Shown in pieces: positions 1 to 56,786 of a stretch of 56,786 bases of DNA. The stretch is taken from the NCBI GenBank assembly GCA_016791145.1, contig JAEUNJ010000005.1, forward strand, positions 1-56,786. The letters are read 5' to 3'. The notes beneath the pieces were generated by a model, which saw nothing but the letters and a program-made list of their open reading frames with translations, did no database searches and was not told the origin of the DNA. The translations under genes were made by a program, and so were the position numbers. This DNA is from Rhodocyclaceae bacterium (GTDB taxonomy: Bacteria > Pseudomonadota > Gammaproteobacteria > Burkholderiales > Rhodocyclaceae). How positions within the stretch are numbered: the stretch's first letter is position 1; each line of letters opens with the position of its first letter.

Positions 1-1
1 C

Positions 2-694
<693 letters not shown>

Positions 695-929
695 AAGGGC
701 CGGGGGCAGCATTTCGGCGATTTCGCGGCGCCTTTTCCCGCGAGGCGACGACACGGCGATAGTCCGAAAGGATCAACGCCGGCGGAACCGACGGGCAGCG
801 CCTTTCGGCGACGACCCCGGCTTCCGGTGGCGGGTTCCCAATTCCGCCGATCGTAGGTCACTTCCGGCGGCCCCGGAGGCGGCGGACCGGCCCCTCGCGC
901 TGAAGATCGTCATCGACTGCTCCGGTTCC

Positions 930-2469
930 ATGGCGGGCACCAGCATCGCCCAGGCCCGCAAGGCCGGGCTGGAAATCCTCGACCGCCTGGCGCCGGCGGA
1001 CCGGTTCAGCGTCACCCTGTTCGGCTCGGCGCACCGGCACCTGTTCCCCGGCCTCGTGCCCGCGCCCCCCGAAAACCTGGCGGTGGCCCGCCAAGCCTTC
1101 GCGGCCCTGGATGCCCACATGGCTGGCACGGAAATGGGCAAGACCCTGCGCGCGGCATTCACCCTGGGTCCGGCGGACGGCGAAGCGATGTCCCCTGCCC
1201 TGCTCCCGATCACCGACGGGGAAATCTGGCAATCGGAGGCATTGGTGGCGGAGGCCCGGCAAACGGGCCATCGCGCATTCACCGTGGGCGTGGGAAGCGC
1301 GGTCGCGGAAGGATTGCTGCGCGGCCTGGCGGCGGGCACGGGCGGCGCCTGCGAGCTGGTGGCGCCCCAGGAAGGCATGGCCGAGCGCATCCTCGCCCAG
1401 TTCCACCGCCTGCGCCAGCCGCAACCGCGCGACCTCGCCATCGCCTGGCCGGCGCAGCCCCTCTGGCAGACGGCCCTGCCGGCCGGACTGTTTGCCGGCG
1501 ATACCCTGCACGTGTTCGCGGGTTTCACTTCCCCCGTGTCGGGGATGGTCCGGGCGACGGCCCGCCGCCATGCCGAAGACATCGAGGTCGCGTGCGCCGT
1601 CGCCGAGTCCCGCAGTGCGGACCTGCCCCGCGTCGCCGCTGCGCGGCGCATGGAGGAATTGCCCGATGCCGAAAGACTCCGCCTGGCCCTCACCCACCAG
1701 TTGCCCTCGTCCCTGACGAACTACCTGGTCGTGGCGGAAAGGGAGGTGAAGGCGGAAGAACTGCCGGCGCTGCAAAAAGGTGCCGCAGATGCTCGCCGCC
1801 GGATGGGGCGGCACGGGGGTGGCCGTCCCCAATCACATGGTGGAGGCGGAGCTCTGCCTTTCCCAATTCGACGAGGTCCGCCCCAGGATGCGCGCGGCCG
1901 GGGCGGCCGCTGCCCGGATCGAAGCGGAGTTCTGCCGTGCCGATAGGGACGAGGTCCACGCCAGGAAGCGGGCGGCCGCGGAGGCCGCTGCCCGGAACGC
2001 AGAGGAAAGGGTCCGAGAGCAAATCGCCGCCGAATCGGCGCACCGCATGCCGTCTTTCGAGTTCACCCGCTCCGACCGCGGTGCGGAGGAACCGTCGCCG
2101 GCCTTGGGAACCCCTGCCCGACTGCTGCTCGCCGCGGCACGGGAAATCCTGTCCGGCAGGGCCCCGACCCTGGCGTTTCTAGCCGGCAATTGGCTGGACC
2201 CGGTCGTTTCCGCTGCGTTGTCCGCCCTGGTGCGGGCCGGGTTCGACGAGGCCCAGGTGGTCGCGGCCTTCCTGGGCTTCCTGTGCGAGGGCGACCCCGG
2301 GGCCACGCTCGACAGGCAGTCGAGGCGCGTCCTGCTCAAGTTCTCGAAGCAATACCCGGCGGCGCCGGAAGTGCAAGGCGCGATCCGGGAACTCCTTTCC
2401 GGGACGACTGCGCTAAGCTGGAGACCCCGAACGCCGTCCGCCGTCGGCAGCGCCACGGCCCGCGGTTGA
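930..2469 (+). pseudogene. Broken VWA-domain (VIT/VWA-type) gene: N-terminus missing plus a frameshift
   Basis: The frame from 930 carries a von Willebrand A domain: the MIDAS motif DCSGSMAG sits at its beginning and TDGE follows ~90 residues later. In-frame coding-like sequence (PLALKIVIDCSGSM) continues upstream of the ATG at 930, but there is no start codon and no room for the VIT domain that normally precedes VWA in this family; only ~235 bp separate it from ETF-QO. At the A5 run 1774-1778 the frame shifts: reading one base fewer joins ELPALQ to KVPQMLAAGWGGTG, and coding continues in another frame to 2469 as an Ala/Arg-rich linker and a helical C-terminal domain. The first frame runs on as nonsense to 1946. 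I call it a decaying gene; a sequencing error could explain the shift but not the missing N-terminus. Confidence 0.7.
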
Positions 2470-2547
2470 TGGATGCCTGCCCCTGATTCCTGCCCCGCTG
2501 CGATGGCGGGGCAAGCCAACTGGAAGTCCCGGAGAGGAAGCGGCACG

Positions 2548-3399
2548 ATGCTCGACCTGGAACACCTGCGCAGTTGGACGGACCGCCGCGAAGAAGCGGA
2601 AGACGTGGTGGCCGCCTCGCGGGTGGCGGCGCTGGCGGCCACCCTCGACCGGGACGATCCCGCCCCCGCGCCCGGCGACCCGCTGCCGCCCTTGTGGCAC
2701 TGGATGTTCTGCGTCCCGGCCGCGCGCCAGTCGGCCCTGGGGCCGGACGGCCACCCGGCCCGGGGCGGTTTCCTGCCGCCGGTGCCCCTGCCCCGCCGCA
2801 TGTGGGCCGGCGGCCGGCTGGGTTTTCCGGGCATGCTGCGGGTGGGCGACCGCGTGCGCCGCGAGTCGCGCGTGGTCTCCGTGGACCAAAAGCGGGGAAG
2901 GACGGGGGACCTGGTCTTCGTGCTCGTCCGGCACGAGTTCCACGGACCGACGGGGCTCGCCCTGACCGAGGAACACGACATCGTCTATCGCGATCTCCCC
3001 GTGCCCGGAGCGCCGGGGCCCGCGCCGGTCCCTGCCCCGCCGGATGCCGAGTGGGAGCGGACCGTGGTCCCCGACGACGTGCTGCTGTTCCGCTATTCGG
3101 CGCTTACCTTCAACGGCCATCGCATCCATTACGACCGGCGCCACGCCACGATGGCGGAGGGCTATCCCGGCCTCATCGTGCACGGCCCGCTGATCGCCAC
3201 GCTGCTGGTCGACCTGCTCCGGCGCGAACGGCCCGGGGCCCGCATCGCGGCCTTCGAATTCCGGGCCGTGAAGCCCCTATTCGACATCGCCCCCTTCGCG
3301 GTGTGCGGCCGGCCCGCGGAGGATGGCGGGACCGTGCGGCTCTGGGCTGCCGACGGCGCCGGACACCTGGCCCTGGAGGCCACCGCCACCCTCGCCTGA
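2548..3399 (+). CDS. FAS1-like/MaoC-family dehydratase (mesaconyl/itaconyl-CoA hydratase-like)
   Basis: Protein of 283 residues resembling the MaoC-like N-terminal dehydratase proteins (HTD2/mesaconyl-C4-CoA hydratase group). The N-terminal hot-dog (PLWHWMFCVPAARQ, GFLPPVPLPRRMWAGG, RVRRESRVVSV) is followed by a second half with the hydratase-like segment FRYSALTFNGHRIHYDRRHA and the core GYPGLIVHGPLIATLL. The start at 2548 is preferred over an upstream ATG at 2473 because GGAGAGGAAG lies just before it. It is followed at ~120 bp by a family III CoA-transferase, the partner expected if it hydrates or dehydrates a branched C5-dicarboxyl-CoA thioester. The exact substrate cannot be read from sequence. 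Confidence 0.85.
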   Translation: MLDLEHLRSWTDRREEAEDVVAASRVAALAATLDRDDPAPAPGDPLPPLWHWMFCVPAARQSALGPDGHPARGGFLPPVPLPRRMWAGGRLGFPGMLRVGDRVRRESRVVSVDQKRGRTGDLVFVLVRHEFHGPTGLALTEEHDIVYRDLPVPGAPGPAPVPAPPDAEWERTVVPDDVLLFRYSALTFNGHRIHYDRRHATMAEGYPGLIVHGPLIATLLVDLLRRERPGARIAAFEFRAVKPLFDIAPFAVCGRPAEDGGTVRLWAADGAGHLALEATATLA

Positions 3400-3517
3400 G
3401 GGTGCGGTCGCCCGGTCCCGCCATGCAGGGCAGATTCCCGTCCTCCCCGCGGTCCGCGGCCCGAAAGGTCCCGACAGGTCACCGGCCGGGCGCGGGAGCA
3501 GCCCCCGGAGACCGTCC

Positions 3518-4702
3518 TTGACCCCGCGCCCCCTGGACGGCATCACGGTCGTCGCCCTGGAGCACGCGATCGCCGCCCCCTTCTGCACCCGCCAGCTTGC
3601 TGACCTGGGCGCCCGGGTCATCAAGATCGAACGACCCGGCGGCGGCGACTTCGCCCGCGGCTACGACGGGCGGGTGCGTGGACTCGCCTCCCACTTCGTG
3701 TGGACCAACCGCTCCAAGGAAAGCCTGACCCTGGACGTGAAGCATCCGGAAGCCGCGCCCATCCTGGCGGCGCTGCTCGCCCGGGCCGACGTGCTCGTGC
3801 AGAACCTGGCCCCCGGCGCCGCCGGGCGGCTCGGGCTTTCCTTCCCGGAACTGCACGACCGCCACCCGCGCCTCATCGTCTGCGACATCTCCGGCTACGG
3901 GGACTCCGGCCCCTACCGGGACAGGAAGGCCTACGACCTGCTGATCCAGGCGGAATCGGGCTTCCTGTCGGTCACCGGCACGCCCGAGGACCCCGCCAAG
4001 GCCGGCTGCTCCATCGCCGACATCTCGGCGGGCATGCATGCGCATGCCGGCATCCTGGCGGCCCTCCTCCAGCGGCAGAGGACCGGCCGCGGCGGCCGCA
4101 TCGAGGTGGCCCTGCTGGACACCATGGCGGAGTGGATGGGCTATCCCCTTTACTACGCCTTCGCGGGCGCGGACCCGCCGCCGCGCTCCGGCGCGGCGCA
4201 CGCGACCATCTACCCCTACGGCCCCTTCCGGACCGGCGACGGCCGGACCGTGGTGCTCGGCCTGCAGAACGAGCGCGAATGGGGCGCCTTCTGCGCGAAG
4301 GTGCTCCTCGACCCGGAGCTCGCCCGGGACGCGCGCTATGCGTCGAACCCGCTGCGCACGGCGGCGCGGGGCGAGCTCGGCCCCCTGATCGAGGGCATCT
4401 TCTCCAACCTGTCGGCGGCGGAGGCGGAGGCGCGCCTCGATGCCGCCGGCATCGCCCACGCCCGGGAAAACGACATGCACGACCTGTGGAACCACCCGCA
4501 GCTTGCCGCGCGCGGAAGGTGGACCCGGGTGGAGAGCCCCGCGGGCCCGCTGCCGGCCCTGCTGCCACCGGCGGTCCCCGGCGGCGTGACGCCCCGCATG
4601 GACGCCATCCCCGCCCTGGGCCAGCATACCCGGGCGATCCTCGCGGAACTCGGCCGTTCGCCCGGCGAGATCGAGCGCCTGGTGGCCGCGGGCGTGGTCT
4701 GA
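3518..4702 (+). CDS. CaiB/BaiF (family III) CoA-transferase
   Basis: 394-residue family III CoA-transferase, which moves CoA between carboxylic acids through an aspartyl-CoA intermediate. Family signatures are LDGITVVALEHAIAAPFCTR near the N-terminus, LADLGARVIKIERPGGGDFAR, VQNLAPGAAGRLGLSF, ISGYGDSGPYRDRKAYDLL and TGRGGRIEVALLDTMAEWM. The likely catalytic Asp is in CSIADISAGMHAHAG. I chose the TTG at 3518 because the conserved N-terminus starts there and CCCGGAG lies ~8 nt upstream; the longer reading frame upstream lies inside the preceding gene. Pairing with the hydratase suggests a C5-dicarboxylate (itaconate/mesaconate-like) or related pathway; that is inference. Confidence 0.9.
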   Translation: MTPRPLDGITVVALEHAIAAPFCTRQLADLGARVIKIERPGGGDFARGYDGRVRGLASHFVWTNRSKESLTLDVKHPEAAPILAALLARADVLVQNLAPGAAGRLGLSFPELHDRHPRLIVCDISGYGDSGPYRDRKAYDLLIQAESGFLSVTGTPEDPAKAGCSIADISAGMHAHAGILAALLQRQRTGRGGRIEVALLDTMAEWMGYPLYYAFAGADPPPRSGAAHATIYPYGPFRTGDGRTVVLGLQNEREWGAFCAKVLLDPELARDARYASNPLRTAARGELGPLIEGIFSNLSAAEAEARLDAAGIAHARENDMHDLWNHPQLAARGRWTRVESPAGPLPALLPPAVPGGVTPRMDAIPALGQHTRAILAELGRSPGEIERLVAAGVV

Positions 4703-5146
4703 GCTGCCAGGAGGCACCTCTTCGCGACCGTAAGAGGCGACAAGCGCCCTCCACCAGCGGTCGCGGCGAAACCCCGCTGACTGAGCACCAAAGGCCCGCG
4801 GCGATTCGGGCCCCCGCCTGCCCGATCGGAGCCGCGCCATGCGACGGGAAGCCCGGAGCAGGCTTCCCCGGTCCCCGACCTTCTCCCCGTGGCCCCGCAA
4901 CGGGAATTGCCCGCGACGGCGCCCGCACTGTGGGCAACCCCCTGCCAGCCCTGTTGCTGCTCCCCATGGCATGGTTTGCGCTGAATCTCCGTACCGCTAC
5001 GACCGCCGGCGCCGACCCGCCGACCTAGCCCGGCCGACACCATGAAATGGCGGGGCACTGCAATCTGCGCGCAATGCCCGGGAAATGGCTCCGTAACGGA
5101 AGGCCCAAAGAATGGCGCCCGTCACGAGAGAGAAAAGGAGAATGGC
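4703..5146. other. Intergenic stretch without a supported gene
   Basis: About 440 bp between the CoA-transferase and the OlsB-like gene. It contains a clean 7-bp stem (GGAAGCC/GGCTTCC, about 4848-4869) without a T-tract and scattered GC-rich half-palindromes. A stretch around 4895-4950 loosely resembles part of a cobalamin riboswitch core but lacks the ordered elements, so I do not call it. AAAAGGAG just before 5147 is the ribosome binding site of the next gene. No open frame here looks coding. Confidence 0.5.
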
Positions 5147-5920
5147 ATGCTGCAGACCGTTATCGGCACCATCGGCGAGGAACGCCACCATCATTACCGG
5201 GTGGGGCTCGCCCGCGGCCCCGAGGAGATACTCGAGGCCCAGCGGCTGCGCTACCGGGTGTTCGCGGAGGAGATGGGGGCGCGGCTGACGTCCCGGGCCC
5301 TGGGTTTCGACGTGGATCTCTACGACGCCCATTGCGACCACCTGGTGGTGCGCGACGAGGCGGCCGACCGCATCGTCGGCACCTACCGCATCCTGCCGCC
5401 GGCGGCGGCCCGCCGGATCGGCGGCTACTACACGGAATCCGAGTTCGACCTCTCGCGCCTGCGCCACCTGCGGCCCGGGCTCGTGGAGGTGGGCCGCTCC
5501 TGCATCGACGCGGATTACCGGAATGGCGCGGTGATCGCCCTGCTCTGGTCCAAGCTTGCCGAATACATGGCGCGGGGCGGCTACGGCCACCTGATGGGTT
5601 GCGCCTCCATCGGCATGGGCGACGGCGGGCACAATGCCGCGAACATCTTCGTGCAGGCCATCGAGGGGCACATGGGCCCGCCCGAGTACCGGGTCTTTCC
5701 CCGCCATCGCCTGCCCTTCGAGCGCCTGGTGACGGGCCACCGGGCCGAGATCCCGGCGCTGGTCAAGGGCTATCTGCGGGCCGGCGCCTACATCTGCGGC
5801 GAACCGGCCTGGGATCCGGATTTCAACACGGCCGACCTGATGCTGCTGCTCCCGATGAGCCGGATCAGCAGCCGCTACGCGCGGCACTTCATGGCACCGC
5901 GGGCCGTGGCGGCCGCCTGA
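5147..5920 (+). CDS. OlsB-like GNAT acyltransferase (ornithine lipid type)
   Basis: 257-residue protein of the OlsB-like acyltransferase family (Acetyltransf_5), which in characterised members N-acylates ornithine with a 3-hydroxyacyl group as the first step of ornithine-lipid synthesis. Recognisable stretches are EAQRLRYRVFAEEMGARL, DAHCDHLVVRD, IVGTYRILPP, LVEVGRSCIDADYRNGAVI and a C-terminal YLRAGAYICGEPAWDPDFN. The ATG at 5147 follows AAAAGGAG at good spacing. No olsA partner is adjacent, so the lipid product is inferred from family only. Confidence 0.85.
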   Translation: MLQTVIGTIGEERHHHYRVGLARGPEEILEAQRLRYRVFAEEMGARLTSRALGFDVDLYDAHCDHLVVRDEAADRIVGTYRILPPAAARRIGGYYTESEFDLSRLRHLRPGLVEVGRSCIDADYRNGAVIALLWSKLAEYMARGGYGHLMGCASIGMGDGGHNAANIFVQAIEGHMGPPEYRVFPRHRLPFERLVTGHRAEIPALVKGYLRAGAYICGEPAWDPDFNTADLMLLLPMSRISSRYARHFMAPRAVAAA

Positions 5921-5950
5921 ACCGGCCGCCCGCGCCGGGGGGCCGGCCCC

Positions 5951-8200
<2,250 letters not shown>

Positions 8201-8476
8201 TCGCCTGCCGTTCCTGGATGACCTGTGGTGACCGCCCCGGCGGGTGTTCTCCGGTGAGGTAAGCGGGCGCCGCCGGATGACGCGGGGCGCGGGCCCGGCG
8301 ACGGCCCGGGGTCGCCACTCGGCGCAATGATAGCCGCGAACGGCAACCGGATGTGCGCGGCATTTGCGCATGGCTTATGCCGTGAGCGCTTCGGCCAAGA
8401 GCGCCTCCGCGCATCGCCGATGGGCCGGCCGCAGCGGTGCGCCCGGGCGGTGCGCAAGGGGCCGCCCGGCGCAGGA

Positions 8477-9931
8477 TCAGCCGAGGCGGATGGGCACGTA
8501 CATCCGGCGATCGCCGCGCTGGACCAGCAGGGCGACGCCCTTGCCGGATTCCCCGACCCGGGCCTGCAGTTGCGCGGCATCGCGGACGGGTTCGCCGTTG
8601 GCTGCGACGATCACGTCGCCCGGGCGGATGCCTGCCCGCCGCGCCGGACCCTCGCCCACGTTCTCGACGACGAGCCCGTGCCCTCCCTCCACGCGCCCCT
8701 GCTCGCCGGCCGCCAGGGGCCGCACCGCCAGGCCCAGCGGCCCCGATGGGTCGCCCGCCGCGGCCGGGCGGCCCGCATCCGCGGTCTTCATCTCGCCGAC
8801 CGACAGGGTAAGTTCGATCTGGGCCCCGCGCCGCCACACCTGCAACTTCGCCTGCGTGCCCGGTGCCGTGCCCGCCACCAGGACTGGCAGCTCGTTGGAA
8901 CGGGATATTTCGCGGCCGCTGTAACCGAGGATCACGTCCCCGCTGCGGACGCCCGCCCTGGCAGCCGGACTGCCCGGCTCGACGGCGCCCACCAGGGCGC
9001 CACGGGGCCGGTCCAGCCCGAAGGACTCGGCCAGGGCCTGGTCCACTTCCTGGATGCTGACGCCGATGCGCCCGCGGCTCACCCGGCCGTGGCTCACCAG
9101 TTGGCGTTCCACGTCCATGGCCACGTCGATGGGGATGGCGAAGGACAGCCCCTGGTAGCCGCCGTTGCGGCTGTAGATTTGGGAGTTTATGCCGATGACC
9201 TCGCCGCGTGCGTTGATCAGCGGGCCGCCGGAGTTGCCCGGGTTGATGGCCACGTCGGTTTGCATGAACGGAACGTAGCCCTCGTCCGGGAGGCTGCGCG
9301 ACATGGCGGAGATGATGCCCGCCGTGACGCTGGACTCGAAGCCGAAGGGCGAACCGATGGCCAACACCCACTCGCCGACGCGTGCCTGGCGGGGGTCCCC
9401 GATCTTCACCGTCGGCAGGTCGCGGGCATCGATGCGCAGCACCGCCACGTCGGTGAGCCGGTCGATGCCGACGACGCGGGCCTTGAATTCCCGCTTGTCG
9501 TTCAAACGGACGTTCACCTCGTCTGCATCCGCCACCACGTGGGCATTGGTCAGGATCGTCCCGTCGGAACCGACGATGAAGCCGGACCCGACGCCGCGCG
9601 TCGGCATGCGCCCCTGCGGGCCGGGCGGGCCGAAACGCCGCAGGAACTCGCTCAGCGGCGAGTCGGGTTCCAGGTCCGGGGGTCCGCGGAATCCGGTCGG
9701 CGCGGTGCCGGCGACGGCGATGTTCACCACGGCCGGCCCGGCCAGGGCCGCGATGGCCGCAAAGTCGGGCACCGCCGCCATGGCCTGGGGCAGCGGCGGC
9801 ACCGGGACGGCCGGTGCGCCGGCCGCGGGAGCGGCCTGGGCGTTGGCGACCCCCAGATGGTCGTGAAGAACGTAGCCGCCGGCGAAGGCGGCGGCTACGG
9901 CGGTCGCGAGGGCTGCTTGCCGAACATTCAT
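8477..9931 (-). CDS. Do/DegP-family periplasmic serine endoprotease
   Basis: 484-residue HtrA-type protease that degrades or chaperones misfolded envelope proteins. An N-terminal signal/anchor (LATAVAAAFAGGYVL) precedes the trypsin-like domain with His131 (TNAHVV), Asp161 (TDVAVL) and Ser234 (GNSGGPL), followed by two PDZ domains (VSRGRIGVSIQEV and LGLAVRPLAAGEQ onwards). The start at 9931 has GGGAG upstream and places the signal sequence at the N-terminus. The same frame is open further upstream to a GTG at 10147 immediately after an AGGAGG and a SAM-II-like riboswitch; that extension (72 residues) is not protein-like, but it is recorded because of the riboswitch. A 19-codon leader ORF ends 17 nt before the start. 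Confidence 0.93.
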   Translation of the reverse strand: MNVRQAALATAVAAAFAGGYVLHDHLGVANAQAAPAAGAPAVPVPPLPQAMAAVPDFAAIAALAGPAVVNIAVAGTAPTGFRGPPDLEPDSPLSEFLRRFGPPGPQGRMPTRGVGSGFIVGSDGTILTNAHVVADADEVNVRLNDKREFKARVVGIDRLTDVAVLRIDARDLPTVKIGDPRQARVGEWVLAIGSPFGFESSVTAGIISAMSRSLPDEGYVPFMQTDVAINPGNSGGPLINARGEVIGINSQIYSRNGGYQGLSFAIPIDVAMDVERQLVSHGRVSRGRIGVSIQEVDQALAESFGLDRPRGALVGAVEPGSPAARAGVRSGDVILGYSGREISRSNELPVLVAGTAPGTQAKLQVWRRGAQIELTLSVGEMKTADAGRPAAAGDPSGPLGLAVRPLAAGEQGRVEGGHGLVVENVGEGPARRAGIRPGDVIVAANGEPVRDAAQLQARVGESGKGVALLVQRGDRRMYVPIRLG

Positions 9932-9947
9932 GGTGGGCTCCCGGGTA

Positions 9948-10007
9948 TCAGAGGTCGAAGTACTTCCGCGACGCATCGATGAAGCGTCGGACAGCATCCT
10001 GTTGCAT
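9948..10007 (-). CDS. Short upstream ORF (19 aa) before the DegP-type gene
   Basis: Encodes MQQDAVRRFIDASRKYFDL and stops. A GGAGA ribosome binding site lies 5 nt before its ATG (10007), and its stop codon is 16 nt before the protease start at 9931, an arrangement that would allow translational coupling or a leader-peptide role. The peptide is amphipathic and has no run of one amino acid, so it does not look like a classical attenuator peptide. I cannot tell from sequence whether it is translated. Confidence 0.4.
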   Translation of the reverse strand: MQQDAVRRFIDASRKYFDL

Positions 10008-10129
10008 GGTTTGTCTCCGTTGCGGTCTGCGAACGAAGCTATAGATGACGACCGATCCGGCGGGTTCAAACCGGATTTGTAAGGGGACTTTTCAGGGGAC
10101 CTTGAAACGAATGCCCGGAAAGGCAAGAA

Positions 10130-10157
10130 GCCCGCCCCGGCTTCCACCCGGACGGGC
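10130..10157 (-). terminator. Hairpin after the riboswitch, possible expression-platform terminator
   Basis: On the minus strand a GC-rich stem (GGCCCG...CGGGCTT with an inner CCGG/CCGG pairing) is followed by a pyrimidine-rich TTCTTGCCTTT. It lies ~10 bp downstream of the SAM-II-like aptamer and upstream of the leader ORF and the DegP-type gene. It could be the expression-platform terminator, but the T-tract is interrupted. An AGGAGG immediately before the stem could equally be the controlled ribosome binding site. Confidence 0.45.
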
Positions 10158-10167
10158 CTCCTGATCG

Positions 10168-10222
10168 ACGCTTTAGCCGCACTTGGATGGCGCCCGCAAG
10201 CTGTACCTCAAATCGGCGCCGC
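10168..10222 (-). promoter_or_regulatory. SAM-II (SAM-alpha) type riboswitch aptamer
   Basis: Read on the minus strand, two GGCGCC arms (10215-10220 and 10189-10194) form stem P1. The loop starts with GATTTGA (from 10214) and contains CAGCTTGCGG, and the 3' side carries GCTAAAG (10177-10171). This order of stem, GATTT, CTTGC, second stem strand, A-containing linker and GCTAAA is the SAM-II pseudoknot plan known from alpha- and betaproteobacteria, where it controls methionine/SAM genes such as metX. Here the next genes on that strand are a 19-codon ORF and a DegP-type protease. No methionine gene is in the window. Confidence 0.72.
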
Positions 10223-10343
10223 CCTCACGGGCGGGGACCTGAACGGTCCCTGAGGATGTGACGATCTAGTGTTGCGATCCGTTGTTCAGCGCTAGGTTCC
10301 TCCCGGAAATGCCTTCACATCGAACGCAATGACACTCTATGCC

Positions 10344-10375
10344 TCACCGGGGCGGAATGTCAATTCCGCCGGTGC
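10344..10375 (-). terminator. Strong hairpin just after the aldo-keto reductase gene
   Basis: GGCGGAAT/ATTCCGCC with a GTCA loop (10351-10370), extended outwards by CACCG/CGGTG, lies a few bases after the aldo-keto reductase stop codon on the minus strand. There is no T-tract, so it may stabilise the mRNA end or be a Rho-assisted end rather than an intrinsic terminator. Confidence 0.45.
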
Positions 10376-10378
10376 CTC

Positions 10379-11371
10379 TCATTCCCCGACGACGAACCGG
10401 GCCATGCGCTCCCGCTCGGCGGCGGAGGGCAGGCGCCCGGTGCCGGCCGCCAGGTTCTCGACCAGGTGCACTAAACGCCGCGTGGCCGGGATCGTGCAGG
10501 TCACCGCCGCGTCGCCGAGTATCCACTTGAGGAAGAACTGGGCCCAGGTCGCGACGCCCAGGTCCCCGGCCCAGGGCGGCAGCGGCCGGCCGCGCACCCT
10601 CCGGAACAGGGCACCCTCCGCGAACGGCCGGTTGGCGATGACCCCGACACCCAGTTCCGCCGCCAGCGGAAGCAGGCGCCGGCCGGCCTCGGGCTCGGCC
10701 AGCGAATAGTTGATCTGGATGAAGTCCGGACGCTCCGACCGCATCCATCGTTCGAGTTCGCCGTGGGCACCGGCGTGATGGTGGGTGAGGCCCCAGTAGC
10801 GGACCCGGCCGGCCGCCTTCCACTCCCGCAGGGTCCGTACGTGGACGGCCGCGTCCACCAGGTTGTGCACCTGCATCAGGTCCGCGCGGGTTGCCCGCAA
10901 TCGCCGCAGGGACTCCTCCATCTGCCGGATTCCCGCTTCCCTTCCCTCCGTCCACACCTTGGTGGCCAGGAACAGGCGATCGGCGCCGAGGTCCGCGGCA
11001 AGGCGGCCGACGACGGACTCGGCCCGGCCGTACATGGGAGAACTGTCCACCACCGCTCCACCGCCGGCCACGAAGCCTGCCAGGGTCTCCCGCGCCTCGG
11101 CCAGTTCCTCCGCGCCCTCGACATCGAATGCGATCCAGGTGCCGAGCCCCACCGCGGGCAGGGCTTCCGCTCTCCCCGGAATGGGCCTTCTCAGCATCGC
11201 CGGCGGCCCGGCGGGAATGGCCGCACCCCCTGCCGCCATGGCCGCCAAGCCGCCCAGCACGCGCCGCCGCAGACGCCCGCGGTGCCCGAGCGCTGCTTCG
11301 GATCCGTCCTGCTCCGCGGGCCCGTGCGGGTCATCCCGATCGCGGATTCGGCGCGCCCCGTCCGCGGCCAT
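10379..11371 (-). CDS. Aldo/keto reductase with an N-terminal twin-arginine-like signal
   Basis: 330 residues. The N-terminus has RRRVLGGLAAMAAGGAAIPAG, a Tat-like signal, so the enzyme is probably exported. The (beta/alpha)8 reductase core shows VGLGTWIAFD, the Asp/Tyr region VVDSSPMYGRAE, the Lys in FLATKVW and the His in LMQVHNLVD, followed by YWGLTHHH and QINYSLAEPEAGR. These are the AKR catalytic tetrad positions. It is the third gene of a minus-strand operon after the ECF sigma factor and its zinc-finger anti-sigma (start 10 bp after the anti-sigma stop), so it may be a target of that sigma factor or a stress-detoxifying reductase. The substrate is unknown. Confidence 0.88.
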   Translation of the reverse strand: MAADGARRIRDRDDPHGPAEQDGSEAALGHRGRLRRRVLGGLAAMAAGGAAIPAGPPAMLRRPIPGRAEALPAVGLGTWIAFDVEGAEELAEARETLAGFVAGGGAVVDSSPMYGRAESVVGRLAADLGADRLFLATKVWTEGREAGIRQMEESLRRLRATRADLMQVHNLVDAAVHVRTLREWKAAGRVRYWGLTHHHAGAHGELERWMRSERPDFIQINYSLAEPEAGRRLLPLAAELGVGVIANRPFAEGALFRRVRGRPLPPWAGDLGVATWAQFFLKWILGDAAVTCTIPATRRLVHLVENLAAGTGRLPSAAERERMARFVVGE

Positions 11372-11380
11372 GCCCGGGTC

Positions 11381-11581
11381 CTAGGCTCCGCGGCTGCCAC
11401 CGCCCGGGGCCTTGCCTCCGGCATAGCGGCGCAGGGCCCGGCGCAGGAACAGCATCTGGCTGCGGTAGTTGGAGCAGCCTCGGCACATGGCCAGATGGGT
11501 GCGCAGGCGCAAGAGTTCGGCCAGGGAGAGGCGGCGGTCGAACCCCTCGGAAACCAGGCGGGAGGCATCCTTGCAGCGCAT
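11381..11581 (-). CDS. Zinc-finger anti-sigma factor (zf-HC2 type)
   Basis: 66 residues starting MRCKDASRLVSEGFDRRLSL, with the zinc-binding HLAMCRGC (His-x3-Cys-x2-Cys). Small proteins of this form bind the cognate ECF sigma factor and release it on redox or other stress. The start codon overlaps the sigma-factor stop (TGATG), a classic sigma/anti-sigma coupling. It has no transmembrane segment, so the sensor is cytoplasmic. The assignment rests on motif and context. Confidence 0.85.
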   Translation of the reverse strand: MRCKDASRLVSEGFDRRLSLAELLRLRTHLAMCRGCSNYRSQMLFLRRALRRYAGGKAPGGGSRGA

Positions 11582-12168
11582 CAGCCTGCCCCCCCGGCCG
11601 CGAACCATCCGCCGTCCAGGCAACGCCTCAGGGAATGCCTTGCCCGGTGCAGGATCACGTGGCAATTGCCCGCGGAGATGCCCAGTTCGCCGCAGATCTC
11701 GTCGGTTTCCAGACCCAGGAATTCGCGCATCATGAATATCCTCGCGGTGTTCTCGGGAAGGTGTTCGAGGCAGGCATCGAAGACCTCCCAGAATTGTTGC
11801 TGCTCCAGCGCCTCGTCCGGCCGGACCCAGGCTACCGGCGCCACCTCCGGGCGCCAGTGGGCACGGCCGTCGAACAAGGCCTCGAAGGTCTCGTCCAGGG
11901 CCTCGCCTTCGGTCCCGAGGGCCGAGGCGTTGATCATCCTCGTCCGATGCCGGATCGCATCCACGATCTTGTTGCGCAGGATGGAGAACACCCAGGTCTT
12001 CAGCGCCGAGCGGCCGGCGAATCGCTCCGCCCCGTCGAAGGCGGCGAGCAACGCTTCCTGCACCGCATCCTCGGCGGCCTGGGAATCCCGCAACTGCAGC
12101 AGGGCGAAACGGACCATGTCGCGCCGTATCTCGGCAAGCATGGCCCCGTCTTTCCGCCAATCCTCCAT
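11581..12168 (-). CDS. RNA polymerase ECF sigma factor (TIGR02943-like)
   Basis: 195 residues. Region 2 is seen as RFALLQLRDSQAAEDAVQEALLAAFD and TWVFSILRNKIVDAIR; region 4 as CLEHLPENTARIFMMREFLGLETDEICGELGISAGNCHVILHRAR. The wording of region 4 matches the betaproteobacterial TIGR02943 sigma group, which is typically followed by a small zf-HC2 protein, as here. The ATG at 12168 follows GGGGAGGGG; a GTG two codons earlier is possible. Target promoters are not obvious; the aldo-keto reductase in the same operon is the best candidate. Confidence 0.9.
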   Translation of the reverse strand: MEDWRKDGAMLAEIRRDMVRFALLQLRDSQAAEDAVQEALLAAFDGAERFAGRSALKTWVFSILRNKIVDAIRHRTRMINASALGTEGEALDETFEALFDGRAHWRPEVAPVAWVRPDEALEQQQFWEVFDACLEHLPENTARIFMMREFLGLETDEICGELGISAGNCHVILHRARHSLRRCLDGGWFAAGGAG

Positions 12169-12367
12169 TGCCACCGCGTCCCCTCCCCGAAAGCGCTCCG
12201 CCTGCCCCGGCGTCGCGCCACTATAACGCCATGCCGCCCGCGGCACGCCGCGGCCGGATCCGGAGGGGCCCCGGCGGCGCACCCCCGCGTCCTGGCCGGG
12301 GACGGTCCCGATGACTGCGTCCATGGGCATCTGTCGGCCGGACGGGGGAAACCTTACGGCCTTCGCG

Positions 12368-12787
12368 TCAGGGATCCGGAAAACCCGGGGCATGCCGGAC
12401 GATCCACTCGGCGGCAGCCACCTCGCTCGTCACGGTGCGGCCCCGGCGGGCGAGCCGCCGGCGGTAGCGCTCGATGTGGATCACCTGCTCCACCATGCGG
12501 ACCAGGAAGGCAGCGCCGGGGTCGGCAAAGCGCACCCCAATGGCATACCCGGCACGTTCCGGGCGGCACCAGGCGACATGGGCGTCGGGGAGGTCCATCG
12601 GCGGGTCCAGGCAGGGCAGGCGCAGGTGGAGGTGGGTCCCCGGCTGCAGGGCGTGACACCAGTGGAAGGCGAGTCCGCCACAGCCCAGATCGGTCATCCG
12701 GGGCGAATCCGCGCCCTCGACGGACGCCCGGCGGATCTCGACAGGCAGTTCCGACGGGTGGCGGATGTAGCGGCGGGCGTCGGCCAT
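12368..12787 (-). CDS. PilZ domain protein
   Basis: 139-residue single-domain PilZ protein, a probable c-di-GMP receptor. The N-terminal RRYIRHPSELPVEIRR supplies the arginine-rich switch and DLGCGGLAF corresponds to the D/NxSxxG motif (Cys in place of Ser). GGGAG precedes the ATG at 12787. It is divergent from a second PilZ-containing gene 130 bp away, so the pair probably shares a control region. A much longer frame extending to 14533 on this strand is an antisense artefact of high GC. Confidence 0.85.
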   Translation of the reverse strand: MADARRYIRHPSELPVEIRRASVEGADSPRMTDLGCGGLAFHWCHALQPGTHLHLRLPCLDPPMDLPDAHVAWCRPERAGYAIGVRFADPGAAFLVRMVEQVIHIERYRRRLARRGRTVTSEVAAAEWIVRHAPGFPDP

Positions 12788-12919
12788 GGGGCGGCTCCCG
12801 GGGCGGGTTCCGGCGGAAGGGGCCGGCGTCGCCATTGCAGCACGCCGGGCGTCCGGTGGCAACGGGCAGTGCGCGCCGCACCGCGCCAAAAAGCGGCCGC
12901 CTTCGGTTAAGCTTGCCCC

Positions 12920-13564
12920 ATGGTTCAAGCCAACGATTCCCCCGCAGGCATCGAGCGGCGGCAGAATTCCCGCTACCGCCTGGTGCGGCCCCTCACCGGG
13001 TTCATCGAACACCACGAACGGCGCTATCCCGGCGCCGTGCTGGATTTGTCGGTGGCCGGCTTCCTCCTGCACCTGCCCGGCGGCGACCCGGAGCGCTTCC
13101 GCCGAGGAAGCGAGATGGATTTCGGGGAAGTGGTGTTCGGGGAGACGACCTTCGGCGGCTTCGGACGCATCGCCAACGTACGGCCCCTGGTGGGCGGCCC
13201 GGGACTGGGATTCCAGTGGGACGCATACGTCTACGAGGAATCCCGGGCCGTCATCGACCAGCTCATCGCCGACCTGATGCGGCAGCGCCTCGCCGGTTGC
13301 GTGCTGCGCCGGGACCAGCGGGTCATGATCCGCGGCCACCTCTCCGCCGCCTTGTCGGTGGACCTGCACTCCGCCGTTTCGGCGGGAGCCTGCGGAATCT
13401 CCCTGGCCGACACGGTTTCGCTGGACTCCTCGGGGCTCAACGTCCTCCTGGACATGGTGCGGTCCGGCGTGCCCATCCTCGACGCCGCCCCCGAGATCCG
13501 CGAGCACCTGCAGCGCTTCCGCCTGCTCGAATCCGCCGCGCCCACCGCCGGGGAGGACGCCTGA
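12920..13564 (+). CDS. PilZ-STAS fusion protein
   Basis: 214 residues. Residues ~12-115 form a PilZ-like domain (RRQNSRYRLVRP, DLSVAGFLL, GFQWDAYVYEE). The C-terminal ~80 residues look like a STAS/anti-sigma-antagonist fold: VMIRGHLSAALSVDLHSAV, then LADTVSLDSSGLNVLLDMVR, where DSSG is the usual site of the phosphorylatable Ser. This suggests c-di-GMP input joined to a partner-switch-like output. There is no clear Shine-Dalgarno before the ATG at 12920. The STAS reading is by pattern only. Confidence 0.7.
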   Translation: MVQANDSPAGIERRQNSRYRLVRPLTGFIEHHERRYPGAVLDLSVAGFLLHLPGGDPERFRRGSEMDFGEVVFGETTFGGFGRIANVRPLVGGPGLGFQWDAYVYEESRAVIDQLIADLMRQRLAGCVLRRDQRVMIRGHLSAALSVDLHSAVSAGACGISLADTVSLDSSGLNVLLDMVRSGVPILDAAPEIREHLQRFRLLESAAPTAGEDA

Positions 13565-13691
13565 CGAACCCGGCGGAACCCGTCCACGCCCGGCGGCACG
13601 GCGTGCCGACGACGCCGTCCTCCCATGCCCCGATGCCCGCGACCGCCCCAATGCCGGGGCGCGGACCGGGAAACCCGCAACGTCCTGGATC

Positions 13692-14360
13692 ATGAAAGCC
13701 CTCCAAGTCGCCCTGGCCGCCGTGGCGGCCACCGTGGCCCTCCTGGCCCTCCCCTTCCTGCTTCCCGCCGGGCGCCCGTCGGCCGTCGATCCCGGCCTCC
13801 CTTGGGAGGTGCAGGTCCCGGGCGACGGCAGCTCCCGGGTGTTCGGCCTCACGCTGGGCACCAGCACCCTGGCCGACGCCCGGGTCCGCCTGGGTGCCGA
13901 CCTGCAACTGGCCATCGTCGTCGCACCCGGCGAGGCCCCCTCCCTTGAGGCCTTCCACGACCAGGTCACCGCCGGCTTCGTCGCCGGCCGCATGGTCGTG
14001 ACTGCCGACGTTCCGGCTGCCCGGCTGGAAACCCTGCTGGGTCGGGCGAAGAAAGCCGAGTACATGGAGAGCACCACGCGGCGGGTAACGCTGGCGGACG
14101 AGGACGTGGCCCGGGTCATGGAGGCTCCGATCGCGGCGATCGCCTTCGTGCCCAGCGTCCAACTCGACGAGCAGATGGTCCTCCAGCGCTTCGGAGTCCC
14201 CGCGCAGCGGGTACGCACCTCGCCGACCGCGGAACACTTTCTGTATCCCGACCGCGGACTGGACGTCGTGCTCGACAGCAAGGCCCGGGAGGTCCTCCAA
14301 TACGTGGCGCCGCGCCACTTCGAGCGACTGCGGGCTCCGCTGCTCCGCCCGCCCTCCTGA
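13692..14360 (+). CDS. Uncharacterised exported or membrane-anchored protein
   Basis: 222 residues with an N-terminal hydrophobic segment (LAAVAATVALLALPFLL) that is a signal or anchor. The rest contains WEVQVPGDGSSRVFGLTLGT and a mixed alpha/beta body with no motif I can assign. It resembles small conserved betaproteobacterial proteins of unknown function. It lies 24 bp before the FAD oxidoreductase and is probably co-transcribed with it. Confidence 0.7.
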   Translation: MKALQVALAAVAATVALLALPFLLPAGRPSAVDPGLPWEVQVPGDGSSRVFGLTLGTSTLADARVRLGADLQLAIVVAPGEAPSLEAFHDQVTAGFVAGRMVVTADVPAARLETLLGRAKKAEYMESTTRRVTLADEDVARVMEAPIAAIAFVPSVQLDEQMVLQRFGVPAQRVRTSPTAEHFLYPDRGLDVVLDSKAREVLQYVAPRHFERLRAPLLRPPS

Positions 14361-14384
14361 CCCGTCCCCGCGGAACGCACGCCA

Positions 14385-15482
14385 GTGGACCGCGTCGGTG
14401 CGGTGGTCATCGGGGCGGGGGTGGTCGGTCTCGCCAGCGCCCGGGCGCTGGCGCTGGCCGGCCGGGAGGTCCTTATCCTCGAAAGGCATGGCGCCATCGG
14501 CACCGAGGTCAGCGCGAGGAACAGCGAGGTCATGCACGCCGGCCTCTATTACCCGCGCGATTCCTGGAAAGCGAAATTCTGCGTCGCAGGCAACGCGAGG
14601 CTTTTGGAATACTGCGCCAGCCGGGGGATCGACCACCGGCGCTGCGGCAAGCTCGTGGTGGCGACCGCCCGGGGACAGGAGGCAGGACTGGAATTCCTGC
14701 ACCGGCAGGGCACCGACAACGGAGTCGCCGGGCTGCGGCTGCTCACCGCCCGGGAGGCGGCGGCGCTGGAGCCCGCCCTGCATTGCACGGCCGCCCTGCT
14801 TTCCCCCAATACCGGCATCGTGGACAGCCACGCGCTCATGCTGGCCCTGCTGGCCGACGCCGAGGCCCACGGCGCGTTACTGGCCCTGCGGACCCCGGTG
14901 ACCGGAGGCGCCATCGGGAAGGACGGGATCGTCATCGAGACCGGGGGCGACAGGCCGCATCGCCTCGCCACGGACATCCTAGTCAATTCCGCGGGATTGT
15001 CGGCGCCGGCCGTGGCGTCCATGCTGACGGGATTTCCGGCGGGACGCATCCCCTGCCCGCGCTTCGCGAAGGGCAGCTACTTCGCCGTGACCGGGCGCTC
15101 GCCCTTTTCGCGCCTGGTCTATCCGCTGCCGGTGCCGGGCGGACTCGGCGTGCATCTGACGCTGGACCTGGCCGGGCAGGCCCGCTTCGGGCCCGACGTG
15201 GAGTGGGTACCCGCGCCCGACCATGCGGTCGACCCCGGAAAGGCCGCCGCATTCCGTGCGGAGGTGCGGCGTTACTGGCCGGGTCTGCCGGAGGATGCGC
15301 TGGTCCCGGCCTACGCGGGCGTGCGGCCGAAGGTCCACGGTCCGGAAGCTCCGGCGGCCGATTTCATGATCGAGGGACCGCAGGATCATGGCATAACCGG
15401 CCTCGTCCATCTGTTCGGGATCGAATCGCCGGGACTGACCTCCTGCCTTGCCCTCGCGGACCATGTCGCGGACATTGCCTGA
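14385..15482 (+). CDS. FAD-dependent oxidoreductase, L-2-hydroxyglutarate oxidase-like (DAO family)
   Basis: 365 residues starting at GTG 14385. The N-terminal Rossmann motif [17 protein letters not shown] is followed by [20 protein letters not shown] and [18 protein letters not shown], wording typical of LhgO/glycerol-3-phosphate-dehydrogenase-like members of the DAO family. The C-terminal half has [28 protein letters not shown] and [14 protein letters not shown]. Such enzymes oxidise 2-hydroxy acids and pass electrons to the quinone pool. The substrate is inferred. Confidence 0.88.
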
Positions 15483-15642
15483 GCGGAGACCGCCGTCCGG
15501 GACCAACGGCCCCGCGTGGCCCGCAAGCCCGCGAAAACCCTTGAAAATAGGTTGTAAGCCCTAGAAATCCCGGCAAGAATTCCACCATGCCGTGCGGGTC
15601 CGCTGGGGAACCGCCGGTGCCCGGAACAAAAGGAGAACACAC

Positions 15643-16200
15643 ATGGTTGCCAAGACCGCCACCGCCAAACCCAAGGCCGCCAGGGCGCCCGCCGCCAAGC
15701 CGGCCGCCCGCAAAGGCGCGGCCCCCAAGACCGCCCGCAAGCCCGCCGCCGCGAAGAAGGAGCCTTCCCTGCTGCGCAAGATCAACGCCCGCAACCGCGA
15801 GAACGTCGCTGCCGCGATGAGCGTGACCCGCGACATGTCCTATCGGCTGATCGACTCCCAACGGGCGATCTGGCTGGCGGGACTGGGCGCCCTCGCCAAG
15901 GCGAGCACCGCCGCCGGAACCCGGGGCGGCAAGGCCTTCGAGGCCCTCGTGAAGGCCGGTGAAACGCTGGAATCCCAGGCCCGCACCACCGTCGACACCG
16001 GTGCGGACCGGCTGAAGGGCGGCGTCGACGCGGCCACCTCCTACGTGGACAAGAACCTGGCCAGGTTCGAGGATGCCTTCGACACCCGCGTCGAGCAGGC
16101 CATGGAACGGCTCGGCTTTCCGAAGAGCGAGGCCTTCCGGCAGCTTTTCGACCGCCTGACGGAACTGGCGAAGAAGCTCGAGGACAAGGTGCGCAAGTAA
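15643..16200 (+). CDS. Phasin family protein with a histone H1-like N-terminal tail
   Basis: 185 residues. The first ~45 are Lys/Ala/Pro repeats (AKTATAKPKAARAPAAKPAA and similar), an H1/AlgP-like basic tail. The remainder is a helical phasin domain (SYRLIDSQRAIWLAGLGAL, FEDAFDTRVEQAMERLGFP, LTELAKKLEDKV), as in PhaF/PhaI-type granule-associated proteins of polyhydroxyalkanoate (PHA) storage. In PhaF the basic region is C-terminal; here it is N-terminal. AAAAGGAG precedes the ATG at 15643, and a longer frame to 15592 is not supported. Confidence 0.85.
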   Translation: MVAKTATAKPKAARAPAAKPAARKGAAPKTARKPAAAKKEPSLLRKINARNRENVAAAMSVTRDMSYRLIDSQRAIWLAGLGALAKASTAAGTRGGKAFEALVKAGETLESQARTTVDTGADRLKGGVDAATSYVDKNLARFEDAFDTRVEQAMERLGFPKSEAFRQLFDRLTELAKKLEDKVRK

Positions 16201-16217
16201 CCGCGCCCGCAGCAATC

Positions 16218-16243
16218 GCCCGGTCCCCGTCGCGGGGCCGGGC
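16218..16243 (+). terminator. GC-rich hairpin after the phasin gene
   Basis: GCCCGG(T)CCCCG and CGGGGCCGGGC form a strong stem with a three-base loop immediately after the phasin stop. There is no T-tract, and the next gene starts 16 bp later, so it may insulate or stabilise the short, probably abundant phasin mRNA. Confidence 0.4.
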
Positions 16244-16258
16244 GCGTAGAATGCAGCA

Positions 16259-18973
16259 ATGGCCGTCAAAGACCTCGAGTTCGTATTCCGGCCCGAATCC
16301 ATAGTCGTCCTGCATTCCTCCGGCAGTCCCGAGGCCATGGGACGCCGGGTCGTCGAGAACGCCCGGGCCGGATTCGCCGGGCCCGTCTTCGAGGTCGAGT
16401 TCTTCCGCCTCCCCCTTATCGGCAGCCGGACGGCACCGGGGCTGGATTCCCTGTCCACGACGCCCCACCTGGCGATCCTTTGCCTCGCGCCCGACCAGTT
16501 GCCCGATGCCCTCGATCTCGTCGGCGAGCGGGGCGTGCGGGCCGCCCTGATCCCGGTGCCCGTTCCGGCGGCCCTGCGCGGCGAGGGGGATGCCAGCCTG
16601 CTCGACGAGATCCGGGCGCGCGCGCGCCGCTTCGGGATGCGCATCGTGGGGCCGGGCTCCATGGGCGTCCTCGTCCCCGCCGTCGGCCTCAACGCGGGCA
16701 CCGCGCACGTGGGGACCCGGAGCGGTGCCATCGGTTTCGTCGCCGAATCCCCGGGCCTGTGCGATGCGATGCTCGACTGGGCCGATGCCTGCGGTGCCGG
16801 CTTCTCGTCGCTGATCCACCTGGGCCAGGCGATCGACGTGGACCTGCCCGACGTGCTGGATTTCCTCGGCAGCGATCCGGCCACCCGCGCGGTCATCGCC
16901 CAGTTCGACCGGGTGCGCAGCGGTCGGCGCTTCCTGTCGGCGGCCCGCGGTGCATCGCGCAACAAGGCGGTCGTGGCGATGCGCGTGGGCGCCGCCAACC
17001 CGTCCGCCCGCACCGCCACCACGGATCTCGGCCGCCTGCTCACCCAGGACGAGGTCTATGACGCTGCCCTGCGCCGGGCCGGAATCGTGCGGATTCCCAA
17101 CGTCGAGGGCTTGTTCGACGCGATCGGGCTGGTGGGCGGCGTCAGGACCGTCCAGGGAGACCGACTGGCCATCGTCTGCAACGATCCCGGGCTTGGGCAG
17201 ATCGCAGTTGATTTCCTCGTCGCCGGCGGCGGACGCGTCGCGCCCATCGGCCGGGCCTGCCGGGACGAGCTGGCGCGGATGGGGGTCGCCTGGGCGCCGG
17301 GCCGCGCCATCGAGTTGCCACCCGACGCACCGCCCGAAGCCTATGGACAGGTCCTGGAACGCGTGGACCGGGAGGACACCCTGGATGCCCTGCTCCTCGT
17401 CCACGCGCCCAATCTCTTTGCGCCGGCCGACGCGGTGGTGCAGGCCGTCGGCGAGGGCGTAGCCAGGTCCCAGCACGCCGTCATCACCTGCTGGCCCGGC
17501 GGCACGGTGGCTTCCCGCGCCCGCGCGGCCGTGGAGGCCTTCGGTCTGCCGGCCTACCCGACGCCGGAGAAGGCGGTCAACGTCTTCCTGGGAGTCAGCC
17601 AGTACCAGCGACTGCAAAAGGTGCTCCTCGAACTGCCCCCGTCCAGGGCCGTCGGCCTGGAGCCCGACGAGGACGAGGCGCGCCGCGTGATCGCCGGCGC
17701 CCTCGCCGCTGGCCGCACGCGGCTCGACGAAGCAGAGGTGCGGCGCATCCTGGCGGCCTACGGCGTACCTCTGGCGGAGGCCCCGCTGGCCCGGTCCGGC
17801 GCCGATGCGGCGCGCCTGGCCGCCGGGCTTGGCTTCCCGGTGGCATTGCGGGCGCAGCTCTCGGATGAAGCATGGCAGCCGCCCGGAGGGCTCTGGGCCC
17901 ACCATCTGGAATCGGCGGAGGCTGTCCAGGACGCCGCCCGGACGATGCGGCGTCCCTATCTGCGGCGCGCCGACGGCGTCCGGGTCACCGGTTTCAGCGT
18001 GCGCCGGATGGATCCCCGGCCGGGCGCCCGCCGCCTGGCAGCCGGCGTCGTTCCCGATGCCGTGTTCGGGCCGGTGCTCGTCCTCTCCGACGCCATGGAC
18101 GGCTGCCGGGGCCGACGGACCCGGGGCGTGGCGCTGCTTCCCCTCAACATGGCCCTGGCCTCGGAACTGATCGACCGGCTGCGCCTGGCGGAGCCCACCG
18201 CGGAACCCGGCAGCCCGCAAACCCTCGACACGGAGGCCCTGGCGCGCACCCTCGTCTGCCTGTCCCAACTGATCGCCGACATCGACGAGGTGGCCGAGGT
18301 CGAGATCGATCCGCTGCTTTGCGACGCGGATGGGCTGGCGGTTGCCGAGGCCAGCATCCGCGTCGTCGCCGCCATGCGCCGCCGCGGCGCCCGGCGGCTG
18401 GCAATTCGCCCCTACCCGCGCGACCTGGAAAGCGTTGCCGACTGGAATGGCGGGACGATCCGGCTGCGACCCATCCGGCCCGAGGACGAGGAAGCCCTGG
18501 CCGGACTCCTGGAGGCCCTCGACCCGGTAGATCTGCGTTTCCGCTTCTTCAGCCCCCTCCGCCAGGTGCCCCGCTCCCAACTCGCCCGGTTCACGCAGAT
18601 CGACTACGATCGCGAGATCTCCCTGGTGGCCCTGGAGGACGAAGCGGCCGGCGGCCGGATGCTCGGCGAGGCGCGCATCGTCGGCAACGTGGATCGCGAG
18701 TGGGCGGAGTTCGCCATCGTGGTCCGTTCCGACGTGGCCGGGCGGGGCCTCGGCCACCTGCTGCTCGCCCGGTTGGTGGCGGTCGCCCGGGCGGAGGGCT
18801 ACCGGGAGATGCGGGGTGAGACGATGCCCGAGAACACCCGGATGCGGGCGCTGGCCCGATCGCTCGGATTCCGCGAGGTGGACAACGGGGACCCGCGGCT
18901 CATCCACCTGCGTCTGCCCCTGGGAGCGACGGGGAACCGGCAAGGCGTCGTGCCCGGGGATGCGCCCGCCTGA
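16259..18973 (+). CDS. Pat-type protein acetyltransferase (acyl-CoA synthetase-like domain + GNAT)
   Basis: 904 residues, the normal size of the Pat/YfiQ family. Order: CoA-binding Rossmann domain (~15-140), two succinyl-CoA-ligase-like domains (~150-460; SPGLCDAMLDWADACGAG, AIVCNDPGLGQIAVDFL), an ATP-grasp-like segment (~480-690; EVRRILAAYGVPLAEAPLAR, VEIDPLLCDADGLAVAEA) and a C-terminal GNAT domain (~725-890; IRLRPIRPEDEEALAGLLEA, ARIVGNVDREWAEFAIVV, DVAGRGLGHLLLARL). Family members acetylate lysines, for example on acetyl-CoA synthetase. The gene stands alone, converging on dinB. Confidence 0.92.
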   Translation: MAVKDLEFVFRPESIVVLHSSGSPEAMGRRVVENARAGFAGPVFEVEFFRLPLIGSRTAPGLDSLSTTPHLAILCLAPDQLPDALDLVGERGVRAALIPVPVPAALRGEGDASLLDEIRARARRFGMRIVGPGSMGVLVPAVGLNAGTAHVGTRSGAIGFVAESPGLCDAMLDWADACGAGFSSLIHLGQAIDVDLPDVLDFLGSDPATRAVIAQFDRVRSGRRFLSAARGASRNKAVVAMRVGAANPSARTATTDLGRLLTQDEVYDAALRRAGIVRIPNVEGLFDAIGLVGGVRTVQGDRLAIVCNDPGLGQIAVDFLVAGGGRVAPIGRACRDELARMGVAWAPGRAIELPPDAPPEAYGQVLERVDREDTLDALLLVHAPNLFAPADAVVQAVGEGVARSQHAVITCWPGGTVASRARAAVEAFGLPAYPTPEKAVNVFLGVSQYQRLQKVLLELPPSRAVGLEPDEDEARRVIAGALAAGRTRLDEAEVRRILAAYGVPLAEAPLARSGADAARLAAGLGFPVALRAQLSDEAWQPPGGLWAHHLESAEAVQDAARTMRRPYLRRADGVRVTGFSVRRMDPRPGARRLAAGVVPDAVFGPVLVLSDAMDGCRGRRTRGVALLPLNMALASELIDRLRLAEPTAEPGSPQTLDTEALARTLVCLSQLIADIDEVAEVEIDPLLCDADGLAVAEASIRVVAAMRRRGARRLAIRPYPRDLESVADWNGGTIRLRPIRPEDEEALAGLLEALDPVDLRFRFFSPLRQVPRSQLARFTQIDYDREISLVALEDEAAGGRMLGEARIVGNVDREWAEFAIVVRSDVAGRGLGHLLLARLVAVARAEGYREMRGETMPENTRMRALARSLGFREVDNGDPRLIHLRLPLGATGNRQGVVPGDAPA

Positions 18974-18995
18974 GCCGCCCGCCTGCGGCGCCGCG

Positions 18996-20096
18996 TCAGA
19001 AGTCGCCCGTGAACAGGGGCAGTGTTTCGGGTATCCGGTCCCGCTCGGCCAGGTAATCCTCCCGCCGCACCAGGGAACCGACGCGCACCCCCAGCAGGCG
19101 AAGGCGACGTTCAAGGGTGACCCGCTTCAGGCATCCGCCGGCCGTCCTGCGGATGACCGTCGGATCGGCGGTGGGCTCCGCAAGGGTGTGGTCGCGACTG
19201 AGCGTGGTGAAATCGTCGAAACGCAGCTTGATGCCGATGGTCCGGCCGAGCAGCCCGCGACGGGCCAGGTCCGCCGCCACCTGTTCGCAGAGCCGGGTGA
19301 ATACCGCGCCGAGTGTCGCCCGGTCGGCCACCGGGTGCAGGTCCCGCTCGAAGGTGGTCTCGCGGCTCCGCGAACGGGGTTCCGATTCGGTGACGACGGG
19401 ACGCTCGTCGCGGCCGTGGGCGGCATCGTGCAGCCAACGCCCGTAATTCGGGCCGAATCTCCTCGCCAGGATCACCGGATCGCAGGCGGCCAGGTCGCCG
19501 ATCGTGGCGACCCCCATCCGACCGAGCCGTTCCGCTGCCTTCGGACCGATGCCATTCACGCAGCGGACCGGCAGCGGCCAGATGCGGGCCGCCAGGTCAC
19601 CCTCCTTCAGGACGGTCAGGCCGTCGGGCTTCTCCAGGTCGGATCCTATCTTCGCCAGCAGCTTGTTCCCGGCGATGCCGACGGAACAGGTCAGCCCGGT
19701 GGCGGCGAGGATGGCGGCCTTGATCCTCGCGCCGATCTCGACGGCGCCGCCGGGCACGCCGTCCAGGTCCGCATAGACCTCGTCGATGCCCCGGTCCTCG
19801 ACGGCCGGCGCGATGGTCGCGATGGCCGCCTTGAACATCCGCGAATAGCGCCTGTACTCGTCGAAATCCACGGGGAGGAACACGCAGTCCGGACAGAGTT
19901 CGAGGGCCTGCCGCATGGGCATCGCCGAACGCACGCCGTAGCGCCGGGCCACGTAGTTGGCGGTGGTGACCACGCCCCGCCCGCGGGGATCACCGCGCCC
20001 GCCGATGGCCACCGGCCGGTCCCTGAGTTCCGGCCGCCGCAGGAGTTCCACCGAGGCGTAGAAGGCATCCATGTCCACGTGGGCGATCCGGCGCAT
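18996..20096 (-). CDS. dinB: DNA polymerase IV
   Basis: 366-residue Y-family translesion polymerase. HVDMDAFYASVEL carries the first catalytic Asp and GIDEVYADLD the Asp-Glu pair (Gly where Ser is usual). VTTANYVARRYGVRSAMPM and SVGIAGNKLLAKIGSDLEKPDG are family blocks, and KAAERLGRMGVATIGDLA is the helix-hairpin-helix region. The C-terminal ETLPLFTGDF supplies a beta-clamp-binding LPLF motif. It is divergent from the RHH gene, with 108 bp between them. Confidence 0.96.
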   Translation of the reverse strand: MRRIAHVDMDAFYASVELLRRPELRDRPVAIGGRGDPRGRGVVTTANYVARRYGVRSAMPMRQALELCPDCVFLPVDFDEYRRYSRMFKAAIATIAPAVEDRGIDEVYADLDGVPGGAVEIGARIKAAILAATGLTCSVGIAGNKLLAKIGSDLEKPDGLTVLKEGDLAARIWPLPVRCVNGIGPKAAERLGRMGVATIGDLAACDPVILARRFGPNYGRWLHDAAHGRDERPVVTESEPRSRSRETTFERDLHPVADRATLGAVFTRLCEQVAADLARRGLLGRTIGIKLRFDDFTTLSRDHTLAEPTADPTVIRRTAGGCLKRVTLERRLRLLGVRVGSLVRREDYLAERDRIPETLPLFTGDF

Positions 20097-20176
20097 GGCA
20101 GAAGTTTACCCACCCGCCGCGCCGACCGGACGGGTACGTCCGATTGCGACGGCAGGCGCTTCCAGCCATAATTCCC

Positions 20177-20188
20177 GAATCCGGCTTC
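20177..20188. promoter_or_regulatory. Near-palindromic GAATCCGGCTTC upstream of the RHH gene
   Basis: GAATCCGGCTTC differs by one base from the perfect palindrome GAATCCGGATTC found 90 bp downstream, inside the RHH coding region. It sits 17 bp before the RHH start in the dinB/RHH divergent region, a natural operator position. Function is inferred from repetition and place only. Confidence 0.4.
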
Positions 20189-20204
20189 AGAAAGAGAACC
20201 CACC

Positions 20205-20654
20205 ATGAGCTCCCGGCGGAGGACCGCGCCCGAGACCCAGTTTTCCCTGCTGGCACCAGGTTTCGAGAATCCGGATTCAAAACCGGAAAAATCGCGTGAC
20301 AACAACAAGAAATCCGAAATTTCACATGTTGCGCAGCCGGCTACGAAAAAGCCGGCGACGTCGCGCGACCAGACAGGTCGGCAGCCGGCCCTCCCCGGCA
20401 TCGCCGTTCGCGGGCGACCACGACTGCGGGTGAAGCGCAGCGCCTCGGAACGGGCGGCGGCCAGCCGCAGCCAGCGCGAGGCCGACGGGAGCCGCCGCGT
20501 GGAGGTGATGCTCGACCCCGACACCCTTGCAGCGCTGGATTCCCTCGCCCAGGCCGACGGCACCACCCGCGGCGAGGTGGTATCCCGGCTCATCCGCAAC
20601 GCCCACCGCCGCCGGCGGGCCATCCCGGCCGCGGCGCGGGACGGGCACGCGTGA
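20205..20654 (+). CDS. Ribbon-helix-helix (Arc/CopG-like) DNA-binding protein with a disordered N-terminus
   Basis: 149 residues. Residues 1-~95 are polar and low in hydrophobics, with a noticeably lower GC stretch (codons 20-55). The C-terminal RRVEVMLDPDTLAALDSLA followed by GTTRGEVVSRLIRNAH fits a ribbon-helix-helix fold: a beta strand that reads the major groove and two helices. RGRPRLRVKRSASERAAASR is a basic linker. The next gene, 58 bp downstream on the same strand, is a CarH-type cobalamin-binding protein lacking any DNA-binding domain. I infer that this gene could supply the DNA-binding half of a two-protein regulator. Confidence 0.7.
   Translation: MSSRRRTAPETQFSLLAPGFENPDSKPEKSRDNNKKSEISHVAQPATKKPATSRDQTGRQPALPGIAVRGRPRLRVKRSASERAAASRSQREADGSRRVEVMLDPDTLAALDSLAQADGTTRGEVVSRLIRNAHRRRRAIPAAARDGHA
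20267..20278. promoter_or_regulatory. Perfect 12-bp palindrome GAATCCGGATTC
   Basis: A perfect inverted repeat within codons 21-25 of the RHH gene, matching the near-palindrome at 20177-20188. RHH proteins bind short palindromes as dimers of dimers, so the two copies could be autoregulatory operators. The match could be chance. Confidence 0.35.
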
Positions 20655-20712
20655 CCCGGGAGGCGAGCCTCCCGCGAGGAACCCCGAACGATCCGCATCG
20701 AAGGAAGATTCC

Positions 20713-21369
20713 ATGGTCAGGACAACGACCGCATCGATGGACAGCCCGCCGTTCGACCGGTTGCGGGCGACCCTGGACCTCCTCAGGTCCCGCGACACCC
20801 AGGCCCTGCGTTCGGCGCTGGAACGCCAGTTGGCTTCGGACGGCCTGACCGCCTTCGTCGAAGGGACGCTTGCCGACCTGGTATTCGAGGTCGGCGAGGC
20901 CTGGAGGCGAGGCGATATCCAAGTCTTCGAGGAACATTTCTTCTCCGAAACGGTGCGCGGCGTGCTCGAGGCGGCAACCGCGCCCCGCGCGGTGCCGGCG
21001 GGCGCGCGCCGGGCCGTCCTGACCACGCTGCCGGGGGAATTGCACACGCTGGGACTCGCGATGGTCCACGCCCTTTTCGCCGACGCGGGGGTGGAGTGCA
21101 TCGTGCTCGGCGCCCAAACGCCCCTCCGGGACGTGGTGGAGGCGGTGCGCGCCTATGACGCGGGCCTCGTCGGCCTTTCGTTCAGCGTCGAGTATCCGGC
21201 GGAACTCATATCGTCGTCGGTGTCCGTCCTCCGGACGATGTTGCCACCCGCGACGGAAATCTGGCTGGGCGGCGCCGGGGCCGGTCGTGCGACCGGGTTG
21301 CCGTCAGGCGTGCGCGTGTTCGATTCAGCCGCGAACGCGACCCGGGCCCTGCTGCAGGCGGCCCGCTGA
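20713..21369 (+). CDS. Stand-alone CarH/LitR-type cobalamin-binding (photoreceptor-like) protein
   Basis: 218 residues: a four-helix B12-binding cap (~10-90) and a Rossmann-like B12 domain (~98-215). Two diagnostic motifs are intact: W64-x9-E74-H75 (WRRGDIQVFEEH), the cap motif of adenosylcobalamin photoreceptors, and E109-L-H111-T-L-G114, the ExHxxG motif whose His is the lower axial ligand. The residue after W64 is Arg; in Thermus CarH a His there ligates cobalt after light exposure. GLVGLSFSVEYPAELI and LGGAGAGRA complete the fold. Unlike CarH there is no MerR helix-turn-helix, and an RHH DNA-binding protein precedes it. AAGGAAG lies before the ATG. Confidence 0.82.
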   Translation: MVRTTTASMDSPPFDRLRATLDLLRSRDTQALRSALERQLASDGLTAFVEGTLADLVFEVGEAWRRGDIQVFEEHFFSETVRGVLEAATAPRAVPAGARRAVLTTLPGELHTLGLAMVHALFADAGVECIVLGAQTPLRDVVEAVRAYDAGLVGLSFSVEYPAELISSSVSVLRTMLPPATEIWLGGAGAGRATGLPSGVRVFDSAANATRALLQAAR

Positions 21370-21385
21370 TCCGCCCGCCGCTGCG

Positions 21386-21718
21386 TCATTGCAGCGGGTC
21401 GTCCCGCCGTACGAGTTGCAGGCCCAGATGCACCACCGTGGCCCGGTGGCCGAGGACGACGACGCTGCCGCGGCGACGGTTGTCGCCCGTCTCGCTGAAT
21501 TCAAAGTGATAGATCCGCCGCGGCTTCAGCCGCCCTTCGTCGTCCCGGTAGGGCCGCAAAGAGCCCAGCGCGACCGTATCGTCGAGGAGTTGCAGGCCTT
21601 CCGATTCGCAGGCCCGGCGCGCCGCCTTGACGGCCTCGTCCCGGGCAAGCAGGCTGTCGTGCCAGAACCAGGCCAGCCCCCCCATCAGCACCAGCGCGAG
21701 GATTTCCGGCCACGGCAT
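21386..21718 (-). CDS. DUF3301 family membrane-anchored protein
   Basis: 110 residues with one N-terminal hydrophobic segment (EILALVLMGGLAWFW), then DEAVKAARRACESEGLQLLD and RRIYHFEFSETGDNRRRGSV, the conserved wording of the DUF3301 family of gamma- and betaproteobacteria. Function is unknown; it is probably an inner-membrane-anchored protein. It may be co-transcribed with the short ORF immediately upstream. Confidence 0.8.
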   Translation of the reverse strand: MPWPEILALVLMGGLAWFWHDSLLARDEAVKAARRACESEGLQLLDDTVALGSLRPYRDDEGRLKPRRIYHFEFSETGDNRRRGSVVVLGHRATVVHLGLQLVRRDDPLQ

Positions 21719-21721
21719 CGC

Positions 21722-21814
21722 TCAGCCCCGGAGCAGGTCGACGGACACCGGCGTCCTCCGCAAGCGCGCCTTGCCAGGGGCCCCCACGGTGGTCGTCTCC
21801 GTCCCGGATTCCAT
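21722..21814 (-). CDS. Possible 30-residue small protein upstream of the DUF3301 gene
   Basis: An ATG-initiated frame ending three bases before the DUF3301 start, with a basic core KARLRRTPVSVDLLRG. Position and basic composition make it a possible small protein, but there is no clear ribosome binding site and the length allows chance. Listed at low confidence. Confidence 0.22.
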   Translation of the reverse strand: MESGTETTTVGAPGKARLRRTPVSVDLLRG

Positions 21815-21910
21815 GTGGCCATTTTACCCGGGCGTCCTGCCGCCATTGGCTAAATGCCGCATTTTTCGGCATAATCCGCCCCCCCGACGCCAACCACCAA
21901 GGAGAAACAA

Positions 21911-22141
21911 ATGGCCCGTCCCAAGTCCCCGCTGAGCGATCTCTCGGCGTACCGCAAGGCCACCGGCCTCAACCAATCCGATTTCTGGCGCCGTTTCGGC
22001 GTGACCCAGTCCGGCGGCAGCCGATACGAATCCGGCCGCAACCTGCCCAACGCCGTGGGGATGCTGCTCTGGCTGGTGGATAAGAACAAGCTCGGCGAGG
22101 CGGACCTGAAAGCCGCCCTGAACGCCGTCAACAAGCGCTGA
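21911..22141 (+). CDS. Small helix-turn-helix (XRE-like) protein
   Basis: 76 residues: DLSAYRKATGLNQSDFWRRF and GVTQSGGSRYESGRNLPNAV form an XRE/Cro-type helix-turn-helix, followed by MLLWLVDKNKLGEADLKAAL. AAGGAGAAAC precedes the ATG. No toxin or partner gene is adjacent, so it is probably a small stand-alone regulator. A 120-bp gap separates it from the next small gene. Confidence 0.85.
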   Translation: MARPKSPLSDLSAYRKATGLNQSDFWRRFGVTQSGGSRYESGRNLPNAVGMLLWLVDKNKLGEADLKAALNAVNKR

Positions 22142-22261
22142 GGCCTGCCGCCCGGTGGCCGGCGGCCGAGCCGGCCCTGCGCGATTTTTCGGTTTACCTC
22201 CGTCCCAAGCTCGTTTACCCTTTCGTCTTCGTTTTTCCCCCGACGGAACCCGCGTAAGAAA

Positions 22262-22486
22262 ATGTCCGACGATACGATCTACTGCTACCACTGCCAGCGC
22301 CGCCATCCGAAAGAGGAAATGCGCAAGCTCGAGACCAAGACCGGCACCCGTTGGCGCTGCATCGCCAGCATCAATGCCGCCAAGCAGAGCCGCGAGGCCC
22401 GCGAAGCCTATGGCAGGCAGATGACCGAAGCCAACAAGGCCGAGGCCCAGAGCAAGGCCCGCATCATCCTCCACGCCGGCCGCTAG
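22262..22486 (+). CDS. Small CxxC-containing conserved protein
   Basis: 74 residues beginning MSDDTIYCYHCQRRHPKEEM, with a CxxC pair and a later Cys in TRWRCIASINAAKQ, so a zinc-ribbon-like metal site is possible. The C-terminal half is a charged helix (REAREAYGRQMTEANKAEAQ). Function is unknown. A strong hairpin follows the stop. Confidence 0.75.
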   Translation: MSDDTIYCYHCQRRHPKEEMRKLETKTGTRWRCIASINAAKQSREAREAYGRQMTEANKAEAQSKARIILHAGR

Positions 22487-22505
22487 GCATTCCCGCCGCC
22501 GGCAT

Positions 22506-22528
22506 GACGCCCCGCCCCGCGGGGCGTC
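22506..22528. terminator. Strong hairpin between two convergent genes
   Basis: GACGCCCCGC and GCGGGGCGTC form a perfect 10-bp stem with a CCC loop, followed on the plus strand by GTCGTTTCT. It lies between the small CxxC gene and the convergent metallo-hydrolase, so it can end transcripts from the plus strand. Confidence 0.6.
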
Positions 22529-22543
22529 GTCGTTTCTGGGGGT

Positions 22544-23599
22544 TCACCCCGCGCCGCCGACGCGTCGCGTTTCCCCGTGGCGCAGGACCAGGAACCGGTC
22601 CGCCGCGACTCCCTGGGCCGCCATCGCATCGGCCAGGTCGCGCACCGGCTGGTCCAGGGGCTCGGCGGTCAGCCGCTCGAAGGTCCCCCAATGGATTGCC
22701 ACGGAAAGGCGTGCGCCGATCTCCCGATGGATGCGCACCGCCTCTTCCGGATTGACGTGGTTGTGGCGCATGAACCAGCGCGGCTCGTAATGGCCGATGG
22801 CGATGGCCGCCAGGTCGAAGGGACCGGCGCGCCGGCCGATTTCGCCGATGTCGTCGGACCAGGCCACGTCGCCGGAAAAGAAGAAGCGGAATCCGTTCCG
22901 CTCCAGGACCCAGGCGCCCCACAGGTCCCGGTTCCGGTCCCAGGGGGTCCGGGCAGTCCAGTGATGCACCGGAACGAGTTGCAGCCGGGTACCGTCCCGC
23001 GCGTCATCCTGCCACCAGTCCAGGGCCGTCACTTCCGTGCCGGTCGGCAGGTGGCGCCGCAGCCACCGCTCCATCCCCAGCGGCACCGCGAACCGGGGCG
23101 GCCCGCCCGCCTGCCGGGCCAGCCGGCGCACGCTGCGCAGGTCCAGGTGATCGTAGTGCCCGTGGGAGATCAGCACCAGGTCGATCCGCGGCAGGTCCGC
23201 CAGGAGGACGCCGGGCCGCTGGTGGCGTTTCGGGCCGGCGAAGGACACCGGCGAGGCCCGATCCGAGAACACCGGGTCGGTGATCACGTTCAGGCCGCCG
23301 GTCTGCAACAGCACCGTGGCATGCCCTATCCAGGTGATCGAATTCTCGCCGCGATTGCCGCGCAGGTAATCCAGGTCCGCCTCCGCCGGCGACAGATCCA
23401 TGCCGGACCCGGGACGCGAGTCCCAGGCCTTCGCCTCCCGCCGCAGGCGCATGAGTTCCTCGCCGGTCGGCGGACGCAGTGGATGGTTGTTGCGGAAACC
23501 GCCGGGCAGATGGTGGGGCCGGGCCGGATCGTAGTAGGGATTCGCGTAGGGCCGGCGGGGGATGCGCCCGGCCAGGCGCACCAGTTTCCAGAGGTTCAT
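22544..23599 (-). CDS. Metallo-beta-lactamase-fold hydrolase (NAPE-PLD/UlaG-like)
   Basis: 351 residues. The zinc-binding HxHxDH motif is in LISHGHYDHLDL, preceded by ITWIGHATVLLQTGGLNVI and TDPVFSDRASPVSFAGPKR, the layout of the N-acylphosphatidylethanolamine phospholipase D-like branch. FFSGDVAWSD and AIGHYEPRWFMRHNHVNPEE provide further metal ligands. The extended N-terminus (NPYYDPARPHHLPGGFRNNH) is also typical of this branch. A role in phospholipid turnover is suggested by family only. Confidence 0.88.
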   Translation of the reverse strand: MNLWKLVRLAGRIPRRPYANPYYDPARPHHLPGGFRNNHPLRPPTGEELMRLRREAKAWDSRPGSGMDLSPAEADLDYLRGNRGENSITWIGHATVLLQTGGLNVITDPVFSDRASPVSFAGPKRHQRPGVLLADLPRIDLVLISHGHYDHLDLRSVRRLARQAGGPPRFAVPLGMERWLRRHLPTGTEVTALDWWQDDARDGTRLQLVPVHHWTARTPWDRNRDLWGAWVLERNGFRFFFSGDVAWSDDIGEIGRRAGPFDLAAIAIGHYEPRWFMRHNHVNPEEAVRIHREIGARLSVAIHWGTFERLTAEPLDQPVRDLADAMAAQGVAADRFLVLRHGETRRVGGAG

Positions 23600-23922
23600 G
23601 GTCGCGGTTCGTCCTGTCCTTCGCCGCGGCCGGCGTCGGCCATCGGCTGGTCCCGCCGGTCGGTCGTTCCGGCTCGTCGATCATAGAACAGGGAGGCGTG
23701 CCGGAAGTTCCATGCCGCATGTCCACGATGCCGATGTGGACATGAAAAAGCATTCGCGATCAATCCCGTTGGCCATTGACATGCATCAAATGAGACGCCG
23801 TCCGTAACGGTTAAAAGGGCGCTTCGGGCCCGCGCGGAAGGTGGTGGCCAAGAAGGAAAAATTGTCCTCCGCGCCCCTGCCGGCCGTCCATAAGACCGGG
23901 CCCCAGCCAGAGAGGAGAAGCC
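23600..23922. other. Regulatory intergenic region upstream of the kor operon
   Basis: About 320 bp, divergent between the metallo-hydrolase and the kor operon. It contains an FNR-like box (23776-23789) and an imperfect inverted repeat around 23710-23745 (ATGTCCACGATGCCGATGTGGACAT in two arms: ATGTCCAC and GTGGACAT). The GAGAGGAGAAGCC before 23923 is the ribosome binding site. I see no gene here. Confidence 0.6.
23776..23789 (+). promoter_or_regulatory. FNR/CRP-family-like box (TTGAC-N4-ATCAA)
   Basis: TTGACATGCATCAA matches the FNR consensus TTGAT-N4-ATCAA with one change. It lies 134 bp before the kor operon start, a plausible activating position for an oxygen-sensitive ferredoxin-type oxidoreductase operon used under anoxic conditions. 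No promoter -10 was assigned. Confidence 0.5.
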
Positions 23923-25725
23923 ATGTCGGCCGTGCCCGAAAGCATCGAGGCCAGGCGGGAGACCCCTTCCGTCGCCTATTCCGAGGATCCGCGGGACGTG
24001 GACTGGGTGGGGAAGAACATCCCCTGCCAGACCGCCTGTCCCGCCGGCACCAACATCCCCGCCTACATCCGTGCCATCGCCGAAGGGCGGCACGGGGAGG
24101 CCTACGAGATCAACCGGGAAGCCAACGTGCTCCCCGGCGTGCTCGGGCGGATCTGCTCCCGGCCCTGCGAATCGGCCTGCCGGCACGGCTGGCCCGGCAA
24201 TGGGGAACCGGTGGCCATCTGCCACCTGAAGCGCTCGGCGGCCGACTACAAGCACGCCGGCCACCGGATCACGGAGCGCCTCTACGCGCCCACGGCCAAG
24301 CGCGTCGCCATCGTCGGCGCCGGGCCGGCGGGCGTGGCGGCGGCCCACGACCTGTCGGTGCTCGGCCATGACGTCACCATCTTCGAGCGCGAGGCCGGCT
24401 CCGGCGGCATGCTCCGCTACGGCATCCCGGAATTCCGCCTGCCCCGCGACATCCTCGACTTCGAACTGCACAACGCCCTGCGCCTCGGCGTCGAGCTGAG
24501 GCTCTCCGCCGGCGTCGGGAAGGAACCCGGCGAGACGCCGGTCTCCGCACTGCTGCGCGACTACGACTGCGTGCTGCTGGCCGCCGGCTGCATGGCCCCG
24601 CTGCCCCTGCCCCTGGAGGGCGACTGGAAGGGCAAGGACCCGGCCGACGTTTGCAAGGACGTGGTGCACGGCCTGCCCTTCCTGATGGCGCTGCACCGGG
24701 GCGAGACCCGCAAGGTGCGCCGCCGCGTCGCCGTGGTGGGTGCCGGCTTCACGGCCCTGGACTGCGCCCGCGTCGCGGTGCGCCTCGGCGCCGAGGAGGT
24801 GACCATCCACATCCGCACCGCGGAGGAATACATCCCGGTGCCCAAGGAGGAGATCTTCGAGGCCAAACGCGAGGGGATCCGCATCAAGGGCCTGCGCACG
24901 CCGGTGGGCGTCGTCCTCGACGAGAAGGGCCGCATGAAGGGCATCAAGTTCGTCCAGAACCGGCTCGGCGGCTGGCGCGAAGGCGGACGGCGGCTGGCCA
25001 TCCCCATCGAGGGATCCGAGTTCGTGGACCCCTGCGACACCATGCTGATCGCCATCGGCCAGAAGACGGTCAACGACTTTCTGGACGTGAAGGTGGAACT
25101 GGACCGCTGGCAGAACGTGCGCACCGGCGAGGCCGGCATGACCTCGGTGAAGGGCCTGTTCGCCGCCGGCGACTTCGTCACCGGCCCCACCACGGTCATC
25201 GAGGCCATCGGCCGGGGCCGCAAGGCCGCGGCGCAGATCGACACCTGGCTGATGGGCCACCCGCGGCGAAAGAAGGTGGTGCGCATCCATCCGGTGGCCC
25301 AGCCCCTGCGCGAGCGGGCCTTCGACTTCATCGGCCGGCAGGAGATGCCGACGGCCGCCCTCCATGACCGCGTCCATTCCGGGACCCTGGAGGTGGAGAC
25401 CGGCTTCGACCAGCCCCATACCGGCGAGGAATCGAAGCGCTGCTACCTGTGCAACCTGCGCTACCAGATCGATGTGGACCGCTGCATCTACTGCCGCGCC
25501 TGCATCGAGGTCGCGCCCCGGGCCTGCATCAAGCTGGTGTCCGGCGTCGAGGTGCTGGAGAACGGCACCTACGGCAAGCTGACCGAGGCGAAGGAATGGA
25601 ACCAGGTGGGCGCCATCTGGATCGACAACAACGAGTGCATCCGCTGCGGCGCCTGCTTCAAGGCCTGCCCGGTGAACTGCATCTCCATCACCCGCAACGA
25701 ATTCGCCGAGGTGGACATCGCATGA
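23923..25725 (+). CDS. GltD-like FAD/NAD(P) oxidoreductase with C-terminal ferredoxin domain (KorC-like)
   Basis: 600 residues (~66 kDa). The N-terminal Cys-rich domain of glutamate-synthase small subunits (PCQTACPAGTNIPAYIRAI, RICSRPCESACRHG) is followed by an FAD site (VAIVGAGPAGVAAAHDL), an NAD(P)H site (VAVVGAGFTALDCARVAV) and a C-terminal pair of 4Fe-4S motifs (CIYCRACIEVAPRAC and CIRCGACFKACPVNC). It heads the kor operon. From memory, Azoarcus evansii 2-oxoglutarate:NADP+ oxidoreductase has a third subunit of about this size that links ferredoxin-type electrons to NADP+; that role fits here. The next gene overlaps its stop (ATGA). Confidence 0.85.
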   Translation: MSAVPESIEARRETPSVAYSEDPRDVDWVGKNIPCQTACPAGTNIPAYIRAIAEGRHGEAYEINREANVLPGVLGRICSRPCESACRHGWPGNGEPVAICHLKRSAADYKHAGHRITERLYAPTAKRVAIVGAGPAGVAAAHDLSVLGHDVTIFEREAGSGGMLRYGIPEFRLPRDILDFELHNALRLGVELRLSAGVGKEPGETPVSALLRDYDCVLLAAGCMAPLPLPLEGDWKGKDPADVCKDVVHGLPFLMALHRGETRKVRRRVAVVGAGFTALDCARVAVRLGAEEVTIHIRTAEEYIPVPKEEIFEAKREGIRIKGLRTPVGVVLDEKGRMKGIKFVQNRLGGWREGGRRLAIPIEGSEFVDPCDTMLIAIGQKTVNDFLDVKVELDRWQNVRTGEAGMTSVKGLFAAGDFVTGPTTVIEAIGRGRKAAAQIDTWLMGHPRRKKVVRIHPVAQPLRERAFDFIGRQEMPTAALHDRVHSGTLEVETGFDQPHTGEESKRCYLCNLRYQIDVDRCIYCRACIEVAPRACIKLVSGVEVLENGTYGKLTEAKEWNQVGAIWIDNNECIRCGACFKACPVNCISITRNEFAEVDIA

Positions 25726-26768
25726 AGACCGCCGCCCCCCGCCACCACGTGATCGTCGGCAGCGGCGTCGCCGGCGCCCAGGCCGCCCGCACCCTGCGGG
25801 CCCGGGAACCGGAAGCCAGGATCAGCATGCTGACCCTGGCGTCCCTGCCCTTCTACAACCGCTACGACCTGCCCCAGGTCTTCCGGGGCCGCCAGGACTG
25901 GCACCAGTTCCTGGTGGATCCCCCCGAGTACTACACGGAAAACCGCATCGAGCTGCGCCGCTGCACCCAGGTGGCCAACGTGGACAGCCAGCGCAAGGTC
26001 ATCACCCTGGGCCACAACGAGGAAATGCATTACGACACCCTGGTCGTCGCCTCCGGCGGCCGGTCCTACCTGCCCGAGGAGCTCAGCGAGTTCCGCCACC
26101 TGCTGGACGGCTTCGGCTCCTACGAGCAGGCCATGGTCGTGCGCCGCAAGGTGCCCGAGGGCGGCACGGTGATGCTCCTGGGCGGCGACATGATCGGCCT
26201 CGACCTGGCCCGCACCCTGCTGGACACGGGCCACAAGGTGGTGCTGGTGACCGACGAGCATACCTTCTGGCCCCATCAGGTCACCGATGACGAGAAGAAG
26301 GAACTCCTGACCGTCCTGGAGAGGATGGGCGTCGAGATCATCGCCGGCGACTGCGAGGGCGGCATCGACGCGATCCAGGAAGGGGCGAAAGGACTCCCGG
26401 CCCGCCGGGTGATCTTCGGCGGCGGCCGCGACCGCTACGCCGACGTCATCATGCCCTTCTACGGCCTGCACCCGTCGGTCGAATTCATGCTCGGCTCCGG
26501 GGTGGACATCGAGCGCGGACTCCTGGTGAAGAAGTCGCTGCGCACCACCAACGACGCCATCTGGGCCGCGGGCGACGTCTGCCAGATATGGTCCGACGAG
26601 GAGAAGCGCTACCGCTTCTACTACGGCTGGAAGAACGTGCGGGCCATGGGCGAACTCGCCGCCCGCAACATCACCGGCGAGGACGAGGCCTTCGAGCCCA
26701 CCCAGGACGAGTCCCTGCACATCCACGACGGCGTGACCATCCACTCGCCCTTCTGGGAGTATGCCTGA
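25722..26768 (+). CDS. FAD-dependent pyridine nucleotide-disulphide-type oxidoreductase
   Basis: 348 residues with HHVIVGSGVAGAQAARTLR (FAD site), YNRYDLPQVFRG, YDTLVVASGGRSYLPEEL, a second nucleotide site VMLLGGDMIGLDLARTLLDT and IWAAGDVCQIWSDEEK (the GD of FAD binding). It resembles the small FAD reductases (rubredoxin/ferredoxin-reductase-like). Its start overlaps the previous stop and its stop overlaps the korA start, so it belongs to the complex or its electron path. It is an extra flavoprotein besides the KorC-like subunit. Confidence 0.85.
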   Translation: MKTAAPRHHVIVGSGVAGAQAARTLRAREPEARISMLTLASLPFYNRYDLPQVFRGRQDWHQFLVDPPEYYTENRIELRRCTQVANVDSQRKVITLGHNEEMHYDTLVVASGGRSYLPEELSEFRHLLDGFGSYEQAMVVRRKVPEGGTVMLLGGDMIGLDLARTLLDTGHKVVLVTDEHTFWPHQVTDDEKKELLTVLERMGVEIIAGDCEGGIDAIQEGAKGLPARRVIFGGGRDRYADVIMPFYGLHPSVEFMLGSGVDIERGLLVKKSLRTTNDAIWAAGDVCQIWSDEEKRYRFYYGWKNVRAMGELAARNITGEDEAFEPTQDESLHIHDGVTIHSPFWEYA

Positions 26769-28543
26769 TGAAAACCGACATCCAGATCGCCATCTGCGGT
26801 TCCGCCGGCGAGGGCACCATCGCCGCCGGCGACATCCTGCGCAATGCCCTGGCCGGGGCGGGCTACCGGGTCATCAGCTTCGACGCCTACCCGGCCGAGA
26901 TCCGCGGCTTCGGCAAGTGCGTCGCCCGGCTGCGCGTGACCACCGAGCAGGCCTATTCGCTGAAGGAGAAGTCCGACGTCCTGGTCTGCCTCAACGACGA
27001 GCACGGCATCCCCCACGTGGGCGAGGTGCGGGACTTCGGCGCCGTGATCTACGAGGCCAAGTCCATCGTCCATCTTGCCGAGGGCAGCCACGTCAGCGGC
27101 CACATCCGGCCGGCCCAGGTGCCCTATCCGCTGGCCATCCGGGAACTCTCCGAGCGGGCCACCGGCGCCATCCGCTCCCGCAACATGGTGGTGCTGGGCT
27201 ACATCGCCGGGCTTTTCCACCTGGCCAAGGAACCCTTCGAGAAGATCATCAACACCAAGTTCAAGGGCAAGGGCAAGGCCGCCGAGGACAACCACAAGGC
27301 CTTCGACGCCGGCTACGAGACCGGTGCCGCCACCTTCAAGCTGGACGACGTGAACTTCGGCCCGCCCGGCAAGGGCCTCCAGGCGGTGATGCTGAACGGC
27401 AACGCCGCCGTGGCCAAGGGCTGCCTGGACGCCGGCATCGACAACTTCTTCGGCTACCCGATCACGCCGGCCACCACCATCATGGAGCGCCTGGCCGTGG
27501 AGATGCCCAAGCGCGGCAAGCGCCTGCTGCAGACCGAGGACGAGATCGCCGCCATCTCCACCACCATCGGCGCCGGCTACACGGGCGCCCGGTCGGCCAC
27601 GGCCACATCGGGCCCGGGCCTGGCCCTGATGTCCGAGATGCTCGGCCTGGGCATCATGGCCGAGGTGCCGTCGGTGGTCTTCGTCTCCCAGCGCGGCGGG
27701 CCCTCTACCGGCATCCCCACCAAAACCGAACAGTCGGACCTCAACATCGCCATCTACGGCGGCCACGGGGACGCGCCGCGCATCGTGCTGGCGCCGACCA
27801 ACGTGGAGGGATGCTACCGCTGCGCCGGCAAGGCCTTCGAGATGGCGGAACGCTACCAGACCCCGGTCATCGTGCTCCTCGACCTGTATCTCTCGAACCG
27901 TTACGAGACAGTCGTCATGCCGGCCAAGCCGCCCTTCGAGCCCAACTGCGACAAGCCGGTCCCGAAGGGCGACCTGGGCGCCGGCTACAAGCGCTTCGGC
28001 TTCACCGAGGACGACGTGAGCCCCCGCGCCCTGCCGGGCATGGCGGGCGGCATGCACGTGGTCACCGGACTGGAGCACAACGAACTGGGCCGGGTGAACG
28101 AGCAGCCGGAAATGCACGAAGCCATGAGCCGCAAGCGCCACGACAAGCTCAAGGCCGCCCTGCAGCACCCCGACTTCACGCACTACAAGCGCTTCGGCGA
28201 CGAGGGCCGGGTGGACGTGGGCATCCTCGCCTGGGGGTCCACCGTCGGCGAATGCCTGGAGGTCATGTTCCTGGCCCACCTGGAAGGAATCGCCTGCGCG
28301 GTCATGAAGGTGGTGATGCTTTCGCCCTTCCCGACGGAGGCGGTAGCGGCCTTCATGGACGACTGCGACGCGGTGCTGGTGCCCGAACTCAACTACCAGG
28401 GCCAGTTCGCCCACCTGATCCAGGCCGAGACGGGCCGCCCCGTCCATCGCTACAACCGCGTCACCGGCACGCCCATGCGCGTCGAGGACATCATGGCCCA
28501 GGTGCGCCGCCTCGCCAAGACCGCCACCCGGAAAGCCGCCTGA
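26768..28543 (+). CDS. korA: 2-oxoacid:acceptor oxidoreductase, fused gamma-alpha subunit (2-oxoglutarate type)
   Basis: 591 residues (~62 kDa). Residues 1-~195 are the gamma domain (AICGSAGEGTIAAGDILRNAL, EIRGFGKCVARLRV); the rest is the alpha subunit (FFGYPITPATTIMERLAVEM, TEDEIAAISTTIGAGYTGAR, ATSGPGLALMSEMLGL, QRGGPSTGIPTKTEQSDL). These are hallmarks of KorA-type enzymes that decarboxylate 2-oxoglutarate (or another 2-oxoacid) to the acyl-CoA with ferredoxin reduction. Size and fusion match the KorA described from Azoarcus. The TGATG overlap couples it to the flavoprotein. korB follows after a 139-bp repeat-containing gap. Confidence 0.93.
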   Translation: MKTDIQIAICGSAGEGTIAAGDILRNALAGAGYRVISFDAYPAEIRGFGKCVARLRVTTEQAYSLKEKSDVLVCLNDEHGIPHVGEVRDFGAVIYEAKSIVHLAEGSHVSGHIRPAQVPYPLAIRELSERATGAIRSRNMVVLGYIAGLFHLAKEPFEKIINTKFKGKGKAAEDNHKAFDAGYETGAATFKLDDVNFGPPGKGLQAVMLNGNAAVAKGCLDAGIDNFFGYPITPATTIMERLAVEMPKRGKRLLQTEDEIAAISTTIGAGYTGARSATATSGPGLALMSEMLGLGIMAEVPSVVFVSQRGGPSTGIPTKTEQSDLNIAIYGGHGDAPRIVLAPTNVEGCYRCAGKAFEMAERYQTPVIVLLDLYLSNRYETVVMPAKPPFEPNCDKPVPKGDLGAGYKRFGFTEDDVSPRALPGMAGGMHVVTGLEHNELGRVNEQPEMHEAMSRKRHDKLKAALQHPDFTHYKRFGDEGRVDVGILAWGSTVGECLEVMFLAHLEGIACAVMKVVMLSPFPTEAVAAFMDDCDAVLVPELNYQGQFAHLIQAETGRPVHRYNRVTGTPMRVEDIMAQVRRLAKTATRKAA

Positions 28544-28554
28544 AGGACAAAGGC

Positions 28555-28654
28555 ATTCACCACGGAGGACGCAGAGGACTCGGAGGAAGGACAAAGATGA
28601 CAAATTCGGGATTCCTGGATTTTCTCTGCGCCCTCTGTGCCCTCTGCGGTGAAC
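28555..28654. repeat. Palindromic repeat element between korA and korB
   Basis: Two 31-bp arms, 28555-28585 and 28624-28654, are imperfect inverted copies of each other. The left arm begins ATTCACCACGGAGGACGCAG and the right arm ends CCCTCTGCGGTGAAC, around a 38-bp A/T-richer centre. The arms are built from iterated GAGGNCNCAGAGG units, the form of a widespread dispersed intergenic repeat of proteobacterial genomes. It would form a long RNA hairpin inside the kor transcript and separates two genes whose products are made in equal amounts. Confidence 0.8.
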
Positions 28655-28682
28655 GGTTTTTTGAAGAATTGAGGAGCCCACG

Positions 28683-29561
28683 ATGACCCCGCAACCCATC
28701 TACCTCGAAGAGAAGCTCAAGGAAGTCCAGGAGTCGGGCCGGCTGGCCTACCGCTCCAAGTCGATGCCCACCTGGTGTCCCGGCTGCGGCTACTTCAGCA
28801 TCGTGGACGGCCTGCCCGGGGCGCTCAACGACCTGGGCATCGCGCCCAAGGATGCCGTCGTCGTCTCCGGCATCGGCTGCTCGTCCCGCTTCCCGTTCTT
28901 CGTGAACACCTACGGCTTCCACACCCTGCACGGACGGGTGCTGCCGGTGGCCACCGGCATCAAGACGGCCAACGACGCCCTGACCGTGATCGCCGTCGGC
29001 GGCGACGGTGACGGCTTCGCCATCGGCGGCGGGCACGTACCCCATGCGGCGCGACGCAACGTGGACCTCACCTACCTGCTGTTCGACAACGGCATTTATG
29101 GCCTCACCAAGGGCCAGACCTCGCCGACCTCATCGGTCGGATTCAAGACGCCGACCAGCCCCTACGAGAATCCGGACCAGCCCCTGAATCCGCTGCTGAT
29201 GGTGCTCACCTACGGCGCCACCTGGGTCGGCCAGGCCTACGCGGGCCGGCCCCAGCAGCTCGAGACAATGATCAAGCAGGCCATCGCCCACCGGGGCTTC
29301 TCCTACCTGCACATCCTGTCGCCCTGCGTGACCTTCGACAAGACGGACCGCACCTACGTCCGCCTCGGCGACCTGGTCCGCGACCTGCCGGCCAATCACG
29401 ACAAGGGCGACCTGGGCGCCGCGCTGCACCTGGCCATGGACACCGCGACACCGGCCCTGGGCGTCTTCTACGAGACCCAGCGCCCGACCCTCGCCGACGC
29501 CCTGGACGGGCTGGTGGAAAAGGCCGGGGGGAGCGTGGGGCAGAAGCGCCGGACCGCCTGA
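28683..29561 (+). CDS. korB: 2-oxoacid:acceptor oxidoreductase beta subunit (TPP-binding)
   Basis: 292 residues. The 4Fe-4S and thiamine-diphosphate beta subunit: TWCPGCGYFSIVDGL (two cluster Cys), GIGCSSRFPFFVNTYGFHT, then the TPP motif from GGDGDGFAIGGGH to LLFDNGIYGLTKGQTSPTS, and a C-terminal SPCVTFDKT supplying a further Cys. It pairs with KorA to form the catalytic core. GAGGAG precedes the ATG, inside the downstream flank of the repeat element. Confidence 0.94.
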   Translation: MTPQPIYLEEKLKEVQESGRLAYRSKSMPTWCPGCGYFSIVDGLPGALNDLGIAPKDAVVVSGIGCSSRFPFFVNTYGFHTLHGRVLPVATGIKTANDALTVIAVGGDGDGFAIGGGHVPHAARRNVDLTYLLFDNGIYGLTKGQTSPTSSVGFKTPTSPYENPDQPLNPLLMVLTYGATWVGQAYAGRPQQLETMIKQAIAHRGFSYLHILSPCVTFDKTDRTYVRLGDLVRDLPANHDKGDLGAALHLAMDTATPALGVFYETQRPTLADALDGLVEKAGGSVGQKRRTA

Positions 29562-29565
29562 TCGC

Positions 29566-30225
29566 GTGTTCCTGGGCCATTTCGCGGTCGCCTTCGCCGC
29601 CAAGGCGGCCGCGCCCCGTGCCTCGCTGGGCAGCCTGTTCCTCGGCGCCCAGTTCCTGGACCTCCTTTGGCCGACCCTCCTGCTTCTGGGCTGGGAGGAA
29701 GTGCGCATCAACCCGTCCCCGGCCGGCGGTCCGCCGCTGGATTTCGTCGACTACCCCATCTCCCACAGCCTGGCCGGGGTGCTGGCGTGGAGCCTCCTGT
29801 TCGTCATGGTCCCCTTCCTGCGAGATAGGAAATGGCGGACGGGCCTGGTACTGGGCGGGCTGGTGCTGAGCCACTGGCTCCTCGACCTGGTGGTCCATCA
29901 CCCGGACCTGCCCCTGTACCCGGGCGCCCCCGACTATCTGGGTCTCGGCCTCTGGGCATACCCGGTCTCGGAAAACCTGCTGGAATTCGCGTTGCTGGCC
30001 ATCGGCGTCCTCCTATACCTGCGCGCGACACGGGCACTGGACGATTCGGGCCGCCGGGGCCTGTGGACGCTCCTGGGCACCCTGTGCCTCATCCAGGCGG
30101 GAAATTCCTTCGGCGCCCCGCCGCCGAGCACCGCGGCCGTGGCCTGGGTAGGCCAGGCCCAGTGGCTGCTGGTGGCCTGGGCCTGGTGGGTGGACCGGCA
30201 CCGGGATACAGGGCTGCGCCTCTAG
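29566..30225 (+). CDS. Multi-pass membrane protein, unknown function
   Basis: 219 residues with about six hydrophobic segments (LGSLFLGAQFLDLLWPTLLL, LAGVLAWSLLFVMVPFL, LVLGGLVLSHWLLDLVV, LLEFALLAIGVLLYL, LWTLLGTLCLIQAG, WVGQAQWLLVAWAWW). HFAVAFAAKAAAPRASLG and SHWLLDLVVHHPDLPLYPG recall YdjM-like membrane-bound metal-dependent hydrolases, with His residues near membrane faces. It starts at GTG 29566, 4 bp after korB, so it is co-transcribed. No role in the Kor complex is evident. Confidence 0.7.
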   Translation: MFLGHFAVAFAAKAAAPRASLGSLFLGAQFLDLLWPTLLLLGWEEVRINPSPAGGPPLDFVDYPISHSLAGVLAWSLLFVMVPFLRDRKWRTGLVLGGLVLSHWLLDLVVHHPDLPLYPGAPDYLGLGLWAYPVSENLLEFALLAIGVLLYLRATRALDDSGRRGLWTLLGTLCLIQAGNSFGAPPPSTAAVAWVGQAQWLLVAWAWWVDRHRDTGLRL

Positions 30226-30291
30226 GGTCGCCCGCCCGCAGGAGCCCCGTCCCCTATACTCGCGCCCTGCGCCGCCCGGCGCCCACCCGCG

Positions 30292-31113
30292 ATGCCCGCC
30301 GACCACTACGAGAACTTCCCCGTCGCATCGATCCTGCTGCCGCCCGCACTGCGCGAGCCGGTGGCCGCCATCTACGCCTTCGCCCGCAGCGCCGACGATT
30401 TCGCCGACGAAGGCGAACTGGCGCCGCAGGAACGGCTTTCCAGGCTGGACGCCTACCGGCGGGAACTGGACGCCGTCGAGGCAGGCCGGCCGACGGACCA
30501 TCCCGTATTCCTGCGCCTGCGGCCCCAGATCGAGGCCCATGACCTGCCCCTGCAACTCTTCCGGGACCTGCTGGATGCCTTTGCGCAGGACGTCGCCAAG
30601 ACCCGCTATGCCGACTTCGCCGAATTGACGGACTACTGCCGGCGGTCGGCGGACCCGGTGGGCCGCCTGCTGCTCCGCCTGTTCCGGGCCGATGGCGCCG
30701 GAAACCTGCAACGCTCCGACCGCATCTGTTCCGCCCTGCAACTGATCAACCACTGGCAGGACGTGGCCGTGGATTGGAGGAAGGGCCGGGTCTATCTGCC
30801 GGCCGAGGACCTGGCCCGATTCGGCGTCACGGAAACCGCCATCGCCGAAGGACGTTGCGACGGCCCCTGGCGGGCCCTGATGGCCTTCCAGATGGATCGG
30901 GCCAGGGCCATGATGCGGGAAGGGGCACCGCTGGCGGCGGAGTTGTCCGGCCGGATCGGCCTGGAACTGCGCGCCATCGTCGCCGGTGGCCTGCGCATCC
31001 TGGAGAAGATCGAAGCCGTGGATTACGATGTCTTCCGCCGGCGACCGGTGCTGGGCAAGATCGATTGGCTCATCGTGCTCGGCCGGGCGATACTGTTCCG
31101 AAATGAAACCTAG
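30292..31113 (+). CDS. hpnC: Hydroxysqualene synthase of hopanoid synthesis (HpnC)
   Basis: 273 residues of the squalene/phytoene synthase family. The first Asp-rich motif is in YAFARSADDFADE and the second in LINHWQDVAVDWRKGRVYLP. In the HpnCDE route, HpnD makes presqualene diphosphate from two farnesyl diphosphates, HpnC converts it to hydroxysqualene and HpnE reduces that to squalene. It is followed by hpnD and hpnE in the usual order. The ATG at 30292 gives the conserved N-terminus YENFPVASILLPPALR. Confidence 0.93.
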   Translation: MPADHYENFPVASILLPPALREPVAAIYAFARSADDFADEGELAPQERLSRLDAYRRELDAVEAGRPTDHPVFLRLRPQIEAHDLPLQLFRDLLDAFAQDVAKTRYADFAELTDYCRRSADPVGRLLLRLFRADGAGNLQRSDRICSALQLINHWQDVAVDWRKGRVYLPAEDLARFGVTETAIAEGRCDGPWRALMAFQMDRARAMMREGAPLAAELSGRIGLELRAIVAGGLRILEKIEAVDYDVFRRRPVLGKIDWLIVLGRAILFRNET

Positions 31114-31206
31114 TCGATCAGTGCCCGCCCTCCCGTCCCGCGACGTTTGCTTGCTGCGTGTCCAGCCCGCAGCGGCACTCCGAATGGCCTCCTCCGGGCC
31201 GCCTTT

Positions 31207-31235
31207 CTCCGCGCCTCTGCGCCTCTGCGGCAAAG
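31207..31235. repeat. Half-copy of the CCTCTGCG-type dispersed repeat upstream of hpnD
   Basis: CTCCGCGCCTCTGCGCCTCT followed by GCGGCAAAG resembles the right arm of the element at 28555-28654. No matching left arm is visible, so it is a solo arm or a decayed copy. It lies next to the duplicated hpnD start. Confidence 0.55.
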
Positions 31236-31248
31236 CCTTCACATCCCC

Positions 31249-31281
31249 GTGACCCCCGACGAGTATTGCCAGCAAAGGGCC
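31249..31281 (+). repeat. Upstream copy of the hpnD start region (tandem duplication)
   Basis: GTGACCCCCGACGAGTATTG and the following CCAGCAAAGGGCCGC repeat the first codons of hpnD (31332-31364) with very few changes, 83 bp apart. The copy reads VTPDEYCQQRAAES and runs out of frame relative to hpnD, ending at a TGA (31333-31335) that overlaps the true GTG start. It therefore makes a 28-codon ORF ending on the hpnD start codon. Confidence 0.85.
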
Positions 31282-31331
31282 GCCGAGTCCCTGGCGCGCG
31301 GCCCGTCCACCTTTGCCCCACAATCCCATCC

Positions 31332-32165
31332 GTGACGCCCGACGAGTATTGCCAGCAACGGGCCGCGCAGAGCGGCTCCAGCTTTTACTACAGCTTCCTG
31401 TTCCTGGAGCCGGAGCGGCGGCGCGCCATCACGGCCCTCTACGCCTTCTGCCGCGAGGTGGACGACGTGGTGGACGAGTGCGAGGACCCGACGCTCGCCG
31501 CCGCGAAGCTCGCCTGGTGGCGCCAAGAGCTGGCGGCCCTCTATGCGGGACGGCCGGGACACCCGGTGACCCAGGCCCTCGCCCCCCTGCTGCCCCGCTT
31601 CCCCCTGCCCGAGGAGCAGTTGCAGGAGGTCGTGGACGGGATGGAGATGGACCTGACGCGGAGCCGCTACGAGGATTACCGGACCCTGCAGCTCTACTGC
31701 CACCGGGTGGCGGGGGTCGTCGGCCTCCTGGCCGCCGAGATCTTCGGCTACACGGACCGGCGCACCCAGAAGTACGCCCACGAACTGGGCCTGGCCTTCC
31801 AGCTCACCAACATCATCCGCGACGTGGGCGAGGACGCCCGCCGGGGGCGCATCTACCTGCCCCGGGAAGAACTGGACCGCTTCGGCGTCGCCGAGGCGGA
31901 CATCCTGCAATCCCGGCACACGGAGGCCTTCCGCGGCCTGATGCAATTCCAGGCGGAGCGGGCCTACGCCCGCTACGACGCGGCCATGGGGACCCTGCCG
32001 GCCGCCGACCGCAAGGCCCAGCGGGCCGGGCTCATCATGGCCGCCATCTACCGCACGACCCTGGACGAGATCGCCCGGGACGGCTTTCTGGTCCTCGACC
32101 GCCGCACATCGCTGACGCCACTGCGGAAACTGTGGCTGGCGGCGCGTACCTGGATGAAGGGATGA
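31332..32165 (+). CDS. hpnD: Presqualene diphosphate synthase (HpnD)
   Basis: 277 residues, the normal length for HpnD. YAFCREVDDVVDECED is the first Asp-rich motif and LTNIIRDVGEDARRGRIYLP the second, with GRIYLPREELDRFGV typical of HpnD. The start is GTG 31332 (VTPDEYCQQRAAQSGSSFYY); a longer frame upstream is made only of repeat sequence. The duplicated start 83 bp upstream ends in a TGA overlapping this GTG, so translation could be coupled to the duplicate. Confidence 0.95.
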   Translation: MTPDEYCQQRAAQSGSSFYYSFLFLEPERRRAITALYAFCREVDDVVDECEDPTLAAAKLAWWRQELAALYAGRPGHPVTQALAPLLPRFPLPEEQLQEVVDGMEMDLTRSRYEDYRTLQLYCHRVAGVVGLLAAEIFGYTDRRTQKYAHELGLAFQLTNIIRDVGEDARRGRIYLPREELDRFGVAEADILQSRHTEAFRGLMQFQAERAYARYDAAMGTLPAADRKAQRAGLIMAAIYRTTLDEIARDGFLVLDRRTSLTPLRKLWLAARTWMKG

Positions 32166-32183
32166 ACGCAGGATGACTTGGCG

Positions 32184-33476
32184 ATGAGTCCGCGCCGGAT
32201 CGCGGTCGTCGGCGCCGGCTACGCGGGCCTGGCCGCCGCCGTGGAACTGTGCGATGCCGGCGCCGCGGTCGAAGTCTTCGAGGCTTCCCGAACGCTGGGC
32301 GGGCGTGCCCGGGCCATCGACGCGGAAGGGCTCGTGCTGGACAACGGGGCCCACATCCTGGTCGGCGCCTACCGGGAGACGTTGCGGCTGATGGCGAGGG
32401 TCGGGGCAGACCCCGGTCCGCTGCTCCGCCGTACGCCGCTGCACCTGGAATTTCCCGGGCGTTTCCGCATCAAGGCGCCACGATTGCCGGCGCCCCTGCA
32501 TCTGGCCGCGGCCCTGCTCGGTGCCCGGGGGATATCCCTGGGCGAAAAATTCGCCGCCATCCGCTTCATGCGGGCCATGGAGGCCGCGGGATTCGGAATC
32601 GAAGACGACGAACCCGTCGCGGAACTGTTGGCGCGGTACCGGCAGCCGGAACGCCTCCGGCGCTACCTTTGGGATCCCCTGTGCATCGCCGCCCTCAATA
32701 CGCCGGCCGCCGAGGCATCCTCCCGGGTCTTCCTGAACGTGCTTCGGGACAGCCTCGCCGCCGACCGGTCGGCCAGCGACCTGCTGCTGCCGGCGACGGA
32801 CTTCTCCTCGCTGTTTCCAGAACCGGCCGCGGCCTGGCTGGACGCCCGCGGCGCCCGGTTCCTGCGGGAAACCCGGATCACCGCGGTATCCGGCGGCGAA
32901 CCGGGCCTGTCGCTCTCCGCCGGCGAAGCATCGTTCGGGGCCTTCGATGCCGTGGTCCTTGCCGTGGCCCCGTACCACCTCCGCCGTCTGGTATCGCAAC
33001 TGCCAGCGCTGGCCCCCGTCCTGGAAGCCGTGGACCGATTCGCCTGGGAACCCATCGTCACCGCCTACCTGGCCTATCCGGAGCAGGTGCGGCTGCCCTG
33101 CCCCATGGCCGGCGTCGCCGACGGTCATGCCCAGTGGATCTTCGACCGTGGGCAGTTGTGCGGCCAGCCCGGCCTGATGGCGGCCGTAATCAGCGCCCAC
33201 GGCCGCCACGAGGCGCTGGAACCGGATGCCTTGGCGGAGCGGATCCACGGCGAGATCGCCGCGATGCTCCCTGGGCTGCCTCGGCCGCGCTGGCACCGCG
33301 TGATCACGGAAAGGCGCGCCACCTTCGCCTGTACCCCGGGCATCGCCCGGCCGGCCACGGCGACACCGGTGCCGGGACTCTTCCTGGCCGGGGATTACGT
33401 GGCCGGAGACTACCCGGCCACGATCGAAGGAGCGGTCAGGAGCGGCGTGGCCGCTGCCCGGGCGGCCATCGCCTGA
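32184..33476 (+). CDS. hpnE: Hydroxysqualene dehydroxylase (HpnE), FAD-dependent
   Basis: 430 residues. RRIAVVGAGYAGLAAAVELC is the FAD Rossmann motif, VFEASRTLGGRARAIDAEG the amine-oxidase/desaturase block, and the C-terminal GLFLAGDYVAGDYPATIEGA the second FAD contact. It reduces hydroxysqualene to squalene. I prefer the ATG at 32184 (AGGA 10 bp upstream); a TTG at 32178 is the alternative. No squalene-hopene cyclase gene is in the window. Confidence 0.92.
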   Translation: MSPRRIAVVGAGYAGLAAAVELCDAGAAVEVFEASRTLGGRARAIDAEGLVLDNGAHILVGAYRETLRLMARVGADPGPLLRRTPLHLEFPGRFRIKAPRLPAPLHLAAALLGARGISLGEKFAAIRFMRAMEAAGFGIEDDEPVAELLARYRQPERLRRYLWDPLCIAALNTPAAEASSRVFLNVLRDSLAADRSASDLLLPATDFSSLFPEPAAAWLDARGARFLRETRITAVSGGEPGLSLSAGEASFGAFDAVVLAVAPYHLRRLVSQLPALAPVLEAVDRFAWEPIVTAYLAYPEQVRLPCPMAGVADGHAQWIFDRGQLCGQPGLMAAVISAHGRHEALEPDALAERIHGEIAAMLPGLPRPRWHRVITERRATFACTPGIARPATATPVPGLFLAGDYVAGDYPATIEGAVRSGVAAARAAIA

Positions 33477-33483
33477 AGCTCGC

Positions 33484-34083
33484 TCAGGCGGCGGTCGCCT
33501 TGCGGCGGCGGGCCGCGGCGCCCAGCACACCCAGGCCGGCGAGCATCATGGCATAGGTTTCGGGTTCCGGCACCGGCGCCAGGAAGCCGCGGATCTCGCC
33601 GCCCGGGAAGGTCCGGGTGTGGATGTTGAGATAACCCTTCCCGGCGTCGATGCCGGCCAGGAGGTCGTTCAGGGCACCGGACACGGTGCCCCCGTGGGCG
33701 GTGATGAAGGCCGCGTTGTAGCTGGACGCCAGGGCCATGTCGAAGGTGTGGTCATAGGTCCCCGCGGTGACGCCCGAGGGGAAGCCGGTGAAGGTCGGCA
33801 CGACGGTAGCGACCCCTGCCGTGCCCGCACCCGGTACGGTGGTGCAGCAATGGATATGGGAGGCGGTCACGTTCCCCGTCAGCCCCGCGAAGCTCGCCTG
33901 GACCCGCATGGTGACCAGGTCCAGGTCGAAGGTGACGGTCGCGGTGCCGTGCCCGGGGGAGCCATTGGGCGGCGCCTCGCTGGGCCCGTCGAGAACGGCC
34001 GTATAGACGCGCTCGTGGGCCAGGGTGGGCGTGGAAACGGCCATTGCCAGGGCGATGCCGGCGATGATGGTTTTCAATCTCAT
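33484..34083 (-). CDS. CHRD-domain exported protein with a PEP-CTERM sorting signal
   Basis: 199 residues. A signal peptide (TIIAGIALAMAVSTPTLA) is followed by a CHRD domain (VYTAVLDGPSEAPPNGSPGH, ASHIHCC, YLNIHTRTFPGGEIRGFL) and a C-terminal PEP-CTERM tripartite signal: VPEPETYAMM, a hydrophobic helix and RRRK. Such proteins are processed by exosortase and associated with extracellular polysaccharide. GGAGG precedes the ATG at 34083. No exosortase gene is in the window. Confidence 0.9.
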   Translation of the reverse strand: MRLKTIIAGIALAMAVSTPTLAHERVYTAVLDGPSEAPPNGSPGHGTATVTFDLDLVTMRVQASFAGLTGNVTASHIHCCTTVPGAGTAGVATVVPTFTGFPSGVTAGTYDHTFDMALASSYNAAFITAHGGTVSGALNDLLAGIDAGKGYLNIHTRTFPGGEIRGFLAPVPEPETYAMMLAGLGVLGAAARRRKATAA

Positions 34084-34241
34084 GATGCCTCCGTCGGGAT
34101 TGGGGGTGCTCGGTGCGGCTTTTCGGGATTCCCCTCCGGACCGCCGCCGCCATGCCTCCGGAATGGGCGCGGCCATTGCCGCTCGCTTCGGGTAAACGAT
34201 GGCGGGACGCCGCTTATTCCGCACCTTAGCCCCATGCGGTA

Positions 34242-34272
34242 GAAATAAAAAGGCCCATCGCGATGAGGGCCT
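34242..34272 (-). terminator. Rho-independent terminator after the ABC ATPase gene
   Basis: On the minus strand AGGCCC...GGGCCT forms a stem around ATCGCGAT, followed by TTTTTATTTCT. It lies ~70 bp after the ABC transporter ATPase stop (34342) and ends that transcript, so no permease gene is co-transcribed beyond it. Confidence 0.75.
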
Positions 34273-34341
34273 CCCGATTCCCGGTTCCGGGAAAAGCATG
34301 CCTTTCGACTAGCCCGGCACCACCCCCGAAGGCCGGCCGGT

Positions 34342-35019
34342 TCAGGGCAGCAGCCGCCCCCCGGCCAGCCGGAGCTGGCGTCCGCAGCGGCCCGCCAGGG
34401 CCTCGTCGTGGGTGACCAGGACCAGGGTCGTACCCGCCTCCGCGTTCATCGCGAACATGAGATCGATGACCTGGGCGCCGGTGTCCGCGTCCAGGTTCCC
34501 CGTCGGTTCGTCGGCGAGCAGCAGGGTGGGCCCGACGGCGAAGGCGCGCGCCAAGGCCACCCGCTGCTGCTCCCCACCGGAGAGATGCTTAGGATAGTGG
34601 CCCAGCCGTGCCGCGAGGCCCACCCGGCCGAGCATCTCCCGCGCCGTCGCCTGGGCATCGGCGCGGCCCAGCAGTTCCAGCGGCAGCATGGCGTTTTCCA
34701 GCGCCGTCAACGCGGGCAGCAACTGGAAGGACTGGAACACGAAGCCGAGCATCCGGCCCCGCAGGGCCGCCCGGCCGTCCTCGTCGAGGGATGACAGGTC
34801 CTGGCCCGCGAGGCGCACGCGGCCGCGCGTGGGCAGGTCGAGGCCCGCCAGCAGGCCGAGGAGCGTGGATTTTCCCGAACCGGAGGCGCCCACCACGGCC
34901 ATGGCTTCCCCGGCCGCCACACTGAAATCGATCTCGTGCAGAATGGTGAGGACGCCGCCGCCGCTTGCCACGTCCCTGCCCAGCCCTTCCACCTCGATCA
35001 CCGCGCCGCCTTCCGCCAT
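34342..35019 (-). CDS. ABC transporter ATP-binding protein (YbbA/LolD-like)
   Basis: 225 residues with Walker A GASGSGKST, Q-loop FQSFQLLPALTALENAMLPL, signature LSGGEQQRVALARA and Walker B LLLADEPTGNLD. It is the YbbA-type ATPase that in many proteobacteria lies divergent to tesA, as here, with a permease partner YbbP. No permease follows it: a terminator lies just downstream. The start ATG (35017-35019) overlaps the divergent tesA ATG in the sequence CATG. A GTG six codons in, preceded by GGAAGG, is an alternative start. Confidence 0.9.
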   Translation of the reverse strand: MAEGGAVIEVEGLGRDVASGGGVLTILHEIDFSVAAGEAMAVVGASGSGKSTLLGLLAGLDLPTRGRVRLAGQDLSSLDEDGRAALRGRMLGFVFQSFQLLPALTALENAMLPLELLGRADAQATAREMLGRVGLAARLGHYPKHLSGGEQQRVALARAFAVGPTLLLADEPTGNLDADTGAQVIDLMFAMNAEAGTTLVLVTHDEALAGRCGRQLRLAGGRLLP

Positions 35020-35638
35020 GCCGCATCCCGTCCTTCGTGTCGTCCTGTTCGCATTGTGCCTGTTCTCCGGCGTGGCCTGGAGCGCGCCGCCGCGCATGAT
35101 CCTGATCGTCGGGGACAGCCTGTCCGCCGGCTACGGCCTCGCCCAGGACCAGAGCTGGCCGGCCCTGTTGGCGAAACGGCTGGACGAACGCTCGCTGCCG
35201 TTCCACGTGGCCAACGCCAGCATCAGCGGCGAGACGACCCGCGGCGGCCTTGCCCGCATGGACGACGCCCTGCTCCAGTTCCGCCCGACCGTGGTCATCG
35301 TCGCCCTGGGTGCCAACGACGGCCTGCGCGGCCTGCCCCTTGACCGGATGGCGACCAACCTGCGCGACATGGTCCGCAAGGCCCAGACCCGCCGTGCCCG
35401 GGTCCTGCTGGTCGGCATGCGCCTGCCGCCCAACTACGGGCCCGACTACACGGCCGGCTTCGAGAGGATCTACGAGGAGGTGGCCCGGGAAACGAAGGTC
35501 CCGCTCGTCCCCTTCATGCTGGCGGGATTCGCCGAGAAACGCGAATCCTTCCTGGCCGACGGCATACACCCGGCGGCGGGCGCCCAGCCCCTGGTCCTGG
35601 AGAACATCTGGCCGTCGCTGCAGCCCCTGCTCAGGTGA
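35018..35638 (+). CDS. tesA: Arylesterase / acyl-CoA thioesterase I (TesA family, SGNH hydrolase)
   Basis: 206 residues. A signal peptide (LRVVLFALCLFSGVAWSA) precedes the SGNH blocks: GDSLSAGYGL (Ser), ASISGETTRGGLAR (Gly), LGANDGLRGL (Asn) and DGIHPAAGAQ (Asp-His). It is a periplasmic multifunctional esterase/thioesterase. The start codon shares CATG with the divergent ABC ATPase, and I see no ribosome binding site, so promoter and leader must lie within the other gene. Its 3' end overlaps selD by 8 bp (convergent). Confidence 0.93.
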   Translation: MPHPVLRVVLFALCLFSGVAWSAPPRMILIVGDSLSAGYGLAQDQSWPALLAKRLDERSLPFHVANASISGETTRGGLARMDDALLQFRPTVVIVALGANDGLRGLPLDRMATNLRDMVRKAQTRRARVLLVGMRLPPNYGPDYTAGFERIYEEVARETKVPLVPFMLAGFAEKRESFLADGIHPAAGAQPLVLENIWPSLQPLLR

Positions 35639-36683
35639 CGCGGACCCGCGGGGTGGCGTCGCCGGCCGGCTCCAGCCGTCCCACCACCGCCGCTGCCCCG
35701 AAGCCGTCGGCCCGGAAGGCCGCAACGACGGCGTCGGCCTCTTCCTTCGCACAGGCCACCAGCAGGCCGCCGCTGGTCTGGGGATCGGTCACCATCTTCT
35801 GCATCCACTCCTCGGTTCCCGGCGCCATCTCCACGTCGTCGCCGTAGCTCGCCCAGTTGCGGGACGAGGCGCCGGTGGCGATCCCCGCCTTCACGTGGGC
35901 CACGGCCTCGGCGATCAGCGGCAGCCGGTCGAACGCCAGGTGGGCCGACAGGCCGGAGCCCCGGCAGATCTCCAGCAGGTGTCCGCAGAGGCCAAAGCCC
36001 GTCACGTCGGTCATGGCATGGACGCCGTCCATGGCGGCCAGGGTCGGGCCGGTCACGTTCAGCTTGGTGGTCCAGCGCAGCATTTCGGCATAGCCCTCGG
36101 GGCTCAGCAGGCCCTTCTTCAACGCCGCCGACAGGATGCCGATGCCCAGGGGCTTGCCGAGGACAAGCACGTCGCCGGCCTTGGCGCCGCTGTTCCGGCG
36201 CAGGCGGTCCGGATGGACGATGCCCAGGCCCACGAGGCCGTAGATGGGTTCCAGCACGTCGATGGAATGGCCTCCGGCGATGGGGATGCCCGCCGCGGCA
36301 CAGACCTCCTCGCCGCCGGCCAGGATTTCGCGGATCACCGACTCCGGCAGCTTGTCCAGGGGCATGCCCACCACGGCCAGGGCCATGATGGGCTTGCCGC
36401 CCATGGCATAGACGTCGGAGAGCGCGTTGGTGGCGGCAATGCGGCCGAAATCCCGCGGGTCGTCCACGATCGGCGTGAAGAAGTCGGTGGTGGCCACGAC
36501 GGCCTGGGTATCGTTGAAACGGTAGACGGCGGCGTCGTCGGCCGTCTCGGTCCCGACCAGCAGATCGGCGGGCAGGCTGCGCAGCGGCGATTCGGCGAGC
36601 AGCCGCGAGAGCACGGCCGGCGCGATCTTGCAGCCGCAGCCGCCGCCATGGGAAAAACGGGTCAGTTGGATCTTCTCGGACAT
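35631..36683 (-). CDS. selD: Selenide, water dikinase (selenophosphate synthase)
   Basis: 350 residues. The N-terminal SHGGGCGCK has the catalytic Cys16 and Lys19 (Cys, not selenocysteine). Further blocks are DDAAVY, VATTDFFTPIVDDP, AATNALSDVYAMGG, MTDVTGFGLCGHLLE and DPQTSGGLL. It makes selenophosphate from selenide and ATP. It is divergent from mnmH (154 bp), which uses selenophosphate for tRNA. No selA or selB is in the window. Confidence 0.96.
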   Translation of the reverse strand: MSEKIQLTRFSHGGGCGCKIAPAVLSRLLAESPLRSLPADLLVGTETADDAAVYRFNDTQAVVATTDFFTPIVDDPRDFGRIAATNALSDVYAMGGKPIMALAVVGMPLDKLPESVIREILAGGEEVCAAAGIPIAGGHSIDVLEPIYGLVGLGIVHPDRLRRNSGAKAGDVLVLGKPLGIGILSAALKKGLLSPEGYAEMLRWTTKLNVTGPTLAAMDGVHAMTDVTGFGLCGHLLEICRGSGLSAHLAFDRLPLIAEAVAHVKAGIATGASSRNWASYGDDVEMAPGTEEWMQKMVTDPQTSGGLLVACAKEEADAVVAAFRADGFGAAAVVGRLEPAGDATPRVRVT

Positions 36684-36836
36684 CTGGGGACGGGCTTCCG
36701 GTGGAGGGTGGCCTCGGCGGGGGCCGGTAGAATGGCGCCGATCGCGTTTCCCGGAATTCTACCCGGCGGACGGGCCGCCACCCGCGCGACGGGATCCGCC
36801 CCGGCCCGCCCCCCTGACAGCAGCGGACGACCCTCG

Positions 36837-37892
36837 ATGCAAAAAGGCCAGGCCACCGTCGCCCAACTGGGCGAGTACGACGAGATCATCGACGCCCGCA
36901 CGCCGGCCGAATTCGCGGAGGACCACGTCCCGGGGGCCTGCAACCTTCCTGCCCTGGGCGATGAGGAGCGGGTGCGGGTCGGCACCCTCTACAAGCAGGT
37001 GTCCCCCTTCGAGGCCCGCAAGCTCGGCGCGGTGCTGGTGGCCCGCAACGTGGCCACCCACGTGGAAGCCCATTTTCTGGACAAGCCCAGGTCCTGGCGG
37101 CCCCTCGTCTATTGCTGGCGCGGCGGCAAGCGCTCCGGCGCCTTCACCCACATCCTGCGGGAGATCGGCTGGGACGCGGCGCGCCTGGACGGCGGCTACA
37201 AGAGCTGGCGCGCCCATGTGATCGAACGGCTGGCGGTCCTGCCCGGGCAATTGCGCTTCCGCGTGGTATCCGGCGCCACCGGCAGCGGCAAGAGCCGGCT
37301 GCTCGAGGCCCTGGGCCGCCAGGGCGCACCCATCCTGCACCTGGAGGACCTGGCCGCCCACAAGGGCTCCGTCCTCGGCGGCCTGCCGGACCGGCCCCAG
37401 CCCAGCCAGAAGATGTTCGAGACCCGGCTGTGCGCGGCCCTCGAGGCCCTGGCGCGCGAGCCGGAGCGCGAGGTGTTCGTGGAGGCGGAAAGCCGCCGCA
37501 TCGGCACCCTGAACCTCCCCGACAGCCTGATCACGGCGATCCGGGCCGCTCCCTGCCTGCGCGTCGAGGCCACCCGGGAGGCCCGCGTCGCCTTCCTGCT
37601 CGGGGATTACGACTACTTCCTCGCCGACCCCCGCTGGCTCATGGAGAAACTCGCCCATTTGCGGGGGCTGCAAAGCAACGAGACCCTGGACCGCTGGCGG
37701 GACCTGGTGGAGGCCGGTGACTTCCAGACCCTGGTGGCCGAATTGCTGGAACGGCACTACGACCCGCTCTACGAGCGCTCCCAGAACCGCAACTACCGGG
37801 ATTTCGCCGAGGCCGACCGGCTGACGGCCGACGATCTGGGCGCGGAGGCCATCGACTCGCTCGCCGGCCGGGTGCTGGCAAGCCGCCGCTGA
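36837..37892 (+). CDS. mnmH: tRNA 2-selenouridine synthase (MnmH/SelU)
   Basis: 351 residues. An N-terminal rhodanese domain carries the catalytic Cys93 (LVYCWRGGKRSGAF), followed by a P-loop domain (GATGSGKS at 146-153). It replaces sulfur with selenium at the wobble 2-thiouridine of certain tRNAs, via a geranylated intermediate. The ATG at 36837 begins the conserved YDEIIDARTPAEFAEDH region. SelD next door supplies selenophosphate. Confidence 0.95.
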   Translation: MQKGQATVAQLGEYDEIIDARTPAEFAEDHVPGACNLPALGDEERVRVGTLYKQVSPFEARKLGAVLVARNVATHVEAHFLDKPRSWRPLVYCWRGGKRSGAFTHILREIGWDAARLDGGYKSWRAHVIERLAVLPGQLRFRVVSGATGSGKSRLLEALGRQGAPILHLEDLAAHKGSVLGGLPDRPQPSQKMFETRLCAALEALAREPEREVFVEAESRRIGTLNLPDSLITAIRAAPCLRVEATREARVAFLLGDYDYFLADPRWLMEKLAHLRGLQSNETLDRWRDLVEAGDFQTLVAELLERHYDPLYERSQNRNYRDFAEADRLTADDLGAEAIDSLAGRVLASRR

Positions 37893-37923
37893 CGCATCGC
37901 AAGGGCGAACTCCCCGGTGGGGT

Positions 37924-38466
37924 TCAGCCCCGCAGCCAGTCGTGGAGCCAGTGGGCCAGGCGTGGCATCACGACATAGGTCATGGTGAGCACGATGAGGC
38001 CCGTAAGCACCGCGGTGCGGCCCAGGAAGGGCAAGGGCTCCAGCAAGGGCGCCACGAACCAGATGAAGAAGGATGCCGTCGGGAAGATGCCCAGCCAGGT
38101 GACCAGGGCCATGCGCCAGCGGATCGGCGGCCGAGCCGCCGGCACGGTGGCGGGCGCGAACCAGGCCTCGAGACCCGTCAGGACTCGGAATTCCGGATCC
38201 CCTTCGGCCACGGGCCGCATGCGCTCGTGCCAGGCCCGTCGTTCGGCGGAGCCGTTCCAGCGCTCCATGTCCGCCTCGGAGGCGAAGCGCGTGACGATGC
38301 GGTGGTCATCGCCGTCCTGCTCGGGAGGCAGCAGGTCGGCACCGAGGAAGCCGGGAAACCTGCGGGCATCCTCGATCATCCCTCGGGCCAGGGCCTCATA
38401 GGCCTCCCGGCAGCCCGGGCGGGCGCGCCGGGTCGCGACCCGCATCACCGGCGCAGGAGCGTTCAC
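37924..38466 (-). CDS. Antibiotic-biosynthesis-monooxygenase-like (ABM) domain fused to membrane segments
   Basis: 180 residues: an N-terminal ABM ferredoxin-like barrel (RPGCREAYEALARGMIEDAR, FPGFLGADLL, FASEADMERWNGSAERRAW) followed by two C-terminal hydrophobic helices (MALVTWLGIFPTASFFIWF and TAVLTGLIVLTMTYVVMP). The GTG start overlaps the stop of the upstream alpha/beta hydrolase (GTGA), so they are translationally coupled. The substrate is unknown. Confidence 0.82.
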   Translation of the reverse strand: MNAPAPVMRVATRRARPGCREAYEALARGMIEDARRFPGFLGADLLPPEQDGDDHRIVTRFASEADMERWNGSAERRAWHERMRPVAEGDPEFRVLTGLEAWFAPATVPAARPPIRWRMALVTWLGIFPTASFFIWFVAPLLEPLPFLGRTAVLTGLIVLTMTYVVMPRLAHWLHDWLRG

Positions 38467-39308
38467 GCGGAGGCCTCGGCGAAGAAGTCGCCGACGAGCC
38501 GGGAGAACCGGGCCGCGTGCTCGATCTGCACCCAGTGGCCGCAGCGGCCGAATACGTGCAGTTGCGAGCGCTCGACCCACTGGCACAGGGTGACCGAGTT
38601 GGACAGGGGAATGATCCGGTCATCGCGGCCGTGGATGACCAGGGTCTCGTGGGTCAGCGCGCGGATGTCCGCCTCGGGGCTCGCCATCGCGTCCACCCAG
38701 CGCTGGCGCGGCGCCGGGAACATGGCGGAGAAGGACTCCTGGAAGCCCGGCCGGATGCTCGCCTCGTAGCGGAGCTTCGCCAGGTCGTCGGTGACCAGGG
38801 TCCGGTCGTAGGCGAAGAGGTCCAGAAGCTTGCGCATGTTGTCGATGGACGGCGTGTAGCCCCAGGCCGCGTCGAGCCCGGGCGTCAGCGCGAAGGGCAC
38901 GCCCACCGCCCCCATCAGCACGAGGCGGCCAATGCGGCCGGGGTGGCGGATGGCCATGGCGAGAGCCAGGGCGCCGCCGAAGGAGTTGCCGACCAGATGC
39001 GCCTTCTCGATGCCCAGCGCGTCGAGGAGGCCGATGGCCTGGTCCACCCAGACGTCCATGCCGTAACGGATGCCCTCCGGCCGGTCGGAAAAGCCGAAAC
39101 CCACCATGTCCGGGGCGATGACCCGGAAGCGCTTCGAGAGCTCCGGCAGCGTGAGGCGCCAGTTGGCCCAGGCGCTGACGCCGGGACCGGATCCGTGGAT
39201 CAGGAGGACCGGGTGCCCGTCCCCCACGTCGTGGTAATTGGTGGCGATGCCCGCGGCATCGATGCGGCTGGCGATTTCGGGATTGGCGGGAGCGGCGGTG
39301 GCAGTCAT
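38463..39308 (-). CDS. Alpha/beta hydrolase, meta-cleavage-product hydrolase-like (BphD/DmpD type)
   Basis: 281 residues with oxyanion segment VLLIHGSGPGVSAWANW, nucleophile elbow GNSFGG (Ser109), acid in HGRDDRIIP (Asp229/230) and His258 in CGHWVQ. This wording is close to hydrolases that cleave C-C bonds of ring meta-cleavage products. AAGGAGGAG precedes the ATG at 39308. It is divergent from a GntR regulator, with paired TCTCGA boxes between them. No ring-cleavage genes are adjacent, so the substrate is inferred. Confidence 0.87.
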   Translation of the reverse strand: MTATAAPANPEIASRIDAAGIATNYHDVGDGHPVLLIHGSGPGVSAWANWRLTLPELSKRFRVIAPDMVGFGFSDRPEGIRYGMDVWVDQAIGLLDALGIEKAHLVGNSFGGALALAMAIRHPGRIGRLVLMGAVGVPFALTPGLDAAWGYTPSIDNMRKLLDLFAYDRTLVTDDLAKLRYEASIRPGFQESFSAMFPAPRQRWVDAMASPEADIRALTHETLVIHGRDDRIIPLSNSVTLCQWVERSQLHVFGRCGHWVQIEHAARFSRLVGDFFAEASA

Positions 39309-39345
39309 GGAACTCCTCCTTCCTGGGCAGAGGCGCCAGTCTATC

Positions 39346-39376
39346 ATTCTCGATGTTAAAACACAATCTCGAGATT
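39346..39376. promoter_or_regulatory. Paired TCTCGA operator-like boxes (hydrolase/GntR divergent region)
   Basis: ATTCTCGATGTT (39346-39357) and the perfect palindrome AATCTCGAGATT (39365-39376) have centres 19 bp apart. The same arrangement, also 19 bp apart, lies upstream of the TRAP operon at 43806-43835. They are probably binding sites of the adjacent GntR protein. Confidence 0.62.
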
Positions 39377-39432
39377 ATATGAATCCTTCGCGAACTATAA
39401 TCCCAGCATCGAATCCAATGCTTTTCCGAATC

Positions 39433-40182
39433 ATGCTCCCATCCCAGAAATTCTCGGCAGCTTTCAGCGCCGAGCACGAGACGCCCCGGACCCTGGTCGA
39501 GAACGCCTACCTGGCCCTGCGCCAGGACATCATCGAGGGCAAGCATCCCCCCGGAACGCGGCTGCGCGTCGAGCACCTGAAGGACAGCTACGGGGTCGGC
39601 GCGGGGACCCTCCGGGAAGCCCTGTCCCTGCTCGTCTCCGACGCCCTGGTGGTCACCGAGGGCCAGCGCGGCTTTTGGGTCGCGCCGATCTCCGTCGAGG
39701 ACCTGGAAGACATCACCCGCAGCCGGATCCTGCTGGAGACCGAGGCGTTGCGCCTGTCGCTCCGGGGCGGCGACGACGAATGGGAGGCTGGCCTCGTGGC
39801 CGCCTTCCACCGCCTGACCAAGGCCGAGGAGAAACTGGGTCCCTCCGGACCCCAGGTGCATGAGTGGGAATCCCGCAACCAGGCCTTCCACGAGGCCCTG
39901 ATCTCCGGCAGCCATTCCCGCTGGCTCCGCTACCTGCTCGGCATCCTGTTCCGCCAGTCGGAGCGCTACCGCTTCCTGCTGCTGGCCAATCCCGACGGCA
40001 AGCGGGACATCCACGCCGAGCACACCGAACTCTTCGACGCCGCCATGGCCCGGGACGAGAAGCGGGCCGTGGCGGCCCTCCAGAAACACATCCAGCTCAC
40101 CTACGAGACGGTGCGCGACCACGCCCTGGCCGACGGGAAGAAGAAGCCGGCCGGCCGCCGGGCCGCCCGCGTCCCCGCCTGA
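39433..40182 (+). CDS. GntR-family transcriptional regulator (FadR/FCD subfamily)
   Basis: About 249 residues. A winged helix-turn-helix (TLVENAYLALRQDIIEGKHP, SYGVGAGTLREALSLLVSDA, VVTEGQRGFWVAPIS) is followed by a helical FCD ligand domain (RILLETEALRLSL, WESRNQAFHEALISG, HTELFDAAMARDEKRAVAAL). Such regulators are usually repressors released by an organic acid. The start is uncertain: ATG 39433 or 39418, neither with a clear ribosome binding site. It lies between the hydrolase and the TRAP operon, with TCTCGA boxes at both. Confidence 0.88.
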   Translation: MLPSQKFSAAFSAEHETPRTLVENAYLALRQDIIEGKHPPGTRLRVEHLKDSYGVGAGTLREALSLLVSDALVVTEGQRGFWVAPISVEDLEDITRSRILLETEALRLSLRGGDDEWEAGLVAAFHRLTKAEEKLGPSGPQVHEWESRNQAFHEALISGSHSRWLRYLLGILFRQSERYRFLLLANPDGKRDIHAEHTELFDAAMARDEKRAVAALQKHIQLTYETVRDHALADGKKKPAGRRAARVPA

Positions 40183-40233
40183 ACGACCGGCGGCCGCCGA
40201 GGACCGCCCGTCCCGTGGCGGCCCTCCCGCCCC

Positions 40234-41856
40234 TCAGGGCTTCGCCGGAGGCGGCGCGTACGGATTCGCGTCGCCCTGGTCGTCGTCCACCGGCACCACG
40301 ATCTCTACCTTGTCCAGGTCGACGGCCTCCTGCCTGCCGAGTCCGATCGTCACCATCTGCGGGAAGGCGATGACGAGGCCGATCATCAGGATCTGGATCA
40401 GCACGAAGGGGACGGCGCCCCAGTAGATCTCCGAGGTCTTGACCTCCGACGGGGCCACCGAGCGCAGGAAGAAGAGCGAGAAGCCGAAGGGCGGGTGCAT
40501 GAACGACGTCTGCATGTTCACCCCGAGCAGCACGCCGAACCAGATCAGGTCGATGCCCAGCTTCTCGGCCACCGGCCCCAGCAGCGGGATAACGATGAAG
40601 GCCAGCTCGAAGAAGTCCAGGAAGAAGGCCAGCACGAAGATCAGCACGTTCACGACGATCAGGAATCCCAGTTGCCCGCCCGGCAGGTCGAGCAGCAGGT
40701 GTTCGACCCACAGGTGGCCGTTCACGCCGTAGAAGGTCAGCGAGAAGACCCGGGCCCCGACCAGGATGAAGACCACGAAGGCGGTCAGTTCCGCCGTCTT
40801 CGCCATGCTTTGCCGCAGCAGCGTGACGTTGAGCCGCTTCCGCGCAACGGCCATCACCAGGGCCCCCACGGCGCCCATGGCACCGCCCTCGGTCGGCGTC
40901 GCGATGCCCAGGAAGATGGTCCCCAGCACGAGGAAGATCAGCGCCAGGGGCGGGATCAGCACGAAGCTCACCCGCTCGGCCATCCGCGAAAGCAGCCCCA
41001 GCTTCAGGGCGCGGTTGGCCTGGGCCAGAAGGAAGGCGGTGCCAACCCCGACCGACAGGGCCAGGACGGTCAATTCGTCCAGCGGCATGTTGTCCGGCCG
41101 GGTCGACACATAGGCGGCGGCGGTGCCGCCCGACACCGCCGTCAGCACCAGCAGGGACCGCATGCCGTGGCTGCCGTCGGGTTCCGCCAGGGTGCGTGCC
41201 TCCGGCGGCAGGGCCGGAACCCGGTTCGGCCGGAAGACCGCCAGCAAAGCCACGTAACCCGCGTAAAGGCCGGTCAGGACGAAGCCCGGAATGAAGGCCC
41301 CCTTGTACATGTCGCCCACCGAGCGGCCGAGCTGGTCGGCCATGACGATCAGCACCAGGGACGGGGGAATGATCTGGGCCAGGGTGCCGGAGGCGGCAAT
41401 CACTCCGGAGGCGAGCCGCCGGTCGTAGCCGTAGCGCATCATGATGGGCAGCGAGATCAGCCCCATGGAGATCACGGAGGCCGCCACGACGCCGGTCGTC
41501 GCCGCCAGCATGGCGCCGACGAAGATCACCGCGAAGGCAAGCCCGCCACGGACCGGACCGAAGAGCTGGCCGATGGTTTCCAGCAGGTCCTCGGCCATGC
41601 CCGATCGCTCGAGGATCAGCCCCATGAAGGTGAAGAACGGGATCGCCAGCAGCGTATCGTTGCTCATGACGCCCCAGATCCGGTCCGGCAGGGCCTGGAA
41701 GAGTTGCGCCGGCAACAGGTCCAGGTGCACGCCGAGGGCGCCGAAGGCCAGGCCGCAGGCTGCCAGCGCGAAGGCGACCGGATAGCCGAGCAGCAGGAAG
41801 ATCACCATCGAGCCGAACATGATCGGAGCGATGTTCTCGATCAGGAATGCGGTCAT
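40234..41856 (-). CDS. TRAP transporter large permease (DctM-type)
   Basis: 540 residues, longer than the usual ~430 because of an inserted stretch (~205-290) and a C-terminal tail. Many membrane segments; family blocks ALPDRIWGVMSNDTLLAIPF, GVVAASVISMGLISLPIMM, SGTLAQIIPPSLVLIV, GIATPTEGGAMGAVGAL and NMQTSFMHPPFGFSLFFLR. It is the ion-coupled translocator of the TRAP system. AGGAGGG precedes the ATG at 41856, one base after the small-permease stop. Confidence 0.94.
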   Translation of the reverse strand: MTAFLIENIAPIMFGSMVIFLLLGYPVAFALAACGLAFGALGVHLDLLPAQLFQALPDRIWGVMSNDTLLAIPFFTFMGLILERSGMAEDLLETIGQLFGPVRGGLAFAVIFVGAMLAATTGVVAASVISMGLISLPIMMRYGYDRRLASGVIAASGTLAQIIPPSLVLIVMADQLGRSVGDMYKGAFIPGFVLTGLYAGYVALLAVFRPNRVPALPPEARTLAEPDGSHGMRSLLVLTAVSGGTAAAYVSTRPDNMPLDELTVLALSVGVGTAFLLAQANRALKLGLLSRMAERVSFVLIPPLALIFLVLGTIFLGIATPTEGGAMGAVGALVMAVARKRLNVTLLRQSMAKTAELTAFVVFILVGARVFSLTFYGVNGHLWVEHLLLDLPGGQLGFLIVVNVLIFVLAFFLDFFELAFIVIPLLGPVAEKLGIDLIWFGVLLGVNMQTSFMHPPFGFSLFFLRSVAPSEVKTSEIYWGAVPFVLIQILMIGLVIAFPQMVTIGLGRQEAVDLDKVEIVVPVDDDQGDANPYAPPPAKP

Positions 41857-41857
41857 C

Positions 41858-42463
41858 TCAGTTCCCTCCTGCGGCGGTCTCGGCCGCGCGCTGCCGGCGG
41901 ATGGCCTCGGCAAGCTCCTCTTCTGAGGAGACCTTGCGTTCCTTCTCGGTGGGATCGGGGCACGCCCCGGCCAGGAAGCCGGCGCACTTGATGGCCTGCG
42001 ACACGCCCTGGAGGCTGAGCAGGAGGAAGCCGGCCGGCACCAGCAGCCGCGCCGGCCAGACGATCAGCCCGCCGGCCGAGTTCGACATTTCGTGGCTCAG
42101 ATAGGAATTGACGAACACCGGCCAGGAAAGGAACAGGATTCCCAGGCTCATGGGCAGGAGGAAGAAGACGGATCCGAAAAGCTCCATCCAGACCCGCGCC
42201 CGCTTCGAGAAATAGCCGGACACCACGTCGATGCGCACGTGCTCGTTGCGGCGCAGGGCATAGGCGGCCCCCAGGAGGAAAATCGCCGAGAACAGGTACC
42301 ACTGGAGTTCCAGGAAGGCGTTGGAACTCATGTTGAAGGCCTTGCGGACCGATGCATTGACCGCGCTGACCAGCACCGCCACCAGCACCAGCCAGACGAC
42401 GGCCTTGCCCACCCGCTCGTTCACGCCGTCCACCAGCGCGGAAAACTTCAAGAGTGCTTGCAT
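41858..42463 (-). CDS. TRAP transporter small permease (DctQ-type)
   Basis: 201 residues with four hydrophobic segments (VVWLVLVAVLVSAVNA, FLELQWYLFSAIFLLGAAYA, LFGSVFFLLPMSLGILFLSW, IVWPARLLVPAGFLLLSL) and the DctQ block ALRRNEHVRIDVV. The C-terminal ~40 residues are charged. It lies between the binding protein and the large permease in the usual P-Q-M order. Confidence 0.92.
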   Translation of the reverse strand: MQALLKFSALVDGVNERVGKAVVWLVLVAVLVSAVNASVRKAFNMSSNAFLELQWYLFSAIFLLGAAYALRRNEHVRIDVVSGYFSKRARVWMELFGSVFFLLPMSLGILFLSWPVFVNSYLSHEMSNSAGGLIVWPARLLVPAGFLLLSLQGVSQAIKCAGFLAGACPDPTEKERKVSSEEELAEAIRRQRAAETAAGGN

Positions 42464-42573
42464 GGAAGCTCTCCCCGCCCCGGCCGGGGCGGCAAGGCGG
42501 GAACCGGAACGCGAAGTTCCGGCGCCCGGAATGAAATCGTCGCCGGGTGGCCGCAGCCGCCCCGGCGGACCGG

Positions 42574-43677
42574 TCACCTCCTGGCCTGGCGCTCGCCGCG
42601 CACGACGCCCGCGACGAAGCTGTCGAAGCGGTCCTCGGCCACGCTGTGCCAGGACACCACGTCGTCCCGGTACTTCAGATAGGCCTCGAGGAGCTTCTGG
42701 AATTTCGGGTTCTTCGCGGCGATCTCGTCGTAAGTCTCCATGCAGGCCTTGTAGCAGGCCTGCAGGACCTCGTTCGGGAAGGGCTTCAGCTGCGTGCCGG
42801 CCGCGATCAGCCGCTTCATGGCGACGGGGTTCTTGACGTCGTATTTCGCCAGCATGTCGTGGTGGGCAAAGGCGCAGGCATCCTCTAGGATGGTCTGGTA
42901 TTCCTTCGGCAGCTTGGCCCACTCGGCGGTGTTGATGTAGAGCGACTGTTGCGCGCCGCCCTCCCACCAGGCCGGGTAGTAGTAGTACTTGGCCACCTTG
43001 TTGAAGCCCAGCTTCTCGTCATCGTAGGGCCCGATGAATTCCACCGCGTCGATGGCTCCCTTCTCCAGGGCCGGGTAGATCTCGCCGGGCGGGATCTGCT
43101 GCGGCACCACGCCCAGCTTCTGCAGCACCTGGCCCGCGATGCCGCCGATGCGGAACTTCAGGCCCTTCAGGTCCTCGACGGTCTTGATCTCCTTGCGGTA
43201 CCAGCCGCCCATCTGGGCACCGGTGTTGCCGCAGGGGATGTTGTGGATGTTGTAGTCCTTGAAGAACTCCCGCAGCAGCTGCAGGCCGCCGCCCTCGTAC
43301 ATCCAGCCCGTGTGCTGGCGGGCGTTGAGGCCGAAGGGCAGGCCCGTGTCGAAGGCGAAGCTGGGATCCTTGCCGACGAAGTAGTAGCCGACGCTGTGGC
43401 CGACCGGCACGGTGCCGTCCTTGACGGCATCCACGACACCGGGACCGGGCACGATCTCGCCGGCGGCGAACACCTGAATCTGGAACCTGCCGCCCGTGGC
43501 GGCGGCGACCCGCTTCGCGATCACTTCGGCGGTGCCGAAGGCGGTGTCGAGGCTCTTGGGCAGGCTCGAGGCCATGCGCCACTTGATCTCGGGAGCCCCC
43601 TGGGCGATGGCCGGGGCGGCAACGGTGCCGGCGGCGAGGCCGGCGCCTGCGGTTTTCAGGAAGGTGCGGCGTTCCAT
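42574..43677 (-). CDS. TRAP transporter substrate-binding protein (DctP/TakP-like)
   Basis: 367 residues with a twin-arginine signal (RRTFLKTAGAGLAAGTVAAP). The mature part has KWRMASSLPKSLDTAFGTAE, LKGLKFRIGGIAGQVLQKLG and PPGEIYPALEKGAIDAVEFI, wording of the TakP group that binds 2-oxo acids. AAGGAG precedes the ATG. It is first in the minus-strand TRAP operon, whose promoter region holds the paired TCTCGA boxes. The ligand is inferred from similarity. Confidence 0.92.
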   Translation of the reverse strand: MERRTFLKTAGAGLAAGTVAAPAIAQGAPEIKWRMASSLPKSLDTAFGTAEVIAKRVAAATGGRFQIQVFAAGEIVPGPGVVDAVKDGTVPVGHSVGYYFVGKDPSFAFDTGLPFGLNARQHTGWMYEGGGLQLLREFFKDYNIHNIPCGNTGAQMGGWYRKEIKTVEDLKGLKFRIGGIAGQVLQKLGVVPQQIPPGEIYPALEKGAIDAVEFIGPYDDEKLGFNKVAKYYYYPAWWEGGAQQSLYINTAEWAKLPKEYQTILEDACAFAHHDMLAKYDVKNPVAMKRLIAAGTQLKPFPNEVLQACYKACMETYDEIAAKNPKFQKLLEAYLKYRDDVVSWHSVAEDRFDSFVAGVVRGERQARR

Positions 43678-43805
43678 GCTGTTTCTCCTTCTGGCGGGTG
43701 ATCGACGTGCGTTTCCGGCTCCCGGCGGGAGCACCGGTCGTCTTTCTGCGGGGGAGAAACACTCGTGCCGGCTTACGCCGTGTTTTGCGGCGGATTATAC
43801 AGCAT

Positions 43806-43835
43806 ATCTCGACGATAAAATCAAATCTCGAGAAA
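43806..43835. promoter_or_regulatory. Paired TCTCGA operator-like boxes upstream of the TRAP operon
   Basis: ATCTCGACGAT (43806-43816) and AATCTCGAGAAA (43824-43835) have TCTC|GA centres 19 bp apart, identical to the pair before the hydrolase/GntR genes. They lie 130-160 bp upstream of the TRAP binding-protein start in an unusually A/T-rich patch, probably the operon promoter region. Confidence 0.62.
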
Positions 43836-43913
43836 ACTATCGTTCAAAATTCGACGATCTCATCCGCTCGCCCGGGCCAGGGAGGCGCCAGATAAAGCAA
43901 CAGATTGCCCTAT

Positions 43914-44456
43914 TCAACGCAGGAAATCCCGGCTCACGGCGCGGAACAGGTCGCTCCCCGCCCGCTTGAGCCATTCGAAGGCCACCATCTCCCGGGAGAC
44001 CACGTCGATCCCGTGCCGGCGCATGCGCTCCAGGGCCAGGGCCTTGTCCGACGGACGCCGGGAACCGACCGCGTCCTCGACGACGAAGACCTCCTTCCCC
44101 TCCTGGCGCAGTTGCAGCACCGTCTGCAGCACGCAGACATGGGACTCGGTCCCGCAGACGACCCACTGCCGCCGGTCGCTCCCCGGCAACGGCGGCAGGC
44201 ACCCCGCGGCAACGCAGGAGAAATCCATCTTCTCGCCGATGGCACCGGCCGGCAGCAGGGCCTTGATCTCCCCGTGGGTCGGGCCGATCCCCTTCGGATA
44301 CTGCTCCGTCGCCGCCACCGGCACCCCGACCCGCTGCGCCACCCGCACCAGCCAGGCCGCGTTTTCCAGCACCCGCTGCCAGTCCTCGATATGGGGCAGG
44401 AGCCGCTCCTGGAGGTCCACCACCAGCAGCACGCTCTTATCGGCATCCATCAGCAT
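43914..44456 (-). CDS. Isochorismatase-like cysteine hydrolase
   Basis: 180 residues. VLLVVDLQERLLPHI gives the catalytic Asp, and VVCGTESHVCVLQTVLQL the nucleophile Cys with the cis-peptide GTESH motif. ATEQYPKGIGPTHGEIKALL is typical of the YcaC/isochorismatase-like group. GGAGGG precedes the ATG at 44456. It lies behind the TRAP promoter and may be independent of it. The substrate is unknown. Confidence 0.9.
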   Translation of the reverse strand: MLMDADKSVLLVVDLQERLLPHIEDWQRVLENAAWLVRVAQRVGVPVAATEQYPKGIGPTHGEIKALLPAGAIGEKMDFSCVAAGCLPPLPGSDRRQWVVCGTESHVCVLQTVLQLRQEGKEVFVVEDAVGSRRPSDKALALERMRRHGIDVVSREMVAFEWLKRAGSDLFRAVSRDFLR

Positions 44457-44569
44457 TTCGCGCCCTCCGTCAAAGGAATTTTGATCGTGGAACTGTAGCG
44501 GATGAAAAGCCTTCCCGGCTAGAATTCGCCGGTTTGCCCGAAAAATCACCACCGCCCGAAGGACCCGTC

Positions 44570-45766
44570 ATGACGCTCTCCCACCGCGTTCTCGCCATCA
44601 AGGAATCACCGACCCTCGCCGTCACCGCCCGCGCCGCAAAGCTCAAGGCCGAGGGCCGCGACATCATCGGCCTGGGCGCCGGCGAACCCGATTTCGACAC
44701 GCCCGTCCACATCAAGGAGGCGGCCAAGAAGGCCATCGACGCCGGCTTCACCAAATACACGCCGGTGGGCGGCACGCCCGGCCTGAAGAACGCCGTGATC
44801 GCCAAGTTCAAGCGCGACAACGGCTTCGAGTACGGCGCCAAGGAGATCGTCGTCGGCGTCGGCGGAAAGCAGACCATCTTCAACCTGGTCCTGGCCGTGA
44901 TCAACCCAGGCGACGAGGTCATCATTCCCGCGCCCTACTGGGTGTCCTACGCGGACATCGCCCTGGTCGCCGAAGGCAAGCCGGTCATCGTCGACTGCGG
45001 CATCGAACAGGGGTTCAAGATCACCGCCGCCCAGCTCGAGGCGGCGATCACGCCGAAGACCAAGCTCTTCATGATCAACTCGCCGTCCAACCCGACCGGC
45101 GCCGTCTACACCCTGGACGAGTTGAAGGCCCTCGGCGAGGTCCTGAAGAAGCACCCGAACGTGCTCGTCGCCACCGACGACATGTACGAACATGTGAACC
45201 TCTCCGGCCAGAAGTTCGTGAACATCCTGAACGCGACCCCGGAACTGAAGGACCGCTGCATCGTCCTCAACGGCGTCTCCAAGGCCTACTCGATGACCGG
45301 ATGGCGGATCGGCTACGCGGCGGGGCCGGAGAAGATCATCAAGGCCATGGAGATCCTCCAGTCCCAGTCCACCTCCAACCCCACCTCCATTTCCCAGGTG
45401 GCGGCCGAGGCGGCCCTGAACGGGGACCAGTCCTGCATCGACCCGATGGTTTCCGCCTTCCGCGAACGCCATGCCTTCGTCGTGAAGCGTTTCAACGAAA
45501 TCAAGGGCCTGAAGTGCATCGCCGCCGGCGGCGCGTTCTACGCCTTCCCCGACGCGCGGCCGGCGATCGCCGACCTGCACGCCCGCGGCAAGTTGAAGGA
45601 GGCCACCGACATGGCCTTTTCCGAGTACCTGCTGGAGACCGTGGGCGTCGCCGTGGTGCCCGGTTCCGCCTTCGGCGCCGAGGGTTACTTCCGGATCTCC
45701 TTCGCCACCTCCATGAAGAACCTGGAGGAGGCCCTCAACCGCATCCAGAAGGCCATCGAGGGCTGA
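44570..45766 (+). CDS. Aspartate (possibly aspartate/prephenate) aminotransferase, class Ib
   Basis: 398 residues, PLP-dependent. GAGEPDFDTPVHIKEAAKKA, TKYTPVGGTPGLKNAV, NSPSNPTGAVYT, then SKAYSMTGWRIGYAAG with the PLP lysine at 238, and a C-terminal GYFRISFATS with the substrate-carboxylate Arg. These are class Ib aspartate aminotransferase blocks; some members also act on prephenate. A strong terminator follows. Confidence 0.94.
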   Translation: MTLSHRVLAIKESPTLAVTARAAKLKAEGRDIIGLGAGEPDFDTPVHIKEAAKKAIDAGFTKYTPVGGTPGLKNAVIAKFKRDNGFEYGAKEIVVGVGGKQTIFNLVLAVINPGDEVIIPAPYWVSYADIALVAEGKPVIVDCGIEQGFKITAAQLEAAITPKTKLFMINSPSNPTGAVYTLDELKALGEVLKKHPNVLVATDDMYEHVNLSGQKFVNILNATPELKDRCIVLNGVSKAYSMTGWRIGYAAGPEKIIKAMEILQSQSTSNPTSISQVAAEAALNGDQSCIDPMVSAFRERHAFVVKRFNEIKGLKCIAAGGAFYAFPDARPAIADLHARGKLKEATDMAFSEYLLETVGVAVVPGSAFGAEGYFRISFATSMKNLEEALNRIQKAIEG

Positions 45767-45806
45767 AGTGCCGTAACCGGCCGGAGACGGCCGGACGGGC
45801 CGCCGA

Positions 45807-45831
45807 AAGGGCGCCGCGCTGCGGCGCCCTT
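45807..45831. terminator. Rho-independent-type terminator after the aminotransferase
   Basis: AAGGGCGCCGC and GCGGCGCCCTT form an 11-bp stem with a GCT loop, followed by GCTTCGCTT. It separates the aminotransferase from the convergent AsmA-like gene and, being symmetrical, may act in both directions. Confidence 0.72.
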
Positions 45832-45838
45832 GCTTCGC

Positions 45839-47575
45839 TTATCGGGAGATGCGCGGTGCGCTGAGCTGGGGTTCCTTCAGCGTACCCGCCAGCATCACCG
45901 GGGCCCGCACGACGGTGGCCGAACCCTTCATCTCCACGTCCAGGTGCCCGCTCAGCCGCCCCGCGGCATCGGCCTGCATGTCCCCCGCCGCCGAGAGGAG
46001 CCCCGAGGAGAGCCGGATCCGGTCCAGGCGGAACGCGCCGCCGTCCACGGCCGCGGCCAGGTTCAATTGCTCGAACTTCGTGTATCCACCCCGCGTCGGC
46101 TGCCGCCCGGTGGAACGCACCGCCTCCACCAGATCGACACGGTGCACGGTGCCGCGGGTGAGGGACAGGTCCCCGTCGGCCCTGATGCCGGAAATCAGCC
46201 GGGTCGCGTCGGCGCCGCGCCCCTCGAGCCGGATCCGCCCGCTCAACTCGCCGTCAACCTGGATGTCCGGGGTCAGGACCGGCAGGAGCTTGCCGGCGCT
46301 GACGCGCTTCATTTCCAGGGTCGCCAGCAAAATGAGGCCGTCCGTCCAATCCAGGGTACCGGCACCCTCGACGACCCCGTCATGGATGCGCAGGTCCGCC
46401 TTGGTGATGCGCAGCCCCGACGAATCGGCCTGCGCCTGCGCATCCACATAGTCGATGGGCAGGTCCGTCTTCAAGGGGAGCTTCCACCCGTTGCCGGAGA
46501 CGGCCAGATCGAATCCGCCCTCGCGCGGCACCGCCTTCACCTGGATGCTGCCATCCGCGCTCTTCAGGTTGACGCCCTTCAGCCGGCCCCGGTCGAAGGA
46601 AGCCTCGCCGCGCAGCGCGCCCGTTTCCGAGGCCCCCAGCGTCACCACCAGGTTTTCGATGCGTACGGAACCGATTTCGGCGCCGCCCGAGCCGGCCGCG
46701 AACCAGCGCGAGGCCCTCGCCATGCCCTGGGAATCGAGGCGCAGCCCATCCACCTGCAAATCTCGGATATCCAGGCCGGAACCGAAGAGGGACAGGGGAT
46801 TCGGGATCATCCGGACGGCCTTGATGCTTCCCTTGCCCTCGGCACCGATGGCCAGCCGTTCCAGCGTGACGTTTGGATAGGGGGTGAACGAAAAGCGCAC
46901 GCCGCCGATGCGCACCGGTTCCTGCAGCGCCGCACTCAGGGACTGTTCGGCCTCGGGCAGGTAGCTCCGGTAGGGAAAGAGGATGGCCAGGAGCAACGCG
47001 GCGACCAGGATCCCGACAATGCCGATCAGCGCCCACAAGGTCCCGCTGATGAAGATCCGGTCGCCGCTCCGCTTGACCCGGCGCAGGTGCACTTCCTCGG
47101 GCTCGCCGTCGTCGTAGGCGGCGGAGAACTCCCGCTCCTCGCGCCGGGAGGCGCCGCGCCGGCGCAGGTTTCCCAGCCCCGACGACAGGCGCGACAGGAG
47201 GCTTTTCCGTTCCGGCCTGGCCTCCTTCGGCGCGGCGCCGCCGGCTGCCGCCTCCTCGGCCTCGAGAACGATCTCCTCGACAACCGGCGCCTCGTCCGGC
47301 CCGTCGAGCACGAAATCCAGGTCCTGGGCTGCGGCGGGCGTGGTCTGTCGCGCCGCCCGCGCTTCCACCGTCTCGATGAGGCCCATCCGCTCCAGTTCGC
47401 GCAGGGCCGGGATCACCATCGAGGCATCCGCGATCTTCGTCTTCAGGACCTCCACGTCGGAGTGGCCGTCCACGATGATCAGCACCATGCGGAGGTTGCG
47501 CTGGACGAGCCGGGTGCGCTGCTGCATCGCCGCCTCGCCCTGCGCCGTCTTGCAATAGATCGTGTTCGGTTCCAT
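45839..47575 (-). CDS. AsmA-like membrane protein with an N-terminal cytoplasmic domain
   Basis: 578 residues. Residues 1-~75 (TIYCKTAQGEAAMQQRTRLV, LIIVDGHSDVEVL, VIPALRELERMGLIE) look like a small winged-helix-type domain seen in other betaproteobacterial proteins. A charged linker follows, then one membrane helix (LWALIGIVGILVAALLLAIL) and a long periplasmic beta-rich AsmA-like region (FPYRSYLPEAEQSLSAALQE, VRIGGVRFSFTPYPNVTLER, ELSGRIRLEGRGADATRLI). AsmA-type proteins are linked to outer-membrane lipid transport. The cytoplasmic front domain is the unusual part. Confidence 0.78.
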   Translation of the reverse strand: MEPNTIYCKTAQGEAAMQQRTRLVQRNLRMVLIIVDGHSDVEVLKTKIADASMVIPALRELERMGLIETVEARAARQTTPAAAQDLDFVLDGPDEAPVVEEIVLEAEEAAAGGAAPKEARPERKSLLSRLSSGLGNLRRRGASRREEREFSAAYDDGEPEEVHLRRVKRSGDRIFISGTLWALIGIVGILVAALLLAILFPYRSYLPEAEQSLSAALQEPVRIGGVRFSFTPYPNVTLERLAIGAEGKGSIKAVRMIPNPLSLFGSGLDIRDLQVDGLRLDSQGMARASRWFAAGSGGAEIGSVRIENLVVTLGASETGALRGEASFDRGRLKGVNLKSADGSIQVKAVPREGGFDLAVSGNGWKLPLKTDLPIDYVDAQAQADSSGLRITKADLRIHDGVVEGAGTLDWTDGLILLATLEMKRVSAGKLLPVLTPDIQVDGELSGRIRLEGRGADATRLISGIRADGDLSLTRGTVHRVDLVEAVRSTGRQPTRGGYTKFEQLNLAAAVDGGAFRLDRIRLSSGLLSAAGDMQADAAGRLSGHLDVEMKGSATVVRAPVMLAGTLKEPQLSAPRISR

Positions 47576-47666
47576 CGTCGGTTTCCCTGTCTCGGAGCGC
47601 ATCGCCGATACCCTCGGTTCGCTTGACGCCCCACCCCAAAGCCATTAAGATGCGCGCCTCGTTCGA

Positions 47667-47742
47667 TCCCCGATAGCTCAGTCGGTAGAGCGCCGGACTG
47701 TTAATCCGTAGGTCCCTGGTTCGAGCCCAGGTCGGGGAGCCA
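47667..47742 (+). tRNA. tRNA-Asn (anticodon GTT)
   Basis: 76 nt with encoded CCA. The acceptor arms TCCCCGA/TCGGGGA pair fully, the D arm has GCTC...GAGC, the anticodon stem CGGAC.. encloses GTT (47700-47702), and the T arm GGTTCGAGCCC is intact. A terminator follows at once, so it is a single-gene transcript. Confidence 0.97.
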
Positions 47743-47750
47743 GACACCAA

Positions 47751-47785
47751 GGGGCGATTCCAATGGAATCGCCCCTTTCTCTTTT
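47751..47785 (+). terminator. Rho-independent terminator after tRNA-Asn
   Basis: GGGGCGATTC and GAATCGCCCC form a perfect stem around CAATG, followed by TTTCTCTTTT. It begins 8 bp after the tRNA. Confidence 0.92.
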
Positions 47786-47905
47786 CCGTCCCAGTTTCCT
47801 TCCCGCCTCCGCGCCCCGCCGCCGGCACCCGGCAGGCATCGGGCCATCATACCAACCTTGCCGTCCGGGTGCAGCGCCCCGGCCTGACGCACTGCTGGTA
47901 GATTC

Positions 47906-48574
47906 ATGCCCACCACCGCAAGCGACCTGCCGCCCGCCATGACGCCGCCTCCCGCCACGCATCGACCGCCACTCGCCGTGCCGGGCGCCACCGCCGCCAT
48001 CGTCGTGGCGGCCCTGGCCGCCTCCGCCGTGGCCCCGTACGACCGTCCCACCTGGCTGCTCGAAGTCTTTCCCGTCCTGATCGCCCTGCCATTGCTCGCC
48101 TTCACCTGGCGGCGCTTTCCGCTGAGCGACCTGCTATACGTGCTGATCGGCCTGCACGCGCTGGTGCTCATCCTGGGCGGCACCCACACCTACGCCCGGG
48201 TGCCGCTGGGCTCTTGGCTGCAGGAACTGTTCGACATGCAGCGCAACCCCTACGACCGGATCGGGCACTTCTTCCAGGGCTTCGTCCCGGCCCTCGTGGC
48301 CCGGGAGATCCTGCTGCGCGGCGCCTGGGTGCGCGGACGGCGGATGGCGGCCTTTCTGTGCATCTGCGTTGCCCTGGCCATCAGCGCCTGCTACGAGTTC
48401 ATCGAGTGGTGGGCCGCCATCCTCCTGGGCCAGGGCGCCGACGAGTTCCTGGGCACCCAGGGGGATCCCTGGGACACCCAGTGGGACATGTTCATGGCCC
48501 TGGTCGGGGCAGGCTCGGCGATGGTCCTGCTCGGCCGCCTCCATGACCACCGCATGGCGGCGCTGGCGCGTTGA
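47906..48574 (+). CDS. YjdF/DUF2238-family membrane protein
   Basis: 222 residues with about six hydrophobic segments. Conserved blocks are GGTHTYARVPLGSWLQELFD, RNPYDRIGHFFQGFVPALVA, YEFIEWWAAILLGQGADEFL and QGDPWDTQWDMFMALVGAG, the signature of the DUF2238 (YjdF) family of inner-membrane proteins of unknown function. An ATG at 47939 is an alternative start. Confidence 0.88.
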   Translation: MPTTASDLPPAMTPPPATHRPPLAVPGATAAIVVAALAASAVAPYDRPTWLLEVFPVLIALPLLAFTWRRFPLSDLLYVLIGLHALVLILGGTHTYARVPLGSWLQELFDMQRNPYDRIGHFFQGFVPALVAREILLRGAWVRGRRMAAFLCICVALAISACYEFIEWWAAILLGQGADEFLGTQGDPWDTQWDMFMALVGAGSAMVLLGRLHDHRMAALAR

Positions 48575-48601
48575 CGTTTCCCTGCGAGCCGCCGCGGATC
48601 G

Positions 48602-49411
48602 TCAGGAAGCCTTCAGGCCGCGCATGGTGCGGCGCATGAACACCAGGTCCTCCCAGGCGAGGGCCTTGTCGGCCAGGTTGCGCAGCAGGTAGGCCGGATG
48701 ATAGGTGACGATCAGCGGAATGCCCCGGTGGTCGAACAGCCGGCCGCGCGCGGCGCCGATCTTCACCTCCGTGTTCAGCAGGGTCTGGGCCGCCGGGCGG
48801 CCGAGGGCCACGATGAGGCGGGGCCGGATCAGATCGACCTGCCTGGAAAGATAAGGCCAGCAGGCCGCCGTCTCGCCCGGCTCCGGCGTCCGGTTGCCGG
48901 GGGGGCGACACTTGACCGCATTGGCGATATAGACGTCCTCGCCCCGGCGCAGCCCGATGGCCGCCAGCATCGAATCCAGAAGCCGGCCCGCCTGCCCCAC
49001 GAACGGTTCGCCTCGCGCGTCCTCCTCGGCACCCGGGCCCTCGCCGACGAAAAGCCAGTCCGCCCGCGGGTCGCCGACCCCGAGCACGGCCTGTTTGCGC
49101 TCCCGGCACAGCCCGCAGGCGGTGCACCCCGCGACGGCGGCGGCGAGCGCCGGCCAGTCCATTTCGGCAATGGCCGCCGTCCGGGGGCCGGCGGGCGGCA
49201 CGTCCGGGGCGGCGGAGGGAGGCGGATCGGGCGACCATTGCGCGGGTTCCGCGGCGGCCGGACCCGCTGCTTCCGCTGCTTCCGTTGCTTCCGCTGCTTC
49301 CGCTGCCTCAGTTGCCTCAGTTGCCTCCGTTCCGGCCGCAGGCGGCGCACGCAGGCGCCAGAGGGGCGCCAGGCCCATCTCGCGCAGGATCGCTTCGCGC
49401 CGGCTGCCCAC
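48602..49411 (-). CDS. Uracil-DNA glycosylase, family 4 (Fe-S) type
   Basis: 269 residues. A CTACGLC pair, KCRPPGNRTP and AACWPYL supply the four cluster Cys; GEGPGAEEDARGEPFVGQAG is the active-site block and VTYHPAYLLRN the second. The front SRREAILREMGLAPLWRLR matches relatives, so I chose the GTG at 49411, next to the rimI stop. A Glu/Ala/Thr repeat linker (~30-50) is encoded by a 9-bp tandem repeat. It removes uracil from DNA. Confidence 0.92.
   Translation of the reverse strand: MGSRREAILREMGLAPLWRLRAPPAAGTEATEATEAAEAAEATEAAEAAGPAAAEPAQWSPDPPPSAAPDVPPAGPRTAAIAEMDWPALAAAVAGCTACGLCRERKQAVLGVGDPRADWLFVGEGPGAEEDARGEPFVGQAGRLLDSMLAAIGLRRGEDVYIANAVKCRPPGNRTPEPGETAACWPYLSRQVDLIRPRLIVALGRPAAQTLLNTEVKIGAARGRLFDHRGIPLIVTYHPAYLLRNLADKALAWEDLVFMRRTMRGLKAS
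49264..49326. repeat. Tandem 9-bp repeat (seven units) inside the uracil-DNA glycosylase gene
   Basis: Seven units of CCGCTGCTT with a few substitutions (CCGTTGCTT, CCGCTGCCT, CAGTTGCCT). Nine bases are three codons, so changes in copy number keep the frame and alter only the length of the Glu-Ala/Thr linker between the N-terminal segment and the catalytic domain. Confidence 0.9.
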
Positions 49412-49412
49412 G

Positions 49413-49874
49413 TCAGAGATCACGCGCCATGACGATGGCGTTTTCCCGCCCGTGCCCGGCCGGGTAGTAGCCGCGGCGCTCGCCGATGCGGGCGAAGCCG
49501 TGCCGGGCATAGAATGCCCGCCCAGCCTCGTTCGAGGGGCGCACCTCCAGGAACATCCGGGTGGCCCCGTGGCCACGCGCCACCGCGAACAGGTGGTCGA
49601 GCAGCGCCGATCCCCGGCCCCGCCGGTGCAGCGCCGGCAGGATGCTGATGTTCAGCAGGTGGGCCTCATCGATGGCCGTCATCATCACGGCATAGCCGGC
49701 GAGCTGCCCGGCCTCCCGGGCCACCCAGGACGAATAGCCGGCGGCCAGGGAATCGGCGAAATTGCCAGGGGTCCACGGAAACGCGTAGATGGCCGCCTCC
49801 TCCCGCGCGACGCGCTCCACGTCCTCCATCCCCATCGGCACGAACACCAGGCGGGGCGCCGGCACCGCGCTCAC
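49413..49874 (-). CDS. rimI: Ribosomal-protein alanine N-acetyltransferase (RimI)
   Basis: 153-residue GNAT protein: MEDVERVAREEAAIYAFPWT, LLNISILPALHRRGRGSALL (acetyl-CoA loop RRGRGSA) and EVRPSNEAGRAFYARHGF followed by ERRGYYPAGHGRENAIVM, all RimI-typical. The GTG start overlaps the tsaB stop (GTGA). RimI acetylates the N-terminus of ribosomal protein S18 in E. coli. Confidence 0.93.
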   Translation of the reverse strand: MSAVPAPRLVFVPMGMEDVERVAREEAAIYAFPWTPGNFADSLAAGYSSWVAREAGQLAGYAVMMTAIDEAHLLNISILPALHRRGRGSALLDHLFAVARGHGATRMFLEVRPSNEAGRAFYARHGFARIGERRGYYPAGHGRENAIVMARDL

Positions 49875-50575
49875 CGGAGGCCTCCCCGGGCCAGCCGCTC
49901 CGCCGTGGTGAGCGCCACCTTGTCGCGCACGTAGAGGGGTGCCGCCGAGCCGGCGGAAACTCCCTCGCCCGCCGCAAGCCGCGGCAGGGCCAGGCGGGCG
50001 ACGGCGGCAGCCGTAGGGGATAGATCGGCGCGCACCTTCGCCACATGGCCGGCCAGGCGCACCGCCAGCGCATCGCCCCAGGCCGCGAATCCGTCGCCGC
50101 AGCCCGCCCAGGCGCCACCGGGCGGCAGGGCCACCGCGGCGGCGGCCGACACGCCGGGGGGCACCAGGGCCACGGGAAGTCCCCCGCGCAGTTCGAAGGC
50201 GGCGGCGTAGACCTCGTTCATCCGGGCATCGAGGCAGGCAAAAATCCGCTCGCCCGCGCCGGCCTCGAAGGCGGCGAGGCTCAGGGCGTCGAGGGTGCCG
50301 ACGGGGAGGACGGGGATTTCCAGGCCCCAGCCGAGGCCCTGGGCGATGCCGCAGGCAAGGCGCAGGCCGGTGAAGCCGCCGGGCCCCGCCCCAAAGGCGA
50401 TGCCATCCAGGTCGGCCGGCGCCAGGCCGGCGCCGGCCAGCAGGTCCATGACCCACGGCAGGACGCGTTCGGAACCGCCGTTGGGCAGGTCTTCCGCCAT
50501 TTCCACGAGGTCGCTGCCGGTCGCCAGGGCCACCGAAAGGCGACGGGTGGAGGTTTCGAGGGCGAGGAGATTCAC
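49871..50575 (-). CDS. tsaB: tRNA threonylcarbamoyladenosine synthesis protein TsaB
   Basis: 234 residues: NLLALETSTRRLSVAL, then FGAGPGGFTGLRLACGIAQG and CLDARMNEVYAA, the TsaB blocks. It is the platform protein of the TsaBDE complex that makes t6A in tRNAs reading ANN codons. The order tsaB-rimI-UDG is common in betaproteobacteria. Confidence 0.95.
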   Translation of the reverse strand: MNLLALETSTRRLSVALATGSDLVEMAEDLPNGGSERVLPWVMDLLAGAGLAPADLDGIAFGAGPGGFTGLRLACGIAQGLGWGLEIPVLPVGTLDALSLAAFEAGAGERIFACLDARMNEVYAAAFELRGGLPVALVPPGVSAAAAVALPPGGAWAGCGDGFAAWGDALAVRLAGHVAKVRADLSPTAAAVARLALPRLAAGEGVSAGSAAPLYVRDKVALTTAERLARGGLR

Positions 50576-50612
50576 GGCGCCAATTTTACCCGAGCACCCC
50601 CGGCCACCGCGG

Positions 50613-52202
50613 TCAATGGGCCACTTCTCCGGCCCGGGCGAATTGGCCGCGCCGTATCAGGAGCAGCAGAGGCAGCGCCAGCGCCATGGCGACGCCGAAA
50701 GCCAGGAAGAGCCTCTCGAAAGCCAGCATGGAGGCCTGCTTCACCACCTGCCCCTCCAGGATGCGCAGGGCCTTGGCCTGGGCCAGGGCCTCCGGCGTGC
50801 CATGGGAGATGACGAGGGCCTTCAGCCTGGCCAGCCGTTCGACGGCCTGCGCGCTGCCCTCCGTGACGTGGCGGATCAGCTCGCCGCGGTTGGCCTGCTG
50901 CCACTGCACGAACAGCGTGGCGGAGGCGGCGATGCCCACGGAGCCCCCCAATTGCCGCGTCAGGTTGTAGAGGCCGCTGCCGTTGGCCACCTTCTCCGGC
51001 ATCAGGTTGCCCAGGGCCAGGTTGTTCAACGGGATGAAGACCATGCCCAGGCCCACGCCGCGCAGGATCATCGGCAACAGGAAATCGTCCCAGCCGGACT
51101 GGGCGGTGAACAGCGAATGCTTCCACATGGAATAGCCGAAGACCGTGACCCCGGCGATCACGAAGATCCGCAGGTCGAGCTTCGTCTTCGCCACCGTGCG
51201 CCCCATGACGGCCATCGTGATCCCCGAGGCGATGGCGCCCGGCAGGATGACGAGGCCCGTCTCCCAGGCCGTGAATCCGAGCAGGGTCTGGGCATAGACG
51301 GGGAACACGAAGACGACGCTGTAGAGGGCCGAACCGACCACGAACGTGAACACCACGGAGGCCGCGAACTGCGGGTCGGCAAGGATGCGCAGATCCACCA
51401 CCGGGTGGGGATGGCGCAGTTCCTGCCAGACCAGGGCCGTCAGCGCCAGGAAGGAGGTCACCGCGTAGGCCACCACCTCCCGCGAGGCCCACCAGTCGAG
51501 CTTCTCGCCGCGCTCCAGCATGGTCTGCAGGCAGCCGATGCCGACGGCCAGCAGCAGCAGGCCGAGGGCATCCACCTGTTCCGCCCGTTCGCCGTACTTC
51601 GAGTCCGGGACCACCATCAGGGTCAGCAGCAGGGCGCCGAGGCCCAGGGGCACGTTGATGTAGAAGATCCATGGCCAGGAGAGGGTATCGGTCAGCCAGC
51701 CACCCAGGGTCGGACCGAGCATGGGCCCCACCATGATGCCCAGGCCGAAGATGGCCATCGCCTGGCCCGCCTCCTCGCGGGGGAAGACCTCGTACAGGGT
51801 CGCCTGGGCCGTCGAGATCAGGCCCCCGCCGCCCAGGCCCTGGACGATCCGCCAGAAGACCAGGGACTCGAGGCTCGAGGAGACGCCGCACATGATCGAC
51901 GCAAAGATGAACAGCATGATGGACAGGGCGAAGTAGTTGCGCCGCCCGAACCAGTTGCCCAGCCAGCCGGAGATGGGCAGCACGATGACGTTCGCCACCA
52001 CGTAACCGGTGGACACCCACGCGACCTCGTCCAGCGTCGCCCCCAGGTTGCCCATCATGTGGGGGATGGCCACATTCACGATGCTGGTGTCCACCAGTTC
52101 CAGCACCGAAGCCAGCGTCACCGTGAAGGCGATCAGGTAGCGGTACCGGTGGGCGTCCGCGTCGTCCTCGACGCGCCGGAGCCCCGGCAGCAGCGGCTTC
52201 AC
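50613..52202 (-). CDS. DHA2-family multidrug efflux transporter (EmrB-like)
   Basis: 529 residues, 14 predicted membrane segments. VLELVDTSIVNVAIPHMMGN, GWLGNWFGRRNYFALSIMLF, RIVQGLGGGGLISTAQATLY and MVGPMLGPTLGGWLTD are the EmrB/QacA blocks. It forms a tripartite pump with the adjacent HlyD-type protein; no outer-membrane channel is in the window. It lies 4 bp after the membrane-fusion gene, in the marR-divergent operon. Confidence 0.95.
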   Translation of the reverse strand: MKPLLPGLRRVEDDADAHRYRYLIAFTVTLASVLELVDTSIVNVAIPHMMGNLGATLDEVAWVSTGYVVANVIVLPISGWLGNWFGRRNYFALSIMLFIFASIMCGVSSSLESLVFWRIVQGLGGGGLISTAQATLYEVFPREEAGQAMAIFGLGIMVGPMLGPTLGGWLTDTLSWPWIFYINVPLGLGALLLTLMVVPDSKYGERAEQVDALGLLLLAVGIGCLQTMLERGEKLDWWASREVVAYAVTSFLALTALVWQELRHPHPVVDLRILADPQFAASVVFTFVVGSALYSVVFVFPVYAQTLLGFTAWETGLVILPGAIASGITMAVMGRTVAKTKLDLRIFVIAGVTVFGYSMWKHSLFTAQSGWDDFLLPMILRGVGLGMVFIPLNNLALGNLMPEKVANGSGLYNLTRQLGGSVGIAASATLFVQWQQANRGELIRHVTEGSAQAVERLARLKALVISHGTPEALAQAKALRILEGQVVKQASMLAFERLFLAFGVAMALALPLLLLIRRGQFARAGEVAH

Positions 52203-52206
52203 GGCC

Positions 52207-53262
52207 TCACTTCACCGCGATGGTGACGAATACCGACAAGCCGGGGCGCAACAGCCGCTGGGGATCGTCGCTCTGCCTGACCCGGATGCGCACCGGCACC
52301 CGCTGCACGACCTTGGTGAAATTGCCGGTGGCGTTGTCCGGCGGCAGCAGCGAGAAGCGCGCACCCGTGGCGGGACTGACCGACTCCACCGTGCCCTGGA
52401 TCCGCAGGCCCGGATAGGCGTCCACGTCGATCTCGGCCACGAGACCCGGTTTCACGTCCCGGACCTCCGTCTCCTTCATGTTGGCCGTGATCCATATGTC
52501 GTCGAGCGGCACGACGGAGAGCACCGGCTGGCCGGCCGGCACGAGCTGGCCCGGCTCCACGTTCTTGTTGGCCACGCGGCCGGTCGCCGGCGCCACGACC
52601 CGCGTGTCGGCGAGCTGGTTGGCCGCCAGGTCCCGCGCGGCCCTGGCGGACTCCACCTTGGCCAGCGCCGCGCGCAGCGCCGCGCCGGTGGCCGTCACCT
52701 GCTCGCCGGCGGACGCCGCCGTCTCCCGGCTTGCCTTGACCTGGGCATGGGCCGACCTGGCCGCCGCCTCGGCGGCATCCAGGGCCTGGGGCGTCGCCAT
52801 CTTCTTCGCCACCAGTTCCCGGAGGCGCTCCACGTCCTTCTGCGCACGGTCTGCGTTGGCCAGCGCCTGCTCGATATTGGACCGGGCGGCGGCAGCCGCA
52901 GCCCGCGCCGCCGCGACCTGGGCCTCGGCCTGCCCGGGCCGGCCGCCCTCGCGCCCCGCCGCCGCCAGCGCCAGGGCCAGTTCCGCCTCCGCCTGGGCGA
53001 GCCTCACCTTCAGGTCCCGGTCGTCGATGGTGAGCATCAGATCGCCCGCTTTCACCGCCTGGTGGTCCGTGACCTTCACCTCCATGACGAAGCCGCCAAC
53101 CTTGGGGAGCACGGGGACGATATGGCCCTCCACCTGGGCATTGTCCGTCGTCACGTGGGAAAGACCCCACCACCAGCGGTGGGCGAACCAGCCCGCGAAG
53201 GCCAGCAGGAGCAGCAGGAATACGACGCGGGGGGCCTTCCGCCGGGACGCGGTTTCGCTCAT
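52207..53262 (-). CDS. HlyD-family membrane-fusion protein (EmrA-like)
   Basis: 351 residues. One N-terminal membrane helix (VVFLLLLLAFAGWFAHRW), then TTDNAQVEGHIVPVLPKVGG (the EmrA lipoyl/barrel start), a long Ala-rich coiled coil (~85-200) and RVVAPATGRVANKNVEPGQL plus PLDDIWITANMKETEV. It links the inner-membrane pump to the outer membrane. It is divergent from marR. Confidence 0.93.
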   Translation of the reverse strand: MSETASRRKAPRVVFLLLLLAFAGWFAHRWWWGLSHVTTDNAQVEGHIVPVLPKVGGFVMEVKVTDHQAVKAGDLMLTIDDRDLKVRLAQAEAELALALAAAGREGGRPGQAEAQVAAARAAAAAARSNIEQALANADRAQKDVERLRELVAKKMATPQALDAAEAAARSAHAQVKASRETAASAGEQVTATGAALRAALAKVESARAARDLAANQLADTRVVAPATGRVANKNVEPGQLVPAGQPVLSVVPLDDIWITANMKETEVRDVKPGLVAEIDVDAYPGLRIQGTVESVSPATGARFSLLPPDNATGNFTKVVQRVPVRIRVRQSDDPQRLLRPGLSVFVTIAVK

Positions 53263-53333
53263 CGGAATTGCCGGGTGGTGTGATTTTGCGGAAGGGCGAA
53301 CCCTACCACAGACGCGGGAAATTGCATCGCGAT

Positions 53334-53353
53334 ATGAGTGCATATACACTCAT
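53334..53353. promoter_or_regulatory. MarR-type operator palindrome
   Basis: ATGAGTGCATATACACTCAT is a 20-bp inverted repeat (ATGAGTG-N6-CACTCAT) ending 3 bp before the marR start, in the 94-bp region shared with the divergent efflux operon. MarR dimers bind such sites, so both directions are probably repressed together. Confidence 0.72.
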
Positions 53354-53356
53354 TCC

Positions 53357-53824
53357 ATGCCCGCTGCCGCGACCTCACTCCCCGCCGACGCACCGGCGCC
53401 CCCGAAGCCCAGGGGCTGCACCTTCCTGCGCCTGCGCAAGGTGGCACGCCGCATGACCCAGCGCTACGACGCCCATCTGCAGCCCGGTGGTCTGCGCATC
53501 ACCCAGTTCTCCCTGCTCGCGGCGCTTGCCGGCGACGAGGCATTCACCGTGTCGAGCCTCGCCGCCCGCATGGCCATGGACAGGACCACGCTGACCCGCA
53601 ACCTGAAGCCCCTGGCCGACCGGGGCCTGCTGCAACTGGGGACGTGCGAGGACGCACGCTGCCGCAGCGTCGCCCTTACCAATGCGGGACGCATCGCCTT
53701 TGCCGCCACCCTTCCCCTGTGGCGCCAGGCCCAGAAGGAGATGCTGGCCCTCGTTGGCGCCGCCGACCTGGAACGGCTCCACCAGTTGCTGGACAGCACC
53801 CTGGCGCTGCTCGAACACGAATGA
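53357..53824 (+). CDS. MarR-family transcriptional regulator
   Basis: 155 residues: CTFLRLRKVARRMTQRYDAH, LRITQFSLLAALAG, FTVSSLAARMAMDRTTLTRN (recognition helix), LKPLADRGLLQLGTCEDARC (wing) and LTNAGRIAFAATLPLWRQAQ. It probably represses the divergent efflux genes and its own operon. Cys residues in the wing (CEDARC) could sense oxidants, as in some MarR proteins. The MFS gene start overlaps its stop (ATGA). Confidence 0.93.
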   Translation: MPAAATSLPADAPAPPKPRGCTFLRLRKVARRMTQRYDAHLQPGGLRITQFSLLAALAGDEAFTVSSLAARMAMDRTTLTRNLKPLADRGLLQLGTCEDARCRSVALTNAGRIAFAATLPLWRQAQKEMLALVGAADLERLHQLLDSTLALLEHE

Positions 53825-55041
53825 CCCCGATGACCGCCGCCCAACGTCCCCTCGCCACCCTCCTCGCCTTCGCCGCGCTGATCGTCTGCGTGGCCATGGG
53901 CATCCGCCATACCTTCGGGCTGTTCCTGACGCCCATGAGCGTCGCCCACCAGTGGGAACGGGAGGTGTTCTCCTTCGCCATGGCCCTGCAGAACCTGATG
54001 TGGGGGGCGGCCCAGCCCTTCGCCGGCCTGCTCGCCGACCGCTGGGGCGCGAAACGCGTGCTCTGGGGCGGCGCCGCCCTCTATGCCCTGGGGCTGTTGG
54101 GCATGGCGCATGCGTCCTCGGGAACCGGGTTCGCGGCCACCGCCGGCCTGATGATCGGCGTCGCCCAGTCGGGCACCACCTACAGCGTCGTCTTCTCGGC
54201 CCTGGGCAAGCTGGTGCCGGAATCCCGGCGCAGCTGGGCCATGGGACTGGTCGCGGCCGCGGGATCCTTCGGGCAGTTCCTGATGATTCCGGTGGCCTCC
54301 GGGCTCATCGACGGCATCGGCTGGTTCGCGACCCTCCTCACCTTCGCCGCTGGCGCCATGCTGATCTTCCCGCTCGGCGCCTCGCTGACGAAGGGACTGG
54401 CGCCCGCCTCCGCCGGCGGCGGCCAATCGGCCGGCGAGGCGCTGCGGGAAGCCATGCGGGAGCGGAGCTTCGTGTTCCTGATGGTCGGCTATTTCGTCTG
54501 CGGCTTCCAGGTGGTGTTCCTGGGCGTGCACCTGCCCACCTACCTGCTCGACAAGGGACTGTCAGCGAACGTGGGCATGACCGCCCTCGCGCTCATCGGC
54601 CTGTTCAACGTCCTGGGCACCTACGCCGTCGGCCACCTGGGCACCCGCTACCCGAAGCGGGTGATCCTGGCCTGCATCTATTCCGGGCGCAGCGTCGCCA
54701 TCGCCCTGTTCCTGCTGGCCCCGCTGACTCCGTTCGGCGTCTACGTCTTCTCCGCCGTCATGGGCCTGTTATGGCTTTCCACCGTCCCGCCCACCAATGC
54801 CATCGTCGCCCAGGTCTTCGGGGTCCGCTTCCTGGGCATGCTGTCCGGTTTCGTTTTCATGAGCCATCAGGTCGGCAGCTTCTTCGGCGTCTGGCTGGGC
54901 GGCCGGCTCTTCGACAGCACCGGCTCCTACGACATCGTCTGGGGCATCTGCATCGCGCTGGGCATCGTCGCCGCCGCCTTCAATCTGCCCATCGACGAGC
55001 GCAGCCTGGAAACGCGGCGGGCGGTGCCCTCGGCGGCGTGA
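53821..55041 (+). CDS. Major facilitator superfamily transporter
   Basis: 406 residues, 12 membrane segments: GIRHTFGLFLTPMSVAHQWE, QPFAGLLADRWGAKRVLWGG (loop 2-3 MFS motif), SRRSWAMGLVAAAGSFGQFL, VFLGVHLPTYLLDKG. It resembles the monocarboxylate/oxalate-formate antiporter type. It is co-translated with marR and followed by a thioesterase. The substrate is unknown. Confidence 0.9.
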   Translation: MTPMTAAQRPLATLLAFAALIVCVAMGIRHTFGLFLTPMSVAHQWEREVFSFAMALQNLMWGAAQPFAGLLADRWGAKRVLWGGAALYALGLLGMAHASSGTGFAATAGLMIGVAQSGTTYSVVFSALGKLVPESRRSWAMGLVAAAGSFGQFLMIPVASGLIDGIGWFATLLTFAAGAMLIFPLGASLTKGLAPASAGGGQSAGEALREAMRERSFVFLMVGYFVCGFQVVFLGVHLPTYLLDKGLSANVGMTALALIGLFNVLGTYAVGHLGTRYPKRVILACIYSGRSVAIALFLLAPLTPFGVYVFSAVMGLLWLSTVPPTNAIVAQVFGVRFLGMLSGFVFMSHQVGSFFGVWLGGRLFDSTGSYDIVWGICIALGIVAAAFNLPIDERSLETRRAVPSAA

Positions 55042-55066
55042 ACACGAACCCCGACGGAGCTGCCCC

Positions 55067-55516
55067 ATGAATCAGCCGATCGCGCCGCGTCCCGAGATCA
55101 CCCTCGAGGTCCTCAACCGGCTGGGCCACGACTACCTGCCCGGTTTCCTGGGCGTGCAGATGACCGAGCTGGGACCGGGAACCCTGAAGAGCCGCATGAA
55201 GGTCGAAAAGCTCCACTTCGCCCCCAACAGCTTCCTCCATGCGGCCAGCATCGTCGCCCTGGCCGACACCACCTGCGGATATGCCACCATCGCACATCTT
55301 CCCCCGGGAGCGGAGTCCTTCACGACCGTGGAGTTGAAGAGCAACCACCTGGGCACGATCCGCGAGGGGGCCATCCTTTGCCAGGCGCAGGCCCAGCACC
55401 TGGGGCGCAACACCCAGGTCTGGGACGCCACCGTCACCGACGAGGCCACCGGGCGCAAATTGGCGTTGTTCCGCTGCACCCAGATGGTCCTCTGGCCGCG
55501 CGCCGGCGGCTCCTGA
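55067..55516 (+). CDS. PaaI-family hot-dog thioesterase
   Basis: 149 residues: LGHDYLPGFLGVQMTELGPG, KLHFAPNSFLHAASIVALAD, FTTVELKSNHLGTIREG and GRNTQVWDATVTDEATGRKL. The LH-A and ALAD segment is the hot-dog helix of PaaI/YdiI-like acyl-CoA thioesterases. It lies 25 bp after the MFS gene and probably belongs to its operon. Confidence 0.9.
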   Translation: MNQPIAPRPEITLEVLNRLGHDYLPGFLGVQMTELGPGTLKSRMKVEKLHFAPNSFLHAASIVALADTTCGYATIAHLPPGAESFTTVELKSNHLGTIREGAILCQAQAQHLGRNTQVWDATVTDEATGRKLALFRCTQMVLWPRAGGS

Positions 55517-55585
55517 CCCGGGATTCGCCGGCCGGATTCCGGTATCCCGCGCCGCCGGAGGCACCGTCCACTGCCGCCGCCGGCA

Positions 55586-56786
55586 TCAGGCCTGGGGCGC
55601 GAATACCGTGTATCCCCGGGGCGGGGCCCAGAACCCGGTCCAGCCCTCCCGGTCCGAGCGCTGGTCCTGGGGCCGGTGCAGGTCCGAGGCGCTCCACCAG
55701 GCGACCGGGGCGAAACCGGTGTCGGCCCAGCGGGTCCGTACCCATGCCCCGTGCCAGTCGTCGCCCCGGTTGTTCCAGACGAAGACCAGGCCCGGCTGGT
55801 CGCCGTGGCCGAGGCGTTGCATGACGTATAGGTCGTCGTCCACCCACAGCACCTGGGTGGGGCCGCCGGCGAGGCGCTCGTGGGCGCCCACCAGCGCCGC
55901 AATGCCGTTGGGGCTGCCCGGCCGGCCCAGGCCCTCCGCGAAGTAGTCCTTCCAGAACACGCAGGGATAGCCCTCGTGGGTCAGGATGTAGCCGTAGGCA
56001 AGCATCCGGTCATGTTCGATGGGGCGGCCCGGGTCCCGGAGGTCGTGGTTCTCCACGAAGGTGACGGCGGCGCGGGTGACGTCCTTGGCGAGGCTTTGCC
56101 GGTCGGTGAGGCAGTGCAGGCTGCACCCGTACTGGTCGCAGACGGCCTTCAGGGTCTCCCGCAGCGGGAAGTCGAAGGCATCCACGGGATTCTGGTTCGA
56201 GAAGTTGCTCACCTCGACCCACTGCTCGATGGCCTTGGCATTGTCCCAGTACTCCGCGACGCCATAGGGCTGGAAAGGCCGGCCATCGCGCAGGTAGCGG
56301 TACTCCTGGATGGCGGTGACGGTATGGGCGCCGTAGCCCTTCACGAAATCGTAGCGGAAGCCGTCAAAGCCGATCTCCTCGACCAGCCATCGGGCGAGCC
56401 TGAGGATCTCGCCGTAAACATAGGGGTTCCGATGGGAGAGGTCCGGCATGTCGCCGAAGCGGCCCTCGTCCCAACTCTCGTAGGCGTTGGGGTGGAAGGA
56501 CTCCCAGTCGCGGGGGAAGCGGCCGCTCGCGGGCTGGAAGCGCGTCCAGCGCCGCTCGCCGGTGATCGGATTCACTTCCTCCGCATCGGCGCCGCTGCAA
56601 TGGTTGATCACCAGGTCGGCGATGACGCCCATGCCGCACCCATGAGCCTCGGCGATCAGGGCGAGCAACTCGTCCCTCGCGCCGAACCAGGTCTTCACCG
56701 AGCCCCTCTGGTCGAACTCTCCGAGGTCATAGTAGTCGTACGGGTCGTAGCCCATGGAGGGGCCGCCCAGGTTGGCCGCCTTGTGC
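55586..56786 (-). CDS. Alpha-amylase-family glycoside hydrolase (5' end outside window)
   Basis: The frame runs off the right edge (HKAANLGGPSMGYDPYDYYD at the edge). GH13 blocks are VIADLVINHC, GFDGFRYDFVKGYG (nucleophile Asp), GVAEYWDN (acid/base Glu) and FVENHDLRD (third Asp). A C-terminal beta domain ends GYTVFAPQA. An ATG at 56753-56755 is internal, not the start. It probably degrades alpha-glucans. Confidence 0.92.
   Translation of the reverse strand, partial: HKAANLGGPSMGYDPYDYYDLGEFDQRGSVKTWFGARDELLALIAEAHGCGMGVIADLVINHCSGADAEEVNPITGERRWTRFQPASGRFPRDWESFHPNAYESWDEGRFGDMPDLSHRNPYVYGEILRLARWLVEEIGFDGFRYDFVKGYGAHTVTAIQEYRYLRDGRPFQPYGVAEYWDNAKAIEQWVEVSNFSNQNPVDAFDFPLRETLKAVCDQYGCSLHCLTDRQSLAKDVTRAAVTFVENHDLRDPGRPIEHDRMLAYGYILTHEGYPCVFWKDYFAEGLGRPGSPNGIAALVGAHERLAGGPTQVLWVDDDLYVMQRLGHGDQPGLVFVWNNRGDDWHGAWVRTRWADTGFAPVAWWSASDLHRPQDQRSDREGWTGFWAPPRGYTVFAPQA

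Follow-up and report, generated by a model that had tools for sequence, protein, structure and literature searches.

Can a B12-binding light domain without a DNA-binding domain act on transcription through an unrelated protein encoded next to it? The question is raised by two genes in a 56,786-nt stretch of DNA from a Rhodocyclaceae bacterium (contig JAEUNJ010000005.1; the window, hereafter). The first encodes a ribbon-helix-helix (RHH) protein, the second, 58 bp further on, a standalone CarH-type adenosylcobalamin (AdoCbl)-binding protein, called here the B12 protein. A sequence-only reading of the locus had proposed a light switch split over the two proteins, had singled out an Arg residue of the sensor, and had named the neighbouring dinB gene as a plausible target. 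What stands of that proposal is the CarH-type domain devoid of a reader, a link with RHH that probably recurs, and a probable operator; dinB as a target and the Arg as a special feature are not supported. Coordinates and Pfam agree with the gene order as first described, dinB being divergent and the RHH gene lying upstream of the B12 gene. The features of the locus are the following.

18996-20096, minus strand: dinB (DNA polymerase IV), divergent neighbour, confirmed by domain search, probably outside the system
20144-20172, plus strand: sigma-70-like promoter of the RHH and B12 genes, TTGCGA-17-CATAAT
20177-20188, unstranded: probable operator GAATCCGGCTTC, a palindrome with 1 mismatch, placed between the -10 (4 bp away) and the RHH ATG (16 bp away)
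20205-20654, plus strand: RHH protein gene, 149 aa (ORF list, Pfam)
20267-20278, unstranded: perfect palindrome GAATCCGGATTC inside the RHH gene, possible second operator, 90 bp downstream of the first box
20701-20707, plus strand: AAGGAAG, likely ribosome-binding site of the B12 gene, ending 5 bp before its ATG
20713-21369, plus strand: B12 protein gene, 218 aa, standalone CarH-type AdoCbl-binding protein without a DNA-binding domain
20746-20976, plus strand: four-helix bundle of the B12 protein (residues 12-88), with GxxW (61-64) and E74-H75
21010-21363, plus strand: Rossmann part of the B12 protein (residues 100-217), with G108-E109-L110-H111, G133xxxP137 and G186-G187

The B12 protein and its relatives

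Two Pfam domains score above cut-off in the B12 protein, B12-binding_2 (residues 21-87) and B12-binding (100-189), and no MerR domain is matched in its 218 aa, as had been noted from the letters. When the frame is lengthened at its 5' end as far as the TTG at 20527, giving 280 aa and running into the RHH gene, there is still no MerR match at E<=1; on this and the ORF check, a misannotated start or a MerR remnant was rejected. Alignment with Thermus CarH places W64-x9-E74-H75 and E109-x-H111-x-x-G114 as claimed earlier, and marks H111 as the lower ligand. All elements of the SignatureFinder light-responsive signature (GxxW, EH, GxxH, GxxxP) are found (G61xxW64, E74H75, G108xxH111, G133xxxP137). 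The B12 motif of CarH and class I LitR is given in the available part of PMC8156234 as ExHx2G-x41-SxV/T-x22-27-GG. E109xH111xxG114, the x41 spacing to S156 and the x27 spacing to G186-G187 fit it, and the SxV/T element reads S156-F157-S158, the V/T place being taken by Ser. By these residues the B12 protein is a complete CarH-type AdoCbl domain, its own DNA-binding domain missing; AdoCbl binding is predicted. A corrinoid methyltransferase partner was considered and rejected, the CarH model scoring 59 bits and the MtbC model 32, both below cut-off.

The Arg following W64 had been read as a sign of possibly different photochemistry. The substitution is real, as R65 aligns with H132 of Thermus CarH, but it is not special. 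Among 121 sequences (P0001 plus the 120 homologues listed of 138) the residue after the motif Trp is His in 1 and Arg in 3, the motif being absent in 1. CtMerR, which responds to light, features Arg at this place, and the bis-His state was not seen in its anaerobic light structure (PMC11796333). The His next to the Trp, the light-state ligand, is thus absent from the B12 protein and does not define the group. According to the available part of PMC10442372, Thermus CarH mutated to H132A is still largely tetrameric in the light. A CarH-like disassembly in light is therefore less sure with R65, a residue that is relevant to the mechanism yet not distinctive of this protein.

A search of 5.8 billion proteins found 138 relatives of the B12 protein, of which 120 are listed. 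Four are standalone, P0002 (95% identity) and P0003-P0005 (60-61% over the alignment). The next-best listed relatives are MerR-B12 proteins of about 300 residues (up to 49%). A quick midpoint-rooted tree, built on 130 rows after P0101-P0121 had been left out (among these P0109, also motif-less), separates the five standalone proteins from all other rows by one branch (SH-aLRT 99, stem 0.47). With eight MerR-B12 proteins and one locus of the family they form a group of 14 rows (SH-aLRT 81). R27, A116, H119, E160 and A206 are invariant in the standalone group and different in most MerR-B12 rows. The standalone form likely arose by loss of the MerR domain. P0022, P0025, P0044, P0055 and P0056 were rejected as standalone members, since by eye they are truncated MerR-B12 proteins, mostly with MerR-end residues at their start.

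Within the family, 187 of 395 genomes match the B12 protein at E<=1e-20, and among the matches listed all but that of the window sit in open frames of at least 297 aa. At 1e-60, with P0005 as query, the short form is seen in this genome alone among 308 family genomes of at least 93% completeness, the 307 others giving no match. Scans of genome contigs and viral contigs gave no relatives. A plasmid search gave B12 relatives of less than 60% identity, the best 20 of 37 being mostly CarH or MerR-type, and no match to the RHH protein.

The RHH protein, its box and the gene pair

The RHH protein is made of a disordered N-terminus, a conserved LPGIAVRGRPRLR stretch (residues 63-75) and an RHH fold (about 98-139), in which Pfam RHH_1 scores above cut-off at residues 98-135. 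RHH/CopG-type repressors (CopG, Arc, NikR) share the fold and regulate their own genes at a palindrome, as is probable here; the extra LPGIAVRGRPRLR stretch belongs to the window subfamily. We know of no B12-type partner for repressors of this type. The protein falls into a distinct RHH subfamily, in a tree of few columns that carries a long-branch warning on this very subfamily. In the database searched the RHH family numbers 462 members or more, and most of the 120 listed are unnamed or hypothetical. Searching PDB sequences with the RHH alignment returned nothing at E<=0.1, and the NCBIfam model for LexA-regulated RHH proteins (YbfE type) scores 18.6 bits (cut-off 62). PHROGs matches to the RHH protein are transcriptional regulators or repressors only. 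A phage or defence element was rejected (PADLOC, 0 matches for both proteins; PHROGs, 0 for the B12 protein). In genus g20, RHH relatives are convergent to a gene for a LexA-like S24 protein (L089 5541-6549) and to a umuDC-like pair (L090 3866-6014). At two other loci (L084 5651-5908, L086 3053-3310) an 85-aa gene, SemiSWEET-like by eye, shares 4 bp with the end of the RHH gene.

One promoter-like site is found in 19950-21700, 0.1 being expected from shuffles. Since this single promoter is situated upstream of the RHH gene, and AAGGAAG just before the B12 ATG, the two genes probably form a single operon. A repeat scan of 20060-20760 identified TTCCCGAATCCGGCTTCAGAA at 20172-20192 and TTCGAGAATCCGGATTCAAAA at 20262-20282. 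The palindrome GAATCCGG(A/C)TTC, searched on both strands with up to 1 mismatch, occurs 5 times in the window, 0.87 being expected, and GAATCCGGATTC is the sole exact copy in this genome. The same box precedes RHH genes of another genus. With the window's own perfect copy as scoring word, a box with up to 2 mismatches is found in the 90 bp ahead of 9 of 11 RHH genes (2 exact, 3 with 1 mismatch, 4 with 2). With true sites counted in, such a box occurs in 0.8% of 90-bp stretches drawn at random from these loci and in 1.5% of those matched for AT content. Of the 6 genera, 4 have the box; the 11 genes are not independent events, because 6 come from a single genus. The L082 box is a variant palindrome, GAAACCGGTTTC, and in L088 and L083 no box was found in the 90 bp at this threshold. 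RHH starts were taken from the family model, and that of L083 is not a start codon.

A site just behind the -10 is a classic position for a repressor. In 7 of the 9 box-bearing loci 1-4 bp separate the end of a -10-like hexamer from the box that follows it, the starts of L082 and L087 having been shifted by one codon for this analysis. The hexamer alone is unspecific, since a weak one (4 of 6) also precedes the best word in L088 and L083. Genome-wide, 30 sites match the box with up to 1 mismatch; the reversed pattern gave 0 sites and is a poor control by composition, so that the number alone is no evidence. Only the RHH promoter (good) and L128 (weak, 4 of 6) feature a -10-like hexamer beside the box. 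This genome search found no wider regulon or output gene beyond the RHH-B12 pair, which suggests, as far as sequence goes, that the operon itself is the target. From its position and its recurrence before RHH genes, the box is a probable autoregulatory operator at which the RHH protein would repress its own operon. Since RHH genes without a B12 neighbour are preceded by it too, the box argues for autoregulation by RHH rather than for control by B12. In the RHH N-terminus, codons around NPD resemble the box (2 mismatches in L090, 3 in L088). NPDS is kept in P0123, P0125 and P0127, and the second, intragenic operator may be conserved.

Co-occurrence of the two genes elsewhere, which the split switch would call for, was traced through contig sizes. 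The longest contigs of P0125 (RHH) and P0005 (B12) are identical in size (48,482), as are those of P0126 (RHH) and P0003 (B12; 4,364). Hence 2 of the 4 other standalone B12 clusters share an exact contig size with an RHH protein of the window's subfamily. Two standalone clusters (1,849 and 3,903) and 4 of the 6 subfamily RHH clusters (6,569, the window's near-copy; 866; 1,487; 2,754) have no such match. No same-size match was seen between the 114 other listed RHH clusters and the standalone B12 contigs, or between the 6 subfamily RHH clusters and the 116 other listed B12 contigs. Three short sizes coincide in 13,224 pairs of other listed RHH and B12 clusters, none of 3 kb or more. Because the two exact matches are confined to the matching subfamilies, the pair probably recurs, the neighbourhood in the other two contigs being deduced from their equal sizes. 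At 10 other RHH loci of the family (7-13 kb each) tblastn found no B12 gene at E<=1. The expectation of co-occurrence is thus borne out by two contig matches and not by the other genomes of the family; the pair is a real and rare two-gene unit that probably recurs.

Proposed switch and alternatives

The RHH protein likely represses the RHH-B12 operon at GAATCCGG(A/C)TTC. We predict that light sets this repression through the B12 protein; our confidence in the whole reading is evenly balanced. An RHH dimer would bind the box behind the -10 and probably also the intragenic perfect copy. With AdoCbl bound, the B12 protein would oligomerise in darkness like CarH or CtMerR, bind the RHH protein and hold it on both boxes. 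On exposure to green or blue light the Co-C bond would break and the B12 oligomer would change, freeing the promoter. The steps that we infer are the single operon, binding of RHH to the box, AdoCbl binding, RHH-B12 contact, the light signal and repression in the dark. The last, whose direction is taken from CarH, is the least certain. Repression could go either way, because the short and long forms of AerR act on CrtJ in opposite directions (PMC9144470, available part). Held more tentatively is a fuller picture, in which a CarH-derived photoreceptor without MerR has adopted an RHH autorepressor, its dark oligomer clamping RHH on palindromes 90 bp apart, possibly with a DNA loop that light opens. 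If true, the CarH light domain would be detachable in nature, and would drive an unrelated DNA-binding fold in trans by protein contact, as in AerR-CrtJ. The candidate light switch is compact (149 plus 218 residues and a 12-bp box), and since an operator is predicted, two purified proteins and a single DNA fragment would suffice to test the idea. The box also gives part of the RHH family a probable function, autoregulation.

The sequence-only reading had stated that sensor and reader are one chain in known systems. This holds for CarH and LitR but not for AerR-CrtJ, where the B12 sensor is separate from the DNA reader (available parts of PMC9144470 and PMC5362033). Operon, recurrence and the AerR-CrtJ scheme make the B12 protein the natural candidate sensor partner of RHH. 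Unlike the B12 protein, Thermus thermophilus CarH (5C8D), of the CarH/class I LitR type, carries its MerR DNA-binding domain in the same chain, where the neighbouring reader here is the RHH protein; it has His132 where the B12 protein has Arg. CtMerR of Chloracidobacterium thermophilum (8JBS, 8JBT; PMC11796333), is likewise described as a MerR-family regulator that has its own DNA-binding domain. AerR/PpaA is a standalone B12 domain with a four-helix cap and a Rossmann fold, as is the B12 protein, to which it is 15% identical (R. capsulatus; 7TE2). It differs in that its partner CrtJ/PpsR has PAS and HTH domains, in place of an adjacent RHH protein, and in that His10 at the N-terminus of its long form is the upper ligand. 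The SCHIC domain of AppA, which acts with PpsR (R. sphaeroides; 4HEH, 4HH3; 15-17% identity), binds heme, not cobalamin, according to the available part of PMC9144470. PmSB-LOV and PmlR2 (class II LitR) are sensor and reader on separate adjacent genes, as here. The arrangement is the reverse of the present one, a flavin LOV protein serving as sensor and a MerR-type protein as reader (PMC9758184, accessible sections). Photocobilins (SasPcob, 8J2W) have a bilin-binding domain, and the available part of PMC10979010 mentions no RHH partner. The partners named for light-responsive B12 domains in PMC11796333 are HTH, DGC, bilin-binding, GAF and MEDS domains, and the word "ribbon" does not occur. An RHH or CopG-family reader with a B12-binding domain was not found among the papers listed from the literature searched, which covered few subscription papers. 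New here are thus the RHH reader fold and its putative operator; a split B12 photoreceptor system was already known.

An organism able to respond to light is plausible, given a photolyase gene on another contig and the locus on contig C167 (L092 9004-14626). There a MerR-B12 gene is divergent from genes for a heme oxygenase and a bacteriophytochrome-PAS-GGDEF-EAL protein, a possible B12 and bilin light locus. In the MerR-B12 protein (306 aa) MerR_1 scores above cut-off, both B12 domains below theirs. A MerR-type regulator that pairs with the B12 protein had been named as an outcome contrary to the split switch: such a protein exists, and nothing indicates that it pairs with the short one. RHH may nevertheless only control the operon, the short B12 protein acting via a different partner; most likely it would then join oligomers of the full-length LitR-type protein on C167 as a light-dependent subunit or decoy. 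Occurrence of the box before RHH genes lacking a B12 neighbour would fit, as would the heme oxygenase and bacteriophytochrome-GGDEF-EAL genes beside the C167 gene, and CarH self-association runs through the B12 domain (available parts of PMC8156234 and PMC10442372). At 40% identity in the B12 part a mixed interface is doubtful, and the link of the B12 gene with one RHH subfamily is left unexplained; we consider this reading unlikely, if worth keeping in view. Rather improbable is that the signal for the pair is the supply of AdoCbl or cobamide instead of light, with the B12 protein reporting the cofactor level to RHH. The genome encodes an AdoCbl-type enzyme, methylmalonyl-CoA mutase, and no light-response gene was found among the scanned window neighbours of the pair. 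Yet all 5 standalone proteins retain W64 and E74-H75, the cap residues by which light-responsive domains are recognised, and Wx9EH is said to be missing from MetH (PMC8156234, available part).

That the two genes are chance neighbours with no joint function is very unlikely. They occur together in no other family genome searched, and elsewhere their pairing is seen in equal contig sizes, not in DNA; the two exact matches are nevertheless limited to matching subfamilies, though B12 proteins are only about 60% and RHH proteins about 50% identical between lineages. Control of dinB by light or UV has the least to recommend it: dinB and RHH share a 108-bp intergenic region, in which the dinB start is 81 bp from the beginning of the box, and two RHH relatives adjoin a umuDC-like pair or a LexA-like gene, but none of 24 other dinB loci (from 41 genomes, about 1.5 kb of flank each, some cut by contig ends) carries the pair, no promoter-like site lies on the dinB strand, and the intergenic region has no LexA (SOS) box, though one, CTGTAAAACAATACAG, precedes this genome's lexA (L094 1456) as its SOS motif. 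The link to dinB and the SOS response was accordingly rejected; a side effect of the box on dinB through the shared region is possible. Unrelated to the RHH-B12 pair, locus L004 carries a corrinoid protein gene (1177-1860), followed downstream by what is by eye a UroD/MtbA-type methyltransferase gene.
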